From Pelomonas sp. Root405 (GTDB taxonomy: Bacteria > Pseudomonadota > Gammaproteobacteria > Burkholderiales > Burkholderiaceae_C), in the NCBI RefSeq assembly GCF_001425165.1, contig NZ_LMDU01000001.1:528075-592074 (forward strand): a stretch of DNA of 64,000 nt, in the 5' to 3' direction. Both the position numbers and the translations under genes were made by a program. Numbering within the stretch: the stretch's first letter is position 1; each line of letters opens with the position of its first letter. The notes beneath the pieces were generated by a model. That model had not been told where the DNA came from, did not search any database, and saw only the letters and a list, made by a program, of their open reading frames with translations. Below, in pieces: positions 1 to 64,000 of this stretch.

Positions 1-263
1 GGCTGCGCGGGCAGACGGTCTATTGCGACGGCTGGGGGCATGACTACCCCTGGCTCGCCCGGCTCTACGACGCCGCGGGCTTGCAACCCAGCTTCAGGCT
101 GGACGACCTGCGCCGCTTGCTCGACGAGCAGGAGGCGCAGCGCTGGCGCGGCGTGACCGAGGCCGTGCGCCAGCGACAGCAGATCAACCGGCACCGCGCC
201 AGCAGCGATGCGCGCGTGCTGCAGCTGGCGCTCGACGAAATCAAGAACGGCATCGCCGTCTAG
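1..263 (+). CDS. 3'-5' exonuclease-like protein, C-terminal end (5'-truncated by window)
   Basis: The frame is open from the first bases of the window (codon phase from base 3) to the stop at 261-263, giving about 86 residues of a C-terminus. The motif HRASSDARVLQ resembles the conserved H-x4-D element (HxAxxDA) of the third catalytic motif in DEDDh 3'-5' exonucleases. The upstream YCDGWGHDYPWLARLYDAAG resembles the helix-strand region before that motif, where an aspartate lies near a WL pair. The start and the DxE motif lie outside the window, so activity cannot be judged. The next gene is convergent and ends 3 bases away. Other exonuclease-fold proteins remain possible. Confidence 0.5.
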   Translation, partial: LRGQTVYCDGWGHDYPWLARLYDAAGLQPSFRLDDLRRLLDEQEAQRWRGVTEAVRQRQQINRHRASSDARVLQLALDEIKNGIAV

Positions 264-266
264 CCA

Positions 267-2909
267 TCACCCTTGCGGCTTCAGTTCCCCGCCATGGCTT
301 CGGCCGCGGCCCGCGCGCTTGGCTTCGTAGAGGCTGGCGTCGGCGCTGGCGATGAGGGCCTCCAGGTCGGCGGCGCCTGTCACTGCGACGCAGTAGCCGA
401 TGCTGACACCGATCTCCAGCTCGAGCTCGCCGATGTGATACGGCGTGCTCAGCGCATGCAGCAACTTGGCGGCCACGGTCGCGGCGTCGCCGACCTCATG
501 CAGCGCCGGCAGCAGCACGGCGAACTCGTCGCCGCCCAGGCGCGCCACCAGGTCCGCCGGTCGCAGGGCATGGCGCAGGCGCAGCGCCACGGCCTTCAGC
601 AGCGCGTCGCCGGTGGGGTGGCCGTGCTGGTCGTTGACGGGCTTGAAGCGGTCCAGGTCCAGGTAGAGCAGGGCCAGGTGTTGTCCCGGCGGCGCGGCCA
701 GCAGGCGCCGCGCACCTTCCTCGAAGCCGGCGCGGTTCAGCGCCTGCGTCAGCGCGTCGGTCTGCGATGCCAGGCGCAGCCGCGCTTCTTCGCGGCGCGC
801 CTCGGTCACGTCGACCTCGATGGCGATCAGGCCCTCGATCTGGCCGCTCTGCACGCGCAGCGGTGCGTACTGCGCGTCGAAGCTGCGCCTGTCGCGCTCG
901 TTGCCGTCGGCGATGTCGAGCCGGCGCGTGTCCCCGGCCAGTGCCGCGGCGATCAGCGGCGCGCGCACCGCGTACTCCTGCGGCCCGAACAGCTCGGCCA
1001 GCGGCCGGCCGACCCAGTCCTTGAGCGCGACGCGGCGCTGTTCCTCGAAGGCGGCGTTGAAGAAGACCACGCGGCCCTCGGTGTCGCCGACGAGGAACTG
1101 CGCCCGCGCCGTGTGAGCCACGGCCAGCAGCATGGCCTCGCTGCGCTCGCGTTCGCGCTGCGCGCGCAGTTGCTCGGACATGTCGCGCAGGATGACCGAG
1201 ACGGTCTCGACGCGGCCACGCAGGTCGCGGTGCATGATGACCAGGCAGTCCATGGGCACGCGCGCGTCGCCGTCCCGCATGCCGATGCGACCGCGCCAGT
1301 GGCCCTGGCGCATCGCCTCGGGCAGCACGAACTTCTCGTAGAGGTCGCGCTGCTCCTCGGAGATGTAGTCGGACATGTGAGCGTCGCCCAGCGGCGCATC
1401 CATCGCCAGGCCCAGGCGGGCGCGTGCCGCCGGGTTCAGGTAGGTGACCTGGCCCTGCTCGCGCGCCTGGCAGACGAAGTCGGGCGTCATGTCGAAGATG
1501 GCGGTCAGCGTCTGCAGCGCCTTCTCCTGCTCGCCGCGCTCGGTCACGTCCTCGACGGTGCCCGCCTGGCCGGCGACCTCGCCGTCGAAGAACAGCGGCG
1601 CCGTGCGCACCGCAATCCAGCGGATGCGGCCGTCGTCGCCGCGCTTCATCTTGCGCATCATCTCGATGGGCTCGCCGGTGGCCATGTGGTGCTTCCAGCG
1701 CTGGATCAGCATGTCGCGCTGGTCGGGGTGCACCAGCGTGGTCCAGCCCCAGGCGATGTCTTCGCGCCGCAGGCCGTGCACGCGCAGATAGCTGTCGTTC
1801 ACATAGACGATGCGGCCGGTCGGGTCGGCGCGAAACAGGCCCAGCGGCATGGCGTTGCTGGTGGCCTGCAGCGTCGCCGCGCGCAACCGGGCGGCGCGTT
1901 GCAGCAGGCCGAGCCAGCGGCCCAGCAGGAACAGCCCCAGCGTGGCGGCTACGGCGGCCGCCAGCACGATGCTGCGCTGCCGCCAGTGCGGCACCAGCAC
2001 CGCGTCGGCGGTGCTCGACAGCAGCAGCTTGAGGCCGAAATCCGGCAGCGTGACGAAGGCGCCGGTGCGCGCCTGGCCGTCGGTGGTGGCGCCGCTGCTG
2101 GTGAAATAACCCTCGTCACCGTGGAGTTCGTGGCGGCGGGCAGGGAACTGCTCGAACAGGTTGCGGCCGGCAAAACCTGGCACCTCGGGCCGCCGCGACA
2201 GGGCCAGGCCGTCGTCGCGCAGCATGACCAGCGAGGCCGACGGCACGGGCACGAACAGGCTCTGGGCCTCGTGCAGGCGCTGCAGGTCCACCAGGGCCAT
2301 GGCGATTTCATGGTCGTCCAGCGGCCGCGACAGCCGCATCAGCATCGGCAGGCGCAGCCGGTCGTCGTTGGTGCGGCCGCCCAGGCGCAACGGCAGGCCC
2401 AGCACGACGCCCTCGGGGACGATGCCGCTGAACTGGTCGAACGCGGCGGTGCCGGCAATGCTGGCGTCGTCGTTGTCGCTGCCCGCCTGCAGCCGCCTGA
2501 CCTTGCCGGTCGACGACACCAGCACGATGTCGACGAACTGGCGCGAGCCGCTGCGCACGCTGTCGGCAAACTGCCGCAGCATGACGTCGGCCAGCGGCTG
2601 GTCACCGCGCCGCGTCAGCAGCCACAGGTCGACGACGCGCAGCGCGCTTTCGGCCTGGCGCAGCACAGGCTCGGTCTGCATGGCCGCGGCGCGCACGCCG
2701 GTGGCGAGGTCGCGGCGCTGCTCGGCGAGCAGTTCGCGTGGTTGCTCGACGACATACCAGGCCACCAGCGCCCAGATCGTCAGCGCAACCGAACCAAAGG
2801 CCAGTGCCGGTGCCAGCAGCAGCGCCCGGTCACGCCAGCGATGGCGCCGCGCCAGGCGCTGTTGTCGGGCCTCGGGCGCGGGATCGGGGGGCGGGGGGAC
2901 GACGCTCAT
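267..2909 (-). CDS. membrane-bound sensor diguanylate cyclase with three PAS domains
   Basis: This 880-residue protein likely makes cyclic di-GMP. A proline-rich cytoplasmic start is followed by a membrane segment at about 28-53, a periplasmic sensor region to about 310 and a second membrane segment at about 312-333. Three PAS/PAC units follow (roughly 345-460, 465-580 and 590-705; for example TGRIVYVNDSYLRVHGL). The GGDEF domain has the active-site motif ARLGGDEFAVLLPAL near residue 790. An RPAD motif five residues upstream is a canonical RxxD inhibitory site, so product inhibition is expected. There is no EAL domain. The PAS units suggest redox, gas or small-ligand input; the ligand is unknown. 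Confidence 0.9.
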   Translation of the reverse strand: MSVVPPPPDPAPEARQQRLARRHRWRDRALLLAPALAFGSVALTIWALVAWYVVEQPRELLAEQRRDLATGVRAAAMQTEPVLRQAESALRVVDLWLLTRRGDQPLADVMLRQFADSVRSGSRQFVDIVLVSSTGKVRRLQAGSDNDDASIAGTAAFDQFSGIVPEGVVLGLPLRLGGRTNDDRLRLPMLMRLSRPLDDHEIAMALVDLQRLHEAQSLFVPVPSASLVMLRDDGLALSRRPEVPGFAGRNLFEQFPARRHELHGDEGYFTSSGATTDGQARTGAFVTLPDFGLKLLLSSTADAVLVPHWRQRSIVLAAAVAATLGLFLLGRWLGLLQRAARLRAATLQATSNAMPLGLFRADPTGRIVYVNDSYLRVHGLRREDIAWGWTTLVHPDQRDMLIQRWKHHMATGEPIEMMRKMKRGDDGRIRWIAVRTAPLFFDGEVAGQAGTVEDVTERGEQEKALQTLTAIFDMTPDFVCQAREQGQVTYLNPAARARLGLAMDAPLGDAHMSDYISEEQRDLYEKFVLPEAMRQGHWRGRIGMRDGDARVPMDCLVIMHRDLRGRVETVSVILRDMSEQLRAQRERERSEAMLLAVAHTARAQFLVGDTEGRVVFFNAAFEEQRRVALKDWVGRPLAELFGPQEYAVRAPLIAAALAGDTRRLDIADGNERDRRSFDAQYAPLRVQSGQIEGLIAIEVDVTEARREEARLRLASQTDALTQALNRAGFEEGARRLLAAPPGQHLALLYLDLDRFKPVNDQHGHPTGDALLKAVALRLRHALRPADLVARLGGDEFAVLLPALHEVGDAATVAAKLLHALSTPYHIGELELEIGVSIGYCVAVTGAADLEALIASADASLYEAKRAGRGRSHGGELKPQG

Positions 2910-2961
2910 CGGCGGCTGCGGTGTGCGGCCATTGTGCGCCGCGGGCCGCCGCCGGCGACGC

Positions 2962-4473
2962 CTACTTTCCGGTAAACAGACCCGCCTGCTGTTCGCGCAG
3001 CAGCTTCTTCTGCACCTTGCCCATCGCGTTGCGCGGCAGCTCCGGTGCGACGAGGATGCGCTTGGGCACCTTGAAGCTGGCGATGCGGCTTTTCAGCGCC
3101 GCGATGAGGCCGTCGGGGTCGGGCAGGGCACCACCGCGCGGCGTGACGACGGCAACGACCGCCTCGCCGAAATCCGGGTGAGGCACGCCGATGACGGCCG
3201 ATTCGCCGACGCCCGGCAGCTCGTTGAGGAAGCCCTCGATCTCGGCCGGGTAGACATTGAAGCCGCCGCTGATGATGAGGTCCTTGCTGCGGCCGATCAG
3301 CGTCAGGTAGCCACGCGCATCGACGCGGCCGACGTCGCCCGTCTTGAACCAGCCATCCGGCGTGAACTCCTCGGCGGTCTTCTCCGGCATCTGCCAGTAG
3401 CCGCTGAAGACATTGGGACCGCGCACCTGCACGTTGCCGATCTCGTCCACCGCGCAGGGCTGGCCGTCGTCGCCGACGATGCGCAGCGACACGCCCGGCA
3501 GCGCGCGGCCGACGGTGCCGCCGATGCGCTGGCCGTCTTCCGGCTTGCAGGGGTTGGAGGTCAGCATCAGCGTCTCGCTCATGCCGTAGCGCTCCAGGAT
3601 GAGGTGCCCGGTGCGCGCCTGCCATGCCTGCCAGGTCTCGATCAACAACGGCGCGGAGCCGCTGATGAAGAGGCGGATGTTGCGCGTGTCCAGGGTGCGC
3701 TCCTGAAGCAGGCGCACATAGAGCGTCGGCACGCCCATGAAGACGGTGGCCTCGGGCAGGCGGCGCGCAACCGCGCCGGCGTCGAACTTGTTGAACCAGA
3801 TCATCTTGCTGCCGTTCAGCAGCGCGCCATGCGAGGCGACGAAGAGGCCGTGCACGTGGAAGATGGGCAGCGCGTGCAGCAGCACGTCGTTCGGTTGCCA
3901 ATCCCAGAATGTCTTCAGCGTCTGAGCGTTCGACAGCAGGTTGCCGTGGCTCAACATCGCGCCCTTGCTGCGCCCGGTCGTGCCGCTGGTGTACAGGATG
4001 GCCGCGAGGTCGCCCGCCGCGCGTGGCACCGGCTCGTGCTGGTCGCTCATCTGCACGGCGCGGTCCAGCAGCGTGCCGCTGCGGTCGTCGTTGAGCGTGA
4101 ACACCCAGCGCACGCCTCGCTGGAAGGCCAGCTTGCTGACCCAGCCGAAGTTCTTGCCGGCGCAGACGACCACGCCCGGTGCCGCGTCGCTGATGAAGTG
4201 CTCCAGCTCGCTGGCCTGGTAGGCCGGGTTCAGTGGCAGATAGACCAGACCGGCGCGCAGCACGGCGAGATAGAGGATCAGGGCCTCGACGCTCTTGTCC
4301 GTGTGCACGGCGACGCGGCTGCCTGCGGGCAGGTCGAGCTTGGCCAGCCAGTTGGCCAGCATTGCGCTGCCGCGCTCAAGATCGCGCCATGAATAGAGTG
4401 CGCCATCGGCGTCGATGGCGGTCGCGTCCAGGTCTGCCGGGAAGCCGGCGCGCAGCGCTGTAAAAAGATTCAT
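2962..4473 (-). CDS. matB: malonyl-CoA synthetase (MatB-like acyl-CoA ligase)
   Basis: A 503-residue ANL-superfamily ligase, predicted to join malonate to CoA using ATP. The phosphate-binding motif LYTSGTTGRSKGAMLSHGNL is complete. RYGMSETLMLTSNP is close to the RYGMTET...SNP stretch typical of MatB rather than long-chain acyl-CoA ligases. The C-terminal GRSKDLIISGG and the catalytic lysine in NAMGKVQKKLL are present. I chose the ATG giving MNLFTAL, as in MatB relatives; the frame stays open upstream but that extension overlaps the dispersed repeat. The Bug receptor upstream on the same strand suggests that uptake and activation of a dicarboxylate are linked. Confidence 0.82.
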   Translation of the reverse strand: MNLFTALRAGFPADLDATAIDADGALYSWRDLERGSAMLANWLAKLDLPAGSRVAVHTDKSVEALILYLAVLRAGLVYLPLNPAYQASELEHFISDAAPGVVVCAGKNFGWVSKLAFQRGVRWVFTLNDDRSGTLLDRAVQMSDQHEPVPRAAGDLAAILYTSGTTGRSKGAMLSHGNLLSNAQTLKTFWDWQPNDVLLHALPIFHVHGLFVASHGALLNGSKMIWFNKFDAGAVARRLPEATVFMGVPTLYVRLLQERTLDTRNIRLFISGSAPLLIETWQAWQARTGHLILERYGMSETLMLTSNPCKPEDGQRIGGTVGRALPGVSLRIVGDDGQPCAVDEIGNVQVRGPNVFSGYWQMPEKTAEEFTPDGWFKTGDVGRVDARGYLTLIGRSKDLIISGGFNVYPAEIEGFLNELPGVGESAVIGVPHPDFGEAVVAVVTPRGGALPDPDGLIAALKSRIASFKVPKRILVAPELPRNAMGKVQKKLLREQQAGLFTGK

Positions 4474-4493
4474 GTCAGTTGAAACAAATGCAG

Positions 4494-4585
4494 AAATGCA
4501 ACCACGGAGGCACAGAGCCACAGAGAAGCAGGCGTCAGGTGCGTGCTCCGTGCCTCTGTGACTCTGTGGTTGCCTTTGGTTTTCA
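4494..4585. repeat. dispersed inverted-repeat element, copy 1
   Basis: Two 28-base arms (4498-4525 and 4546-4573) form an inverted repeat with 24 of 28 matching positions around a loop of about 20 bases. Each arm is built from degenerate CACAGAGG units and begins with GCAACCAC. A second copy with the same arms and the same flanks (AAATGCAACC on one side, GTTGCCTTTG and TTTCA on the other) lies at 27909-27996. Both copies sit between two genes on the minus strand. The element could be REP-like or act as a bidirectional terminator; no protein-coding sequence is present. Confidence 0.85.
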
Positions 4586-4587
4586 CT

Positions 4588-5556
4588 TCAATCGAGCTTC
4601 GCTCCAGAGGCCTTGACGACGGCAGCCCAGCGCTTGACCTCGGCGCTCACGAACTGGCCGAAGGCATCGCCGTAGAGGTTGGGCGTCTCGGCGCCCAGGC
4701 CGTTCCAGATGTTGCGGATGTCGTCGGTGGCGAAGGCCTTGCGCAGTTCGGCCTGCATCGCGGCCACGGCCTCCTTGGACGTGCCCTTGGGCGCCCACAA
4801 CCCGTACCAGGTCGACACTTCATAGCCCGGCACACCAGCCTCGGCGGCCGTCGGCACGTCGGGGAAGCCGACGGCGCGCTTAGGTCCTGCGACGGCCAGC
4901 GCCTTGACGCGCCCGCTCTTAATGTGGGTGGCCGAAGAACCGAGGCCGTCGAACATCAGGTCCACCTGGCCGGCGATCAGGTCCTGCAGCGCCGGGCCGG
5001 CGCCGCGGTAGGGGATGTGGGTGATGAAGGTCTTGGTCTGCAGCTTGAACAGCTCGCCCGCCAGATGGTGCGAGGTGCCGTTGCCGGCCGAGGCGTAGTT
5101 GAGCTTGCCTGGCTTGGCGCGCACGGTGGCCAGGAGGCCCTTGAGGTCGGCGACCGGCAACTGGCCGGTGTGCACGACGATGACCTGGGGCACGCTGGCG
5201 AGCAGCGCGACGGGGATGAAGTCTTCCTCCAGCTTGTAGTCCAGCCGCGGGTACATGGACGGTGCGATGGCATGGTGCACCGCCCCCATGAAGAAGTTGC
5301 TGCCGTCGGGCGCGAGCTTGGCCGCCACGCCGGCGCCCACGGTGCCGCCGGCACCGCCCTTGTTGTCGATCAGGACCTGACGCCCCATCTGCTTGGTCAG
5401 CAGTGCGGTCAGCGGGCGGGCGAAGGCGTCGGTGCCGCCGCCGGCAGGGAAGGGCACGATCCAGGTGTAGGGCTTGTTGCCCTGTGCTTGCACGAGCCAC
5501 GGGCTCATCAGCGCAGTCAGGGCAGTCAGGGCAGGCAGCAGGGTTCGGCGCTTCAT
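4588..5556 (-). CDS. Bug/TctC-family periplasmic solute-binding receptor
   Basis: A 322-residue periplasmic protein of the tripartite tricarboxylate transporter substrate-binding (Bug) family. A signal peptide (MKRRTLLPALTALTALMSPW..VQAQG) is followed by the family hallmarks WIVPFPAGGGTDAFAR, VDNKGGAGGTVGA-like and HIPYRGAGPALQDLIAGQVD. These proteins bind carboxylates or aromatic acids; the ligand cannot be read from sequence. The matB gene lies downstream, so malonate or a related diacid is a reasonable guess. No TctA/TctB membrane genes are nearby, as is common for orphan Bug proteins in Burkholderiales. GGAGA lies 8 bases upstream of the ATG. Confidence 0.93.
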   Translation of the reverse strand: MKRRTLLPALTALTALMSPWLVQAQGNKPYTWIVPFPAGGGTDAFARPLTALLTKQMGRQVLIDNKGGAGGTVGAGVAAKLAPDGSNFFMGAVHHAIAPSMYPRLDYKLEEDFIPVALLASVPQVIVVHTGQLPVADLKGLLATVRAKPGKLNYASAGNGTSHHLAGELFKLQTKTFITHIPYRGAGPALQDLIAGQVDLMFDGLGSSATHIKSGRVKALAVAGPKRAVGFPDVPTAAEAGVPGYEVSTWYGLWAPKGTSKEAVAAMQAELRKAFATDDIRNIWNGLGAETPNLYGDAFGQFVSAEVKRWAAVVKASGAKLD

Positions 5557-5600
5557 CGGTATGTCTCCGTCGATGTTGTGCGGGAGATTATGGGCAGGCC

Positions 5601-7601
5601 TCAGGGCTGCAGCAGCGCTGTTACGCGGGCCAGCAGCTCCTGCTTGGAGAAGGGCTTGTTGAGGCTGTCGCAGCGCGCTTCGCTGAGGAATTGCCGCGCG
5701 ATGGGCGACAGCGTGTCGCCAGTGACGAACAGCATGCGCCGCGCCAGCGTCGGGTGCCGCGCCTTGACCTCGCGCCAGAGCTGGGCGCCGTCGATGTCGG
5801 GCATGTGCAGGTCGCTGACGATGGCGTCAAAGCGCGCCTCGGCCAGCATCGCCAGCGCCACCGCGCCGGACTCGGCCGTCATGACCTCGTAGCCGGCGCC
5901 CGACAGCATCTCGCCGATCAGCTCGGCGATCTCGGTCTCGTCGTCGACGACAAGCAGCCGGGCATTGCACTCGTCGGTCTCGGGCAGCGGCGCGGGTTCG
6001 GTCTCGGCCACCTCGCGCTCGCCGCTGACGGGCATCTGCAGGCAGAAGCAGGTGCCGCCGCCAAAGCCATCGTCATCCTGCAGCGTCAGCTCGCCGCCGT
6101 GGTCGCGGGCGATGGAACGCGACACGGCCAAGCCGAGCCCGGTGCCCACGCCTTCGCTCTTGGTCGTGAAGAAGGGCTCGAAGATGCGTTCGCGCAGTTC
6201 CGTCGCTATGCCTGGACCGTTGTCGCGCACACGCAGCCACACGCGCGGCGTGCGGCGGCGGTCGCCGTCGGTCATGGGCGCCACGCCAGTGGAGACGGTC
6301 AGGCGGCGGCCGTTGTCGCGCGCACCCAGGGCCTGCTGAGCATTGACGATGAGGTTGAGGACGATCTGGCCGATCTGGTCGGCGTCCGCCTTCACCGGCG
6401 GCAGCCCCGGCAGCAGGTCCAGCGTGACGGCGATGCCGTGGCTGCGCAGCACATAGCCCAGCATGTCGACGGCGGCGGTGGCCAGGTCGTTGAGCGCCAC
6501 CTCGCTGCGGTTGGCCGGCCGGCTGCGCGCCATGTTCAGGAAGGTGCGCACGATGCGGCCGCAGCGCTCGGCGGCCTCGTGGATGCGCTGGGCGTCGGCC
6601 GCATGCGGGCTGCCGCTCATCTTCTCGGCCAGCAGCGAGGCCCGGCCCATGACGATGGACAGCGGGTTGTTCAGTTCGTGCGCCACGCCGGCCAGCAGGC
6701 TGCCCATGGCGGTCAGCTTCTCGCTCTGGCGCAGCGCCTCGCGCTGGCGCTCGATCTCGCCCTGCGCGGCCGCGCGCTCGGAGAGGTCGAACAGCGAGGC
6801 GGTGTAGAAAGTCTGGCTGCCGACACCGGTGCGCCACAGCAGCATCTCGACGGGGAACTCGCTGCCGTCGGCGCGCAGTGCCGGCATCTCGACGCGCCGG
6901 CCCATGACCCGCTGCTCGCCGCCGGCCGTCACGCGCGCCATGCCGGCGTCGTGGGCCGCGCGCAGCCGTGGCGGGATCATGACCTCAGAGACCGGGCGGC
7001 CCAGCGCCTGCTCGCGCGCCAGCCCGAACATCGCGGCGGCGGCCGGGTTGAACTCCACGATGTGGCCGGTCTCGTCCGTGGACACCAGGGCTGCCATCGC
7101 GTTGTCGAAGATGGAGGACTTGAGCGCCTCGCTCGCTTCCAGCTCGGCGACCTTGCCCGACAGCTCGGCATCGCGGCGCTTCAGCTCGGTCAGGTCCAGG
7201 CTCATGACGACGGTGGCCTGCGGCAAGCCGCCCTGCACGTCGACCGGCACGAGATGCTCGCGCATATAGCGCCGGCCGGTCCCGGCCAGCTCCGTCCAGC
7301 CCTCCCAGGCGACGGTCTGGCCGCTGCCCAGCCGGGCGCGCACGGCGCTGTAGCCCGCATAGGCAGCGTCGCCAATGATGCGGCCGATGGGCTGGCCGAG
7401 CACCTGCTTGGGATGCAGGCCGGTGAACTTGAAGAACTCGTGGTTGGCCCAGACGAAGCACTCGCGCGCGTCGAGGACGACGACGCGCGCCGGCACGGCT
7501 TCGAGGACCTGGCTCAGCAGTGGCAGCGTGGCCTTGAGCACGCTGCCGAGTTCGCCCACGCCGGCGTCGGGCGTGGGATGGAAATGAAAGTCGTCGGTCA
7601 T
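5601..7601 (-). CDS. PAS-domain hybrid histidine kinase with C-terminal receiver
   Basis: A 666-residue cytoplasmic kinase with no membrane segments. Two PAS domains (about 25-140 and 160-275) precede a HisKA phosphoacceptor region with GVAHELNNPLS (His near 308). The HATPase domain (about 400-530) has the N box LIVNAQQAL, DNGPGI and GTGLGLAVS. A receiver domain (about 545-666) with VVDDE and the acceptor Asp in VSDLHMPDIDG (about 597) completes it. The kinase is the last gene of a run with the globin (39-base gap) and a small protein, and an OmpR-type regulator diverges from that run. Oxygen or NO sensing through the globin or PAS domains is inference. Confidence 0.9.
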   Translation of the reverse strand: MTDDFHFHPTPDAGVGELGSVLKATLPLLSQVLEAVPARVVVLDARECFVWANHEFFKFTGLHPKQVLGQPIGRIIGDAAYAGYSAVRARLGSGQTVAWEGWTELAGTGRRYMREHLVPVDVQGGLPQATVVMSLDLTELKRRDAELSGKVAELEASEALKSSIFDNAMAALVSTDETGHIVEFNPAAAAMFGLAREQALGRPVSEVMIPPRLRAAHDAGMARVTAGGEQRVMGRRVEMPALRADGSEFPVEMLLWRTGVGSQTFYTASLFDLSERAAAQGEIERQREALRQSEKLTAMGSLLAGVAHELNNPLSIVMGRASLLAEKMSGSPHAADAQRIHEAAERCGRIVRTFLNMARSRPANRSEVALNDLATAAVDMLGYVLRSHGIAVTLDLLPGLPPVKADADQIGQIVLNLIVNAQQALGARDNGRRLTVSTGVAPMTDGDRRRTPRVWLRVRDNGPGIATELRERIFEPFFTTKSEGVGTGLGLAVSRSIARDHGGELTLQDDDGFGGGTCFCLQMPVSGEREVAETEPAPLPETDECNARLLVVDDETEIAELIGEMLSGAGYEVMTAESGAVALAMLAEARFDAIVSDLHMPDIDGAQLWREVKARHPTLARRMLFVTGDTLSPIARQFLSEARCDSLNKPFSKQELLARVTALLQP

Positions 7602-7640
7602 CGCAGCGCTCTCCCTGGGCGCAGCGGATGATAAGGACGC

Positions 7641-8066
7641 TCAGGCGGCCATCGCCTCGCTGGCTGCACCTTCCTGCATGGTCCGGGCGACATGGCCGTA
7701 CATCGCCACCCAGGCCTCGCGCACCTCGGCCGTGAAGGTGTCGCCAAGGCCGGCGGCCAGCGTGTCCAGCAGGGCCGCGCCGACGCTGGCGTAATGGGCC
7801 TCGGCCACGCCGTAGCCGGCATGGCGCTGGCCGAGCCTGAGCAGCACGGGCCGCAGCGATGCCGGGCGGTCCAGCAGGTCGATGGCGGCGGCCATCATCT
7901 GCATCAGCCGGGCGCCTTGCTCGCCCATGTCGCCGCCGCGGAACATCGCACGCAGTGCGGGATCGCGGGCGAACAGCTGGGCATAGAAGGCCTCGGCCAC
8001 CGTGGCGGCCAGGGGCTTGAGCGGCGCGAAGCTGTCGCGGATGAGGTCGATCTGGTGCGGGGTCAT
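7641..8066 (-). CDS. single-domain bacterial globin
   Basis: A 141-residue globin of the flavohaemoglobin-like single-domain type, with no reductase domain. The start (TPHQIDLIRDSFAPLKP) and the F-helix region LGQRHAGYGVAEAHY, with the probable haem-ligating His in RHAGYGV, match bacterial single-domain globins. The CD-region phenylalanine lies in AMFRGGDMGEQG. It probably binds O2 or NO through haem. It lies between a 66-residue protein (9-base gap) and the hybrid kinase (39-base gap), all on the minus strand, so a shared transcript and a role in gas sensing or detoxification are likely but unproven. Confidence 0.88.
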   Translation of the reverse strand: MTPHQIDLIRDSFAPLKPLAATVAEAFYAQLFARDPALRAMFRGGDMGEQGARLMQMMAAAIDLLDRPASLRPVLLRLGQRHAGYGVAEAHYASVGAALLDTLAAGLGDTFTAEVREAWVAMYGHVARTMQEGAASEAMAA

Positions 8067-8075
8067 GGGGGTCCT

Positions 8076-8276
8076 TCAGAGAAAGAAGTAGGCGTCCGCC
8101 ACGGGGGCGAAGATGCAGAGCAGCGGCAGGGCCGCGACGAGGCGTTCGAGCGGGTGCCAGCCGAGGGCGGGCGCTTCGCCGGCGTCCTCGAGGTCTTCGG
8201 CGAAGGCCTCGCTGCGGTAGTTGACGAAGAAGGTGTCGGGCCAGTCGGTGGCGGGGTTGTCGCTGCGGTAGTTCAT
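8076..8276 (-). CDS. small hypothetical protein leading the globin-kinase operon
   Basis: I do not recognise this 66-residue protein. It begins MNYRSDNPATDWPDTFFVNY, repeats the tetrapeptide NYRS, has an acidic middle (EDLEDAGEA), and ends with a hydrophobic stretch (LVAALPLLCIFAPVADAYFFL) that could be one membrane segment at the extreme C-terminus. The frame is open further upstream, but this ATG fits the start of the composition change. Its stop is 9 bases before the globin start, so the two are probably co-translated. A membrane anchor or accessory role for the globin is a guess. Confidence 0.6.
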   Translation of the reverse strand: MNYRSDNPATDWPDTFFVNYRSEAFAEDLEDAGEAPALGWHPLERLVAALPLLCIFAPVADAYFFL

Positions 8277-8410
8277 GGCGGTGTGCTCCGGTGTCGATGC
8301 CTGCACTGTCCGGCGCTTGCGTTTCAGCCCGGCTTCGCGCACCGGGCACTTGTGTTGCGTTTGTTTCAGCGCCACACCGCCCGGTTGGCGCCTGCCTATC
8401 ATTCGCCGCC

Positions 8411-9136
8411 ATGCCAGACACCCTGCCCACCGTATTGCTCGTCGACGACGAGCCCGAATTGCGCGCCCTGCTGGCGGAGTACTTCGGCCGCAATGGCTTC
8501 GAGGTCATGCAGGCGCCCGATGCCGCAGCGGCCCGTGCCAAGGTTGCCGAGCGCGTGCCCGACGTGGCCGTGCTCGACATCAACATGCCCGGCGAGAACG
8601 GCCTGTCGCTGGCCCGCGCGTTGCGCGAGGCCCACCCCCGCCTGGCCGTGCTGATGCTGACGACGGCCGGCGAGGCCATCGACCGCATCGTCGGGCTGGA
8701 GGTGGGCGCCGACGACTACATCGCCAAGCCCTTCGAGCTGCGCGAACTGCTGGCCCGGGTGCGTGCCGTGCTGCGCCGCCTGCAGGTCACGGCCGCGCCC
8801 GAACCCGCGGCCGCGCCGAGCGGCTCTGAGCGCATTGCCTTCGGCCTGTGCGAGCTGGACATGGCGCAGCGCAAGCTCTTCGGCACGGGCGGCGAGGAGA
8901 TCGACATCACGGCCGCGGAGTTCGACCTGCTGGCGCTGTTCGCGCGCCACCCCAACCGGCCGCTGAACCGCGACCAGATCATGGAACAGGCCCACAACCG
9001 CGGCTGGGACGTCTTCGACCGCAGCATCGACCTGCGCGTCATGCGCCTGCGCCGCAAGGTGGAGCGCAACCCGGACAAGCCGGAGGTCATCAAGACGGTC
9101 AGGAACGTGGGCTACGTCTACGTGCCCGCGAGCTGA
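8411..9136 (+). CDS. OmpR-family response regulator
   Basis: A 241-residue regulator. The receiver domain (1-120) has LLVDDEPE, the phosphoacceptor in VAVLDINMPGENG (Asp56), the conserved Thr in LMLTTAGE and the Lys in YIAKPFELRELLARV. The winged-helix DNA-binding domain (about 140-241) ends RLRRKVERNP..VIKTVRNVGYVY. It is divergent from the globin-kinase operon and separated by 134 bases, so it is the obvious candidate partner of that hybrid kinase, although a sensor elsewhere is possible. The ATG at 8411 was chosen because the receiver fold begins there; a TATCAT hexamer at 8397-8402 would place transcription close to this ATG, hinting at a very short leader. Confidence 0.92.
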   Translation: MPDTLPTVLLVDDEPELRALLAEYFGRNGFEVMQAPDAAAARAKVAERVPDVAVLDINMPGENGLSLARALREAHPRLAVLMLTTAGEAIDRIVGLEVGADDYIAKPFELRELLARVRAVLRRLQVTAAPEPAAAPSGSERIAFGLCELDMAQRKLFGTGGEEIDITAAEFDLLALFARHPNRPLNRDQIMEQAHNRGWDVFDRSIDLRVMRLRRKVERNPDKPEVIKTVRNVGYVYVPAS

Positions 9137-9263
9137 CCAGCTCCTTTCGTCTCGGCCGTCGTGAATTGATGCGGGCGGAGCGCCGGGCCGCTCCCGAGCC
9201 GGCCCGTCTGGCGATGTGCGAGCGGGACACGCCCAGCGAGCATCGCCGTCCCCCCGGGGTACC

Positions 9264-9299
9264 GTCCAGAACGCCCGCGTTCAGCGCGGCGTTCTGGAC
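9264..9299. terminator. perfect 12-bp inverted repeat between convergent genes
   Basis: GTCCAGAACGCC (9264-9275) and GGCGTTCTGGAC (9288-9299) are perfect complements around a 12-base loop that can itself pair partly. The hairpin lies between the stop of the OmpR-type regulator and the convergent stop of the receiver protein, so it may terminate or stabilise both transcripts. There is no T-tract, so intrinsic termination is uncertain. The remaining about 125 bases of this gap hold only a weaker GC-rich repeat. Confidence 0.5.
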
Positions 9300-9305
9300 G
9301 AGGGG

Positions 9306-9818
9306 TCAATTTGCCGGCGGCAATTTCAGCCAGCGCTGAAGGCGGGTGCGCAGCGCCACGAAGTCCAGCGGCTTGGTCAGGTGCTCGTCCATGCCGGCGT
9401 CCAGGCTGGCAGCCACATCGGCGTCCAGTGCATGCGCCGTCAGCGCCAGGATGGGAAACGGCGGCAGCTTGCCTTCGCGCTGCTGGGCGCGCAGGCGGCG
9501 CGCGCATTCCAGGCCGTCCATGCCGGGCATCTGGATGTCCATCAGCACCAAGTCTGGCGCCGCTTCGGCACAGGCGACCAGGGCTTCGAGGCCGTTCTTG
9601 GCAAGGCGGGCATGCACGCCCATCAGCGCCAGGAATTCCAGCGCGACGACCTGATTGATGTGGTTGTCCTCGACCAGCAGAACCTGGGCCTGGCGTTGGC
9701 TTGGCGAGGCGCCCTGGTGGTCGGGTTCCGGCGCGTCGACGCCCACGCCGCCGGTGGTGGCATTCAGCCAGTAGGGGTCCAGCGCTGGCTCCGCGCCGGG
9801 CAACGTCGACTTGTCCAT
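9306..9818 (-). CDS. stand-alone receiver-domain protein
   Basis: A 170-residue protein that is essentially one receiver domain after an about 45-residue linker-like start. It has VLLVEDNHINQVVA, the acceptor in LVLMDIQMPGMDG (Asp near 92), ILALTAHA and a C-terminal GMDEHLTKPLD. These forms (EDNxxNQ, DxQMPxMDG, LTAxA) are those of receivers at the ends of hybrid kinases such as BarA/ArcB rather than of DNA-binding regulators, so it may come from a phosphorelay or be a detached receiver. I chose the ATG at 9818 because AAGG lies 8 bases before it; the ATG two codons earlier lies too close to that site. The cognate kinase is unknown. Confidence 0.82.
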   Translation of the reverse strand: MDKSTLPGAEPALDPYWLNATTGGVGVDAPEPDHQGASPSQRQAQVLLVEDNHINQVVALEFLALMGVHARLAKNGLEALVACAEAAPDLVLMDIQMPGMDGLECARRLRAQQREGKLPPFPILALTAHALDADVAASLDAGMDEHLTKPLDFVALRTRLQRWLKLPPAN

Positions 9819-9956
9819 CCCCATGTCCTTGTTCAGTTTTGTCTTTTTGTTATCGGCTCCGGAGGGAGCGCGAGCCATTGTTGCCGCAGCCAGCGCTGCC
9901 ACGCAACCGCAAGACCCAGGAACGCGGTGTGGCTTGGCCGCCCGCGCGGCCTAAAT

Positions 9957-9973
9957 CGACCGCTCGTCGGTCG
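9957..9973. promoter_or_regulatory. inverted repeat upstream of uvrA
   Basis: CGACCG and CGGTCG flank 5 bases about 72 bases before the uvrA ATG, in the gap between the divergent receiver gene and uvrA. Beside it lies a second GC-only hairpin (GGCCGC..GCGGCC, about 9935-9951). It could be an operator or a structural repeat. I saw no CTGT-N8-ACAG LexA box anywhere in this 226-base gap. Confidence 0.3.
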
Positions 9974-10044
9974 CGCGTGCTGACAGTTTTGGCCTAAGCC
10001 CCTCCCTACACTGCTGGCCTTTGTCGTTTGGGACCCCTCCCGCA

Positions 10045-15672
<5,628 letters not shown>

Positions 15673-15801
15673 GGAACACAGCGGAACAAGCGGGGTAGCC
15701 GACTGCACAGGTTTTCCAGAAGCCTGGCTGCGGCCACGGCATCTTTTTCGATCTCCCCTGGCCGGCCACACTCGCCCGTTTCCATGAATCGGAGTTTTGC
15801 C

Positions 15802-16197
15802 ATGTTGATCCTTGCCGCTTGGGTGCTGGTCTTGCTGCTGCTGGCCCTGTGGTCCGCCCTGGTGTGGTCGGGACAGGCGCTGCTGTCGGCCCTGCTGTCG
15901 GGTGCAGGCAGCATCGGTGCGGCCGACTGGAGCCTGCCGGAGGCGCTCACGGCCTGGCTGCCCGTGCCGGTGGCCGAATGGCTGGCGGGCACGCTGGAGA
16001 CGCTGACGCCCCAACTGCAGTCACTCGCCGGCCTGCTGCCGTCGCTGTCTGGCGGCGTGACCTTCCTGGCCTGGGTGATCTGGATCGTTGGCGCGCTGCT
16101 GCTGCTGGGCATCGGCCTGGCGGTGCATGTGGCCATCGCGCTGTGGCGCAAGTCCAAGCAGAGCTCGATGCCGCAAACCGTGACGATCCTGCGCTGA
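15802..16197 (+). CDS. hypothetical two-helix inner-membrane protein
   Basis: I do not recognise this 131-residue protein. A membrane segment at about 1-25 (MLILAAWVLVLLLLALWSAL) and a second at about 90-118 (FLAWVIWIVGALLLLGIGLA) flank a likely periplasmic loop rich in Leu, Trp and Pro. It ends with a basic cytoplasmic tail (WRKSKQSSMPQ). GGAG seven bases before the ATG at 15802 decides this start over the ATG at 15784. It follows uvrA by about 130 bases on the same strand, with no clear terminator between, and functional linkage is unproven. Confidence 0.65.
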   Translation: MLILAAWVLVLLLLALWSALVWSGQALLSALLSGAGSIGAADWSLPEALTAWLPVPVAEWLAGTLETLTPQLQSLAGLLPSLSGGVTFLAWVIWIVGALLLLGIGLAVHVAIALWRKSKQSSMPQTVTILR

Positions 16198-16238
16198 AGC
16201 AAACCCGTGACGAATGGGGCGACTTAGGCGATTTCCTA

Positions 16239-16270
16239 AAATGCACCGCCCCTAACCCTAGGGGGCATTT
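16239..16270 (+). promoter_or_regulatory. leader hairpin next to the S9 peptidase ribosome site
   Basis: AAATGC (16239-16244) and CCCCTA (16249-16254) pair with TAGGGG (16259-16264) and GCATTT (16265-16270), leaving a 4-base loop and a 4-base bulge. The AGGAG ribosome site begins two bases later at 16272. The hairpin sits where it could affect translation, or it may be a chance or structural repeat. Confidence 0.45.
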
Positions 16271-16281
16271 CAGGAGACCCC

Positions 16282-18930
16282 TTGAAGCCCGTGACCTTCG
16301 CTGCCCTCGGCAGCCTGGCCCTCGCCCTGGCCCTTAGTCTGCCGCTGCAGGCGCAACCCGCCCCGGCCACCGTCCCAACCCTCGAACAGATCTTCCGCGC
16401 CGAGCCCTACCGGGGCGAGCCCGCCAAAGACGCTGCCTTCAGCCGCAGCGGCCGCTATCTGGCCTGGCTGTGGAGCCCGTTCGGCGAGCCCGGCGCCGAC
16501 CTGTGGGTGCACGACACCCGCACTGGCAAGACGCAGCGCCTGACCACGCCGCAGCTGATGGCGGCCTTCGATGCGCCAGAGGACACTGAGCGCTTCGACA
16601 AGAAACTCAGGCAGCGCCAGACGGAATATGCCGAGCGTCAGGCTCGCGAGATGGCGCAGCAGGCCTATCTGCGCGGCGAGAAGGTCGACCTCGCGCAATG
16701 GGAGCGGGCGGCGCTGGACCTGGTGAAGCAGGAGCTGGCCGAGAAGAAGGCCAAGGACGATGCGCAAAAGGCGCTCGACAAGGCGGAGGCCGAGGCCGAG
16801 AAGAGGGCCGCTGCTGAACTGGCCGCCCGCCGCGCCGGCAAGCCCGTCGCCGCTGTCGCCGCTGCTGCGCCGGCGTCCGCTGCGTCGGCCGCCGACAAGG
16901 CCAGGGAAACCTGGGAACTGCGCGACGAGCTGAAGAAGAAGCTGGCGCGGGACAAGCTCAAGCCCACCGATCTCTACCCCGGCCCGACCCAGTTCGTCTG
17001 GGCGCGCAAGGCGGACGAGCTGATCTTCCAGTACCGCGGCGGCCTGTACCGCTGGCAGGTTGGCGACTCGGCACCGGTGGCGCTGGTGACGACACAGCGC
17101 GACCTGCGCATCGTGGCCTACACGCCGGATGACAGCGGCTTCATCTACACCGACGACGGCCGCGTGCTGCGCGCGCGCTTTGCGCAGGCCGCCGTGCAGG
17201 TGCTCAACCGCGAGCTCATCCATCCCGATGATGAGCAGAAGAAGTACCGCATCGTCGAGACCCAGATCAGCGAGGACGGCCGCTGGATGTCGCTGATGGC
17301 CCGGGCGCCGCTGAAGACGGCGGACGACAAGCCGGCGCCGCCGCCCAAGCAGGTCGAGATCATGAATTACAGCGAGCGCTGGGCCACGGCCAAGAAAGTC
17401 AACCGCGAGGTGTCCGACGACAAGCGCACGCTGCAGGCCATGGCCCTCTACATCCGCCAGGTGCCGGCCGGCGCCGAGCCGCCGCGCAAGCAGCCGGCGC
17501 CGGTGTTCACGCAGGCGGGCGGTGACGTGTGGTTCGAGATCAGCGATGTGGTCTGGGCCAAGGATGGCAGCCGTTACGCCTTCACAACCTGGGAGCGCGA
17601 AAAGGAACTGCTGCGCGTCTATCTCGGCACGGCTGATGAGAACGCCAAGCCCGAGTTGGTGCTGGAGCGCCGCGGTGATGTCGGCCATGAGGTGGTCAGC
17701 GTGCTCAAGCCGCGCTTCACGCCCGACGCCAGGACGCTGGTGCTGACGCTGGACGAGGCGGGCTGGCGCCAGCCCTATGCCATCGACGTGACCACGAAGG
17801 CGCTGCGCCCGCTCGTCAATGGGGAGTTCGAGGCTCACCAGGTCGTCGGCTTCACGCCCGACAGCAAGCGCATGTTCCTGCTGGCCAACCGCGGCGACGC
17901 AGCGGCGATGAATCTCTTCAGCGTCGACATGGCCAGCGGTGCCATGCAGGCGCTGGGCGCGGTGGGTGAGTTCCACCGCAGCGCGGCGGCGTCCGAGGAC
18001 GGCCGCTGGGTCAGCGCCAATGCGGGCAACTGGGCGCAGCGCCCAGAACTGAAGCTCCTGGCCACCGACGGCAGGACGGCGACGCGCACGCTGACCGACA
18101 GCAACGACAAAGCCTGGGCGTCCCTCAAGCTGCTGCAGCCCGAGCGTTTTTCCTACACCAACCGTCATGGTGACCGCATCGAGGCCTATGTCTTCAAGCC
18201 CGCCGGGTGGCAGGCCAACGACAAGCGCCCCGGCATCGTTTATGTCTATGGCGGCCCGCTGAACGACCGCCACATCGTCGAGGTCGACAGCTTCCAGAAC
18301 ACCGCCTACCTGTTCGGCCAGTACATGGCGGCCAAGCACGGCTACGTGACGGTCGCCGTCGATCCGCGCGGGCACAGCAACTACGGCCGCAAGTTCTCGG
18401 GCGCCAACTGGGAGCGTGTCGGCGAGCCGCAGTCCGAGGACCTGGAAGACCTGGTCAAGCTGCTGCCGGCGCAATACGGCGTCGACGCCCGCCGCATCGG
18501 CCTGAACGGCTGGAGCTTCGGCGGCTTCCAGACCCAGTACACCATGTACACGCGGCCCGACCTGTTCGCCGCCGGCATCGCCGGCGCCGGCCCGACCGAA
18601 TGGGAGAACTACAACAGCTGGTACAGCGGCCGCACCATCGGCAAGGTCGACCGGACCAAGCCGGTGCTGCGCAAGTATTCGCTGCTGCCGCTGGCCAAGG
18701 GCCTGAAGAAGCCGCTGATGCTGGTGCACGGCATGCAGGACCCCAACGTGCTCTACCAGGACACGGTCAATGTCTACCGCGAGCTGCTGGACTCGGGCAA
18801 GGAATCGCTCGTCGAGCTGTTCCTGGACCCGGACGGCGCGCATGCGATGGGCGGCGTCGTCAAGCCCGCCGGCTGGCACCGCAAGTACGAGGCCTTCTGG
18901 GTGCGCAACCTGGGGCGCGCCGCACCTTAA
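16282..18930 (+). CDS. exported S9-family prolyl-oligopeptidase-like serine peptidase
   Basis: An 882-residue protein with a signal peptide (to about LPLQAQP, residue 27), a beta-propeller-like middle and a C-terminal alpha/beta-hydrolase domain. The catalytic residues are visible: Ser745 in GLNGWSFGGFQTQY, Asp820 in HGMQDPNVLY and His854 in DGAHAMGG. It probably cleaves peptides in the periplasm. Residues about 95-215 are unusual: a charged, Ala/Lys/Glu-rich helical stretch (KKAKDDAQKALDKAEAEAEK) followed by an Ala-rich linker, inserted early in the propeller. The start is TTG, fixed by AGGAG five bases upstream. Its stop overlaps the convergent gene's stop in the sequence TTAA. Confidence 0.88.
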   Translation: MKPVTFAALGSLALALALSLPLQAQPAPATVPTLEQIFRAEPYRGEPAKDAAFSRSGRYLAWLWSPFGEPGADLWVHDTRTGKTQRLTTPQLMAAFDAPEDTERFDKKLRQRQTEYAERQAREMAQQAYLRGEKVDLAQWERAALDLVKQELAEKKAKDDAQKALDKAEAEAEKRAAAELAARRAGKPVAAVAAAAPASAASAADKARETWELRDELKKKLARDKLKPTDLYPGPTQFVWARKADELIFQYRGGLYRWQVGDSAPVALVTTQRDLRIVAYTPDDSGFIYTDDGRVLRARFAQAAVQVLNRELIHPDDEQKKYRIVETQISEDGRWMSLMARAPLKTADDKPAPPPKQVEIMNYSERWATAKKVNREVSDDKRTLQAMALYIRQVPAGAEPPRKQPAPVFTQAGGDVWFEISDVVWAKDGSRYAFTTWEREKELLRVYLGTADENAKPELVLERRGDVGHEVVSVLKPRFTPDARTLVLTLDEAGWRQPYAIDVTTKALRPLVNGEFEAHQVVGFTPDSKRMFLLANRGDAAAMNLFSVDMASGAMQALGAVGEFHRSAAASEDGRWVSANAGNWAQRPELKLLATDGRTATRTLTDSNDKAWASLKLLQPERFSYTNRHGDRIEAYVFKPAGWQANDKRPGIVYVYGGPLNDRHIVEVDSFQNTAYLFGQYMAAKHGYVTVAVDPRGHSNYGRKFSGANWERVGEPQSEDLEDLVKLLPAQYGVDARRIGLNGWSFGGFQTQYTMYTRPDLFAAGIAGAGPTEWENYNSWYSGRTIGKVDRTKPVLRKYSLLPLAKGLKKPLMLVHGMQDPNVLYQDTVNVYRELLDSGKESLVELFLDPDGAHAMGGVVKPAGWHRKYEAFWVRNLGRAAP

Positions 18931-20138
18931 GGCAAAGGCCGCAGCTGCGTCGCCAGGATCTCCTCGGCCACCTTCTGACCGATGCGATAGCCGACATCGA
19001 CGGAGTTGCGGAAGTGCACGCCGCTCCAGACGCGTGAGTCCGCCAGCTCGCGGCCCATGGCCTCGGCCGTGGGCCAGCTGCGCGTCATGGACAGCGCGAT
19101 GTTGACCCAGACCAGCGGCGCGGCGCTGTCGCCGCGGAAGGCTGTGATCAGCGTGGCCAGCGTGCCGCCGCCGACGGCGCCGCCGGACGGGTAGTCGCTG
19201 TTGGGCGGGGTGTGGATCAGCGGCTCCCACGTCGCGTCGCGCAGCTTGGCATCGGCGAAGTCACCGCGCAGTGCGTTGTAGGGCCGCCAGTAGCGGTACT
19301 TGGTCTTGATGGCGGCGTAGACGATGCGCGAGTCCAGGTCGGCCATGTCCAGCAGCACCAGCATGCGCGCGAACTCCAGCGGCGTGGCCTTGTTGGCCTC
19401 AGCCACCTTCTTGAGCATGGCCACGGCATCCTCGCCCTCGCCGGAGTTCCAGAACAGCGCGATGACCGACTGCTCGCCGGTGCGCACCGTGCTGACGCGC
19501 CCGCCCACGGCCTTGACCTCGGCCAGATCGCGCTGCGCCAGCGCGCTGCCCACGGCCGGCGGCGGGCCGGGGTCATAGGCGGCCACGTCCTTGATGCCAA
19601 AGGGCTTCATGCGCGTCAGCCCCACACCGGACTCCTGCTTGTACTCGGGCGTCAGCACGTGAATGCCCGGCGCCGGTTCGACCTTGGGCGGCTCGACGCG
19701 GCCGAAGCTGTCATCGGACCGCAGGGTCAGCAGCGCCAGCGCGACGCGGCGGCCCAGGGCCACGCCCTTGGCACGGGCGGCGGCATCGGTCACGCCCTTC
19801 AGCGCGGCTTCGTAAGTCTTGTCGATCAGCGCATGGTCTGCGCCCGGCACGCTGCCGAGCACGACGCGCGCGGCGGACGCCACGGCGGCTTCGGGTGAGG
19901 CATCGGGCACCGGCGCGGGCGCCACGCCGTAGGCCTGGTAGCGCGGCGTGATCGCGTTCAGCGCGTTGAACATCGCCAGGTCGGTCAGCAGCGCCGTGTG
20001 GGTCCACTGCGAGCGCGGTGACTTGGCCAGCACCTTGGGCGTGGCGTCGGCCCAGTCACTGACGATGTCGGCGCGGGCCGGCAGCGCCGCCAGCAGGGCC
20101 AGCAGGACGGCGCCGAGGGCGCAGGGGATTCTGGACAT
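18927..20138 (-). CDS. vanadium haloperoxidase/PAP2-superfamily exported protein with altered active site
   Basis: A 403-residue protein with a signal peptide (MSRIPCALGAVLLALLAALPARA). The C-terminal half has the superfamily's binding motifs: KYRYWRPYNAL near 280, DYPSGGAVGGG near 315 and SRVWSGVHFRN near 372. In vanadium haloperoxidases and acid phosphatases the second motif is PSGHA; here the His is Gly. The His of the third motif, which binds vanadate or attacks phosphate, is kept. The protein may therefore have altered chemistry or be mainly a binding protein. Databases usually label such proteins vanadium-dependent haloperoxidase, but activity should not be assumed. It converges on the S9 peptidase with a 4-base overlap. 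Confidence 0.75.
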   Translation of the reverse strand: MSRIPCALGAVLLALLAALPARADIVSDWADATPKVLAKSPRSQWTHTALLTDLAMFNALNAITPRYQAYGVAPAPVPDASPEAAVASAARVVLGSVPGADHALIDKTYEAALKGVTDAAARAKGVALGRRVALALLTLRSDDSFGRVEPPKVEPAPGIHVLTPEYKQESGVGLTRMKPFGIKDVAAYDPGPPPAVGSALAQRDLAEVKAVGGRVSTVRTGEQSVIALFWNSGEGEDAVAMLKKVAEANKATPLEFARMLVLLDMADLDSRIVYAAIKTKYRYWRPYNALRGDFADAKLRDATWEPLIHTPPNSDYPSGGAVGGGTLATLITAFRGDSAAPLVWVNIALSMTRSWPTAEAMGRELADSRVWSGVHFRNSVDVGYRIGQKVAEEILATQLRPLP

Positions 20139-20237
20139 GGCGTGTTCCCGAAGTGAAGCCGGAGACGCTAGCCATGCCGCTGCGCGCGCGCAACCTCAAC
20201 CGGAAGGCGCGGGCCCGCCGAAGCGGGCGGTCGGACG

Positions 20238-21779
20238 TCAGCGGCGGCGGCGGCGGGCGACCAGGCCAACGCCAGCCAGGCCGGCCAACAGCATCGCGTA
20301 GGTACCGGGTTCCGGCACCGGCGCCAGTGCGAACAGGGCCGTGCCGGCGCCCACGCCGCCATCGCCGCCTTCGCTGGCGATGGCCAGGTAGTGCATGCCG
20401 TCCATCGCAAAGCCCTTCAGGCCCTCCGGGCGGATCTGGCCATTGACCGTCAGCATCCGCACGAAGCTGGTCTTGGTCGGGTCGAGCAGGTCGATCTCGA
20501 ACACCGCCACGGCGCCGCTGGTGGTGCGCTCCAGGCCGATGAAGGCGAAGGTCTTGCCGCCGATCTGCATCAGCTCCAGGCCTTCGGGCTCCACGCCTTT
20601 GTCGCGGCTGCGGCCGTCGTCGTAGATGCCGGCGAGATTGGCCTGCACGTCCAGGATGTTGCCGCTGTCCCAGACCAGGTTGCCGTCGGCGTCGCGGATG
20701 GAGACGGAGCGGGCGCCCGCGGCAAACAGGTTGCCGGCCGAGGAGTCGGTGTTGGACACGCGCAGGTTGGCCAGGTTGCCGGTGGCGCCCAGGCTGCTGG
20801 CGGCCGAGCGGTCGGCGTCGTCCTCGCGGAAGTCGCCCTCGTTGGCCATCACGACATAGGTCTTGCCGCCGGACTGGAAGCTGGCCATGCCGTCGGGCAT
20901 GTAGAGGCCCTTGGCGGCCACGTTGGCAAAGCTGACCGTGCCGTTGTTCAGGCTGTCGATGGCATTGCCGGCTTGCGAGAAGTCCTTGGCGCCCAGGCCG
21001 ACGACCTTGGTGAACTGGCCGCTCTGCAGGTCCAGCACCCCCATGGCGTTGGCCTCCTGCAGGCTGACATAGGCCTGCGTGCCGGCCTTGTTGACGGCGA
21101 TGTACTCGGGCTCGAAGTCCATGCCGGTGTTGCCGCGGATGTGGCTGCCGCTCTGGGCCACGCCGGCCAGCGTGGCGGTCGAGGTGACCGAGCGGCTGGC
21201 AACATCAATGATGCTGACGCTGCCGACCGGGTCATTCGCGCCCACGCCGTAGTTGCGCGGCACCGTCGTGCCGATGCGGGTGCCGTAGTCGCCGGCATTG
21301 GGCGTGGCCTCGTTGGCGACCAGGATGCGGCTGCCGTCGGGCGTGAAGGTCAGCATGTCGGGCAGCGAGCCGACGGCGATGGTGCTGACGCCGGCCAGCA
21401 GGCTGCGGCTCGTGGTGTCGTAGAGCTGCACGACGCCGGGCAGTTTGCGGTCGCTGGCCTCGATGGCGAAGGCCGCGACGCCGTTGTGGATGGCCACGCT
21501 GTTGATGGCGCCCCAGGCGCTGACGTCGATGAAGCTCAGCGACGCGCCGGTCCTGGCGTCCAGCACGTTGACGCCTTTGACGCCCGCGACCCACAGCGTC
21601 TTGTTCGTGGCGTCGAAGGCAACGATCTCGGACAGGAAGCCGCTCGGTGTGCCGGCATGGCTGGTGGCCCAGAGCTGGCTGGCGCCGTCCAGCTCACCGG
21701 CGGCGCGGGCTGCGCTCATAGTCACCAGGGTCAGGGCGAAGGTGGCGGCAAGGGCCTGGATCAGTCGGGTGGGCTTCAT
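20238..21779 (-). CDS. choice-of-anchor I family exported protein with PEP-CTERM anchor
   Basis: A 513-residue protein with a signal peptide (ending about ARAAG) and a beta-propeller-like body with repeats such as SEIVAFDATNKTLWVAGVKGVNVLDARTG, typical of the choice-of-anchor I domain related to alkaline-phosphatase-like or phytase-like propellers. It ends VPEPGTYAMLLAGLAGVGLVARRRRR: a PEP motif, a hydrophobic helix and a basic tail, which is the exosortase sorting signal. It should be processed by exosortase/EpsH and displayed outside the cell in exopolysaccharide-producing Gram-negatives. No exosortase gene lies in the window. Substrate unknown. Confidence 0.88.
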   Translation of the reverse strand: MKPTRLIQALAATFALTLVTMSAARAAGELDGASQLWATSHAGTPSGFLSEIVAFDATNKTLWVAGVKGVNVLDARTGASLSFIDVSAWGAINSVAIHNGVAAFAIEASDRKLPGVVQLYDTTSRSLLAGVSTIAVGSLPDMLTFTPDGSRILVANEATPNAGDYGTRIGTTVPRNYGVGANDPVGSVSIIDVASRSVTSTATLAGVAQSGSHIRGNTGMDFEPEYIAVNKAGTQAYVSLQEANAMGVLDLQSGQFTKVVGLGAKDFSQAGNAIDSLNNGTVSFANVAAKGLYMPDGMASFQSGGKTYVVMANEGDFREDDADRSAASSLGATGNLANLRVSNTDSSAGNLFAAGARSVSIRDADGNLVWDSGNILDVQANLAGIYDDGRSRDKGVEPEGLELMQIGGKTFAFIGLERTTSGAVAVFEIDLLDPTKTSFVRMLTVNGQIRPEGLKGFAMDGMHYLAIASEGGDGGVGAGTALFALAPVPEPGTYAMLLAGLAGVGLVARRRRR

Positions 21780-21885
21780 GGGGCGGGCGGCGGTTGATCA
21801 AAACCGAGCATGCTGTGCCGGCTGCATGACAGGAGCGTGACGACGCCGCCTTCGCCCCGCGAACGAGGCCCTAAGCTTCGCGTCC

Positions 21886-24258
21886 ATGGTGATCCCCGAC
21901 CTGCCGCCCGACGAAGACCAGCGCCTGGCCCGCCTGATTGCGCTGGCCGTCATGGACACCGAGCCCGAACCGCTGTTCGACCACCTGACCGCCCTGGCCG
22001 CGCAGATCTGCGGCACGCCCGTCGCCCTGCTCGGCCTGCTGGACGAGAGGCGCCAGTGGTTCAAGTCGGCGGTCGGCTTCGGCCGCAGCGAGACACCGCG
22101 TGCCCAGACCTTCTGCGCCCACACGCTGCTGGCGGACGGCTTGTTCGAGGTGGGCGATGCGCGCCTGGACGAGCGCTTTGTCGATCATCCCGACGTACTG
22201 GCCGACCCGCCGCTGCGCTTCTACGCCGGCATGCCCATCCGGCTCGACGATGGCAGCCACCCGGGCACGCTCTGCGTCGTGGACTTCAAGCCGCGCCAGC
22301 TGACCGACGCGCAACGCGAGGCGCTGATGCGCCTGGCCGATGCGGCTGCCGAGGCGCTGATGATGCGCGAGCGGGCGCTGGCGCGGGCCGATGTGGGCGA
22401 CGCCGAACAGCCCTTCCGCGTGCTGGCGGAGACGGCGCCGCTAGGCGTCTTCCGCACCGACGCCGCGGGCCACTTCATCTTCACCAACGCCACCTGGCAG
22501 TGCATTTGCGGCCTGCCGGCGGGCGCCAGTCTGGGCGACGGCTGGACTGCGACGCTGGCGCCCGAGGACAGCGCCTCGGTGCTGGACCACTGGCGGCGCA
22601 GCGTCACGCAGCGACAGCCCTTCGAAATGCGCTACCGGCTCCACGCCGGCACAGGCCTGCGCCAGGTCTGGGCGCGCGCCCGGCCGCTGTTGATGCCGGA
22701 CGGGGCCTTGAGCGGCTATGTCGGCATCGTCGAGGACGTGACCGACCGCATCACCGCCGAGCGCGAGCTGCGCGAAAGCAAGGCCTTGCTCGACCGCACC
22801 GGCCGTGTCGCCGGCATTGGCGGCTGGACGCTGGATCTGCAGACCGAAGCCCTGGTCTGGAGCGACCAGACCTGCCGCATCCATGACCTCGAACCGGGCT
22901 ACCAGCCGACGCTGCAAGACGCCATCGGCTTCTACAAACCCGAGGCGCGCGACGTCATCGAGGCCGCCGTGCGCCGCGGCCTCAGCCATGGTGAGCCCTG
23001 GAGCCTTGAGCTGCCGCTCGTCACCGCCAAGGGCCGCGAGATCTGGGTGCTGGCCCAGGGCCAGGTCGACTGGCAGGACGGCGTGCCGGTACGGCTGGTG
23101 GGCGCCCTGCAGGACGTCACCGAGCATCACCGCGCGGCCGTCGAGCTGGAGCACAACCGCCAGCGGCTGCGCGCGCTCTACGAGTCCACGCCGGCGCTCA
23201 TGCATTCGGTCGACACGGCGGGGCGGGTGCTCAGCGTGTCGGACCGCTGGCTGCAGCGCCTGGGCTACAAACGCCAGCAGGTCGTCGGCCGGGCGCTGGA
23301 CGACTTCCTGACGCCGGAGTCCGCCCGACTGGTGCGCGAGGTCTACCGCCCGGCGATGTGGCGCGACGGCCATGTCAGCGACTGCCCCGTGCAGATGATC
23401 TGCGCCGACGGCACGCTGCGCGACGTGCTGGTGTCGGCGGTGTCCGAGTACAGCGCCTCGGGTCAGCCGCTGCGCGCGCTGGCACTGGTGGACGACATCA
23501 CCGAGGCGCTCAAGCACCGCGCCGAACTGGCCCACGAGCAGCAGATGCGCCGCCAGACCGAGCGCCATGTGCAGGAGCTCGACCAGCTGCTGCGCGAACG
23601 CTCCGAGATGCTCGACGTGCTGGCGCACGAGGTGCGCCAACCCCTCAACAACGCCAGCGCCGCGCTGCAGAGCGCCGCCGCCAGCCTGGCCGGCCGCGGC
23701 GAGCGCCAGGCCCAGGAGCGGCTGACGCGCGCCCAGGCCGTGCTGGGCACCGTGCTGGCCGGCGTCGACAACACGCTGGCGGCGGCCAGCCTGCTGGCCG
23801 GCGGCGGGCGCATCGCGCGCGGCGACACCGACATCGACACGCTGATCGCGGTGACCATTGCCGACCTGCCGCGCGAGCAGCGTGATCGCGTCGTCGTGCA
23901 CCGCCACACCGCCACGCGCACGGCGTTGATGGACATGAGCCTGTTGCGGCTGGCGCTGCGCAACCTGCTGTCCAACGCGTTGAAGTACGCGCCCGGCCTC
24001 AGCCCGGTGACCCTGCATGTGATGGACTTCGACGAGCCGGCGGCCCTGCAGTTCGAAGTGGCCGACGCCGGCCCCGGCATCCCGCGCGAGTTGCTGCCGC
24101 GGCTGTTCACGCGCGGCGCGCGCGGCAGTGGTGGCGCCCACGGCCTGGGCCTGTACATCGTGCGCCGGGTGATGGACATGCATGGCGGCAGCGCGGAGCT
24201 GCTGCGCACCGGACCGCTGGGAACCGTGATGCGTTTGACATTGCCGCAGGCCGGCTGA
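21886..24258 (+). CDS. GAF/PAS sensor histidine kinase
   Basis: A 790-residue soluble kinase. A GAF domain (about 15-150, with FCAHTLLADGLFEVGDARLD) is followed by three PAS/PAC units (about 165-285, 300-410 and 425-545). A histidine phosphoacceptor VLAHEVRQPLNNA (His581) and an ATPase domain with NLLSNALKYAPG, DAGPGIP and GLGLYIVRRVMDMHGG complete it. No receiver domain is attached. The GAF domain has the form seen in phytochrome-like or signalling kinases; no conserved chromophore Cys can be assigned. A diguanylate cyclase follows 61 bases downstream on the same strand and an OmpR-like regulator converges after it; partnership with either is possible. Confidence 0.9.
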   Translation: MVIPDLPPDEDQRLARLIALAVMDTEPEPLFDHLTALAAQICGTPVALLGLLDERRQWFKSAVGFGRSETPRAQTFCAHTLLADGLFEVGDARLDERFVDHPDVLADPPLRFYAGMPIRLDDGSHPGTLCVVDFKPRQLTDAQREALMRLADAAAEALMMRERALARADVGDAEQPFRVLAETAPLGVFRTDAAGHFIFTNATWQCICGLPAGASLGDGWTATLAPEDSASVLDHWRRSVTQRQPFEMRYRLHAGTGLRQVWARARPLLMPDGALSGYVGIVEDVTDRITAERELRESKALLDRTGRVAGIGGWTLDLQTEALVWSDQTCRIHDLEPGYQPTLQDAIGFYKPEARDVIEAAVRRGLSHGEPWSLELPLVTAKGREIWVLAQGQVDWQDGVPVRLVGALQDVTEHHRAAVELEHNRQRLRALYESTPALMHSVDTAGRVLSVSDRWLQRLGYKRQQVVGRALDDFLTPESARLVREVYRPAMWRDGHVSDCPVQMICADGTLRDVLVSAVSEYSASGQPLRALALVDDITEALKHRAELAHEQQMRRQTERHVQELDQLLRERSEMLDVLAHEVRQPLNNASAALQSAAASLAGRGERQAQERLTRAQAVLGTVLAGVDNTLAAASLLAGGGRIARGDTDIDTLIAVTIADLPREQRDRVVVHRHTATRTALMDMSLLRLALRNLLSNALKYAPGLSPVTLHVMDFDEPAALQFEVADAGPGIPRELLPRLFTRGARGSGGAHGLGLYIVRRVMDMHGGSAELLRTGPLGTVMRLTLPQAG

Positions 24259-24319
24259 GCGGGCGTCGTAGGCGCCGCCGCCGGGCCGGCCTAGACTGGC
24301 TGGCCCTCCCGCACCCCCG

Positions 24320-26083
24320 ATGCCCGACAACCCAACCCCTGCCTCGCCCGATTCCATCGCGGCGACATCTGCCGCGCCGCGCCGCCTGCCCGGCCTGCGC
24401 GGCCAGATCAGTCTGTGGATCGGCGGCCTGGCGCTGGCCATCCTGACCCTGGTCGGCGGCTATATGGGCAAGCTGGCCGCCGACGAGATTTACCACGCCC
24501 AACAAGCCGCGGTGCATGCCACGGCGGAGTCGGCGGCCGAGCTGCTGGCCACCCAGCTGCGCGACCGCGAGCGCGAGATCGAGTTGCTCAGCGTCGCGCC
24601 TTATCTCATTGACGGACCGCTGGATTCCGTCCAGGTCCGCGCGGTGCTGGACCGTCGCCAGGTGCTGCAGGACGAGTTCGCCTGGCTGGGCGTCACGGAT
24701 GCAGACGGCGCGGTGCTCCAGGCCACCGGCGGCATGCTGGTGGGGCGCTCGGTGGCGCAGCGGGACTGGTTCATTGCGGCGCGCGAGCGCATCTATGTCG
24801 GCGACGTGCACGAGGCCAAGCTGCTGGCCACGATGCTGCCAGCCCTGCCCAATGGCGAACCGACCCGCTTCATCGACTTTGCCGCGCCCATCCGCGATGC
24901 CGAGGGCCGGCTGCGCGGCGTCATCGGCACGCATGCGCATTGGCGCTGGGTGACCGGCCTGGTCGAGGGCGTGGTGCGCCGCCAGAGCCCGGGCAGTGGC
25001 ATCGATGCCCTCATCATCGACCGCCAGGGCCGCGTGCTCTACCCCGAGGCCTTGAAGCTGGCTCAGGCCGGCGGCGCCAGCGTGTTGCCGTTGCTGCCGA
25101 ACGGCCGCTTCGAGGGCGAACTGCAGTTCGCGGGCAAGGCCTATCTGGTCAGCGAGGCCAAGCTGCAGGCACGCACCAATACGGCCTTAGGCTGGCGCAT
25201 CGTGGCCCGCCAGCCGCTGGAGCAGGCCATGCGCCCGGTGCGCGAGCTGATGCGCGAGTTGGTGCTGCTGGGCCTGCTGGCGGCCGCCGCGCTGGCGCTG
25301 GCCGCCCTGCTGCTGGCGCGCCGCATCAGTCTTCCGGTCGAGCAACTCGCGCGCCTCGCCGTTCGGGTGGAACGAGAGCGCATCGTTCCCGATTTCCCCG
25401 AGCGGCCGGCCGCGCGCGAACTGTCCCGGCTCAGCCAGGCCATGCAGTCCATGGCGGGCTCTCTGCTCGACACCGAGCGGCAGCTGCAGAAGACCAATGC
25501 CACGCTGGAGGCGCAGGTCGAGCAGCGCACCGCCGAGCTGCAGGCCGCCAACGCTGCGCTGGAACACCTGGCCACGCGCGACCCGCTGACCGGCCTGCAC
25601 AACCGCCGCAGCCTCGACACGCGCCTCATCGAGGCTTATGCGCTGGACCGCCGCTATGGCGCGGGCAGCGGCCGCGTCCACGGGCTGCTGTTGATCGACG
25701 TGGATCATTTCAAGCGCATCAACGACGAGTTTGGCCATCCGGCCGGCGACGAAGTGCTGCGCCAGTTGGCCGCGCTGCTGCAGGCCTCGGTGCGCGTCAA
25801 CGACGTGGCGGCGCGCTTTGGTGGCGAGGAGTTCGCGGTGCTGCTGCCGGAGCTGGCCGGTCCGCTAGAGGCCGTCATGGCGGCCGAGAAGATCCGCATG
25901 GCGGTCGAGGCGGCGGTCTTTCCCGCCGTTGGCAAGTTGACGGTCAGCATCGGCGTCAGCCTGGCCTCGCTGGAGGACCTGGAACTGCGACCGCTGATCG
26001 CACGCACCGACGCGGCGCTCTATGAAGCCAAGCGCGGCGGCCGCAATGCGGTGGTGCTGAAGGAAGCCGATGCGCCGGTTTGA
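24320..26083 (+). CDS. membrane diguanylate cyclase (Cache-like sensor, HAMP, GGDEF)
   Basis: A 587-residue protein predicted to make c-di-GMP. Membrane segments at about 33-52 and 312-335 enclose a periplasmic Cache-like sensor domain (residues about 55-305, with FIDFAAPIRDAEGRLRGVIG, typical of double-Cache proteins). HAMP and a coiled-coil linker (about 336-425) lead to a GGDEF domain with the variant GGEEF at 501-505, fully active in known cyclases. RVND, five residues before it, is an RxxD inhibitory site. It lies 61 bases after the sensor kinase, so co-transcription is likely. Confidence 0.92.
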   Translation: MPDNPTPASPDSIAATSAAPRRLPGLRGQISLWIGGLALAILTLVGGYMGKLAADEIYHAQQAAVHATAESAAELLATQLRDREREIELLSVAPYLIDGPLDSVQVRAVLDRRQVLQDEFAWLGVTDADGAVLQATGGMLVGRSVAQRDWFIAARERIYVGDVHEAKLLATMLPALPNGEPTRFIDFAAPIRDAEGRLRGVIGTHAHWRWVTGLVEGVVRRQSPGSGIDALIIDRQGRVLYPEALKLAQAGGASVLPLLPNGRFEGELQFAGKAYLVSEAKLQARTNTALGWRIVARQPLEQAMRPVRELMRELVLLGLLAAAALALAALLLARRISLPVEQLARLAVRVERERIVPDFPERPAARELSRLSQAMQSMAGSLLDTERQLQKTNATLEAQVEQRTAELQAANAALEHLATRDPLTGLHNRRSLDTRLIEAYALDRRYGAGSGRVHGLLLIDVDHFKRINDEFGHPAGDEVLRQLAALLQASVRVNDVAARFGGEEFAVLLPELAGPLEAVMAAEKIRMAVEAAVFPAVGKLTVSIGVSLASLEDLELRPLIARTDAALYEAKRGGRNAVVLKEADAPV

Positions 26084-26098
26084 GCGCGCCCGGCGCGT

Positions 26099-26791
26099 TC
26101 AGATCAGTTGCAGCGGCGCGCGGAACACATAGCCAACGCGCGACTTGCTTTGCAGCGGCACCAGCGTCGGGGTGGCGCGCTCAATGCGGCGGCGCAGCCG
26201 GTAGATGGTGGCCGACAGGCCGTCGTCGGCCTCGCCCTCGGCCACCTCACGGCCCAGCTTGTTGAGCAGCGCCTCACGCGTGACGGGCTCGCCGCCGGCT
26301 TGGGCAAAGCATTCCAGCAACTGACGGTCGGCCTCGCTCAACTGGATGCGAGTGCCGTCGGGCACGACGAGTTCGCCGCTGGCGCGGTCCAGCTTCCAGA
26401 CGGCGTCCGCCGCCGAGGGCTTGGCCACGCGGCGCTGCACGGCCGCGATGGCCAGGGCCACCTGTTCGAACTGCACCGGCTTGACGAGGTACATGTCGGC
26501 CCCGGCGGTGATGACCTCACGGAAGACCTCGGGGCCGAGGCGCCCCGAGACCACGACGACCCCCGCATCGGTGCGGCGGCGCAGGATCTTGATCAGCTCC
26601 ACGCCGTTGACGCCGGGCAGCATCAGGTCGACCAGGTAGAAGTCGAAGGCGAAGGCGTCGGGCGCGGCCAGCAGCGCATTGCTGTCGTCAAAACGGCTGA
26701 CCGAGATGCCCTGCTGCTCCTGCAGGAACTGCGTCAGGAATTCCGAATACTCGGCGTCGTCGTCGATCAGTGCGAGTGTCTTGGGTTGCAT
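26099..26791 (-). CDS. OmpR-like response regulator
   Basis: A 230-residue regulator. The receiver (1-120) has LALIDDDAEY, acceptor Asp54 in YLVDLMLPGVNG, and Lys in YLVKPVQFE. The conserved Thr/Ser appears as VVVSGRLG. The C-terminal winged helix (about 130-230) contains QLSEADRQLLECF and YRLRRRIERATP..VGYVF. It converges on the diguanylate cyclase (15-base gap) and diverges from a hypothetical gene. A 12-base perfect palindrome in its upstream region may be its operator. The partner kinase may be the GAF/PAS kinase nearby; this is inference. Confidence 0.88.
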   Translation of the reverse strand: MQPKTLALIDDDAEYSEFLTQFLQEQQGISVSRFDDSNALLAAPDAFAFDFYLVDLMLPGVNGVELIKILRRRTDAGVVVVSGRLGPEVFREVITAGADMYLVKPVQFEQVALAIAAVQRRVAKPSAADAVWKLDRASGELVVPDGTRIQLSEADRQLLECFAQAGGEPVTREALLNKLGREVAEGEADDGLSATIYRLRRRIERATPTLVPLQSKSRVGYVFRAPLQLI

Positions 26792-26833
26792 GGCAGCGAG
26801 GGAGGCTCAGGGCAGGCAGCCGCGCAGTTTGCC

Positions 26834-26856
26834 GCATGACTGACGCGTCAGCATGC
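26834..26856. promoter_or_regulatory. palindromic operator candidate between divergent genes
   Basis: CTGACGCGTCAG (26840-26851) is a perfect 12-base palindrome, extended by GCATG on the left (one-base bulge) and CATGC on the right. It begins 43 bases upstream of the OmpR-like gene's start. A related half, GACTGACAC, recurs about 60 bases further on. Autoregulation by the adjacent regulator would fit, but is not shown. Confidence 0.45.
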
Positions 26857-26970
26857 GCTTGTTGGCAGGGGCCGCGTGGTTTGCTGCACGTTTTCGGTCA
26901 TAAATGACTGACACTAGCCCTGCACCGTGAGAAATCAAAGCTGCCTGCGAGCGGCAAGAGGAGACCCACG

Positions 26971-27336
26971 ATGGCCGAAGAAGCGCAAGACGAAGTTGCC
27001 GGCGACAGCTCCGACGAATTGACCTGGCTGCAGCCGGGCCAGCGGGCCACGCCCCCCGAGGCGCTGCGGCGCATCCAGGCGCTGTGTGCCGGCCGGCCGG
27101 ACCTGTTCGCCGCGATGTTCCTCGTGCTGGCGACCCACCAGGAACTGCCACGCGACATGCTGGCCGCGGCGATCAAGCAGTTCCGCGCCGACCTTGACGC
27201 CTACAGCCGCGACGACGTCGTGAGCCTGCTCACGGCGATCTGGAATGGCGGCAAGAGCGGCTTCGACGCGGTGCTGCGCACGCGGGTCAATTCGCCGAAG
27301 AAGGGCGCGGGCGGGTTTTCTTGGGTCAAGGAATAG
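26971..27336 (+). CDS. hypothetical acidic protein
   Basis: I do not recognise this 121-residue protein. It starts acidic (MAEEAQDEVAGDSSDEL), is then mostly alpha-helical with LQPGQRATPPEALRRIQALC and LRRDD-like helices, and ends in a Lys/Gly-rich tail (NSPKKGAGGFSWVKE). It has no signal peptide or membrane segment. The ATG follows a strong AAGAGGAG ribosome site, which supports it being expressed. It is divergent from the OmpR-like regulator and may be controlled from the shared upstream palindrome. Confidence 0.6.
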   Translation: MAEEAQDEVAGDSSDELTWLQPGQRATPPEALRRIQALCAGRPDLFAAMFLVLATHQELPRDMLAAAIKQFRADLDAYSRDDVVSLLTAIWNGGKSGFDAVLRTRVNSPKKGAGGFSWVKE

Positions 27337-27351
27337 CGCCGGCCTGTCGGC

Positions 27352-27894
27352 TCAGCGCTTGAGGCCGAGCGCCGCCCAGCCTTCGTGGCCGAGCTTCTCC
27401 AGCGTGTCGAGATTGCCCTCGAAGATGGCCGCCGTGTCGGGCATCGACTCGACGGCGCGCGTGATGCTCTCCTCGCGCAGCAGGTGCAGCGTGGGGTAGG
27501 GCGCGCGGTTGCTGTAGTTGGCGATGTCGTCGGGCTCGCTGCCCTCGAACTGGTAGCCGGGGTGGAAGTCGGCGATCTGCAGCACGCCGTCGAGCTTCAA
27601 CTCGTCGACGAGCGCGTCGGCGGCGTCGAGGAAGTCGTTGAAGTCCAGGAAGTCGGTCAGCACGCCGGGGTGGATGAGCAGCGTCGTGTCGACGTCTTCC
27701 GGGTCGGCGCGGTTGAGCGCCAGCAGCTCGCGCGCCAGGTCCTTCAGCAGCGCTTCGGGCTCGGTGGCGTCGCTGACGACATAGCGGATGCGCTCGTTGA
27801 CATGCACGGCCTTGGCAAAGGGGCACAGGTTCAGGCCGATAACGGCCTTGACGACCCAGTCGCGGGTGTCCTGGATGACTTGATTGTGGTTCAT
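27352..27894 (-). CDS. DUF1415 family protein
   Basis: A 180-residue soluble protein of the DUF1415 family, recognised by WVVKAVIGLNLCPFAKAV near the start and by IADFHPGYQFEGSEPDDIANYSNRAPYPTLHLLRE in the middle. The conserved Cys in LNLCPFA and the HPGYQF segment suggest a catalytic or binding site, but no function is established. The internal ATG giving MNHNQVIQD is the likely start. The second copy of the dispersed inverted repeat separates it from the amidohydrolase start region upstream on the same strand. Confidence 0.88.
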   Translation of the reverse strand: MNHNQVIQDTRDWVVKAVIGLNLCPFAKAVHVNERIRYVVSDATEPEALLKDLARELLALNRADPEDVDTTLLIHPGVLTDFLDFNDFLDAADALVDELKLDGVLQIADFHPGYQFEGSEPDDIANYSNRAPYPTLHLLREESITRAVESMPDTAAIFEGNLDTLEKLGHEGWAALGLKR

Positions 27895-27908
27895 GGGGTG
27901 AGGAAGGA

Positions 27909-27996
27909 AATGCAACCACAGAGGCACTGAGGCACAGAGAAATTCAATGGCTGTTCCTCCGTGCCTCTGTGCCTCTGTGGTTGCCTTTGAGTTTCA
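27909..27996. repeat. dispersed inverted-repeat element, copy 2
   Basis: Arms at 27912-27939 and 27957-27984 pair at 26 of 28 positions around a 17-base loop. Arms are built of near-perfect CACAGAGG units and share flanks with copy 1 at 4494-4585. This copy is better preserved. It occupies nearly the whole 99-base gap between the amidohydrolase stop and the DUF1415 start, both on the minus strand. Confidence 0.85.
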
Positions 27997-29184
27997 AGTG
28001 CGATTGAGCCAAGCCTCAGCCATGCGCACCCACATCGATCCGCCCAGCGGGATCAGCTCGTCGTTGAAGTCATAGCTCGGGTTGTGCAGCATGCAGGGCC
28101 CCATGCCGTGGCCGCCGACGCGATGGCTGCCGTCGCCGTTGCCGATGAGGAAGTAGCAGCCGGGCTTGTCGAGCAGGTAGTAGCTGAAGTCCTCGGCGCC
28201 CATGGTGGGCTCGAACTCCTGCACGTTGTCGGAACCGACCATGTCCGTCAGCACGCGGCGCACGAACTCGGTCTCGGCGGCATGGTTGATGGTCGGCGGG
28301 TAGTTGCGGCGGAACTCGAACTCGGCGCTGAGCTCGAAGGCCCCGGTCAGCTGCTCGGTCATCTCCTTCATGCGGCGCTCGAACAGGTCCAGCAGCTCCA
28401 GCGTGAAGGTGCGCACGGTGCCTTCCATGACAACCGAGTCGGGCACGACGTTGGTCGCCTCGCCCGCGTGGATCATGGTCACGGAGATCACGCCCGGGTC
28501 GATGGGGCGCTTGTTGCGTGACACGATGGTCTGGAAGGCCGTCACCAGCTGGCAGGCGGCCGGCACCGGGTCGATGCCCAGATGCGGCATCGCGGCGTGC
28601 GAGCCCTTGCCCCTGAGCGTGATCTTGAATTCGTTGCTGGACGCAAACACCGGGCCGCTCTTCAACGCGAACTGGCCGGCCTGCATGCCGGGCCAGTTGT
28701 GAGCGCCGAACATGGCCTCCATCGGGAACTTGTCGAACAGGCCGTCCTTGATCATTTCGCGCGCGCCGCCGCCGCCTTCCTCGGCGGGCTGGAAGACCAG
28801 GTAGACCGTGCCGTCAAAGTTACGGTGCTGCGACAGGTGCTTGGCCGCTGCCAGCAGCATCGCGGTGTGGCCGTCGTGCCCGCAGGCATGCATGCGGCCC
28901 TGGTAGGTACTGGCGTGCGGGAACTGGTTGCGCTCGGTCATCGGCAGCGCGTCGATGTCGGCGCGCAGGCCGACGGCGCGATCCGAGGTGCCGTTCTTGA
29001 CGATGCCGACCACGCCGGTCTTGCCCAGGCCGCGGTGGACGGGGATGCCCCAGTCGGTCAGCGCCTTGGCGATGACGTCGGCGGTGCGCTCCTCGTGGAA
29101 GCAGAGTTCGGGATGCTTGTGCAGATCACGGCGGATGGCGGTGATGGCCGGCGCGTCGGCCAGGATGGATTCGATGAGCTTCAT
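27994..29184 (-). CDS. M20-family amidohydrolase (hippurate hydrolase-like)
   Basis: A 396-residue metallo-amidohydrolase, the usual length for hippurate or N-acyl-amino-acid hydrolases. The family motifs are RRDLHKHPELCFHE, the metal-binding HACGHDGHTAML, FQPAEEGGGGAREM and the dimerisation-domain segment RGKGSHAAMPHLGIDP. The late TMGAEDFSYYL supplies the conserved ED pair. It probably releases carboxylate groups from N-acylated amino acids in the cytoplasm. The frame is open far upstream, antisense to the TonB receptor, but MKLIESILADAP is the normal family start. Confidence 0.92.
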   Translation of the reverse strand: MKLIESILADAPAITAIRRDLHKHPELCFHEERTADVIAKALTDWGIPVHRGLGKTGVVGIVKNGTSDRAVGLRADIDALPMTERNQFPHASTYQGRMHACGHDGHTAMLLAAAKHLSQHRNFDGTVYLVFQPAEEGGGGAREMIKDGLFDKFPMEAMFGAHNWPGMQAGQFALKSGPVFASSNEFKITLRGKGSHAAMPHLGIDPVPAACQLVTAFQTIVSRNKRPIDPGVISVTMIHAGEATNVVPDSVVMEGTVRTFTLELLDLFERRMKEMTEQLTGAFELSAEFEFRRNYPPTINHAAETEFVRRVLTDMVGSDNVQEFEPTMGAEDFSYYLLDKPGCYFLIGNGDGSHRVGGHGMGPCMLHNPSYDFNDELIPLGGSMWVRMAEAWLNRT

Positions 29185-29233
29185 GACAGGTGACTTCAGG
29201 GCTCCGTAAGAGGCCGAGTTTAGGATTGCGGCC

Positions 29234-29545
29234 GTGAACTTGCGTCGCAACCTCCGCGGCTGGCTGTTTTGGCTGGCCCTGCTCCTGCCCATCGCCCAGG
29301 CGATGGCGGGCGCGCATGCCTTGTCGCACATCGGCGAAGGCGCGGATGAGGGCCTCTCCCAGCTCCTCCATTGCGACCTCTGCCTGACCGCCGCCAACCT
29401 TGGCGCCGGTGCGCCCGCCACCGAGCCAGCCGCCGTCCCGGCCAGCCCGGCTGTGCATGCGGCGCCGCTGCTGGCGCGTGGCAGCGCGCCGCGGGCGGTC
29501 AGCCTCGGCCTGCCGCCGGCCCGGGCACCCCCGACTTCCGTCTGA
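29234..29545 (+). CDS. small exported protein with Cys/His motif, upstream of a ZnuD-like receptor
   Basis: A 103-residue protein starting with GTG. A signal sequence (to about QAMAGAH) leads to a short conserved-looking region HALSHIGEG...LLHCDLCLTAANLG and then a low-complexity Ala/Pro tail. The H..H and HCDLC cluster suggests metal binding, like the short DUF2946-type proteins often found beside metal-uptake receptors. Its stop is 74 bases before the TonB receptor, so they are probably one operon. Function in zinc handling is inference; no AT-rich Zur box is visible in the 49 bases upstream. Confidence 0.6.
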   Translation: MNLRRNLRGWLFWLALLLPIAQAMAGAHALSHIGEGADEGLSQLLHCDLCLTAANLGAGAPATEPAAVPASPAVHAAPLLARGSAPRAVSLGLPPARAPPTSV

Positions 29546-29619
29546 ATTCCAAGCCCTTGCTGCGCCCGCCGCCCGGCGGTGCGCGGTCTTGCGTTTTCTG
29601 ATTTCGGAAGTCCTCTCCC

Positions 29620-31617
29620 ATGCGTTCCTTTGCCCTGGCGCCCCTCGCGGCCGCCTGCATCTCCCTGGCCGCCCAGGCCCAAACTTCGTCCGGTGCGGCC
29701 ACCGAATCCCTCGACAAGGTCGTCGTCACCGGCAACCCGTTGAAGAGTCAGGTGCTGGCCCAGCCCAGCGATTCGCTGTCCGGCGACCAGCTCACCCTGA
29801 CGCGCGCCGCCACCCTCGGCGACACGCTGCAAGGGCTGCCCGGCGTGGCCGCCACCAACTTCGGCCCCAATGCCAGCCGGCCGAGCATCCGCGGCCTGGA
29901 CGGCGACCGGGTGCGCATCCTCAACAACTCGGGCGCGTCGGTCGATGCGTCCAATCTCAGCTTCGACCATGGCGTGGCCATCGACCCACTGGTCATCGAC
30001 AAGGTCGAGGTGTTGCGCGGTGCCGCGGCGCTGCTGTATGGCGGCAACGCGGTGGGCGGCGTCGTCAACACGCTGGACAACCGCATCCCGCGCGTCTTCA
30101 CCTCGGGCCTGAGCGGCGCGGCCGAGGTGCGCCTGGGTGGCGCCAGCAACGACAGGAGCGGCGCCGTCGTGCTGGATGGCGGCAGCGGCCAGGCCCATTC
30201 GGGCGTCGGCTGGCACGTCGACCTGGCCGGCCGCGATGCCGACGACCAGCGCGCGCCGCGCTTCGACATTGATGGCGAAAGCCGCAGCCGCGTGCGCAAC
30301 TCCGCCGCGCAGAGCCACGGCGGCGCCATCGGCGGCTCGGTGTTCTTCCAGGGCGGCTTTGCCGGCGTGTCGCTGGACGACTTCCACACCGACTACGGCA
30401 CCACGGCCGAGGCCGACGTGACGATCCGCATGCAGCGCCAGCGCGTCGCCACGGCCGGCGAATGGGCGACGGCCAGCGGGCCGCTGCGCCGCATCGGCTG
30501 GCAGGTCAGCCGCAACCGCTACGAGCACACCGAATTCGAGGGCGACGAGGTCGGCACCGTCTTCAAGAGCCGCGGCACGGACGGCCGGCTGGAGCTGGAG
30601 CATGCCGCTTTGTCGACACCTTTCGGGCCGCTGAAGGGCGTCGTCGGCGTGCAGACCGAGTCGCTGGACTTCTCGGCATTGGGCGAGGAGGCCTTCGTGC
30701 CGGGCACGCGCACGCGCAACACCGGTGTCTTCCTGCTGGAGCAGGCCAGGCTGGCGGGCGTGGACTGGACGGCCGGCGCGCGCAGCGAAAAGGTGACCGT
30801 CGAGTCGGACGGCGGTGAGCGCTTCGGCGCCGCGCAGTCGCGCCGCTTCAGGCCCTTGAGCCTGGCGGTCGGCGGCGTGCTGCCGCTGAACAACGCGTGG
30901 AGCCTGAGCGCCAACCTCAACCGCACCCAGCGGGCGCCGGCCTATTACGAGCTGTTCGCCAATGGCCTGCATGTGGCCAGCGCGGCCTTCGAGCGCGGCG
31001 ACCCGAACCTGGGCATGGAGCGCTCCAAGGGCGCGGACGTCGGCCTGAAGTGGGAAGGCGAGCAAAGCCATGTGCACCTGAACGTCTACGAGACGCGCTT
31101 TGCCAACTACATCGCGCTGCAGGCCACCGGCGAAAGCGTGGAGGACGAAGGCGAGAGCCTGCCGGTCTACGCCTTCCAGGCCGTGCCGGCGCGGCTGCGT
31201 GGCGTGGAGCTGGAAGGCCGCTGGCAGGCCCACCCGGCCGTGGCGTTGCTGGGCCAGATCGATGCGGTGCGCGGCAACAACCGCAGCACCGGTGAACCGC
31301 TGCCGCGCCTGTCGCCGCTGCGGGCGATGCTGGGGTTGGAGGGCAAGTGGGGCGAGTGGTCGGGCAAGCTGGAATGGCGCGGCGCGGCCCGCCAGACCCG
31401 CGTCGCGCAGTTCGACACGCCCACACCCGGTTACGGCACCGTGCGCATGAGCCTGGCCCGCCAGCTGCGCTGGGGCCAGCTTGATGCGCTCTGGTATCTG
31501 AAGCTGGACAACCTCGGCAACAAGCTGGCCTACAACGCGACGGCGGTGCCGACAATTCGGGCGCTGGCACCGCAGCCGGGGCGCTCGGCCAGCACGGGTC
31601 TGCAAGTGCGCTTCTGA
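29620..31617 (+). CDS. TonB-dependent outer-membrane receptor, ZnuD-like
   Basis: A 665-residue receptor with a signal peptide (to about AAQAQ), a TonB-box-like LDKVVVTGNPL at about 31-41, a plug domain to about 160 and a 22-strand-type barrel ending in the terminal Phe of TGLQVRF. The plug motifs RPSIRGLDGDRVRILNN, SFDHGVAIDPLVIDKVEVLRG and GGNAVGGVVNTLDNRIP closely follow the zinc receptor ZnuD of Neisseria and relatives. His-rich features such as LSFDHG are compatible with metal uptake. The small Cys/His protein upstream supports a metal role. A haem or other metal ligand is not excluded. Confidence 0.85.
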   Translation: MRSFALAPLAAACISLAAQAQTSSGAATESLDKVVVTGNPLKSQVLAQPSDSLSGDQLTLTRAATLGDTLQGLPGVAATNFGPNASRPSIRGLDGDRVRILNNSGASVDASNLSFDHGVAIDPLVIDKVEVLRGAAALLYGGNAVGGVVNTLDNRIPRVFTSGLSGAAEVRLGGASNDRSGAVVLDGGSGQAHSGVGWHVDLAGRDADDQRAPRFDIDGESRSRVRNSAAQSHGGAIGGSVFFQGGFAGVSLDDFHTDYGTTAEADVTIRMQRQRVATAGEWATASGPLRRIGWQVSRNRYEHTEFEGDEVGTVFKSRGTDGRLELEHAALSTPFGPLKGVVGVQTESLDFSALGEEAFVPGTRTRNTGVFLLEQARLAGVDWTAGARSEKVTVESDGGERFGAAQSRRFRPLSLAVGGVLPLNNAWSLSANLNRTQRAPAYYELFANGLHVASAAFERGDPNLGMERSKGADVGLKWEGEQSHVHLNVYETRFANYIALQATGESVEDEGESLPVYAFQAVPARLRGVELEGRWQAHPAVALLGQIDAVRGNNRSTGEPLPRLSPLRAMLGLEGKWGEWSGKLEWRGAARQTRVAQFDTPTPGYGTVRMSLARQLRWGQLDALWYLKLDNLGNKLAYNATAVPTIRALAPQPGRSASTGLQVRF

Positions 31618-31733
31618 GCCGAACGGGCGTCTTGGCGTCGAGCCCCGGTATAAACCTGGTGCCTCGACGTCTTCGTGGCGGGCATCCTGCACCCAAGCAG
31701 TGCCCGCGCGCACCACAAGCCGCCGCCCACCCG

Positions 31734-31747
31734 GGCGCGAAACTTGC
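31734..31747 (+). promoter_or_regulatory. sigma-54-type (-24/-12) promoter of the amidoligase operon
   Basis: GGCGCGAAACTTGC fits the sigma-54 consensus (T)GGCACG-N4-TTGC with one mismatch inside the core and exactly 10 bases between GG (31734-31735) and GC (31746-31747). Transcription would start near 31759, leaving a leader of about 17 bases with AGGAG five bases before the ATG at 31776. Enhancer-binding sites were not identified. Confidence 0.5.
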
Positions 31748-31775
31748 ATCGCCGGGGCTGGGAACAGGAGCGACG

Positions 31776-33272
31776 ATGCAGACGCCTTTCGACGAGATGA
31801 ACGCCCCGGTTGCGCCTAGCCAATCGCAAAGCCAATCACAGACCCAGGGCGCAGCGCCGCCGGTCAGCAACAACACCAGCATCCGCGCCCACTACGAAGC
31901 CTATGCCCGCTGGCTGGCGGCGCAGCCCGAGTCGCTGATGCGCGAACGACGCGAGCAGGCGGAGCTGATCTTCCGCCGCGTGGGCATCACGTTTGCCGTC
32001 TATGGCGACAAGGACACGGGCGAGGGCACCGAGCGGGTGATTCCCTTCGACCTGATCCCGCGCGTCATCCCGGCCGCCGAATGGACGTCCATGCAGGCGG
32101 GCCTGGCCCAGCGGGTGACAGCGCTGAACCGCTTCATCCACGACGTCTATCACGACCAGGAAATCCTCAAGGCCGGCATCGTGCCGGCCGACGAGATCCT
32201 CAACAACGCCCAGTTCCGCAAGGAGATGATGGGCGTGGACGTCGCCGGCGGCGTCTACAGCCACATCGCTGGCGTCGACATCGTGCGCGCCGGCAATGCG
32301 GGCGGCGGCGGCGACTACTTCGTGCTGGAAGACAACCTGCGCGTGCCCAGCGGCGTGAGCTACATGCTCGAGAACCGCAAGATGATGATGCGGCTCTTCC
32401 CCGAGCTGTTCGTGCAGCACCGCATTGCGCCGGTGGCCCATTACCCCGACCTGCTGCTGGACACCCTGCGCAGCGTGGCGCCGTCGGGCGTGTCCGACCC
32501 CACCGTCGTGGTGCTGACGCCGGGCATGTACAACTCGGCCTACTTCGAGCACGCCTTCCTGGCGCAGCAGATGGGAGTGGAGCTGGTCGAGGGCCAGGAC
32601 TTGTTCGTCGACGGCGGCTTTGTGTACATGCGCACCACGCGCGGCCCCAAGCGCGTCGACGTGATCTACCGACGCCTCGACGACGACTTCCTCGACCCGA
32701 CGGTCTTCCGCGCTGACTCACAGCTCGGCTGCGCCGGTCTGGTGGATGCCTACAAGGCCGGCAAGGTGACCTTGTCCAACGCCATCGGCACCGGCATTGC
32801 GGACGACAAGTCCATCTATCCCTACGTGCCGAAGATGATCGAGTTCTATCTCGGCGAGAAACCCATCCTGCAGAACGTGCCGACCCATGTGTGCCGCGAG
32901 AAGGAGGGCCTGGCCTACACGCTGGCCCACCTGGGCGAGCTGGTGGTCAAGGAGGTGCATGGCGCGGGCGGCTACGGCATGCTGGTCGGCCCGGCAGCCA
33001 CCCAGGCCGAGATCGAAGCCTTCCGCGCGCGCATCGTCGCCAACCCCGGCAACTACATCGCCCAGCCGACCTTGTCGCTGTCCACTTGCCCGACCTTCGT
33101 CGACAGCGGCATCGCGCCCCGTCACATTGATCTGCGACCCTTCGTGCTGTCGGGGTCCAGCGTGCGCATGGTGCCCGGTGGCTTGACGCGTGTTGCCTTG
33201 AAGGAGGGCTCGCTGGTCGTCAACAGCAGCCAGGGCGGCGGCACAAAAGACACCTGGGTTCTGGAAGACTGA
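31776..33272 (+). CDS. circularly permuted type-2 ATP-grasp protein
   Basis: A 498-residue protein of the circularly permuted ATP-grasp type (DUF404/DUF407 region), predicted to form amide bonds between a carboxylate and an amino group using ATP. A Ser/Gln-rich start is followed by IFRRVGITFAVYGD, PFDLIPRVIPAAEW, DYFVLEDNLRVPSGVSYMLENR, LTPGMYNSAYFEHAFLA and RVDVIYRRLDDDFLDP. The C-terminal VVKEVHGAGGYGMLVGP and SQGGGTKDTWVLE complete it. It heads an operon with alpha-E and transglutaminase/DUF2126 genes. The ATG was set by an AGGAG site; an in-frame upstream extension crosses the promoter. Substrates are unknown. Confidence 0.88.
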   Translation: MQTPFDEMNAPVAPSQSQSQSQTQGAAPPVSNNTSIRAHYEAYARWLAAQPESLMRERREQAELIFRRVGITFAVYGDKDTGEGTERVIPFDLIPRVIPAAEWTSMQAGLAQRVTALNRFIHDVYHDQEILKAGIVPADEILNNAQFRKEMMGVDVAGGVYSHIAGVDIVRAGNAGGGGDYFVLEDNLRVPSGVSYMLENRKMMMRLFPELFVQHRIAPVAHYPDLLLDTLRSVAPSGVSDPTVVVLTPGMYNSAYFEHAFLAQQMGVELVEGQDLFVDGGFVYMRTTRGPKRVDVIYRRLDDDFLDPTVFRADSQLGCAGLVDAYKAGKVTLSNAIGTGIADDKSIYPYVPKMIEFYLGEKPILQNVPTHVCREKEGLAYTLAHLGELVVKEVHGAGGYGMLVGPAATQAEIEAFRARIVANPGNYIAQPTLSLSTCPTFVDSGIAPRHIDLRPFVLSGSSVRMVPGGLTRVALKEGSLVVNSSQGGGTKDTWVLED

Positions 33273-33285
33273 GGGAGACAACAAG

Positions 33286-33444
33286 ATGCTTTCAAGAACC
33301 GCTGACCACCTGTTCTGGCTGAGCCGCTATATCGAAAGGGCCGGTAAAGCGCGCAGCGCTTGTGGCGAAGCCAAAACACCGCAGAGCGCGGCAGCGCGTG
33401 CGGTGTTCTCGGCCAACGAATGGGAGTCGAAGCATGCTGTCTAG
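33286..33444 (+). CDS. 52-codon upstream ORF repeating the alpha-E N-terminus
   Basis: It has a GGGAG ribosome site 8 bases before its ATG. Its first 19 residues, MLSRTADHLFWLSRYIERA, are identical to those of the alpha-E protein that starts at 33434, yet 12 of the 19 codons differ, all silently. After residue 19 the sequence becomes unrelated (GKARSACGEAKTPQSAAARA) because the DNA there forms hairpins. The reading frame differs from that of alpha-E and stops at 33442-33444, 11 bases inside the alpha-E gene, allowing translational coupling. It may be a leader peptide, a rearrangement scar or a non-functional duplicate. Confidence 0.65.
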   Translation: MLSRTADHLFWLSRYIERAGKARSACGEAKTPQSAAARAVFSANEWESKHAV

Positions 33445-33501
33445 GACTGCTGACCATCTTTTTTGGCTCAGCCGCTACATTGAGCGGGCCGAGAACACCG
33501 C
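33345..33501 (+). promoter_or_regulatory. mutually exclusive RNA hairpins over the alpha-E start (attenuator candidate)
   Basis: Three pairings are visible. AAGCGC (33347-33352) pairs with GCGCTT (33356-33361). AACACCGCA (33375-33383) pairs with TGCGGTGTT (33399-33407), with an inner GCGC/GCGC stem. GCGGTGTTCTCGGCC (33400-33414) pairs perfectly with GGCCGAGAACACCGC (33487-33501), inside alpha-E codons 18-23. The last two use the same bases and cannot coexist. The long pairing would loop out the alpha-E ribosome site (33422-33426) and ATG (33434). This geometry resembles translational attenuators but could be a fold-back duplication scar. Confidence 0.5.
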
Positions 33502-34378
33502 CCGGATGCTCGACATCGCCTACCAGACCTCGCTGCAGCCGCAGTCGGCCGAGGAGTCCGAGCAGTCCTGGCGCAGCCTCGTCTCCATCTCGGAGCTGAA
33601 CAGCCTCTACGGCACCAAGTATTCCGAGATCAACGGCCGCAGCGTCATGGCCTTCATGGTGGCGGACGAGGACAACCTCTCGTCCATCTACAACTGCCTT
33701 CGCGCCGCCCGCGAGAACGCGCGCGCGGTGCGCGGCGCGCTGACGACCGAAGTCTGGGAGACCATGAACCAGACCTGGCTGGAGTTCCGCCGGCTGCTGC
33801 GCGATGGCGCCCTGGCGCGTGACCCCTCGCAGCTGTTCGAATGGGTCAAGTACCGCAGCCATCTGTCGCGCGGCGTGACGGTGGGCACCATGCTGCAGGA
33901 CGAAGCCTTCCACTTCATCCGCATCGGCTCCTTCCTGGAGCGCGCCGACAACACCGCCCGGCTGATCGACGTCAAGTTCTACCGCCAGGACGGCAATGGC
34001 ACGGAGCGCGACACGGCGCGCGACTTCTACTACTGGTCGGCCGTGCTGCGCTCGGTGTCGGGCTTCGAGATCTACCGCAAGGTCTACAGCAATGTCATCC
34101 AGCCCGACAAAGTGGCCGAGCTGCTCATCCTGCGCCCCGACATGCCGCGTTCGCTGTCGCACTGCGTGACCCGACTGCTGGCCAACCTCAAGCGCGTGGC
34201 CAACCCGCAGTCGAGCGAGACGCTGCGGCGTGTCGGCCGGCTGGAGGCCGAACTGGCCTTCGGCCGCATCGACGAGATCCTGACCAAGGGGTTGCACCCC
34301 TTCCTCGACGACTTCCTCGCCGAGGTGGCGGATCTCGGCGCCGGCATCAGCCGCGACTTTCTCGTTCCCTCGAACTGA
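33434..34378 (+). CDS. alpha-E domain protein
   Basis: A 314-residue, mostly helical alpha-E (DUF403) protein, recognised by the start MLSRTADHLFWLSRYIERAENTARML and by FIRIGSFLERADNTARLIDVKFY, two related copies of a helix pattern with RAxNTAR. Such proteins always accompany circularly permuted ATP-grasp enzymes and are thought to assist the ligase, but no activity has been shown. It has a GGGAG site 7 bases before the ATG. The frame is open upstream to 33362, but the ATG at 33434 matches the family start. The duplicated 5' end just upstream is its main oddity. It is followed by the transglutaminase gene 14 bases later. Confidence 0.9.
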   Translation: MLSRTADHLFWLSRYIERAENTARMLDIAYQTSLQPQSAEESEQSWRSLVSISELNSLYGTKYSEINGRSVMAFMVADEDNLSSIYNCLRAARENARAVRGALTTEVWETMNQTWLEFRRLLRDGALARDPSQLFEWVKYRSHLSRGVTVGTMLQDEAFHFIRIGSFLERADNTARLIDVKFYRQDGNGTERDTARDFYYWSAVLRSVSGFEIYRKVYSNVIQPDKVAELLILRPDMPRSLSHCVTRLLANLKRVANPQSSETLRRVGRLEAELAFGRIDEILTKGLHPFLDDFLAEVADLGAGISRDFLVPSN

Positions 34379-34392
34379 CCCACGGGCCACGC

Positions 34393-37300
34393 ATGTCAAT
34401 CCACGTCGCCCTCAAACACGTCACACGCTACAAGTACGACCGGCCGGTCAGCCTCGGCCCACAGGTCGTGCGCCTGCGGCCGGCGCCGCATTGCCGCACC
34501 CCCGTGCTCAGCTACTCGCTCACCATCGAGCCGGCGGGGCACTTCATCAACTGGCAGCAGGACCCCTTCGCCAACTACCTGGCGCGGCTGGTCTTCCCCG
34601 AGAAGACGACCGAGTTCACCGTCACGGTGGACCTGGTGGCGGAGATGTCGGTCTACAACCCGTTCGACTTCTTCCTCGAAGAGCACGCCCAGACCTTCCC
34701 CTTCACCTACGACGAGGTGCAGCAGATCGAGCTCGCGCCCTATCTGCAGGTCGAACCGCTGACGCCCTTGCTGGCGGCCTACCTGAAGGACGTCCCGCTC
34801 GACCGGCGCTCGACGAATGATTTCCTCGTCGAGCTCAACCAGAAGGTGCAGCGCAGCGTCTCCTACCTGATCCGCATGGAACCGGGTGTGCAGACGCCGG
34901 AGGAGACGCTGACCAAGGGCTCGGGCTCCTGCCGCGACTCCGGCTGGCTGCTGGTGCAGTTGCTGCGCCACCTCGGCCTGGCGGCGCGCTTCGTGTCGGG
35001 CTATCTGATCCAGCTCACACCTGACGAAAAGGCGCTCGACGGCCCGAGCGGTACCGAGGTCGATTTCACCGACCTGCACGCCTGGTGCGAGGTCTATCTG
35101 CCGGGCGCCGGCTGGATCGGCCTGGACCCGACCTCGGGCCTGCTGGCGGGCGAGGGCCATATCCCGCTGGCCGCCACGCCCACGCCCGGCAGCGCAGCGC
35201 CCATCAGCGGGGGCGTGGACGAGAGCGAGGTGGAGTTCGGCCACGAGATGAGCGTCACGCGCATCTACGAGTCGCCCCGCGTGACCCGTCCCTACACCGA
35301 GACCCAGTGGGCCGAGGTGCTCTCGCTGGGCGAGCAGGTCGACCGCGAGCTGGTGGCTGGCGATGTGCGCCTGACCATGGGCGGCGAGCCTACTTTCGTT
35401 GCCATCGACGACCGCGACGCCCCCGAATGGAACATCGATGCGCTGGGCCCGACCAAGCGCGTTTACGCCCAGCAGCTGACGCACAAGCTGCGCGACGAAT
35501 ATGGCCGCGGCGGTTTCCTGCATTTCGGCCAGGGCAAGTGGTATCCGGGCGAGCAACTGCCGCGCTGGGCGCTGTCCATCTACTGGCGGGCCGACGGCCA
35601 GCCTTGCTGGCGCAACCCCGACTGGTTTGCCGACGAGCGCGAGGCCCACGCCTACACCAGCACGCATGCCGAGCACTTCATGAACGTGCTGACGCGCCGC
35701 CTGGGACTGCCGGCGACGCATGTGCAGCCCGGCTACGAGGACACCTTCTACTACCTGTGGCGCGAGCGCCGCCTGCCGGTCAATGTTGATCCCTTCGATG
35801 CGCGCCTGGACGACGAGATGGAGCGCACCCGCCTGCGCCGCGTCTTCGACCAGGGCCTGTCCCACGTCGTCGGCTATGTGCTGCCGATCGCCCGCGCGGG
35901 CGAGGAAGGCACGCCGCTCGGCGGCCCGCGCTGGCTGACCAGTCCCTGGTACTTCCGCGACGAGCGCCTCTACCTGCATCCCGGTGACTCGCCGATGGGC
36001 TGGCGCCTGCCGCTCGACGCGCTGCCCTGGGTCAGCAAGGGCGACTACCCCTATCTGATCGAGCAGGACCCGTTTGCGCCGCGCGGCATGCTGCCCGCCG
36101 CGGCCACCTTGCGTGCCCAGGTGCAGGGCGTGACGTCGGCCGGACCGACGCCGGGCCTGCGCAGCGGCGTCAGCTCGGCGCCCGCAGGTGCCGGCGCTGC
36201 TGGCGCTGCTGTCGATGCGGCGGCCAGCGCGGCGGCCATGCCGGCTCGCTTCCAAAGCGCCGCCGAACTCGCGCGCACAGCGCTCTGCGTCGAGGCCCGC
36301 GACCCCCGACGGGCCAACGGTCCCTCGGCCGAAACCAAAGGCAAGGCCAGCGGCGTCCTGTACGTCTTCATGCCGCCGCTCGAAAAGGTCGAGCACTACC
36401 TGGAGCTGCTCGCCGCCGTGGAAGGCGCCTGCGAGGACACCGGCTACCCCATCGTGCTGGAGGGCTATCCGCCGCCGCGCGACCCGCGCCTGAAGCTGCT
36501 GCAGGTCACGCCCGACCCCGGCGTCATCGAGGTCAACATCCACCCGGCGCACAACTGGCGCGAGCTGGTGGCACACACCGAGTTCCTCTACGAAGCCGCG
36601 CGCGTCACGCGGCTGTCGAGCGAGAAGTTCATGATCGACGGCCGCCACACCGGCACCGGCGGCGGCAACCATTTCGTGCTCGGCGGCGCCACGCCGGCGG
36701 ACTCGCCCTTCCTGCGCAGGCCTTCGTTGCTGGCCTCGTTGCTGGCCTACTGGCACAACCACCCCTCGCTGAGCTACCTGTTCAGCGGCCTCTTCATCGG
36801 TCCCACCAGCCAGGCGCCGCGAGTCGACGAAGCGCGCAACGACCAGCTGCGGGAACTGGAAATCGCGCTCGCCGAGATTCACAAGGCCGAGGCCAGCTAC
36901 GGCAGCGCGATGCCGCCCTGGGTCGTCGACCGCACGTTGCGCAACGTCCTCGTCGATGTGACCGGCAACACCCACCGCAGCGAGTTCTGCATTGACAAGC
37001 TTTACTCGCCTGACTCCGCGACCGGCCGCCTCGGACTGCTGGAGCTGCGCGCCTTCGAGATGCCGCCGCACGCGCGCATGAGCATCGTGCAACAGCTGTT
37101 GCTGCGGGCGCTGGTCGCGCGCTTCTGGAAGCAGCCCTACCGCGCGCCGCTGGTGCGCTGGGGCACCGAGCTGCATGACCGCTGGCTGCTGCCGCATTTC
37201 ATCCGCGACGACTTCAACGACGTCATGCAGGACATGCAGGACGCCGGCTATGCGCTGGACGCTGGCTGGTTCGCGCCGCATTTCGAGTTCCGCTTCCCGA

Positions 37301-37836
37301 AATACGGCGAGTTCGCCGCCCGCGGCGTGCACGTGACGCTGCGCAGCGCGCTGGAGCCCTGGCATGTGATGGGCGAGGAGGGCTCGGCCGGCGGCACCGT
37401 GCGCTATGTGGACGCGTCGATGGAGCGCATCGAGGTGCATGTCACGGGCCTCATCGACACCCGCCACCGTGTGACCGTCAACGGCGTGGCCCTGCCGCTG
37501 CAGCCCACCGGCCGTGTCGGCGAGTTCGTCGCCGGCGTGCGCTACCGCGCCTGGCTGCCGCCCTCGGCCCTGCACCCGACCATCGGCATCCACGCGCCGC
37601 TGACGGTCGACCTGGTGGACACCTGGCAGGCCAAGAGCCTGGGCGGCTGCCGCTACTCGGTCGCCCACCCGGGCGGGCGCAGCTACGAGACGCTGCCGGT
37701 CAATGCCTACGAGGCCGAAAGCCGGCGGCTGTCGCGCTTTGTGGCGATGGGGCACACGCCGGGCAAGGTCGAGGCGGCCGAGCCGCAGCGGAGCCTGGAG
37801 TTCCCGTTCACCTTGGACCTGCGCAAGCTGGGTTGA
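34393..37836 (+). CDS. transglutaminase-like and DUF2126 (circularly permuted GS-like ligase) fusion
   Basis: A 1147-residue two-part protein. The N-terminal third (about 1-300) is a transglutaminase-like peptidase with the Cys in GSGSCRDSGWLLVQLLRHLG, the His in DLHAWCEVYLPGAGWIGLDP and the Asp soon after. The rest is DUF2126, which comparative studies assign to a circularly permuted glutamine-synthetase-like amide ligase: motifs LTMGGEPTFVAIDDRDAPEW, HTGTGGGNHFVLGG and TGNTHRSEFCIDKLY. An Ala/Gly-rich linker lies near 590-640. It is the third gene of the operon. Joining and cutting of amide bonds in one chain suggests peptide tailoring. Substrate unknown. Confidence 0.9.
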   Translation: MSIHVALKHVTRYKYDRPVSLGPQVVRLRPAPHCRTPVLSYSLTIEPAGHFINWQQDPFANYLARLVFPEKTTEFTVTVDLVAEMSVYNPFDFFLEEHAQTFPFTYDEVQQIELAPYLQVEPLTPLLAAYLKDVPLDRRSTNDFLVELNQKVQRSVSYLIRMEPGVQTPEETLTKGSGSCRDSGWLLVQLLRHLGLAARFVSGYLIQLTPDEKALDGPSGTEVDFTDLHAWCEVYLPGAGWIGLDPTSGLLAGEGHIPLAATPTPGSAAPISGGVDESEVEFGHEMSVTRIYESPRVTRPYTETQWAEVLSLGEQVDRELVAGDVRLTMGGEPTFVAIDDRDAPEWNIDALGPTKRVYAQQLTHKLRDEYGRGGFLHFGQGKWYPGEQLPRWALSIYWRADGQPCWRNPDWFADEREAHAYTSTHAEHFMNVLTRRLGLPATHVQPGYEDTFYYLWRERRLPVNVDPFDARLDDEMERTRLRRVFDQGLSHVVGYVLPIARAGEEGTPLGGPRWLTSPWYFRDERLYLHPGDSPMGWRLPLDALPWVSKGDYPYLIEQDPFAPRGMLPAAATLRAQVQGVTSAGPTPGLRSGVSSAPAGAGAAGAAVDAAASAAAMPARFQSAAELARTALCVEARDPRRANGPSAETKGKASGVLYVFMPPLEKVEHYLELLAAVEGACEDTGYPIVLEGYPPPRDPRLKLLQVTPDPGVIEVNIHPAHNWRELVAHTEFLYEAARVTRLSSEKFMIDGRHTGTGGGNHFVLGGATPADSPFLRRPSLLASLLAYWHNHPSLSYLFSGLFIGPTSQAPRVDEARNDQLRELEIALAEIHKAEASYGSAMPPWVVDRTLRNVLVDVTGNTHRSEFCIDKLYSPDSATGRLGLLELRAFEMPPHARMSIVQQLLLRALVARFWKQPYRAPLVRWGTELHDRWLLPHFIRDDFNDVMQDMQDAGYALDAGWFAPHFEFRFPKYGEFAARGVHVTLRSALEPWHVMGEEGSAGGTVRYVDASMERIEVHVTGLIDTRHRVTVNGVALPLQPTGRVGEFVAGVRYRAWLPPSALHPTIGIHAPLTVDLVDTWQAKSLGGCRYSVAHPGGRSYETLPVNAYEAESRRLSRFVAMGHTPGKVEAAEPQRSLEFPFTLDLRKLG

Positions 37837-37859
37837 CCGGCTTCAGGCAAACTCGCGAC

Positions 37860-38090
37860 ATGCCCATCGATCTCGCCGAACTCCGCAAGCTGTCGGTCGC
37901 CGAGCGCATCCAGCTCGCGGAGGATCTGTGGGACAGCATCGCCCTTGACGCCTCGGCGCTGCCCGGCTTGACGCAAGCCCAAAGCCAGGAGATCCAAAGG
38001 CGGCTGCGCGCTCACGATGCCGATCCCTCGACCGCCGTGCCCTGGGAAGAGGTGCGTGTTGAGCTGATGGCAGGGCCGAGACCGCGCTGA
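37860..38090 (+). CDS. putative addiction-module antitoxin
   Basis: A 76-residue acidic protein with the pattern of the addiction-module component family (TIGR02574-like): DLAELRKLSVAERIQLAEDLWDSIA at the start and TQAQSQEIQRRLRAHDADPSTAVPWEEVR at the end. The likely role is to bind and silence the RelE/ParE-like toxin encoded three bases downstream. The gene follows the DUF2126 stop by 23 bases on the same strand, so it may be read from the amidoligase operon transcript. Confidence 0.85.
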   Translation: MPIDLAELRKLSVAERIQLAEDLWDSIALDASALPGLTQAQSQEIQRRLRAHDADPSTAVPWEEVRVELMAGPRPR

Positions 38091-38093
38091 ACG

Positions 38094-38384
38094 ATGCGCG
38101 TTCTCTTCCGGCCTGAGGCGCGGATCGAGCTGCTTGACGCTCAGCACTGGTACGAGGCCCGCGCGTTGGGCTTGGGGCTGGAGTTTGCCCGCGCCTTCGA
38201 GGCGGCGCTGCAATCCGCCTGTCGACATCCGGCCGGCTTTGCCGAAGTGGAGCCAGGCTGCCGTCGCGTCGTGTTGAGGCGCTTCCCGTATTCGCTCTAC
38301 TACCGCATGACCGGCGAAGAATTGCTCGTTACGGCGGTCTTCCACCACCGGCGCCCGCCGTCTGCACGGCAAGGGCGCGGCTGA
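38094..38384 (+). CDS. RelE/ParE-family toxin
   Basis: A 96-residue basic protein with the RelE/ParE fold signature: VLFRPEARIELLDAQHWYEARALGLGLEF, then PAGFAEVEPGCRRVVLRRFPYSLYYRM and VTAVFHHRRPP. The three-base spacing after the antitoxin gene is typical of type II modules. It probably poisons gyrase (ParE-like) or cleaves mRNA (RelE-like); the sequence alone does not decide. The pair interrupts the region between the two amidoligase operons. Its stop is 12 bases before the hydrolase gene. Confidence 0.87.
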   Translation: MRVLFRPEARIELLDAQHWYEARALGLGLEFARAFEAALQSACRHPAGFAEVEPGCRRVVLRRFPYSLYYRMTGEELLVTAVFHHRRPPSARQGRG

Positions 38385-38396
38385 CCACCCCCATCC

Positions 38397-39281
38397 ATGC
38401 GCATCGAAATCCAACCCGGCATCCGACTCTTCGTCGACATCGAAGGCCTCGGCCATGAGCCCGACGGCCCGCAGCTGCGCGAGAAGCCCACCCTGGTCCT
38501 GGTCCATGGCGGCCCGGGCTTTGACCACACCGCCTTCCGGCCCTTCTTCAGCCGGTTCGCCGACATCTGTCAGGTCGTCTACTTCGACCTGCGCGGCCAT
38601 GGCCGCAGCGACCCACGGCCGGCCGAGGAATGGGTGCTGGATGTGTTTGCGGACGACATCGTGCGGCTGTGTGATTCGCTGGGGGTGGTCAAGCCCATCG
38701 TGCTCGGCCAGAGCTTTGGCGGCTTCGTCGCACAGCGCTATCTGGCGCGACATCCTGAACATCCGGGCAAGGTCGTGCTGTCCAGCACCTCCCACCACTT
38801 CGGCCTGGCGCGCAAGATCGAGCGCTTCGGCGCCCTTGGCGGGCCTGATGCTGCGGCCGCCACGCGCGAGTTCTGGGAGAACCCCGGCCCGGCGAGCTGG
38901 GCGGTGTACGAGAAGCACTGCCGCCACCTCTACAACACTCAGCCCAGGAATCCCGATGCCGGCGGCTGGATGATGTTCAAGCCCGAGATTCTGTTCGCCC
39001 ACACCCGCACCGAGCTGCGCGACATGGACCTGCGCCCGGGCCTGTCGCAGGTGCAATGCCCGGTGCTGGTCATGGCGGGCGAGGCCGACCCGGTCACGCC
39101 GCCCGAGGACGCCGAAGAAATCGTCGCGGCGCTGCCGGCGCAATGGGTGCAGTTCGAGCGCTTTGCCGGCGTGGGCCACGGCGCCTGGCGCGATGACCCG
39201 GTGGCGGCGGAGCGCGTGTTGCGCGCCTTCCTGTCGAACCGCGCGCAGTCCAGCGGCAGCGTCGTGCCCGACGCCCTCTAG
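38397..39281 (+). CDS. alpha/beta hydrolase (proline iminopeptidase-like)
   Basis: A 294-residue soluble hydrolase. The oxyanion motif LVHGGPGFDHTAF, the segment YFDLRGHGRSDPR, the nucleophile elbow VLGQSFGGFVAQ (Ser), the acid in MAGEADPVTPPE and the His in GVGHGAWRDDP form a normal catalytic triad. The HGGPG and GQSFGG forms are those of proline iminopeptidases and related esterases. It is embedded between the two amidoligase operons on the same strand; if it is a peptidase, it could act on their products, but gene order alone does not prove this. Confidence 0.87.
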   Translation: MRIEIQPGIRLFVDIEGLGHEPDGPQLREKPTLVLVHGGPGFDHTAFRPFFSRFADICQVVYFDLRGHGRSDPRPAEEWVLDVFADDIVRLCDSLGVVKPIVLGQSFGGFVAQRYLARHPEHPGKVVLSSTSHHFGLARKIERFGALGGPDAAAATREFWENPGPASWAVYEKHCRHLYNTQPRNPDAGGWMMFKPEILFAHTRTELRDMDLRPGLSQVQCPVLVMAGEADPVTPPEDAEEIVAALPAQWVQFERFAGVGHGAWRDDPVAAERVLRAFLSNRAQSSGSVVPDAL

Positions 39282-39409
39282 GGTCGAGGACGCACGCGGC
39301 GCGAAATACGGGCGTTTGCCCGGGTCGGCCCCCAGGGCTGCGGCGCGGACATTGCTTGACAATGCCTCTCCGCCCAATGCGCCGCATGCCCGCCCCCGAC
39401 CGACCCGCG

Positions 39410-42055
39410 ATGTCTGAGCTGACACCCAGCCAGTGGAGCCTGCTCCCCGATGAGCCCGACGAACCGTCCGCCCCCGACCCGCTGGTCCAGGCTGCGTCGG
39501 CCGCGCTGCGCAGCCGCGACGGGCACTTCTACGAGCTGACCGGCCAGGTCAACCGCCCCGGCGAGCCCCAGGCCGGCCTGGCCGAGCGCTGGCGGCGCTT
39601 CTTCGCGGCGGGCGGCTCGGCCGGCTGGCAGGAGCTGTCGGCCAAGGCGCTGCGCGTGCAGCGCCGCGTGCTGGAGGACGGCGCCAGCTACAACGTGCAC
39701 AGCGACGCCCCGCCGCTGCCGGGCCAGGACGAGCGCGACGGCACGCCGTTGGCGCGCCATTGGCCGCTCGAACTGCTGCCCATGCTGATCGAGCCCGACG
39801 AATGGCGCGACATCGAGGCCGGCATCGTGCAGCGTGCGCGCCTGCTCGACGCCGTCATGACCGACACCTACGGCGAGCGCCGCCTGCTGCAGAAGGGCCT
39901 GCTGCCGGCGTCGCTGGTGCTGGCCCATCCGCAGTACCTGCGCGCCATGCATGGCAGCCAGCCGCGCGGCGGCCACCTGCAGGTGCTGGCCTTCGACCTG
40001 ACGCGCTGTTCCGACGGCAAATGGTGGGTGGTCGGGCAGCGCACCCAGGCCGCCTCGGGCCTGGGCTATGTGCTGGAAAACCGCCTCATCATTGCCCAGC
40101 AGTTCCCCGAGGCTTTTCGGCAGATGGCCGTACAGCGCCTGGCCGCCAGCTACCGTGACTTCATCCAGGCGCTGACCAGGCTGTCGCCCGCTGGCGAGCG
40201 CAGCCGCGTTGCGCTGCTGACGCCGGGGCCGCGCAACGAAACCTATTTCGAGCAGGCCTTCCTGGCCCGCTACCTCGGCATCACCCTGGTCGAGGGCGCC
40301 GACCTGACCGTGCGGGCCGACAAGGTCTACCTCAAGACGCTGGCTGGCCTGGAGCGCGTGCATGTGCTGCTGCGGCGCGTCGACGACACCTGGCTCGACC
40401 CGCTGGAGCTGCGTCCCGATTCCATCCTCGGCGTGCCGGGCCTGCTGCAAGCCGTGCGCGCTGGCGAGGTCGTGCTGGCCAATGCGCCCGGCTCGGGCTG
40501 GCTGGAAAGCCCGGGCCTGACGGCCTTCTGGCCCGGTGTGGCCGAGGAACTGCTGGGTGAAGACCTGCTGCTGCCCGCCATCCAGAGCTGGTGGTGCGGC
40601 GAGGACAGCGCCTGGCGCCGGTTGCGGCCGCGGCTGGCGGAGTTCATCGTCGTGCCGACCTTTTCGGCCAGCAGCACGACGAGTCACTTCGCGCCCATCG
40701 TGGCCGCCGAGCTGACGGCCGAGGCGCTGCGCGCCCTGGCCGAGCGCATCGATGCCGACCCCACCGCCTACACGCTGCAGGCGCGCGTCAAGCCGACGAA
40801 GTTGCCGGTCTGGACGCGCGGCGCGCTGGAGCCGCGCGTGGCCGTGCTGCGCGTGTTTGCCATGACGGATGGCAAGGCCGGCTGGAAGGTGCTGCCCGGC
40901 GGCCTGGCCCGCGTGGCGCCCAAGCGCGACCCGCTGGCCGATGCCTGGCTGTCCATCCAGCGCGGCTCGCTCAGTGCCGACACCTGGGTCATGACCGATG
41001 GCGAGGTCGACAAGACGACGCTGCTGTCCCAGCCGCTGCAGCCGGCCGACCTGCGCGACGTGCACTGGACAGTGACCAGCCGCGCCGCCGAGAACCTCTT
41101 CTGGCTGGGCCGCTACACCGAGCGCGCCGAGAACAGCGCGCGACTGGCGCGCCATGTCATCGAGGCCAGCGTGATGGTGCAGCGCGGCGCCATGCCGCCG
41201 CCCATGCTGCCGTTGCTGGACGAACTGGCGCGCCGCCATGGTCTGGTCGGCGCCGAGGCGCCCGCGGCCGAGGACGATCCGCGCGGCTTCGAGCGCGCGT
41301 TGCTGGCGGCGCTGTTGCCCAGCTCGGGCGCGCACAGCGTCGGCTGGAACCTGCGCGCGCTGCAGGGCTGCGCCCAGGCGCTGCGCGAGCGCCTGTCGCC
41401 CGAGGCCTGGAAGCTCATCCACGAGACGGCGGCGCAGTTCGAGCAGCATTTGCGCGCCGTGCTAGACCGCCCGGGTCCGTCGGCGTCGATGAGCGACGTG
41501 CTCAACGTGCTGGCCCGCGCGGACACGCACCTGGCCGCCATCACCGGCGCCCAGACCGACCGCATGACGCGCGATGACGGCTGGCGGCTGCTGTCCATCG
41601 GCCGCCAGATCGAGCGCCTGTCCTTCCATGCCGAGGTGCTGGCAGAGACCTTCGAGCACGACCTGGCACTGACCGAGGACGGCTTTGCGCTGCTGCTCGG
41701 CGTGTTCGACTCCACCATCACCTACCGCGCCCAGTTCCAGGCACGCCGCGAGGCACCGCCGCTGCTGCACCTGCTGGTGCACGACACCGACAACCCGCGC
41801 TCGCTGGCCTGGGTGGCGCGCACGCTGCGCGACCGCTTCGCCAAGCTGGCACGCCACGACCCGGGCTGGGCGGCCGACATTGCCGCCGACTTGCCCGTGC
41901 CCGAGGCCTGGTCGCTGGCCGAACTGGCCGCGCCCGGCCCGGCCCTGGTCGAGCACCTGCAGCGCGCTGCCGCCCAGGCCGGCGAGCTGTCCAGCCTTAT
42001 CAGCCAGCGCTACTTCGCCCACGTGCTGGGCGCCGAACAGAGGGTGTGGCTGTGA
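39410..42055 (+). CDS. circularly permuted ATP-grasp and alpha-E fusion protein
   Basis: From this start 881 residues: an ATP-grasp half (about 1-520) fused to an alpha-E half (about 525-881). The ligase part has LIEPDEWRDIEAGIVQRARLLD, LVLAHPQYLRAMHG, LTPGPRNETYFEQAFLARYLG and VLLRRVDDTWLDPLEL. The alpha-E part begins SRAAENLFWLGRYTERAENSARL. In the first operon these are separate genes, so this fusion supports their physical interaction. The start is uncertain: TTG at 39356 and ATGs at 39362, 39386 and 39410 are all in frame, and none has a clear ribosome site. It overlaps the following gene by 10 bases. Confidence 0.88.
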   Translation: MSELTPSQWSLLPDEPDEPSAPDPLVQAASAALRSRDGHFYELTGQVNRPGEPQAGLAERWRRFFAAGGSAGWQELSAKALRVQRRVLEDGASYNVHSDAPPLPGQDERDGTPLARHWPLELLPMLIEPDEWRDIEAGIVQRARLLDAVMTDTYGERRLLQKGLLPASLVLAHPQYLRAMHGSQPRGGHLQVLAFDLTRCSDGKWWVVGQRTQAASGLGYVLENRLIIAQQFPEAFRQMAVQRLAASYRDFIQALTRLSPAGERSRVALLTPGPRNETYFEQAFLARYLGITLVEGADLTVRADKVYLKTLAGLERVHVLLRRVDDTWLDPLELRPDSILGVPGLLQAVRAGEVVLANAPGSGWLESPGLTAFWPGVAEELLGEDLLLPAIQSWWCGEDSAWRRLRPRLAEFIVVPTFSASSTTSHFAPIVAAELTAEALRALAERIDADPTAYTLQARVKPTKLPVWTRGALEPRVAVLRVFAMTDGKAGWKVLPGGLARVAPKRDPLADAWLSIQRGSLSADTWVMTDGEVDKTTLLSQPLQPADLRDVHWTVTSRAAENLFWLGRYTERAENSARLARHVIEASVMVQRGAMPPPMLPLLDELARRHGLVGAEAPAAEDDPRGFERALLAALLPSSGAHSVGWNLRALQGCAQALRERLSPEAWKLIHETAAQFEQHLRAVLDRPGPSASMSDVLNVLARADTHLAAITGAQTDRMTRDDGWRLLSIGRQIERLSFHAEVLAETFEHDLALTEDGFALLLGVFDSTITYRAQFQARREAPPLLHLLVHDTDNPRSLAWVARTLRDRFAKLARHDPGWAADIAADLPVPEAWSLAELAAPGPALVEHLQRAAAQAGELSSLISQRYFAHVLGAEQRVWL

Positions 42056-43020
42056 GCCCAGCGCAAAACGTGCAGGGCGTGCAGGGTGTGCGATTGGCCG
42101 TGCACCACGTCACCGAATACACCTACGAAGCTTCGGTGGAATGGGCCCACCATGCCGCCTGCCTGGCGCCTCAGGGCACGCCCTGGCAGACGATCAGCGG
42201 CTGGCGGCTCAACATCACCCCGCTGCCCGACGGCTGGGGCACGGGCTGGAACGACGTCGGGCTGGAACTGGACGCGGCCGAACTGGCCGGCCACCTGCGC
42301 CGCGACCCCTGGGGCAACGGCCACCTGAGCTTCGGCCATGCGCGCGTGCATGAACGCCTGGTCGTCGACAGCAGCTTTGAAGCCGCGCTCAAGCCCCGGC
42401 CCCTGCCCGAGCCGACGCGCGGCCCGGCCTGGGAGGCGGTGGCCGCCAGCCTGCGCTACCGTGCCGGCCGGACCCTGCAGGCCGCGGACGAATTCGCGCT
42501 GGCGTCCACCTATGCCGCGCCCGATGCCACGCTGGCGGCCTATGCGCGCCGCGCCTTCTCGCCCGGCCGCACGCTGGCGGCGGGCGGCCTGTCGCTGATG
42601 CACCAGATCCACGCCGACCTGCGCTATTTGCCGCAGAGCACGACGGTGGCCACCCGCGCCGCCGACGCACTGGCCCAGCGCAGTGGCGTCTGCCAGGATT
42701 TCGCCCATGTCTTCATCGCCGCCTGCAGGGCGCTCGGCCTGGCGGCGCGCTATGTGTCGGGCTATCTGCTGACCCGCCCGCTGCCCGGCCAGCCGAAGCT
42801 CGTCGGCGCCGATGCCTCGCATGCCTGGGTGGAGCTGTGGTGCCCCGAGCAGGGCTGGCTGGCGCTGGACCCGACCAATGCGGTGCCCGCCGGCCTGGAC
42901 CATGTCACGCTGGCCTGGGGCCGCGACTACGCCGACGTGGCGCCGCTGCGCGGCGTGCTGCGCGGCGGCGGCGTGGCCACGCTGCGCGTGGGCGTCAGCG
43001 TGGAGCCCGTCGGCGCCTGA
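42046..43020 (+). CDS. transglutaminase-like cysteine peptidase/ligase
   Basis: A 324-residue protein with the bacterial transglutaminase N-terminal beta-rich domain (VHHVTEYTYEASVEWAHHAA) and the catalytic core: Cys in RSGVCQDFAHVFIAACRALG, His in GADASHAWVELWCPEQGW and Asp in LALDPTNA. It starts with GTG inside the previous gene; a second GTG at 42052 would give a GTGA overlap. It completes the second amidoligase operon but lacks the DUF2126 ligase found in the first. Its probable role is cleaving or re-forming amide bonds in the same products. Confidence 0.9.
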   Translation: MAVSPAQNVQGVQGVRLAVHHVTEYTYEASVEWAHHAACLAPQGTPWQTISGWRLNITPLPDGWGTGWNDVGLELDAAELAGHLRRDPWGNGHLSFGHARVHERLVVDSSFEAALKPRPLPEPTRGPAWEAVAASLRYRAGRTLQAADEFALASTYAAPDATLAAYARRAFSPGRTLAAGGLSLMHQIHADLRYLPQSTTVATRAADALAQRSGVCQDFAHVFIAACRALGLAARYVSGYLLTRPLPGQPKLVGADASHAWVELWCPEQGWLALDPTNAVPAGLDHVTLAWGRDYADVAPLRGVLRGGGVATLRVGVSVEPVGA

Positions 43021-43025
43021 TCCGG

Positions 43026-43616
43026 TCAGGCCCGCAGCAGCGGCAGCACCGACACCACCATCAGCGCCGCGGCGCCCCAGTTGAAGGCCTGCAGTGCGCG
43101 CGGCCGGTGCAGCCAGCGGCGCATCTGTTCGCCCAGTAGCGCCCACGAGCCGCAGCAGGGCAGGTTGACGAGCACGAAGACGGCGGCCAGCGCGGCAATG
43201 CCGAGTTCGCCGTAGGCCGTCACGGCGGTCAGCGACATCGCCCAGGCTTTGGGGTTGACGGCCTGGAACAGGGCGGCGGCGCCGAAGCCCATGGGCCGGC
43301 CCTGGCCGCTGGGGTCACCGGCCGTGGGCGGCGCCGCGGTCGCCACCTTGTAGGCCAGGTAGAGCAGATAGGCCAGGCTGGCCCACTTCAGCACGTCATG
43401 CAGGCCGGGGTAGCGCGTGAACACCTCGCCCAGGCCCAGGCCGACCAGCACCAGCATGACGGCGAAGCCGAAGCTGATGCCCAGCAGGTGCGGCAGGCTG
43501 CGCCGCCAGCCGAAGTTGGTACCCGAGGCCAGCAGCATCAGGTTGTTGGGGCCGGGCGTGATCGAGGTGACGAAGGCGAAGCCGACCAGGGCATGCAGGG
43601 TGGCGGGGGTTTCCAT
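43026..43616 (-). CDS. LysE-family amino-acid exporter
   Basis: A 196-residue inner-membrane protein with about six membrane segments. The LysE/RhtB signature VTSITPGPNNLMLLASGTNFGWRRSLPHLLG is at the start and QAVNPKAWAMSLTAVTAY is in the middle. It should export an amino acid or related metabolite. The Lrp-type regulator diverges 84 bases away and is likely to control it, as LysE-type exporters often pair with such regulators. The internal ATG giving METPATLHAL was chosen, since the preceding residues are not hydrophobic or conserved. Confidence 0.92.
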   Translation of the reverse strand: METPATLHALVGFAFVTSITPGPNNLMLLASGTNFGWRRSLPHLLGISFGFAVMLVLVGLGLGEVFTRYPGLHDVLKWASLAYLLYLAYKVATAAPPTAGDPSGQGRPMGFGAAALFQAVNPKAWAMSLTAVTAYGELGIAALAAVFVLVNLPCCGSWALLGEQMRRWLHRPRALQAFNWGAAALMVVSVLPLLRA

Positions 43617-43700
43617 GGCGTGCAACTTTAGGCAGGCTGGCATCGAATGGGCTTGCGTTTTGCGGTGGTGTTGCGGTCAGGCGTGCAATCATCGGCGGCC

Positions 43701-44144
43701 ATGGATGCCATCGACGACAAGATATTGCGTGAACTGGTCCGGGACGGCCGCCTGACCAATGCCGAACTGGCCCAGCGCATCGCGCTCAGCCCTTCGGCCT
43801 GCCTGCGTCGCGTGCAGGAGCTGGAGCGGCTCGGCGTCATCAAGGGCTACCGGGCGGTGCTGGACCCGCTTCGGCTCGGCCAGGGCTTTGTCGCCTACGT
43901 GGCCATCGGCCTGTCGCGCCACACGCTGGACGAGCAGCTGAGCTTCGAGCAGGCGATGAGGGACTGCCCGGTCGTGCGCGAATGCCACAACGTGACCGGG
44001 GCGTTTGAATACCTGCTGCGCGTCGAGGTGGCCGACCTGCCGGCCTACAAGCGCTTCCATGCCGACGTGCTGGGCGGCCTGCCGCAGGTCAGCATGATCA
44101 CGAGCTACATCGTGATGGACTCGCCGAAGGATGAGCGAGGCTAG
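43701..44144 (+). CDS. Lrp/AsnC-family transcriptional regulator
   Basis: A 147-residue regulator with an N-terminal helix-turn-helix (DDKILRELVRDGRLTNAELAQRIALSPSACLRRVQELERLGVI) and a C-terminal RAM ligand-binding domain (residues about 65-147, with VRECHNVTGAFEYLLRVEV). It probably senses an amino acid and controls the divergent LysE exporter. The 84-base gap contains three spaced TTGCG repeats near 43653-43678 that could be part of its operator, but no clear palindrome is seen. The ATG at 43701 matches the usual Lrp start. Confidence 0.92.
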   Translation: MDAIDDKILRELVRDGRLTNAELAQRIALSPSACLRRVQELERLGVIKGYRAVLDPLRLGQGFVAYVAIGLSRHTLDEQLSFEQAMRDCPVVRECHNVTGAFEYLLRVEVADLPAYKRFHADVLGGLPQVSMITSYIVMDSPKDERG

Positions 44145-44321
44145 GGGTCTTCCGGGTGCGAACGGCGACGCGTGAACTGCTTCACATGAGGTCGTGAAGT
44201 CGACGTCCGGCGATTGCTGCCCGTCAAACCTCAAGCCCCGGGATTCGGCATCCTGGGCTTGTGTGCACGTGCCGAAACGCCGCTTCGACGTGACGCCAGC
44301 AAGTCGAAGAAGGGACGGACC

Positions 44322-45368
44322 ATGCTTTCACTCGGCGTTCGAGCGCAACTCGTCGGCTTGGCCGTCGTTTGCGCCATTCCCGGCGTCCTTGGCCTCGGGC
44401 TGTTCGCTGTGAACACCTGGAACGGCGCCATCGACACCGCCCACGTGCGCTCCCAGGCCGTGGCAACGCGGGTGGCCTCGTCCCTCGACCGAGGATTCAA
44501 CGAATACAGCTACCTGCTGGGTCAATTGGCCAATCGGCCCGCCGTCCGGGCGTTGAATGCCAGCGCGTGCGACCCCCTGATCAGGGAGTACCCACCGCTG
44601 CATCCCGAATTGACGGCGATCACGCTGCGCGACCTCGATTCGAACCTGATCTGCACATCACTTGCCAACGCCACCAAGACGCTGGGCCCGAAGGAAGCAG
44701 GCCTGGCGGCAGACGGCGCGCGGTCAGGCGCATTCAAGGTGGTTGCGGTTGCGCGGGGTGAAGTCAGCGGGCGCACGGTGGCCAGAATGGTCCAGCCGGT
44801 GAAGAACGCTCAGGGCGTGATCGCCGCGCAACTGCTTGCCCCTCTGGATCTGCGGATCTACGGTGATCGGATCCTCAGCGACCTCCCCGAAAGCATTGTG
44901 GTCAGCGTCTTCGACACGGAGGGAACCATCCTCATGCGGTCACGCTCGGCCAGAGCCTGGGATGGCAGGCCGGTTCCAGCAGCATTGTGGAAAGTGCAAG
45001 ACCGTAGGGAGGGCCGCGTCCGCGCGGAGGATGTCGAGGGTGTTCCCCGCATCGGCGCCTATGTCACGGTACCCGCCTCGCACTGGATCGTCGCGGCCAG
45101 CATGTCGGAAGCCGAGGCATTGGGGCCGCATCGCGTCGCCACCATGCTCGCGGCATCGGCCGCGCTGTTGTGCTTCTTCGTCGCCGTGCTGGCGGCATGG
45201 TTCATCGGGCGCAACGTCTCGGTTTCCATCGAGCGTCTCATCGAGGTCACGGGGCGAGTCATGTCGGGCGGCACGTCGGCTCGTGCAGCCGAAGGAGGCC
45301 CGCGTGAGATCAGGAAGCTGATCCGTTGCCTGAATGGCGTGTTTGACCGCATCGACGCGCGCAAGTAG
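44322..45368 (+). CDS. double-Cache sensor with HAMP but no output domain
   Basis: A 348-residue membrane protein. A membrane segment at about 8-28, a periplasmic double-Cache sensor (to about 275, with FSVFDTEGTILMRSR-like and VPASHWIVAASMSEAEAL), a second segment at about 283-305 and a HAMP unit (about 306-348) are visible. The protein then ends at REIRKLIRCLNGVFDRIDARK, where kinases and cyclases continue. It could be a truncated sensor or signal to a partner through HAMP. The EAL protein follows within 8 bases if its interrupted ATG is counted. The region is less GC-rich in codon use than its neighbours. AAGGGA precedes the ATG. Confidence 0.78.
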   Translation: MLSLGVRAQLVGLAVVCAIPGVLGLGLFAVNTWNGAIDTAHVRSQAVATRVASSLDRGFNEYSYLLGQLANRPAVRALNASACDPLIREYPPLHPELTAITLRDLDSNLICTSLANATKTLGPKEAGLAADGARSGAFKVVAVARGEVSGRTVARMVQPVKNAQGVIAAQLLAPLDLRIYGDRILSDLPESIVVSVFDTEGTILMRSRSARAWDGRPVPAALWKVQDRREGRVRAEDVEGVPRIGAYVTVPASHWIVAASMSEAEALGPHRVATMLAASAALLCFFVAVLAAWFIGRNVSVSIERLIEVTGRVMSGGTSARAAEGGPREIRKLIRCLNGVFDRIDARK

Positions 45369-45375
45369 CGGCCGC

Positions 45376-45426
45376 ATGCAACACCCCCGCCTGCGTGACG
45401 GCGCATTCAATTAGGCCGTTGTCCCG
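45376..45426 (+). pseudogene. interrupted N-terminal segment of the CSS-EAL gene
   Basis: In the same frame as the EAL gene, an ATG at 45376 (7 bases after the sensor stop) reads MQHPRLRDGAFN, then an amber codon (TAG, 45412-45414), then AVVPV and on into the first membrane helix. CSS-EAL proteins normally begin with a short positively charged segment like this one. So an in-frame stop appears to have cut off the native start, most simply by a CAG-to-TAG change. Translation would have to restart at GTG 45427 or read through the stop. Confidence 0.5.
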
Positions 45427-47004
45427 GTGCTCATCGTTCTGGGGGCGATGGCGTCTATCGCGCTTCCCATCGTCCTGTCGATTCAACTTGCACGCACGCA
45501 AGGCTTGGACGAGCAACTTGACCTGGCACGTGCGTACGCCGAAGGCCTGGTTCAACGGGCGGACGCCGCCGCGGATGGGATCGATGAAGCCGTTCACACG
45601 CTGGCGGCGATCGCGGACACGGATCGGTGTTCCGGGGCACACCTTGCCGCCATGCGGGACATCCTGGTATCCCAGAGCCACCTTCAAGTCGTGGGGGCGG
45701 TATCGGGCGACGCCATTGTTTGTTCGTCGCTGGGCCGCACGGAGCCCATTCCCATCGGCCCGGTCAGCCTCGTCACGTCAAGAGGTGTCGGCATTCGGCC
45801 CTCGGTGACGCTGCCGTTCGCGCGTGACCAGCAGTTCCTGGTGGTCGAGGCAGGCGGCTTTGTGGCGGTGCTTCGCAAGGAGCTTCTGCTGGACTTCACG
45901 ACGGTAGCGCCCGACGTCTCGCTCGCGCTGTACGCCCGTTCGACGGGGGCGACGCTGTCCGCCCGAGGGCATCTGGACGAAGATTGGGTCAAAGCGACGC
46001 GCAATGGCGCCAGCCTGGCTGCGCCGATGAATGGCTATGCAGTCGCCACCCATGCTTCACGCCGCTACGAGACGGGCGCCATCGCGGCCATTCCACTGGA
46101 CCATGCGCATCAACGCTCGGTTCGGTTCGGGATGGTCCTCGTGCCCGTCGGCCTTCTGGCGGGGGTGTGCCTGGCCGGGGCTTTCCTGTATCTCTCGAAG
46201 CTGCGCTTGCGCCCAGCCACCGGCATCAAGCTGGCATTGCAGCGACGCGAGTTCTTCATGGCGTACCAGCCGGTCGTCGAACTCGCGACCGGACGGTGGA
46301 TTGGCGCTGAGGCCCTGATTCGGTGGCGGCGGCCGAACGGCGAGATCGTCCGGCCAGATCTCTTCATTCCCATTGCCGAAGAGTCAGGTCTGATCGTCCA
46401 GATCACGCAGCGCGTGATGGAACTGATCGGACGTGACGCGAACCGTCTGTTCGGCGCGTTTCCGGATTTCCATATCGCGATCAACCTGTCCGCGGCTGAC
46501 CTGCACGACATCGACATGCCCCAGCGCCTCAGGCGGCTCGCGGCCAAGACGGGAGCACAGAACAGCAACCTGATCGCCGAGGTGACGGAACGAGCCTTTG
46601 TGCAGGTTGACCGGGCAAGAAGCGTGTTGAGCGAGCTTCACCAGTTCGGGGTCGACATAGCCATCGACGATTTCGGGACGGGCTATTCCAGCCTGGCGCA
46701 CCTGGAGAGCCTGAAACTCGACTATCTGAAGATCGACAAGTCGTTCGTCGATTCGCTCGCCACCGAGTCCGTCACCCGCCACGTCATCGATCACATCATC
46801 GAGATGGCGAAGTCGCTCGACTTGAAGATGATTGCGGAAGGCGTCGAGACCGAAGCTCAAGCGCAATTCCTTCGCGAGCACGGTGTCCAGTACGCGCAAG
46901 GGTGGCTGTTCGGAAAGCCGATTGCCTTCAGAGAGCTGGTCGACAGGCTCAAGCTCCAGAGCCTCGATCCGGAACTTCCTTGCCTAACGGCTCAACGCCC
47001 GTGA
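45427..47004 (+). CDS. CSS-motif EAL-domain c-di-GMP phosphodiesterase
   Basis: A 525-residue membrane protein from the first available start (GTG). A membrane helix at about 1-20, a periplasmic CSS-motif domain (IVCSSLGRTEPIPIG, and another Cys in TDRCSGAHLAAM), a second helix at about 235-260 and a C-terminal EAL domain are present. Active-site motifs are intact: EALIRW (the EAL Glu), the Asn in INLSAADL, EVTERAF, IDDFGTGYSSL, LKIDKSFV and AEGVETEAQ. CSS-type phosphodiesterases are controlled by periplasmic disulfide state. Whether it is expressed is uncertain because of the upstream amber codon. It overlaps the next, convergent cyclase gene by 21 bases. Confidence 0.83.
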   Translation: MLIVLGAMASIALPIVLSIQLARTQGLDEQLDLARAYAEGLVQRADAAADGIDEAVHTLAAIADTDRCSGAHLAAMRDILVSQSHLQVVGAVSGDAIVCSSLGRTEPIPIGPVSLVTSRGVGIRPSVTLPFARDQQFLVVEAGGFVAVLRKELLLDFTTVAPDVSLALYARSTGATLSARGHLDEDWVKATRNGASLAAPMNGYAVATHASRRYETGAIAAIPLDHAHQRSVRFGMVLVPVGLLAGVCLAGAFLYLSKLRLRPATGIKLALQRREFFMAYQPVVELATGRWIGAEALIRWRRPNGEIVRPDLFIPIAEESGLIVQITQRVMELIGRDANRLFGAFPDFHIAINLSAADLHDIDMPQRLRRLAAKTGAQNSNLIAEVTERAFVQVDRARSVLSELHQFGVDIAIDDFGTGYSSLAHLESLKLDYLKIDKSFVDSLATESVTRHVIDHIIEMAKSLDLKMIAEGVETEAQAQFLREHGVQYAQGWLFGKPIAFRELVDRLKLQSLDPELPCLTAQRP

Positions 47005-49674
47005 CCGCCCCGCGCGCTTGTTGGCGAACATGGCTTCGTCGGCATGCCGCATCAGCGCATCGGGCGTGCGGCCGTCGGTCGGGAAGTGGGCCAGGCCCAG
47101 GCTGCTGCCCACGGCCACCTGTTCGCCGGAGCTCAGCGTGACCGGCTGGCTCAGCGCATCGAGCAGCCGGCCCAGCACGGGCTCGGCATCGGCCGGCGCC
47201 TGTTGCGGCGTCAGCAGCACGACGAACTCGTCACCACCCAGCCGGGCCACGGTGTCGCTGGCGCGCAGGCCGGCGTGCAGGCGCGACGAGACGGCCTTGA
47301 GCACCTCGTCGCCGGCATCGTGGCCGTGGTTGTCGTTGATCTGCTTGAAGCCGTTGAGATCGAGATAGGCCAGCGCAAACACATGGCCGTTGCGCTCCGC
47401 GCCGGCAATGGCCTGCTTCAGGCGGTCACCCAGCAGCAGGCGGTTGGGCAGGCCGGTCAGCGCGTCGTGCAGGGCTGCGCGCTCCATGCGCGCCTCGTGG
47501 GCCTTGCTCTGCGTGATGTCGACCATCATCCACAGTGATTCGCCGCCCCGATCACCGGATGCACCGGACAGCTCCACGCCGGACAGGTCCACCCAGATCA
47601 ACGTGCCGTCCTTGCGGCGCATCTGCAACTGCGTGCGGAAGCGCCCGCCCGCCCTGAGCTGCGGGTATGCCAGCGCGCCGAGGGTCGCATAGGCGGTGTC
47701 GTCGGGATAGAGCAGGCGTGCAGGCTGGCCGAGCAGCTCGCCGTCGTCATAGCCGAACATGCGCTCCAGCGCATGGTTGCGCCAGACGGTCATGCGGTCG
47801 CGCAGCTTGGCGATGCCCACCAGGTCGCTCTCCAGCATGGCCTCCTGGTCCAGCGTCAGCTGGTGCAGCTGCAGGCGGATGCGATAGGTCTCGCTGATAT
47901 CGAACATCACCGAGCGGCCGCGCAGGAACTCGCCCTCAGCGCCATAGACAGCCGTGGCCGACAGGCTGACGCGCCGCATTTCGCCATGGCGGCCGGTGAT
48001 GTTGAACTCCAGCCCCGAGATGCGGCCGTCCTGCTTCAGGCCTGCATAAGCCTGGGCGAACAGCAGGCGGCCCTCTTCGTCGAAGAAGTCGGCCGGGCCG
48101 GCCTTGCCGACGAGCTGCTCGGCTGTGCAGCCCAGCCATTTCAGGCCGAGGGCATTGATCTGCAGGAAGCGAGCGTCGGGGTCCAGCGAGTAATAGGCGC
48201 AGGGCGCGTTGTCGTAGAGGTCCTGCAGGCTGGCGCGCGCCTCGTCGGCCTGGGCCTGCAGGGCCTTGCGCGCCGTGATGTCGGACTCGATGCTCATGAA
48301 GCCGGTAAGTTCGCCAGCCTCGTCGCGCAGCGGCTGGATCTCGATCTGCACCCAGTAGTCGCGGCCGTCCTTGCGGCGCTGCAGCAGTTCGGCCTCGCAG
48401 CCCAGGCCCACGTTCATCGACTCGCGCATGCCGTGCACCGTGTCGGCATGGGTCCGCTCGGAATGCAGCAGATCGCTGGGCTGGCGTCCCAGCGCCTCGG
48501 CCGGCGTGTAGCCGCTGATGCGCGTGAAACCGTCGTTGACCCAGGTGATGCGACGCTCGCCGTCGGTGATCATCACGGCGTTCGTCGTGTGGCTGGCCAC
48601 TGTCGCCAGCCGGGCCAGGTCCGCCGTCATGCCGCGTGCGATGCGCTCGGCGCGTGACCGCCCGGCGGCCAGCAGGTAGACCGTGATCGCGAGCAACACG
48701 CTCAGCAGCGCGCCGCCCAGCTCCACGCCCAGGCCCGACAGACCCAGCAGGCGCTGGGTGGCTTCTCGCGTCAGGGCGGCTTCAAGGCGGAACTCGCGCC
48801 CGGCCGTCGTGAAGTGGGTGGCACTCGCCGTGGGCGCATCTTCAAGTACAAAGTCGACCGTCTCGGTCAATGGCAAGGCTGCGCCATCGTGCATGGCCAG
48901 CAAGGGGTGGAACTCGCTGTCCAGGCCACGCACCGACAGCTTGAGGTCCAGCAGCGCCGCCGCGGGCTCGGCAACGCCATGCAGCAGGTCCTTGGCCACC
49001 AGCGGCGCATACAGCAGCCCGAGCAGCGCCGCCCGACGGTCGGCCGGTGCGCCTGGGTCATGCCCCTGCCTGTAGACCGGCACCAGCAGCAGGAAGCCGG
49101 GCCCCTTGAGCGGGTCATGGACCAGGCGCACCGAGCTGGAGAGCGTCTCCTCACCGCTGTCGATGGCTTGTTCGATGGCCTGGCGGCGCACCGGGTCGGC
49201 GCCCGAGTCCAGCCCCCAGGCGGAGAAGTTGCGCGAGAACGGCGAGATCTGCGTGACGATGTAGAGCGTCTCGTTGGTGCCTGAGCCATGCACGCGGAAC
49301 TGCGTGGCGCCGTCGCGCTGGCGGGCGGCGACAAAGCGGTCCAGGTCGCGGCGCGCCACCCGCTCGATGAGACCGAAACCACGCACGCCGGGGAACTCCT
49401 TGGCCAGGTCGCGCGATTCGACGTAGGCGTCAAAGGCGGCGCGGGTCACCTTGCCCTCCAGCGCTGCGAGAGCGCCGCGTGCACCCTTGAGGCCGTAGAC
49501 GGGCATGGTCAGGCGCTTGACGAGGTCGGCCTGCAGCCGCTCCACCTGGCGCTCCTGCAGCGTGCGCGCCTCGGCGGCGGCGCGTTGCTGCTGCCAGATC
49601 GCCGCGCCGGCAGTCAGCGCCAGCCCAAGGGACAACACCGCGGCAGCAGCTACCCACGCCGTCGTGCTGACCAT
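46984..49674 (-). CDS. CHASE/PAS sensor diguanylate cyclase
   Basis: An 896-residue protein predicted to make c-di-GMP. A membrane helix (about 5-25) leads to a periplasmic CHASE domain (TLYIVTQISPFSRNFSAWGL, SSSVRLVHDPLKGPGFLLLV). A second helix lies near 335-355. Three PAS/PAC domains follow (for example ERRITWVNDGFTRISGYTP) and then a GGDEF domain with ARLGGDEFVVLLTPQQ. RASD, five residues before it, is an RxxD inhibitory site. I chose MVSTTAWVAAAA as the start, placing the helix at the N-terminus. Its 3' end overlaps the EAL phosphodiesterase gene by 21 bases, opposite strand. Confidence 0.9.
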   Translation of the reverse strand: MVSTTAWVAAAAVLSLGLALTAGAAIWQQQRAAAEARTLQERQVERLQADLVKRLTMPVYGLKGARGALAALEGKVTRAAFDAYVESRDLAKEFPGVRGFGLIERVARRDLDRFVAARQRDGATQFRVHGSGTNETLYIVTQISPFSRNFSAWGLDSGADPVRRQAIEQAIDSGEETLSSSVRLVHDPLKGPGFLLLVPVYRQGHDPGAPADRRAALLGLLYAPLVAKDLLHGVAEPAAALLDLKLSVRGLDSEFHPLLAMHDGAALPLTETVDFVLEDAPTASATHFTTAGREFRLEAALTREATQRLLGLSGLGVELGGALLSVLLAITVYLLAAGRSRAERIARGMTADLARLATVASHTTNAVMITDGERRITWVNDGFTRISGYTPAEALGRQPSDLLHSERTHADTVHGMRESMNVGLGCEAELLQRRKDGRDYWVQIEIQPLRDEAGELTGFMSIESDITARKALQAQADEARASLQDLYDNAPCAYYSLDPDARFLQINALGLKWLGCTAEQLVGKAGPADFFDEEGRLLFAQAYAGLKQDGRISGLEFNITGRHGEMRRVSLSATAVYGAEGEFLRGRSVMFDISETYRIRLQLHQLTLDQEAMLESDLVGIAKLRDRMTVWRNHALERMFGYDDGELLGQPARLLYPDDTAYATLGALAYPQLRAGGRFRTQLQMRRKDGTLIWVDLSGVELSGASGDRGGESLWMMVDITQSKAHEARMERAALHDALTGLPNRLLLGDRLKQAIAGAERNGHVFALAYLDLNGFKQINDNHGHDAGDEVLKAVSSRLHAGLRASDTVARLGGDEFVVLLTPQQAPADAEPVLGRLLDALSQPVTLSSGEQVAVGSSLGLAHFPTDGRTPDALMRHADEAMFANKRAGRSRALSR

Positions 49675-49812
49675 CTCTGGCCCGGTATAGCCGTCTCCGA
49701 TGCGCAAGTTGCCTCTTTCGTCGCTTGGTTCTTTTGGCGCACGGGGATTGAAGCATGCCCGGCTGACGCCGTCAGCCCCGGCACCGCGCCGGCCCGCGCA
49801 CAATCTCCGGCC

Positions 49813-50358
49813 ATGCAGCTATTTCTGACCCAGGCCCGCGCCAACCGCCTGGCGAACCGGCGACTGCTCGCCGCCGTGGCCGCGTTGCCTGACGCCGAGT
49901 TCCATGCACCCCGCACCAGCTTCTTCCCCAGCCTGGCGCTGACCTTGAACCATGTGCTGGCCGTGGACCATTACTACCTCGCCGCCCTGCATAGCGACCC
50001 AGCCATGGTGAAGGTGTGGTCGGGCTATGTGCCGGCCGGAACGGCGTCCGAACTGGCGGCGCGGCAGGACGACAGCGACCAGCGGCTGATCGACTTCTGC
50101 GCCAACCTCGCGCCGGACGACGCCGAGCGCATCGTCGCCTTCGACCGCGGCGCCGGCATCGCGGCCGGGCCGCGGGAACCGGTGTGGCGCGTGCTGGCTC
50201 ACCTCTTCATGCACCAGACCCACCACCGTGGGCAGGCCCATGCGATGTTGTCCGGGACGGCGGTCAAGCCGCCGCAGCTGGACGACTTCATCCTGCTGGG
50301 GGATTCGGTGCACCGTGGGGGCGACATGCTGGCCCTGGGGTGGGAGGAGCCTGTGTGA
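49813..50358 (+). CDS. DinB-family metal-binding protein
   Basis: A 181-residue four-helix protein of the DinB/YfiT type. The metal-binding histidines are in LALTLNHVLAVDHYYLAAL and VLAHLFMHQTHHRGQAHAML, spaced as in DinB proteins. Members include thiol-dependent transferases and DNA-damage-inducible proteins of unknown role; activity here cannot be assigned. It begins 139 bases upstream of the divergent cyclase's region and converges on the indolepyruvate oxidoreductase gene with a 24-base gap. Confidence 0.88.
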   Translation: MQLFLTQARANRLANRRLLAAVAALPDAEFHAPRTSFFPSLALTLNHVLAVDHYYLAALHSDPAMVKVWSGYVPAGTASELAARQDDSDQRLIDFCANLAPDDAERIVAFDRGAGIAAGPREPVWRVLAHLFMHQTHHRGQAHAMLSGTAVKPPQLDDFILLGDSVHRGGDMLALGWEEPV

Positions 50359-50382
50359 AGCAGGAACGAACCTGCTGGGCGA

Positions 50383-53300
50383 TCACAGCTCCGCCACACC
50401 CTTGACCCGGACCGGCATCGCCACCGGCTGCGCAGCCACCTCGACCGCGCGGCCGTGGAAGCGGTCCAGCAGCGTCTGCCACTGCTGCTTCACCGCGACG
50501 ACGTTGGCGTGCTTCACATGGCCGTAGCCGCGGATCTTCTCGGGCAGGCGGGCGAGGTCGACGGCGGCGTTGAGCTTGTCGGCCGTCAGCGAGGCCAGGA
50601 TCTCGTCGATCAACGCCTCGTAGTCAGCGATCAGCTGCCGCTCCATGCGGCGCTCCTCGGTCTTGCCGAAGAGGTCGAGCGCCGTTCCGCGCAGGCCCTT
50701 CAACTTCGCCAGCCACTTGAAGGCGGTGAAGGTCCACGAGCCCAGCTCGATCTTCTTCGCGCGGCCATCGGCACCGGGCCTGGAGATCAGCGGCGGTGCG
50801 AGGTGGAAGCTCAGGCGCTCCCAGTTCTCGAACTGGTCCTTCATCGCCTTCTCGAAGCGGCCATCGGTGTACAGGCGCGCCACTTCGTACTCGTCCTTGA
50901 TGGCCAGCAGCTTGGCGTAGTAGCGCGCCACGGCCTGGGTCAGGCGCTGGCCCTTGCCGAGCTTGGACTCTGCCGCGCGCACGCGGTCGACCAGCGTCCG
51001 GTAGCGCTGGGCATAGGCCGCGTCTTGATAGTCGGTCAGGAATTTGACGCGCCGCTCGATCAGGCCGTCAGGCCCGTCGAGCTGGTCGAAGTTGAAAAGC
51101 TTGACGACGTTGACGTCGCCAGCCAGGCGTGCAATGGCGTCGGGCGCGGCGATGGCCAGGCGGCCGAGCGCGAAAGCGGTCTTGTTGGCCTCGGCCGCCA
51201 CACCGTTGAGTTCGATGGCGCGCATCAACGCGGCCTCGCTGACGGGGATGAGACCACGCTGCCAGCAGGCGCCCAGCATGATGATGTTGCTGGGCAAGGT
51301 GTCGCCCATCAGTTGCTTGGCAATGTCCTGCGCATCCACGGTTTCCAGCGCACCCTGCTCGCCGACAGCGAACTTCATCTTGGCCAGCAGCGAGTCGCCC
51401 TGCAGTGACGCATCCGGGTTGCGCACGAAGCCGGCGGTCGGCAGCTCGTGCGTGTTGGCCAGGATGACGGTACGGCCGGCCTTCACCGTGCCCAGTGCAT
51501 CGGGCGATGCGCCCACCACCATGTCGCAGGCCAGCAGCACGTCGGCCTGCTGCGTGTCGATGCGCACCTGGTTGAGCAGGTCCAGCGTCGGCGCCACGCG
51601 CACGAAGCTCAGCACCGCGCCGCCCTTTTGTGCAAAACCCATGAAGTCCAGCACCGAGGCCTGCTTGCCTTCCAGATGCGCGGCCATCGTGACGAGCGCG
51701 CCGACCGTGACGACGCCGGTGCCGCCGACACCGGTGACCAGCAGGTCGAATGGGCCCGTCCACTGCCACGTCGCCGGGGGCGTGATGGCGGCCAGCTCGC
51801 GCGCCAGGTCCTGCGCCGTGTAGCTGGCGCCAGCCTTCTTCTTCAACACGGGTTCGTGCACCGACACGAAGCTCGGGCAGAAGCCGTTCACGCAGGAGAA
51901 GTCCTTGTTGCAGCTGGACTGCTCGATGGCGCGCTTGCGGCCCCAGTCGGTCTCGACTGGCACGACGCTCAGGCAGTTGCTGGCCACGCCGCAGTCACCG
52001 CAGCCTTCGCAGACCGCCTCGTTGATGAAGATGCGCTTGGGCGGGTCGGCGAACTCCTTCTTCTTGCGGCGGCGACGCTTCTCCGCGGCGCAGGTCTGGT
52101 CGTAGATCAACGCCGTGACGCCTTCTATTTCTCGAAGCTCGCGCTGCACGGCATCCATCTCGCTGCGGTCGTGGAAGGTGGTGCCGGCGGGGAACTGGCC
52201 GTGATGGCCGTCGTACTTGTCGATCTCGTCGGACACGACGCAAAGCCGCCGTACGCCCTCGGCCTCCACCTGCCGCGCAATCTGCGGCACGCTGGTCTGG
52301 CCGTCCACGGGCTGGCCGCCGGTCATCGCGACGGCGTCGTTGTAGAGGATCTTGTAAGTGATGTTGGTCCGGGCCGCGATGGCCTGGCGGATGGCGAGGT
52401 AGCCCGAGTGGTAGTAGGTGCCGTCGCCCAGGTTCTGGAAGACGTGCTTCTCCTTTGTGAAGCGCGACTGCGCCGCCCAGTCCACGCCTTCGGCGCCCAT
52501 CTGGATGAGGCCGGACGTGCCACGCTCCATCCAGCTCGCCATGAAGTGGCAGCCGATGCCGGCCAGCGCGCGCGAGCCTTCGGGCAATTTCGTCGACGTG
52601 TTGTGCGGGCAGCCCGAGCAGAAATACGGCTGGCGGCGCACGCCGTCGGCGGCGTTGCTCAGCAGGCAGGGCGTCAGGAAGTCAACGACGAGATGGCGGC
52701 GGTCCAGCGCGGGGTTGAGACGCGCCAGCCAGTCGGCCACCGTGCCCATGATGCGGCTAGGGCGCAGCTCGCCGAGGGCGCTCAGCACGGCAGCGCCTTT
52801 CTCATCGGTCTTGCCGACAACGCGCGGGCGTTGGAAGTCGGGCAGGTGGTAGAGCAGCTCCTTGATCTGCCGCTCGACGACCGGGCCCTTCTCCTCGATG
52901 ACCAGCACGTCGGTCAGGTTGCTGCAGAACTCGACGATGCGCGTCGGCTCCAGCGGGAACACCAGACCCACCTTGTAGACACGCACGCCGGCCGCGGCCA
53001 GCGCGTTCGGGTCCAGGTCGAGCCGGCGCAGCACTTCCATGAAGTCGTAGTGCGCCTTGCCGACCGTCACGATGCCGAGCGTGGCGGCGGGGCTGGTGAC
53101 GATGTGCTTGTCGATGCTGTTGACCTTGGCGAAGGCGCGCACCGCGTCGAGCTTGTGCGCCAGTCGTGATTCCAGTTCGAGTGACGGCAGGTCCACCGAG
53201 CGGATGTGCAGGTCGGTCGGCGCCACGAAGTCGACCGGGTGCTCGAAGTCCAGCGCCACCGCGTCCAGGTCGACCGTCATGCCGCTCTCGACGACTTCGG

Positions 53301-53925
53301 AGATCGCCTTGAACCCGACCCAGGCGCCCGAGAAGCGGGACAGCGCCCAGCCATAGAGGCCGAACTCCAGGTATTCGGCCACGTTGGCCGGATGCACCAG
53401 CGGCATGCTCCAGGCCTGCAGCGCCTGGTCGCTCTGGTGCGGCGTGCTGCTGGACACGCAGCCGTGGTCGTCGCCGCAGACGACCAGCACGCCGCCCAGC
53501 GTGCTCGTGCCATAGACGTTGCCGTGCTTGAGCGCGTCGCCGGAGCGGTCCACTCCCGGGCCCTTGCCGTACCACATCGCAAACACGCCATCGACCGTGC
53601 GCTGCGGGTCAAGCCCGACGCGCTGCACGCCCAGGCAGGCGGTGGCGGCCAGGTCCTCGTTGATGGCAGGCAGGAACTCGACGTGGGCGGCGGCCAGGAA
53701 CTTCTTGGCCTTCCACAACTGCTGGTCCACCATGCCCAGCGGCGAGCCGCGGTAGCCGCTGACGAAGCCGGCCGTCTTCAGCCCGGCACGCTCGTCCTGT
53801 ACCTTCTGCGCGAGCAGCAGGCGCACGAGGGCCTGGGTGCCGGTCAGGAAGACCGCGCCGGTCGTTGCGGCGAGGTTGTCGCTGAGCTGGTAGGGGCGCA
53901 GGCTGGGCGTGGCAGTGGCGGACAT
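50383..53925 (-). CDS. indolepyruvate ferredoxin oxidoreductase, fused alpha and beta subunits
   Basis: A 1180-residue one-chain enzyme that oxidatively decarboxylates aryl-2-oxo acids (from aromatic or branched amino acids) to acyl-CoA, passing electrons to ferredoxin. The N-terminal part has GFVSGYRGSPLGMVDQQLW and AINEDLAATACLG. The thiamine diphosphate part has FCSGCPHNTSTKLPEGSRAL (near 438). A cysteine-rich iron-sulfur segment lies near 640 (NEAVCEGCGDCGVASNC, SSCNKDFSCVNGFCPSF). The C-terminal gamma-like part has TGVGGTGVVTVGAL. This long form is typical of proteobacteria. A divergent Lrp-type regulator 110 bases away likely controls it. Confidence 0.95.
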   Translation of the reverse strand: MSATATPSLRPYQLSDNLAATTGAVFLTGTQALVRLLLAQKVQDERAGLKTAGFVSGYRGSPLGMVDQQLWKAKKFLAAAHVEFLPAINEDLAATACLGVQRVGLDPQRTVDGVFAMWYGKGPGVDRSGDALKHGNVYGTSTLGGVLVVCGDDHGCVSSSTPHQSDQALQAWSMPLVHPANVAEYLEFGLYGWALSRFSGAWVGFKAISEVVESGMTVDLDAVALDFEHPVDFVAPTDLHIRSVDLPSLELESRLAHKLDAVRAFAKVNSIDKHIVTSPAATLGIVTVGKAHYDFMEVLRRLDLDPNALAAAGVRVYKVGLVFPLEPTRIVEFCSNLTDVLVIEEKGPVVERQIKELLYHLPDFQRPRVVGKTDEKGAAVLSALGELRPSRIMGTVADWLARLNPALDRRHLVVDFLTPCLLSNAADGVRRQPYFCSGCPHNTSTKLPEGSRALAGIGCHFMASWMERGTSGLIQMGAEGVDWAAQSRFTKEKHVFQNLGDGTYYHSGYLAIRQAIAARTNITYKILYNDAVAMTGGQPVDGQTSVPQIARQVEAEGVRRLCVVSDEIDKYDGHHGQFPAGTTFHDRSEMDAVQRELREIEGVTALIYDQTCAAEKRRRRKKKEFADPPKRIFINEAVCEGCGDCGVASNCLSVVPVETDWGRKRAIEQSSCNKDFSCVNGFCPSFVSVHEPVLKKKAGASYTAQDLARELAAITPPATWQWTGPFDLLVTGVGGTGVVTVGALVTMAAHLEGKQASVLDFMGFAQKGGAVLSFVRVAPTLDLLNQVRIDTQQADVLLACDMVVGASPDALGTVKAGRTVILANTHELPTAGFVRNPDASLQGDSLLAKMKFAVGEQGALETVDAQDIAKQLMGDTLPSNIIMLGACWQRGLIPVSEAALMRAIELNGVAAEANKTAFALGRLAIAAPDAIARLAGDVNVVKLFNFDQLDGPDGLIERRVKFLTDYQDAAYAQRYRTLVDRVRAAESKLGKGQRLTQAVARYYAKLLAIKDEYEVARLYTDGRFEKAMKDQFENWERLSFHLAPPLISRPGADGRAKKIELGSWTFTAFKWLAKLKGLRGTALDLFGKTEERRMERQLIADYEALIDEILASLTADKLNAAVDLARLPEKIRGYGHVKHANVVAVKQQWQTLLDRFHGRAVEVAAQPVAMPVRVKGVAEL

Positions 53926-53940
53926 CGGGGCTCCAGAAGA

Positions 53941-53955
53941 GGGAGAAATTCTTCC
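53941..53955. promoter_or_regulatory. Lrp-type operator candidate 1
   Basis: GGGAGAAATTCTTCC is a 15-base palindrome (6 of 7 pairs) with an A/T-rich centre, the size and form of the Lrp consensus YAGHAWATTWTDCTR. It lies 16 bases upstream of the indolepyruvate oxidoreductase start, in the gap it shares with the divergent Lrp-type gene. Confidence 0.5.
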
Positions 53956-54006
53956 GCCTAGGGCGCGGAGGAACTTGCCTCAATGCCGGTCGAATGCCGG
54001 GTCAAT

Positions 54007-54021
54007 GAGATGATTCTTCTC
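54007..54021. promoter_or_regulatory. Lrp-type operator candidate 2
   Basis: GAGATGATTCTTCTC is a second 15-base palindrome (6 of 7 pairs), sharing GAGA and ATTCTTC with candidate 1, 66 bases away (about six helical turns). It lies 15 bases before the regulator's ATG, so binding could repress its own gene. A GAAGGA ribosome site follows. Confidence 0.45.
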
Positions 54022-54035
54022 CAACTGAAGGAATT

Positions 54036-54506
54036 ATGGAAACGAACGAGTTCGACCGCGCCAGCCTGCAGATCCTCGAAGCACTGCAGACGGACGCGCG
54101 GCTGTCGGTGCAGGCCCTGGCCGAGAAGGTCGGCCTGTCCGCCACGCCGGTGTGGCGCCGCGTCAAGGAGCTGGAGGATCGCGGCGTCATCCGCAGCCAG
54201 GTCGTGCTGGTGGACCGCGAGAAGGTCGGCCTGTCCATCCTCGTGCTCGCCCATGTCAGCCTGGTGCGGCACAGCGAGGGCGCGGTGGACCAGTTCGAGC
54301 GCCTCATCGGCAGCCGGCGCGAGATCATCGAATGCCATGCCATCACGGGTGAGGCCGACTACGTCATCAAGGTGGTGGCGGCCGACATGAAGGCTTACGA
54401 CCTTTTCCTGCAGCAGCACATCTTCAAGCTGCCCGGCGTCTCCAGCGTGCGCAGCAACGTCGTGCTGCGCGAGGTCAAGTACGAAACCGCGCTGCCAGTC
54501 GGCTAA
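54036..54506 (+). CDS. Lrp/AsnC-family transcriptional regulator
   Basis: A 156-residue regulator: a helix-turn-helix (SLQILEALQTDARLSVQALAEKVGLSATPVWRRVKELEDRG) and a RAM domain (about 70-150, with IIECHAITGEADYVIKVVAADMKAYDLF). It is divergent from the indolepyruvate oxidoreductase gene, and two palindromes in the gap fit Lrp sites, so aromatic amino acids or their keto acids are plausible effectors. A GAAGGA site sits 5 bases before the ATG. Confidence 0.93.
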   Translation: METNEFDRASLQILEALQTDARLSVQALAEKVGLSATPVWRRVKELEDRGVIRSQVVLVDREKVGLSILVLAHVSLVRHSEGAVDQFERLIGSRREIIECHAITGEADYVIKVVAADMKAYDLFLQQHIFKLPGVSSVRSNVVLREVKYETALPVG

Positions 54507-54538
54507 CCTTGGCGGCGGCAACGCTAACGACCCAAGAC

Positions 54539-55549
54539 ATGGACTCCTTCTTCGCCCAGCTCTCCGAATCGGTCTCACGGGCCCGCACGCTGGAAGAACT
54601 GACCCGGCCGCTGCTGGAGATGCTGGAGGCCGTCACGGGCCTGGAGTCGACCTATCTGACGACCATCGATGTGGCCGAGGGCCTGCAGCACGTCGTCTAT
54701 GCGCGCAACTCGCGCGACCTGCAGATCCCGGAGGGCCTGTCCGTGCCCTGGGGCGACACGCTGTGCAAGCGCGCGCTTGATGAAGGCCGGCCCTTCACCG
54801 ACGACGTCGCCGGCATCTGGGGCGACTCCGGCGCGGCACGCGATCTGGGCATTCAGACCTATGTCAGCACGCCGGTGCGCACCGACGACGGCGGCCTGTA
54901 TGGCACGCTGTGCGCAGCCAGCTCCCAGCGCCGCCCCTTGAGCGACACGGCCGAACATGCGCTGCGCTTGTTTGCCCGCCTCATCGAACAACACGTGACG
55001 CGTGAGCGCCTCGTCGAGAAGCTGCAGCATGTCAACGCCGAGCTGCTCACGCAGGCCCTGACCGACCCGCTGACCGGCCTGCCCAACCGGCGCGCGTTGA
55101 TGCAGGAGCTGGCACGCCTCAAGTCACTGGCCCAGCGCACCGGCAGCTGGTTGCTGGCCGGCGCCATCGACCTGGACGGCTTCAAGCAGGTCAACGACAG
55201 CCATGGCCATGACGCCGGCGATGAATTCCTGTGCGGCATTGCCGCGCGTCTGAACACGGCGCTGCGCGGCGGTGACGTGCTGGCGCGCATGGGTGGCGAC
55301 GAGTTCGTCGTCATCGGCCTGGGCCCCACGCTGGGCGCCGACGGCATGGCCGCGGCGCGGCTGCTGCAGGACAGGCTGGCCGCGGCCACCGTGGGCCGCT
55401 ATGCCGCGGCGGCGGTCAGCATCGACTACGCCGGTGCCAGCGTCGGCGTGGCCTGCCTTGACCCGCATCAATGCAGCGCCGAGCAGGTGCTGCGCGATTC
55501 CGATGCGGCGATGTACCGCGTCAAGCTGTTGCGCCGTCAGCAGGGCTGA
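54539..55549 (+). CDS. GAF-domain diguanylate cyclase
   Basis: A 336-residue soluble cyclase. A GAF domain (about 20-160, with LSVPWGDTLCKRALDEGRPF and GIQTYVSTPVRTDDGGLYGTLCA) precedes a GGDEF domain with LTGLPNRRALM and ARMGGDEFVVIGL. RGGD, five residues before that motif, is an RxxD inhibitory site. No membrane segment. The ATG at 54539 is preferred over a TTG at 54509 because the helix start and family alignment fit it better, though no strong ribosome site precedes either. It follows the Lrp-type gene by 32 bases on the same strand. Confidence 0.9.
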   Translation: MDSFFAQLSESVSRARTLEELTRPLLEMLEAVTGLESTYLTTIDVAEGLQHVVYARNSRDLQIPEGLSVPWGDTLCKRALDEGRPFTDDVAGIWGDSGAARDLGIQTYVSTPVRTDDGGLYGTLCAASSQRRPLSDTAEHALRLFARLIEQHVTRERLVEKLQHVNAELLTQALTDPLTGLPNRRALMQELARLKSLAQRTGSWLLAGAIDLDGFKQVNDSHGHDAGDEFLCGIAARLNTALRGGDVLARMGGDEFVVIGLGPTLGADGMAAARLLQDRLAAATVGRYAAAAVSIDYAGASVGVACLDPHQCSAEQVLRDSDAAMYRVKLLRRQQG

Positions 55550-55557
55550 GACAGCGC

Positions 55558-56907
55558 TCAGAGCTCGCCGTAGCTGTGCAGCCCTGAGAGGAACATGTTG
55601 ACGCCCAGAAAGGCGAAGGTCGTCACCAGCAGCCCCACCAGCGCCCACCAGGCCGACACGGCACCGCGCAAACCCTTCATCAGCCGCATGTGCAGCCAGG
55701 CCGCGTAGTTCAGCCAGACGATCAACGCCCAGGTTTCCTTGGGGTCCCAGCTCCAGTAGCCGCCCCAGGCCTCTGCCGCCCAGAAGGCGCCCAGGATGGT
55801 GGCGATGGTGAAGAAGGCAAAGCCCAGCGCGATGGCCTTGTACATGAGGTCGTCGAGCTGGGGCAGCTCGGGCAGGCGCGCACTCAGCCGGCCTCGCAGT
55901 GCGACGGCCAGCCCCAGGAACACGGCGACGCCGGCGATCTTGCGCGCCCAGCCGTCCATGCCGGTGATGGTGGCGGCCTCCAGCGTCGCGCCGAAGCGCA
56001 CCGCCAGGATCAGCGCGACGATGGCGATCGGCATGGCGATCAGGCCGATGACGAGGGCGCGCGTCGTCGCCGTCTTCAGCAGATAGGCCAGGGCCACCAT
56101 GGCCGCCAGCGCGAACGCGCCGTAGCCGACAAAGTTGGCAGGCACGTGGATCTTCATCCACCAGCTCTGCAGGGCCGGCACCAGCGGCTGGATCTCCTGC
56201 GCGCCACGCTCCAGCGTGTACCAGAGCAGGAAGGCGACCGCCGCGCTGACGACGAGCATCACATAGGCGCCCAGCGCACGCGTCGCAAAGCGCTGCTCGT
56301 AGTAGAGATAGAACAGCGTCGTCATCCAGCAGAACAGCACGAAGACTTCGTAGAGGTTGCTGACGGGGATGTGGCCGATGTCGGCGCCGATCTGGTGGCT
56401 CTCGTACCAGCGCACGAGGGTGCCGACCAGGGCCATGAAGACGCCGCCCCAGGCCAGCTTGGAGCCGATGGCCTCGGCGGCGCTGCTGTTGCCGGCGCGC
56501 GTGAAGAAGCCGCCCCAGTAGAAGAGCATGCTCATCGTGAAGAGCAGGCTCATCCACAGGATGGCGCTCTGGCTGGACAGCATGTATTTCAGGAAGAACA
56601 CCTGCTCGCCCGCGGCGAGGTCGGCACCGAAGCCGTCGGTCTGCCTGGCGTACAGCGCGATGGCCAGCAGCGTGGCGGCACCGACCGCCAGGCTCAGCGC
56701 GCGCAGCGGTTTCCAGAACCAGCCCAGCGCGATCAGCGAGGGCAGGGCGAACAGCAGGATGCCCTGCTCGTAGACGTCCATGCTGCCGTTGTAGCGGCTG
56801 AAGGCATAGCCGCCACCAAGCAGCACCAGGGCGGCGAACAGCCAGTCGAAGACGTCGCGGCGCTGCAGCGCATGGCGGCGCGGCAGGTCGAAGGTGGTGG
56901 TATTCAT
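55558..56907 (-). CDS. ccsB: cytochrome c biogenesis protein CcsB/CcsA-type (System II)
   Basis: A 449-residue inner-membrane protein with many membrane segments and the WWD haem-handling motif (WAAEAWGGYWSWDPKETW, near 375), which identifies the CcsA/ResC half of System II cytochrome c synthase. Conserved His residues lie around the membrane faces (for example HVPANFVG and HMRLMKG). With ResB it carries haem across the membrane and attaches it to CxxCH apocytochromes such as the cytochrome c4 encoded upstream. Its ATG overlaps the resB stop by 4 bases (ATGA). Naming is complicated because the two subunits are named oppositely in some genomes. Confidence 0.93.
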   Translation of the reverse strand: MNTTTFDLPRRHALQRRDVFDWLFAALVLLGGGYAFSRYNGSMDVYEQGILLFALPSLIALGWFWKPLRALSLAVGAATLLAIALYARQTDGFGADLAAGEQVFFLKYMLSSQSAILWMSLLFTMSMLFYWGGFFTRAGNSSAAEAIGSKLAWGGVFMALVGTLVRWYESHQIGADIGHIPVSNLYEVFVLFCWMTTLFYLYYEQRFATRALGAYVMLVVSAAVAFLLWYTLERGAQEIQPLVPALQSWWMKIHVPANFVGYGAFALAAMVALAYLLKTATTRALVIGLIAMPIAIVALILAVRFGATLEAATITGMDGWARKIAGVAVFLGLAVALRGRLSARLPELPQLDDLMYKAIALGFAFFTIATILGAFWAAEAWGGYWSWDPKETWALIVWLNYAAWLHMRLMKGLRGAVSAWWALVGLLVTTFAFLGVNMFLSGLHSYGEL

Positions 56908-58976
56908 GCGGAGTCCTTCAAGACAGCAGCCTTGATCTGGGCGAAGAGCGTAGCGTTGTCGGGCGATTCACGCGTGCTCGACATGGCCATACGGATATGC
57001 GAGCTGCCCGGGTCGGCACTGGGCGCGATCCAGACCCACAGCCGCCGCTCCTTGATGTAGAGCATCGCGAAAACGCCAATGATGAGCAGGATGGCACCCA
57101 GGTAGACCAGCTTCTGGCCGGGTGCGCGCGCGATCTGGAAGACGCTGGCCTGCACCTGCTCGAAGTCCTGCAGTTGCAGCAGCATGGGCGCTGGGTAGTA
57201 GAGGCTGTCGGACAGCGACAGCACCGCCTGCGTCATGAAGGCCTGCGTGGTGGTGTCGGCCGTGGCCGGCTTGAGGCTGGCGCGTTCGCGAGCGAGCTGG
57301 TTCAGCTCGAACAGGCTGCCGTTGAGGATGCGCAGCAGCACCTCGGAGACGCGCTGGCGGTCGGCCTCGGGCACGTCGCGTTCGATGAACTGCGACAGCG
57401 CGGGCAGGCCGCCCTTCACCTCGTCGCCAGGCTGGGCGGCGGCGCCGGAGAAAAGCGTCAGTGCGCGCTGGGCGGTGAGCTGCAGCTGCGGCGTCAGCTG
57501 GGGCTGATTGGGTGGCGTGGCCGACACGGCGTAGCGGCGCGCGGCGGCGTCGCGCAGGGCCGGCTCGGCCAGCGCCTGGCGCAGGCGCAGCCAGCCGGTC
57601 AGGTCGCCGTTCTCATCGGCCGGCATGCGCAGATAGCGGAAGTTCTCGGCCGGCGTGTCGCGCATGCCGGCGAGGAAGAGCTTCTGGCCGTCGAGCTCGA
57701 CCGGCAGCATGTAGTTGCTGTATTCACGCGCCTGGCCGGCGGCGTCGCGCAGCTTGTAGCTGAAGCTGGGTCCGACGTTGTGCAGTGTCTTGGTCGTGTC
57801 GCCCTTGGCACCGCTGCCGAGGTGCTTGCTCAGGCGTTCGCCGAGGTCGACCTTGCGCACGTCGACGCCGCTGGGGTTGGCGCTGTCGCCGGCCAGGTTC
57901 TCGACGTTGATGACGCGCAACCCGTCGAGCTCCAGCGTCTGGTCGCCGAATGCCATCTTGCTGCCGACGCGGCCCTCGATGGGGCCGGGCTTGCCGCCCG
58001 TGAGCGGCAGCACCTGCAGCTTGAGTTTGGAACCGCCGTCCTCGAAGCTGCTCTGGTAGATGGCCAGGCCCTTGTGGATGACCGGCTCGTTGACCTTGAC
58101 GGTGGCCTCGCGCCGCTCGTCGCCGTCATGGATGACGATGTCGCTGGCAAAGCTCTTGGGCATGCCGGTGGAGTAGTAGTCGACGTTGAACTTCTTGAGT
58201 TCGATGTCGAAGGGCAGGTCCTGCAGCACGACGCCGCTGGGCAGGCTGAGCACGGCGATGCCCTGGCGCTGTTGCTCGGTCACCGAGACATTGCCGCGGA
58301 AGCTCGGGTTGGCGGTGGACAGCCGGTGCTCCGGCTTGATCTCGGCGACGAAACCCGAGCCGGTGTAGAGCTGCTTGTCCTGCAGCCACATTGCCAGCTG
58401 CACCATGGCGTTGCCATCCAGCACGCCGCCGATCAGGATGAGCACGATGGACGAATGGGCCGCGAGGTAGCCGATCTTGTTGGCCGCGCCGCGTCGCGCC
58501 GCGATCATGGTGCCGTGGTCGCGCTGCTGGACGCGGGCCTTCCAGCCGAACTGGGTCAGCGTCGCACCGATCTCGGCCAGCGCCATCGGCGGGTTGCTGT
58601 GCACCTCGCCGATGGCCTTGTGATGGTGGGCCTGCAGCGACTGCTCGCGCACGCCTTCCTTGTAGCTGCGCAGGTCGACCAGGATCTTGGGTGCATTGCG
58701 GGCGATGCACAGGCTGGTCGACAGCACCAGGAAGGCGAGGATGGCGAGGAACCAGGGCGCGCTGTAGACGGTGTACAGGCCGACGCGCCCGAACACCTCG
58801 GCCCAGAACGGGCCGAACTGGTTGATGTAGTTGCCCATCGGCTCGCTCTGGCGCAGCACGGTGCCGATGACCGAGGCGATGCAGATCACGCTGAGCAGCG
58901 TGATCGCGAAGCGCATGGACGACAGCAGGTCCAGCAGTTCGCGGGCGATGGGGGGGTGGGAGGTGGTGGAGGACAT
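56904..58976 (-). CDS. resB: ResB-family cytochrome c biogenesis protein
   Basis: A 690-residue partner of CcsB. It has a start with a membrane helix (LLDLLSSMRFAITLLSVICIA), two more helices near 60-90 and about 170, a large periplasmic domain (about 200-630) and a C-terminal helix (LVYLGAILLIIGVFAMLYIKERRLW). FEDGGSKLKLQVLPLTGGKPG is characteristic of ResB. It holds the apocytochrome for haem attachment. The ATG giving MSSTTSHPP was chosen over an upstream extension that crosses the terminator. Overlaps ccsB by 4 bases, so the two are co-translated. Confidence 0.93.
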   Translation of the reverse strand: MSSTTSHPPIARELLDLLSSMRFAITLLSVICIASVIGTVLRQSEPMGNYINQFGPFWAEVFGRVGLYTVYSAPWFLAILAFLVLSTSLCIARNAPKILVDLRSYKEGVREQSLQAHHHKAIGEVHSNPPMALAEIGATLTQFGWKARVQQRDHGTMIAARRGAANKIGYLAAHSSIVLILIGGVLDGNAMVQLAMWLQDKQLYTGSGFVAEIKPEHRLSTANPSFRGNVSVTEQQRQGIAVLSLPSGVVLQDLPFDIELKKFNVDYYSTGMPKSFASDIVIHDGDERREATVKVNEPVIHKGLAIYQSSFEDGGSKLKLQVLPLTGGKPGPIEGRVGSKMAFGDQTLELDGLRVINVENLAGDSANPSGVDVRKVDLGERLSKHLGSGAKGDTTKTLHNVGPSFSYKLRDAAGQAREYSNYMLPVELDGQKLFLAGMRDTPAENFRYLRMPADENGDLTGWLRLRQALAEPALRDAAARRYAVSATPPNQPQLTPQLQLTAQRALTLFSGAAAQPGDEVKGGLPALSQFIERDVPEADRQRVSEVLLRILNGSLFELNQLARERASLKPATADTTTQAFMTQAVLSLSDSLYYPAPMLLQLQDFEQVQASVFQIARAPGQKLVYLGAILLIIGVFAMLYIKERRLWVWIAPSADPGSSHIRMAMSSTRESPDNATLFAQIKAAVLKDSA

Positions 58977-59003
58977 CAAACGCGGTGGCGGGTAGCGGGC
59001 CCA

Positions 59004-59034
59004 GAAAAAAAGGCCGGTGCGGAACACCGGCCTT
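59004..59034 (-). terminator. rho-independent terminator after cytochrome c4 gene
   Basis: On the minus strand the sequence forms a perfect 8-bp GC-rich stem (GGCCGGTG/CACCGGCC) with a 5-base loop, followed by seven T residues (59005-59011 on the plus strand read as A). It lies 25 bases after the cytochrome c4 stop and before the resB start, so resB-ccsB probably needs its own promoter or read-through. Confidence 0.9.
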
Positions 59035-59058
59035 CGTTCCGCGAGGCGGTCGCGAGGT

Positions 59059-59679
59059 TCAGCGCAGGCCGGCGATGTAGTCGGAAACGGCCTTGATTTC
59101 CTTGTCGTTCATCTTGGAGGCGACGGTCGTCATCACCGGGTTGTTGGCGCGCGCGCCACTGCGGAAGGCCGTCATCTGCGCCTCCACATAGTCGCCATGC
59201 TGGCCGCCCAGGCGCGGGTACTGGGCCGGCATGCCGGCGCCGTTGGGCGCATGGCAGCCTGCACAGGCCGGCACCTGCCGGTCGGCGATGCCGCCGCGGT
59301 AGATCTTCTCGCCCAGGGCGACGCTGTCCTTGTTCTTGGCAAAACCCGGCTTGGCGGTCTTGGCCGCGTAGAAGGCCGACACATTGCGGATGTCCTCTTC
59401 CGACAGCGGTGCCGCCATGCCCTGCATGATGGGGTTCTTGCGCTTGCCGGTCTTGAACTCGACCAACTGCTTGACCAGGTACTCGGCGTGCTGGCCGGCG
59501 ATGATGGGGTTGGCGGGGCTGCCGCGCGTGCCATCGGCCGTGTGGCAGGCCGCGCAGACCTGGGTGGAGATGGCGCCGCCCTTGGCGAGGTCGGGCTTGG
59601 CCATGGCGGCGGGCTCGTTCGCAGCCTGGGCCGTGGCGGCCAGCAACAGACTCGACAGGAGGAAGGCGACAGTCTTCAT
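59059..59679 (-). CDS. dihaem cytochrome c4
   Basis: A 206-residue periplasmic protein with a signal peptide (MKTVAFLLSSLLLAATAQA) and two haem-c sites, VCAACHTADG (about 43) and ACAGCHAPNG (about 138), each in a cytochrome-c-fold domain with later methionines (PIMQGMAAPL, NPVMTTVASKM) as likely axial ligands. Cytochrome c4 passes electrons to terminal oxidases. It is the first gene of a group with resB-ccsB downstream and the divergent engB, an arrangement common in Burkholderiales. A GGAGG-type site is not obvious. Confidence 0.93.
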   Translation of the reverse strand: MKTVAFLLSSLLLAATAQAANEPAAMAKPDLAKGGAISTQVCAACHTADGTRGSPANPIIAGQHAEYLVKQLVEFKTGKRKNPIMQGMAAPLSEEDIRNVSAFYAAKTAKPGFAKNKDSVALGEKIYRGGIADRQVPACAGCHAPNGAGMPAQYPRLGGQHGDYVEAQMTAFRSGARANNPVMTTVASKMNDKEIKAVSDYIAGLR

Positions 59680-59749
59680 GGATTTATTCGGTCTCAAAGG
59701 GCGCAACCCGAGAATTTTACAATGCTGAATCACAGCCTCCGACCTAGCC

Positions 59750-60499
59750 ATGACCGAACCCATTCCCGAGGCTGAAGCCATCACCGACAACACGCCCGAG
59801 ATCGTCACCGAGAAGCTGGCCCTGGGCTGGACGCACACAGCGCGCTTCCTGACCACCGCCAGCCAGCTCGTGCACCTGCCGGCCACCGACCTGCCTGAGA
59901 TTGCCTTCGTCGGCCGCTCCAACGCCGGCAAGTCCACCGCCATCAACACACTGGCGCAGCAGAAGCGCCTCGCCTTCGCTTCCAAGACGCCCGGCCGCAC
60001 CCAGCACATCAACCTTTTCGAACTCGGCCCCAAGGACGCGGCCGACGCGCTGTTCGCCGACCTGCCGGGCTACGGCTACGCGGCCGTGGCCAAGGCCGCC
60101 AAGCTGCGCTGGCAGAAGGTCATGGCCGATTACCTGGAAGTGCGCCGCAGCCTGTCTGGCGTGGTGCTGATGGTGGACTCGCGCCTGGGCCTGACCGATC
60201 TCGACAAACAATTGCTGGAGTTCGTTGCGGCTCGCGTCGCGACGGGCGAGATCCGGTTGCTGGTGCTGCTGACCAAGTCCGACAAGCTCAACCGCAAGGA
60301 AGCCGACGCGGCGCTGCGCGCGACGAGCGAGTTCCTGGCCGGCATGACGACCGAGCATTCCGACGTCGCCGTGACGCTGTTCTCGGCGCTGAAGAAAAGC
60401 GGCGTCGGCGACGTGGCCGTTGCGCTGCGTGAATGGGTGCTGGCGCATCGGCTGCCCGAAGCCGTGCCGACGGCGGAGGCCGATCAGCCGGCCGACTGA
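59750..60499 (+). CDS. engB: EngB/YihA ribosome-biogenesis GTPase
   Basis: A 249-residue GTPase. G1 is FVGRSNAGKST, the switch I region is KTPGRTQHIN, G3 is DLPGYGYA and G4 is LTKSDKLN; SALKKSG is the G5-like element. It aids large-subunit ribosome assembly and is usually essential. The N-terminal 40 residues are longer than in E. coli, and a 20-residue acidic tail follows the G domain. It is divergent from the cytochrome c4 gene across 70 bases containing a TACAAT hexamer at 59718-59723 that may be its -10 element. Confidence 0.95.
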   Translation: MTEPIPEAEAITDNTPEIVTEKLALGWTHTARFLTTASQLVHLPATDLPEIAFVGRSNAGKSTAINTLAQQKRLAFASKTPGRTQHINLFELGPKDAADALFADLPGYGYAAVAKAAKLRWQKVMADYLEVRRSLSGVVLMVDSRLGLTDLDKQLLEFVAARVATGEIRLLVLLTKSDKLNRKEADAALRATSEFLAGMTTEHSDVAVTLFSALKKSGVGDVAVALREWVLAHRLPEAVPTAEADQPAD

Positions 60500-60510
60500 T
60501 CGGAGCGCGT

Positions 60511-62553
60511 CTAGCCGCCGTCGAGGTCGCTCATCAGCGTGTCGACAGCGCGCTGGACGACGCTGTCGTCTTCCAGCGCCGTGATCAGGCCGTTGGCCAG
60601 CAGCGCTTCGAGCGCGCGGCGGGTCAGCGGCATGCGCGCGTCGGCATCGCGCCCGACGAAGAGCATGAACTGACGTCCCTCGCTGATCCAGGCGACCTGC
60701 GCGGTGTGCCAGTTGCCCTGGATGAACATGTGGCACCACCGGCCGATCTGCAGGCCGTCGATCCAACGCTGAAGCGCGGCGCGGGCATCGGGCGAGTCAT
60801 GTTCGTTGTAGAGCTGAACCGGCACCGTGGGCAGCTCGCCGCGGTCGACGTCGGCACTCAGCCAGTGCGACGGCACCTGGGAATCGCGCTCTTCCATCAG
60901 GCGCTGCACGATCTCGTCGGCCGACGGCGCGGCGCTCGGCGAGGCGGCCGTCTTGGGCTTTGGAGGCCGGTGCTCGGCCGGCTCGACGGCGGGCAGTCCG
61001 CGCAGCAGGCGGGCATGCTGGGCTGCCAGCTCGGTCAGCGGCGGCTCACGCTTGGCTTCGGGCAGTTGGATGCTGTCGCAGCCGGTGACGAGGCGCTCGA
61101 CGAGCACCGGCAGTCGCATGCGCAGGGCATCGCGGTCGCCGAGGTCGCGCGGCGTGGTGAGGCTGTCGAGCACGGCATCGACCATCTCCATGGCCGCCTG
61201 CGCCTCGCGCGAATCGCGGCCGTGGCGCACCATGGCCGTGACGATGACGTCGACCCAGCTCGTCTGCAGGAAGCGATGCATGCGCGGGCCCAGCGGCGCA
61301 TCGGCGATCTGGTGGTCGATCTGCTCGCGCAGTAGTTCGCGCCAGTCGTGGCGCTGATGTTCGCGTTCCAGCGCCGCCAGCGCGACCGCATTGCGCTCGC
61401 TGCTCTGGCGGGCCTGCGCATCGATGCGCGCATCGACACGCGCCAGTACTTGCTGGAACAAGGCCGCGGTGGGCGTCGGTGCATCAACGAGCAGCTGCGC
61501 CTCGGCGTCCATGAAGCGCACGAAGTCGACGAGGCGGTCGTCGTCGGCGCGCTCGAAGGCCATGCCGTGGGCGGCGACGCGGTTCAGCAGCGCCCAGGTC
61601 GGGTGGTCCTGGCGGCGCAGCAGCATGGCGTCGCTGCGCGCCAGGCGCACGACGGCAATCTGGAGCCGCGCGAGCAAGGCCTTCATCGGCGGCAGCAGGC
61701 GCGGATCGGCCAGGATCTGGTCATAGAGCCGGCTGAGCATGTCCGGCCCGGTAGTGCGCACGAAGGGCGCCGGCGCCAGCGGGTCGCGCTGTGTGGCCGC
61801 GCCGAAACCGCTCAAGCCTTGAGGCCGCGAGTTGACGACGTCGACACGGCGCAGCAGGCCGTCCAGCGTGCCGTGGGTTGTCGGCCGCGTGCTGACGCCG
61901 CGCGCGGCGGCCAGGCGTTGATGGGCCAGCGGATCGGTCTGGGCGTGGCCGTGCGAGGCCACCATGTCGCTGATGTCGGCATCGCGCAGCGTGGCGCAGG
62001 CCTCGGTGTAGAGGCGGTGCAAGGCGCGGGCCAGCGGCATGGCCGCGACGCGCATCAGCTCGTACTGCGCCTGGGCGGCGAGCGGGCTGGACGCCAACGC
62101 ATGGTGGAGCGCATGGGCGTAGAGGGCGGGGCGCAGCGGGTTGTCGCGTTCGCGGGCCCGCGCGATGCCCCGCAGCGCGGCGAAGAAGTTGCCGATCTGG
62201 TGCAGCTCGGCCCGGCTCAATTCCTCGGACGTGCGCGCGACATGGGCGATGGCGACGTCCTGCAGCGCCTGATGCTCGTCGACGAGGCTGAGGCTTTCCA
62301 GCCCGCCCAGCTGCGAGGATGCGCGGTGCAGCGGGTCGTCGCCGCGGCGGCCGGCCTGTAGCATCTCGATCAGCCTGCCTTCAAAATCGGCCGCGAAATG
62401 GCCGCGCGCCTTGCGCCAGCCCTCGCGCAGCGGGTAGTGCTGAGGCTGGGCGTCTAGCTCGTCCTGCACGACGTTCAGCAGTTCGCGGGCCAGAGGGCCG
62501 GCCTCTGTCAACGCGTGGTCGAGCAGTTCGTGAGGATGCAGGCTGGAGCGCAT
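60511..62553 (-). CDS. DUF1631 family protein
   Basis: A 680-residue soluble protein of the DUF1631 family. It is mostly helical, with a segment TTGPDMLSRLYDQILADPRLLPPMKALLARLQ and TSWVDVIVTAMVRHGRDS typical of the family. A Pro/Lys-rich linker (about 535-560) leads to a C-terminal small-beta domain: GRWCHMFIQGNWHTAQVAWISEGRQFMLFVGRD. That last pattern resembles PilZ-like c-di-GMP-linked domains, although the RxxxR residues are not clear. Function unknown. It ends 11 bases after engB, convergently. Confidence 0.85.
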   Translation of the reverse strand: MRSSLHPHELLDHALTEAGPLARELLNVVQDELDAQPQHYPLREGWRKARGHFAADFEGRLIEMLQAGRRGDDPLHRASSQLGGLESLSLVDEHQALQDVAIAHVARTSEELSRAELHQIGNFFAALRGIARARERDNPLRPALYAHALHHALASSPLAAQAQYELMRVAAMPLARALHRLYTEACATLRDADISDMVASHGHAQTDPLAHQRLAAARGVSTRPTTHGTLDGLLRRVDVVNSRPQGLSGFGAATQRDPLAPAPFVRTTGPDMLSRLYDQILADPRLLPPMKALLARLQIAVVRLARSDAMLLRRQDHPTWALLNRVAAHGMAFERADDDRLVDFVRFMDAEAQLLVDAPTPTAALFQQVLARVDARIDAQARQSSERNAVALAALEREHQRHDWRELLREQIDHQIADAPLGPRMHRFLQTSWVDVIVTAMVRHGRDSREAQAAMEMVDAVLDSLTTPRDLGDRDALRMRLPVLVERLVTGCDSIQLPEAKREPPLTELAAQHARLLRGLPAVEPAEHRPPKPKTAASPSAAPSADEIVQRLMEERDSQVPSHWLSADVDRGELPTVPVQLYNEHDSPDARAALQRWIDGLQIGRWCHMFIQGNWHTAQVAWISEGRQFMLFVGRDADARMPLTRRALEALLANGLITALEDDSVVQRAVDTLMSDLDGG

Positions 62554-62642
62554 GGGTGGCGTTAGGGCGGGGCGATGCGATTATCCGGCGCCAACCTGGT
62601 GCGCTCCGGCGTGTTGCCCTCTCTTACCGACCCCCGAACCAT

Positions 62643-64000
62643 ATGGCAGACGCCGCAATTCAGGACCTTTTCACGCTTTTTCAGGCTGGGCGGCATGCCG
62701 AAATGGCCGCGCGGGCGCGCAGCCTGCTCGCTGGGCGGCCGCAGGACGGCGAACTCTGGAAAGCCCTGTCCGTCGCCCAGCAGATGCTCGGCGAGGACGC
62801 GCTGCCAGCGTTGGAGCGCGCGATGACGCTGCGGCCGGCCGACGCTGAGCTGGCGGCCAATCTGGGCGCCCTGCTGGCGGGCCGAGGCCGCTGGGCCGAG
62901 GCGCGCAGGTCCTACGAACAGGCGCTTCGCCTGCAGCCGCGGCTGGCCGGCGCGCACAACAACCTGGGCAACGCCCTGCTGGCCCTGCAGGAGCCGGCCG
63001 AGGCGCTGGCTGCCTTCGACCGGGCGCTGGCCTTTCAGCCTGGGCTGGTGGCGGCATTGGGCAACCGCGGACGGGCGCTGCTGGCGCTCGGGCGTCATGT
63101 GGACGCCGCGCTGGCCTTCGAACAAGCCGTCGCTGCGCAGCCTCGCGATGCCGGCCTGCATGTGCATGCCGCAACGGCACTCGCCGCAGCCGGGCGCCCA
63201 GTCGATGCGATCACTCGGCTGCGCCAAGCCGTCGCCCTGGCGCCAGAACGCCCGGAGCCCTGGTTCATGCTCGGCAACCTGTTGAACGAGAGCGGGGCTG
63301 CTGACGCGGCAGCCCAAGCGTGGGAACGCGTGCTGGCCTTGGACGCCGGCCATGCGGAGGCGGCCTGCAACTTGGCGCTGCTGCAGCCATCGCGCGGCGA
63401 AGCCGTGCTGGGCGCGGCGCTCGCCATGGGGCTGACCGGTGAACGGCGCGCGGCCGTGCTGGGCAATCTGGGCGGGCTCCGGCTGCGGGACGGCCGCGTC
63501 ATCGAGGCCGTTGCCGCCTATCGACAGGCCTTGGCCGAGACACCCTTGTCGCCGCAGGCGCTGAGCAATCTGGCGCAGGCGCTGAAGCGGCGGGGCGATC
63601 TCGAAGAGGCCGATGTCGTGCTGAGCCGCCTCATCGACACCGACCCGGCGCTGCTGACCGCGCGCAGTGACCGCCTGCTGTTGAGGGCCTATCGGCAAGC
63701 GCACGCCGAGGACGCGGGGCCGCTGAAGGATGAAGCGGGGCGCTTTGGGCAAGTGGTCCAGGCGCCGGCCGTCGTGCGACCCGCTCGTGCGCCGGGGCCG
63801 CTGCGCGTCGGCCTGGTGTCGGCCGACCTGCGCAGCCATCCGGTCGGTCGCCTGGCCGAGGCCTGGTTGCCGGCACTGGCGCAGCGTTGCGAACTGCATG
63901 TCTACGCCAGCCACCGCGCCGACGACGCGCTGACGCAGCGACTGCGCGCCGCCGCGCCGCGCTGGCAGGATGTGGCGGCTTGGGACGATGCGACGCTGGC
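62643..64000 (+). CDS. TPR-repeat GT41 (SPINDLY/O-GlcNAc transferase-like) protein, 3'-truncated by window
   Basis: An open frame of 452 codons that runs off the window. Residues about 1-350 are tetratricopeptide-like repeats (for example ALERAMTLRPADAELAANLG, SYEQALRLQPRLAGAHNNLG), with Ala/Leu-rich helix pairs of about 34 residues. From about 385 the glycosyltransferase family 41 domain begins: PLRVGLVSADLRSHPVGRLAEAWLPAL, with LHVYASHRADDALTQRL. Bacterial relatives transfer sugars onto proteins, but the substrate is unknown and the catalytic residues lie beyond the window. The ATG at 62643 has no strong ribosome site. The minus-strand frame over this gene is an antisense shadow. Confidence 0.85.
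   Translation, partial: MADAAIQDLFTLFQAGRHAEMAARARSLLAGRPQDGELWKALSVAQQMLGEDALPALERAMTLRPADAELAANLGALLAGRGRWAEARRSYEQALRLQPRLAGAHNNLGNALLALQEPAEALAAFDRALAFQPGLVAALGNRGRALLALGRHVDAALAFEQAVAAQPRDAGLHVHAATALAAAGRPVDAITRLRQAVALAPERPEPWFMLGNLLNESGAADAAAQAWERVLALDAGHAEAACNLALLQPSRGEAVLGAALAMGLTGERRAAVLGNLGGLRLRDGRVIEAVAAYRQALAETPLSPQALSNLAQALKRRGDLEEADVVLSRLIDTDPALLTARSDRLLLRAYRQAHAEDAGPLKDEAGRFGQVVQAPAVVRPARAPGPLRVGLVSADLRSHPVGRLAEAWLPALAQRCELHVYASHRADDALTQRLRAAAPRWQDVAAWDDATL

Follow-up and report, generated by a model that had tools for sequence, protein, structure and literature searches.

A silently recoded copy of a gene's own start forms a candidate coupled leader ahead of an alpha-E gene and recurs at unrelated genes

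In the window, a stretch of 64,000 nucleotides from Pelomonas sp. Root405, the alpha-E gene is preceded by a 148-bp unit that combines a duplicate of this gene's translation start with a hairpin spacer and a second ribosome site, and units of this plan stand ahead of alpha-E in 47 loci. We assign a probability of roughly 55% to the reading that the unit is a leader coupling termination to restart, which would have arisen by start-copying insertion, would make expression dependent on leader translation that opens a long-range helix between its arm X and a segment of the gene, Y2, and would be amplified in tandem and lost precisely.

The leader open reading frame lies directly ahead of the alpha-E gene (Table 1), and the 19-residue peptide MLSRTADHLFWLSRYIERA is encoded identically by copy 1, at the leader start, and copy 2, at the start of alpha-E. 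The earlier note had described a silently recoded duplicate, and this is exact: 12 of the 19 codons are unlike through 12 base changes, every one silent, and no residue is replaced. Its account of a leader that ends 11 bases within the alpha-E frame, with Shine-Dalgarno-like sites before both ATGs, is equally accurate. An assembly join at the locus, which it had raised as an artefact, is unlikely, since the 148-bp unit occurs at the same place in four other species of the genus and the same plan is found again in other genera.

Table 1. Features at the duplicated alpha-E start and in the neighbouring operon genes (positions in the window).
Feature	Position	Strand	Basis
Upstream operon gene, circularly permuted ATP-grasp; putative TTG start taken from the ORF tool	31632..33272	+	Pfam CP_ATPgrasp_2 546 bits, CP_ATPgrasp_1 501 bits
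Shine-Dalgarno-like AGGGAG ahead of leader start	33272..33277	+	sequence
Leader ORF, 52 codons, TAG 33442-33444 within alpha-E start	33286..33444	+	sequence, stop analysis
Copy 1 of gene start (S), 19 codons	33286..33342	+	sequence comparison
Spacer hairpin H1a	33347..33361	+	fold; covarying stem positions, alignment of 38 spacers
Spacer hairpin H1b	33363..33373	+	fold
Hairpin H2	33375..33407	+	fold; covarying stem positions, alignment of 38 spacers
H2 5' arm Y1', like the gene's own continuation	33375-33383	+	fold
H2 3' arm, overlapping X	33399-33407	+	fold
Arm X, complement of alpha-E codons 18-23	33397..33414	+	complementarity, covariation
Second Shine-Dalgarno-like GGGAG	33422..33426	+	sequence
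Copy 2 of gene start (S'), presumed authentic start of alpha-E	33434..33490	+	sequence
Arm Y2, partner of X, across the junction of duplicated start and rest of gene	33487..33504	+	complementarity, covariation
Alpha-E gene, 314 aa	33434..34378	+	Pfam PF04168, 331 bits
Downstream operon gene, transglutaminase fused to DUF2126 amidoligase	34393..37836	+	Pfam

Sequence and energy support the two mutually exclusive folds noticed earlier at the locus, and silent covariation preserves the long-range one. Positions 33400-33414 form a perfect 15-nt complement to 33487-33501 (18 nt at 94%), while the two arms of H2 are perfectly complementary to each other and, by overlapping X, exclude the X:Y2 pairing. 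The local fold of 33339-33414 is a four-way junction (-44.3 kcal/mol for 33339-33432, z -2.5), matched by 4 of 200 shuffles, and the X:Y2 helix, folded as 33396-33505, reaches -53.8 kcal/mol (z -4.7) with none of 200 shuffles as good. It is also present when the entire 33265-33520 is folded (z -2.0; 7 of 200 shuffles as good). Of the translational attenuator proposed earlier, the exclusive folds stand, but concealment of the ribosome site as its means is weak: when the window locus adopts the X:Y2 fold, 33422-33424 of the site GGGAG are unpaired, and the site sits in the loop outside the helix, which counts against regulation of the start by the helix.

The placement of the leader stop supports the view that the leader is translated, as its appearance had suggested. 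In all 56 units of the 47 alpha-E loci, which were gathered by likeness of the start copies and not by their stops, the leader stop falls between -21 and +8 of the next ATG at any unit length modulo 3, whereas the other two frames hold a stop within the wider window of -45 to +15 in 11 of 112 cases; these counts come from related loci and are not independent, and the rule holds in all three frames and at other genes. Unit length modulo 3 sets the required stop position, and the silent codons of the restart follow suit. With the stop at or after the ATG, the restart reads TCT-AG in 18 of 18 cases in frame 1 and takes a TGAG or TAAG form in 25 of 25 in frame 2, and with the stop before the ATG neither occurs (13 of 13 restarts). 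For comparison, TCT-AG and the TGAG/TAAG forms are found in 7 and 10 of 95 plain genes and in 2 and 18 of 47 leader starts, respectively. A Shine-Dalgarno-like 4-mer precedes 57 of 62 first copies and 70 of 74 restarts. The stop rule could be a survivorship filter that merely lets the gene tolerate an insertion.

Arm X follows the gene in a comparable way. The best 15-mer of a spacer matches its own downstream gene at a mean of 12.4 of 15 positions (46 loci), against 11.3 for the genes of other genomes and 8.2 for shuffled spacers, and none of 2000 permutations reaches the own-gene value; one locus with a 133-bp unit in which the first codons alone are duplicated (L135) was left out of this matching and of the substitution counts given below. 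At codons 19 and 20 the silent third base matches X in 46/46 and 44/46 loci, having changed 6 and 13 times on the tree. For codon 20, six independent pairs changed in the same direction on average in 5.8 of 6 and never in the opposite one; the three independent pairs for codon 19 are too few for a directional test. Across the alignment, 86.1% of X:Y2 cells are paired compared with 80.7% in shuffles (0/500), a proportion that drops to 40.6-49.4% when the partner is slid by 1-3 columns, and double changes occupy 51 cells compared with 22.9 (0/500). Counted by pair, the excess of double changes is modest (5 vs 3.3; 8/500) and pair types are no richer than in shuffles (13 vs 12.8; 299/500). Four of the 16 X:Y2 pairs are absent in 10 to 29 of 45 rows: two inner ones from 13 and 10 rows, and a further two from 29. 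The upstream start copy matches X less well than the downstream gene does. Some loci have GA where TC would pair, giving a tandem G-A mismatch, a combination that can be stable in RNA, and in five of them (L181, L182, L183, L210, L211) the TGA formed at this site is the leader stop. As sequence patterns, the stop and the arm show a unit kept in step with its gene.

The earlier note also reasoned that a duplicate differing by silent changes alone points to selection on the peptide or to a first copy from a diverged relative, and the substitution counts agree with selection. For adjacent alpha-E copies, 55 comparisons give N 39.8 and S 214.2, an N/S of 0.19 where about 1.8 would be expected were the upstream copy free to change, and for the copies at biotin-carboxylase genes 17 comparisons give N 5.5 and S 52.5 (L260, L263 and the duplicate locus L375 left out). 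Between genomes, pN/pS is low for first copies (0.04 to 0.14) and last copies (0.00 to 0.14), whereas the spacer, compared in two sets of five units, gives 0.94 and 1.26 when read in the leader frame and from 0.74 to 1.57 when read in the others; the duplicated residues are thus constrained and the remainder of the leader is not. Silent divergence per site is similar in first and last copies, at 0.29 and 0.38 for biotin carboxylase and 0.50 and 0.37 for alpha-E of the genus, and the spacers have diverged by 0.13 and 0.17 per site. The units are therefore not recent.

Units at alpha-E genes measure 133-206 bp each, and one to three stand in front of a gene. Among 20 genomes of the genus, the 148-bp unit occurs in five (G000, G001, G002, G008, G018) and a plain alpha-E start in 11; three more have one start and an unrelated insert between the ATP-grasp and alpha-E genes, and one (G012) is without a recognised locus. 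The plain start of close relatives agrees with the earlier proposal of a small inserted element. Units are present in 14 of 80 alpha-E loci from named genomes, same-genus species included. An alpha-E start is recognisable in 321 of 399 family genomes, and 30 of the 399 score at least 44 bits with a spacer covariance model; each of these hits falls at an alpha-E start already known to have tandem units, and many of those units had served to build the model. On a quickly built tree of 152 alpha-E rows, in which some loci appear twice, presence of the unit requires at least 24 state changes, and unit type tracks the larger clades. Given these 24 changes and the majority of relatives without it, the unit cannot be essential. 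All comparative counts are drawn from related genomes, and kinship inflates them.

Plain starts are closer to the first copy in codons 1-7 (22 vs 9) and to the last copy in codons 8-19 (19 vs 9; 47 loci each). Such chimeric starts are as expected if deletion between the copies had produced them; gain through a foreign donor could leave a similar trace. The clearest pair is a unit-bearing locus (L006) and a plain one (L010) whose downstream alpha-E DNA is 98% alike. The sample has one genome per species, so gain or loss at the level of strains was not observed.

Several loci stood out individually. One genome (G278) has two alpha-E loci (L203, L204) with tandem units of differing length, 140 and 149 bp, and another (G401) has an alpha-E gene (L262) with a spacer and a TCT-AG restart and no recognisable upstream start copy. 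In four species of the genus (L009, L014, L015, L018) a different insert separates the ATP-grasp stop from the alpha-E start, and by eye those in L009, L014 and L015 are hairpin-rich. In G389 an identical alpha-E start sequence opens two contigs (L217, L218), lying 25 bases from the end of each; assemblies may break at such starts because of arrays or paralogues.

The same plan, with a gene-specific start and arm, was found at biotin-carboxylase genes in 16 loci, first reached through weak matches of the spacer model. The order is start copy, hairpins, arm, Shine-Dalgarno site and restart, with the arm complementary to the gene just beyond the duplicated start; in one genome (G104) three 136-bp units are in tandem, and X is a perfect 15-mer in two of them. 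A pattern search of the genus found tandem starts 115-130 bp apart in 11 of 20 genomes. Across all 16 loci the units place their leader stop between -24 and +5. In 11 of these the restart carries TTT, which creates the stop, while codon 2 is TTC in 12 of 16 upstream copies and in 5/5 plain genes inspected. A glycine wobble base agrees with X in 16/16 loci, all four bases being represented, including one locus (L398) whose best 16-mer match falls outside X. Four of the 16 arms match at 9-12 of 16 positions, with L390, L394 and L396 at 9-11.

The genome of the window itself has two biotin-carboxylase sites, C1:903049-903196 (L318, L398) and C14:791794-791949 (L388), with units of 116 and 124 bp. 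A molybdopterin-oxidoreductase gene at C1:462721 (L290, minus strand) repeats the plan as a single case, with a 146-bp unit, a leader stop at -5, a perfect 10-nt arm and different hairpins; this case and one of the biotin-carboxylase cases are on the window's own contig. A scan of the genome for coupled starts (1.88 Mb, window excluded) returned 7 coupled hits, tRNA genes and repeated domains among them, against 4 in a reversed control, and the additional cases therefore rest on their anatomy and not on the noisy count; the scan for coupled starts missed 1 of 20 loci with known units (L260). With other start copies serving two further gene types, the earlier suggestion that the alpha-E protein directs its leader is not supported.

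Searches for a known or dispersed family gave little. Rfam at E up to 5 has no match within the unit, group I and II introns and other known RNA families included. Model R1 finds a single site in the own genome at E 0.001 and not the many dispersed copies of a REP- or MITE-like family, and blastn returned the locus itself and one gene-internal repeat, again without dispersed copies. A dispersed mobile family of alpha-E units was not found in the own genome or the 399 family genomes, the spacer model being one that misses some known units (G241 and G267 without a hit, G158 with a hit away from its units). Fifteen family genomes gave hits below 44 bits, of which seven were inspected: biotin-carboxylase units in G159, G104 and G243, alpha-E in G401 and G217, and hits judged to be chance in G138 and G236. 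Outside the family, the order-level hits of R1 were discarded, L225 and L226 lying within listed ORFs, L228 being terminator-like, and L227, L229 and L231 being judged chance by eye. Model R2, run on 40 relatives, recovered five alpha-E units and seven weaker hits (of these, G425 alone was inspected) and did not recover known biotin-carboxylase units. H1 and H2 resemble intrinsic terminators in some units, but the U tract, which follows the gene's GAG or GAA codon, is not kept, and a terminator role was set aside.

As the most economical mechanism, we infer a coupled termination and restart in which leader ribosomes open the helix. The 148-bp unit would be a leader acting in cis, formed when the translation start of the gene was copied. 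Ribosomes would initiate at copy 1 and cross the hairpin spacer in a frame that serves no purpose beyond remaining open; having terminated a few bases at most from the second ATG, they would restart at it and produce alpha-E in full length. Arm X would have two alternative partners: locally, the Y1' strand and the end of copy 1, which together give the four-way junction, or alpha-E codons 18-23, in which case the second ribosome site and ATG would be enclosed; a leader ribosome crossing X would undo this helix, so that alpha-E expression would depend on leader translation. As to origin, an insertion or a template-switching event would have duplicated the start of the target and added the insertion site in inverted form, and an inverted site copy between direct start copies is what two template switches or a target-copying insertion would leave. 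Once formed, the unit would pass to descendants and multiply in tandem, and a deletion between the two copies would remove it precisely. More tentatively, and with the odds against it, the units may represent a class of start-copying insertion elements, whose short hairpin inserts would enter genes in the 5' coding region and copy the target start and the inverted empty site, using X as an internal guide to the site, and whose built-in terminate-and-restart arrangement would keep even an essential gene expressed.

The constraint on copy 1 fits direct use of the peptide and indirect purging alike. In the indirect case, frequent deletion would rebuild a plain gene whose first codons come from copy 1 and so remove damaged copies, and the leader peptide would be idle; the neutral remainder of the leader, the chimeric look of plain genes and the near-identity of L010 and L006 all agree with this. 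A deletion rate well above the inverse of population size would be required, however, and the stop rule and X:Y2 would be left unexplained, so we regard it as possible but less likely than not. Somewhat less probable still is a small selfish or mobile hairpin insert of no benefit, which enters the 5' coding region and copies the start and an inverted site, the survivors being those that leave a stop and a restart, and both the covariation and the identity of the start copies reflecting how the insert was made. Recurrence of the plan in three gene families that are unrelated, each with its own S and X, patchy occurrence, tandem amplification and hairpin cores such as CGCGCAGCG, common to the alpha-E and biotin-carboxylase inserts, are what such an insert would produce. 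Against this, alpha-E-type copies are not dispersed in the 399 family genomes, every hit of 44 bits or more being at an alpha-E start; X still matches Y2 and copy 1 keeps its amino acids in units that are not fresh; and mismatches persisting beside covarying bases speak against repeated re-templating.

That the unit is a non-functional scar of tandem duplication, kept by chance, is very improbable. The earlier note would have taken plain-start relatives, together with a leader free of ribosomes, as a sign of a scar, and such relatives are indeed common, their starts combining a first-copy 5' part with a last-copy 3' part; frame-specific stops, silent covariation, the constrained residues of copy 1 and the recurrence of these features at other genes nevertheless argue against it. 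We give least credence to a programmed ribosome bypass, or an excision from the RNA, that would span the stretch between the ends of the two copies and have the protein made from copy 1. Constrained amino acids in copy 1, a neutral spacer and a hairpin directly after copy 1 would suit it, but take-off and landing codons must match in a bypass, and by eye codon 19 is unlike between the copies in several loci (e.g., L004, L006, L035, L109, L183, L181, L176); the recurrent stop and second Shine-Dalgarno site would be superfluous, and the unit has no Rfam match.

If the coupled-leader reading is true, a gene interrupted near its start by a structured insert could still be expressed, since the insert supplies a second start as well as a stop whose position is set by silent codon choice, and this would be a new way for leaders with coupled translation to arise. 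It would also account for duplicated starts, which gene finders may misannotate, and would offer a natural module, present at unrelated genes, for testing the interplay of restart and RNA helix.

Among known systems, erm-type translational attenuators have a short leader ORF, two exclusive folds, a buried Shine-Dalgarno site and an inducer-dependent arrest peptide. The unit shares the short leader ORF and the exclusive folds; its Shine-Dalgarno site is not clearly hidden, no arrest peptide is common to the units, and the leader is the N terminus of the regulated gene itself. The e14 element at icd is reportedly an integrative element that rebuilds a gene end with silent changes, and the unit likewise has a silently differing duplicate of one end of its target gene; at 115-206 bp, however, it is too short for an integrase gene, and it has a second start and a leader stop built in. 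The open-licence literature, as far as its retrieved parts extend, has no description of such a unit. REP, BIME and related palindromic repeats (PMC3733652) are similar in being short GC-rich palindromes, whereas the units are not dispersed in high copy, are fixed at gene starts and have gene-specific arms. Coupled leader ORFs with termination-reinitiation (review PMC5972666) share a stop at or overlapping the next start, a Shine-Dalgarno site before the restart and a leader whose translation would open a structure; in contrast to these, the unit's leader copies its target's own start and recurs at unrelated genes with a gene-specific arm. Coupled reinitiation as a class of mechanism is already known; since no known kind considered has the defining features of the unit, the unit itself would be of a new kind.
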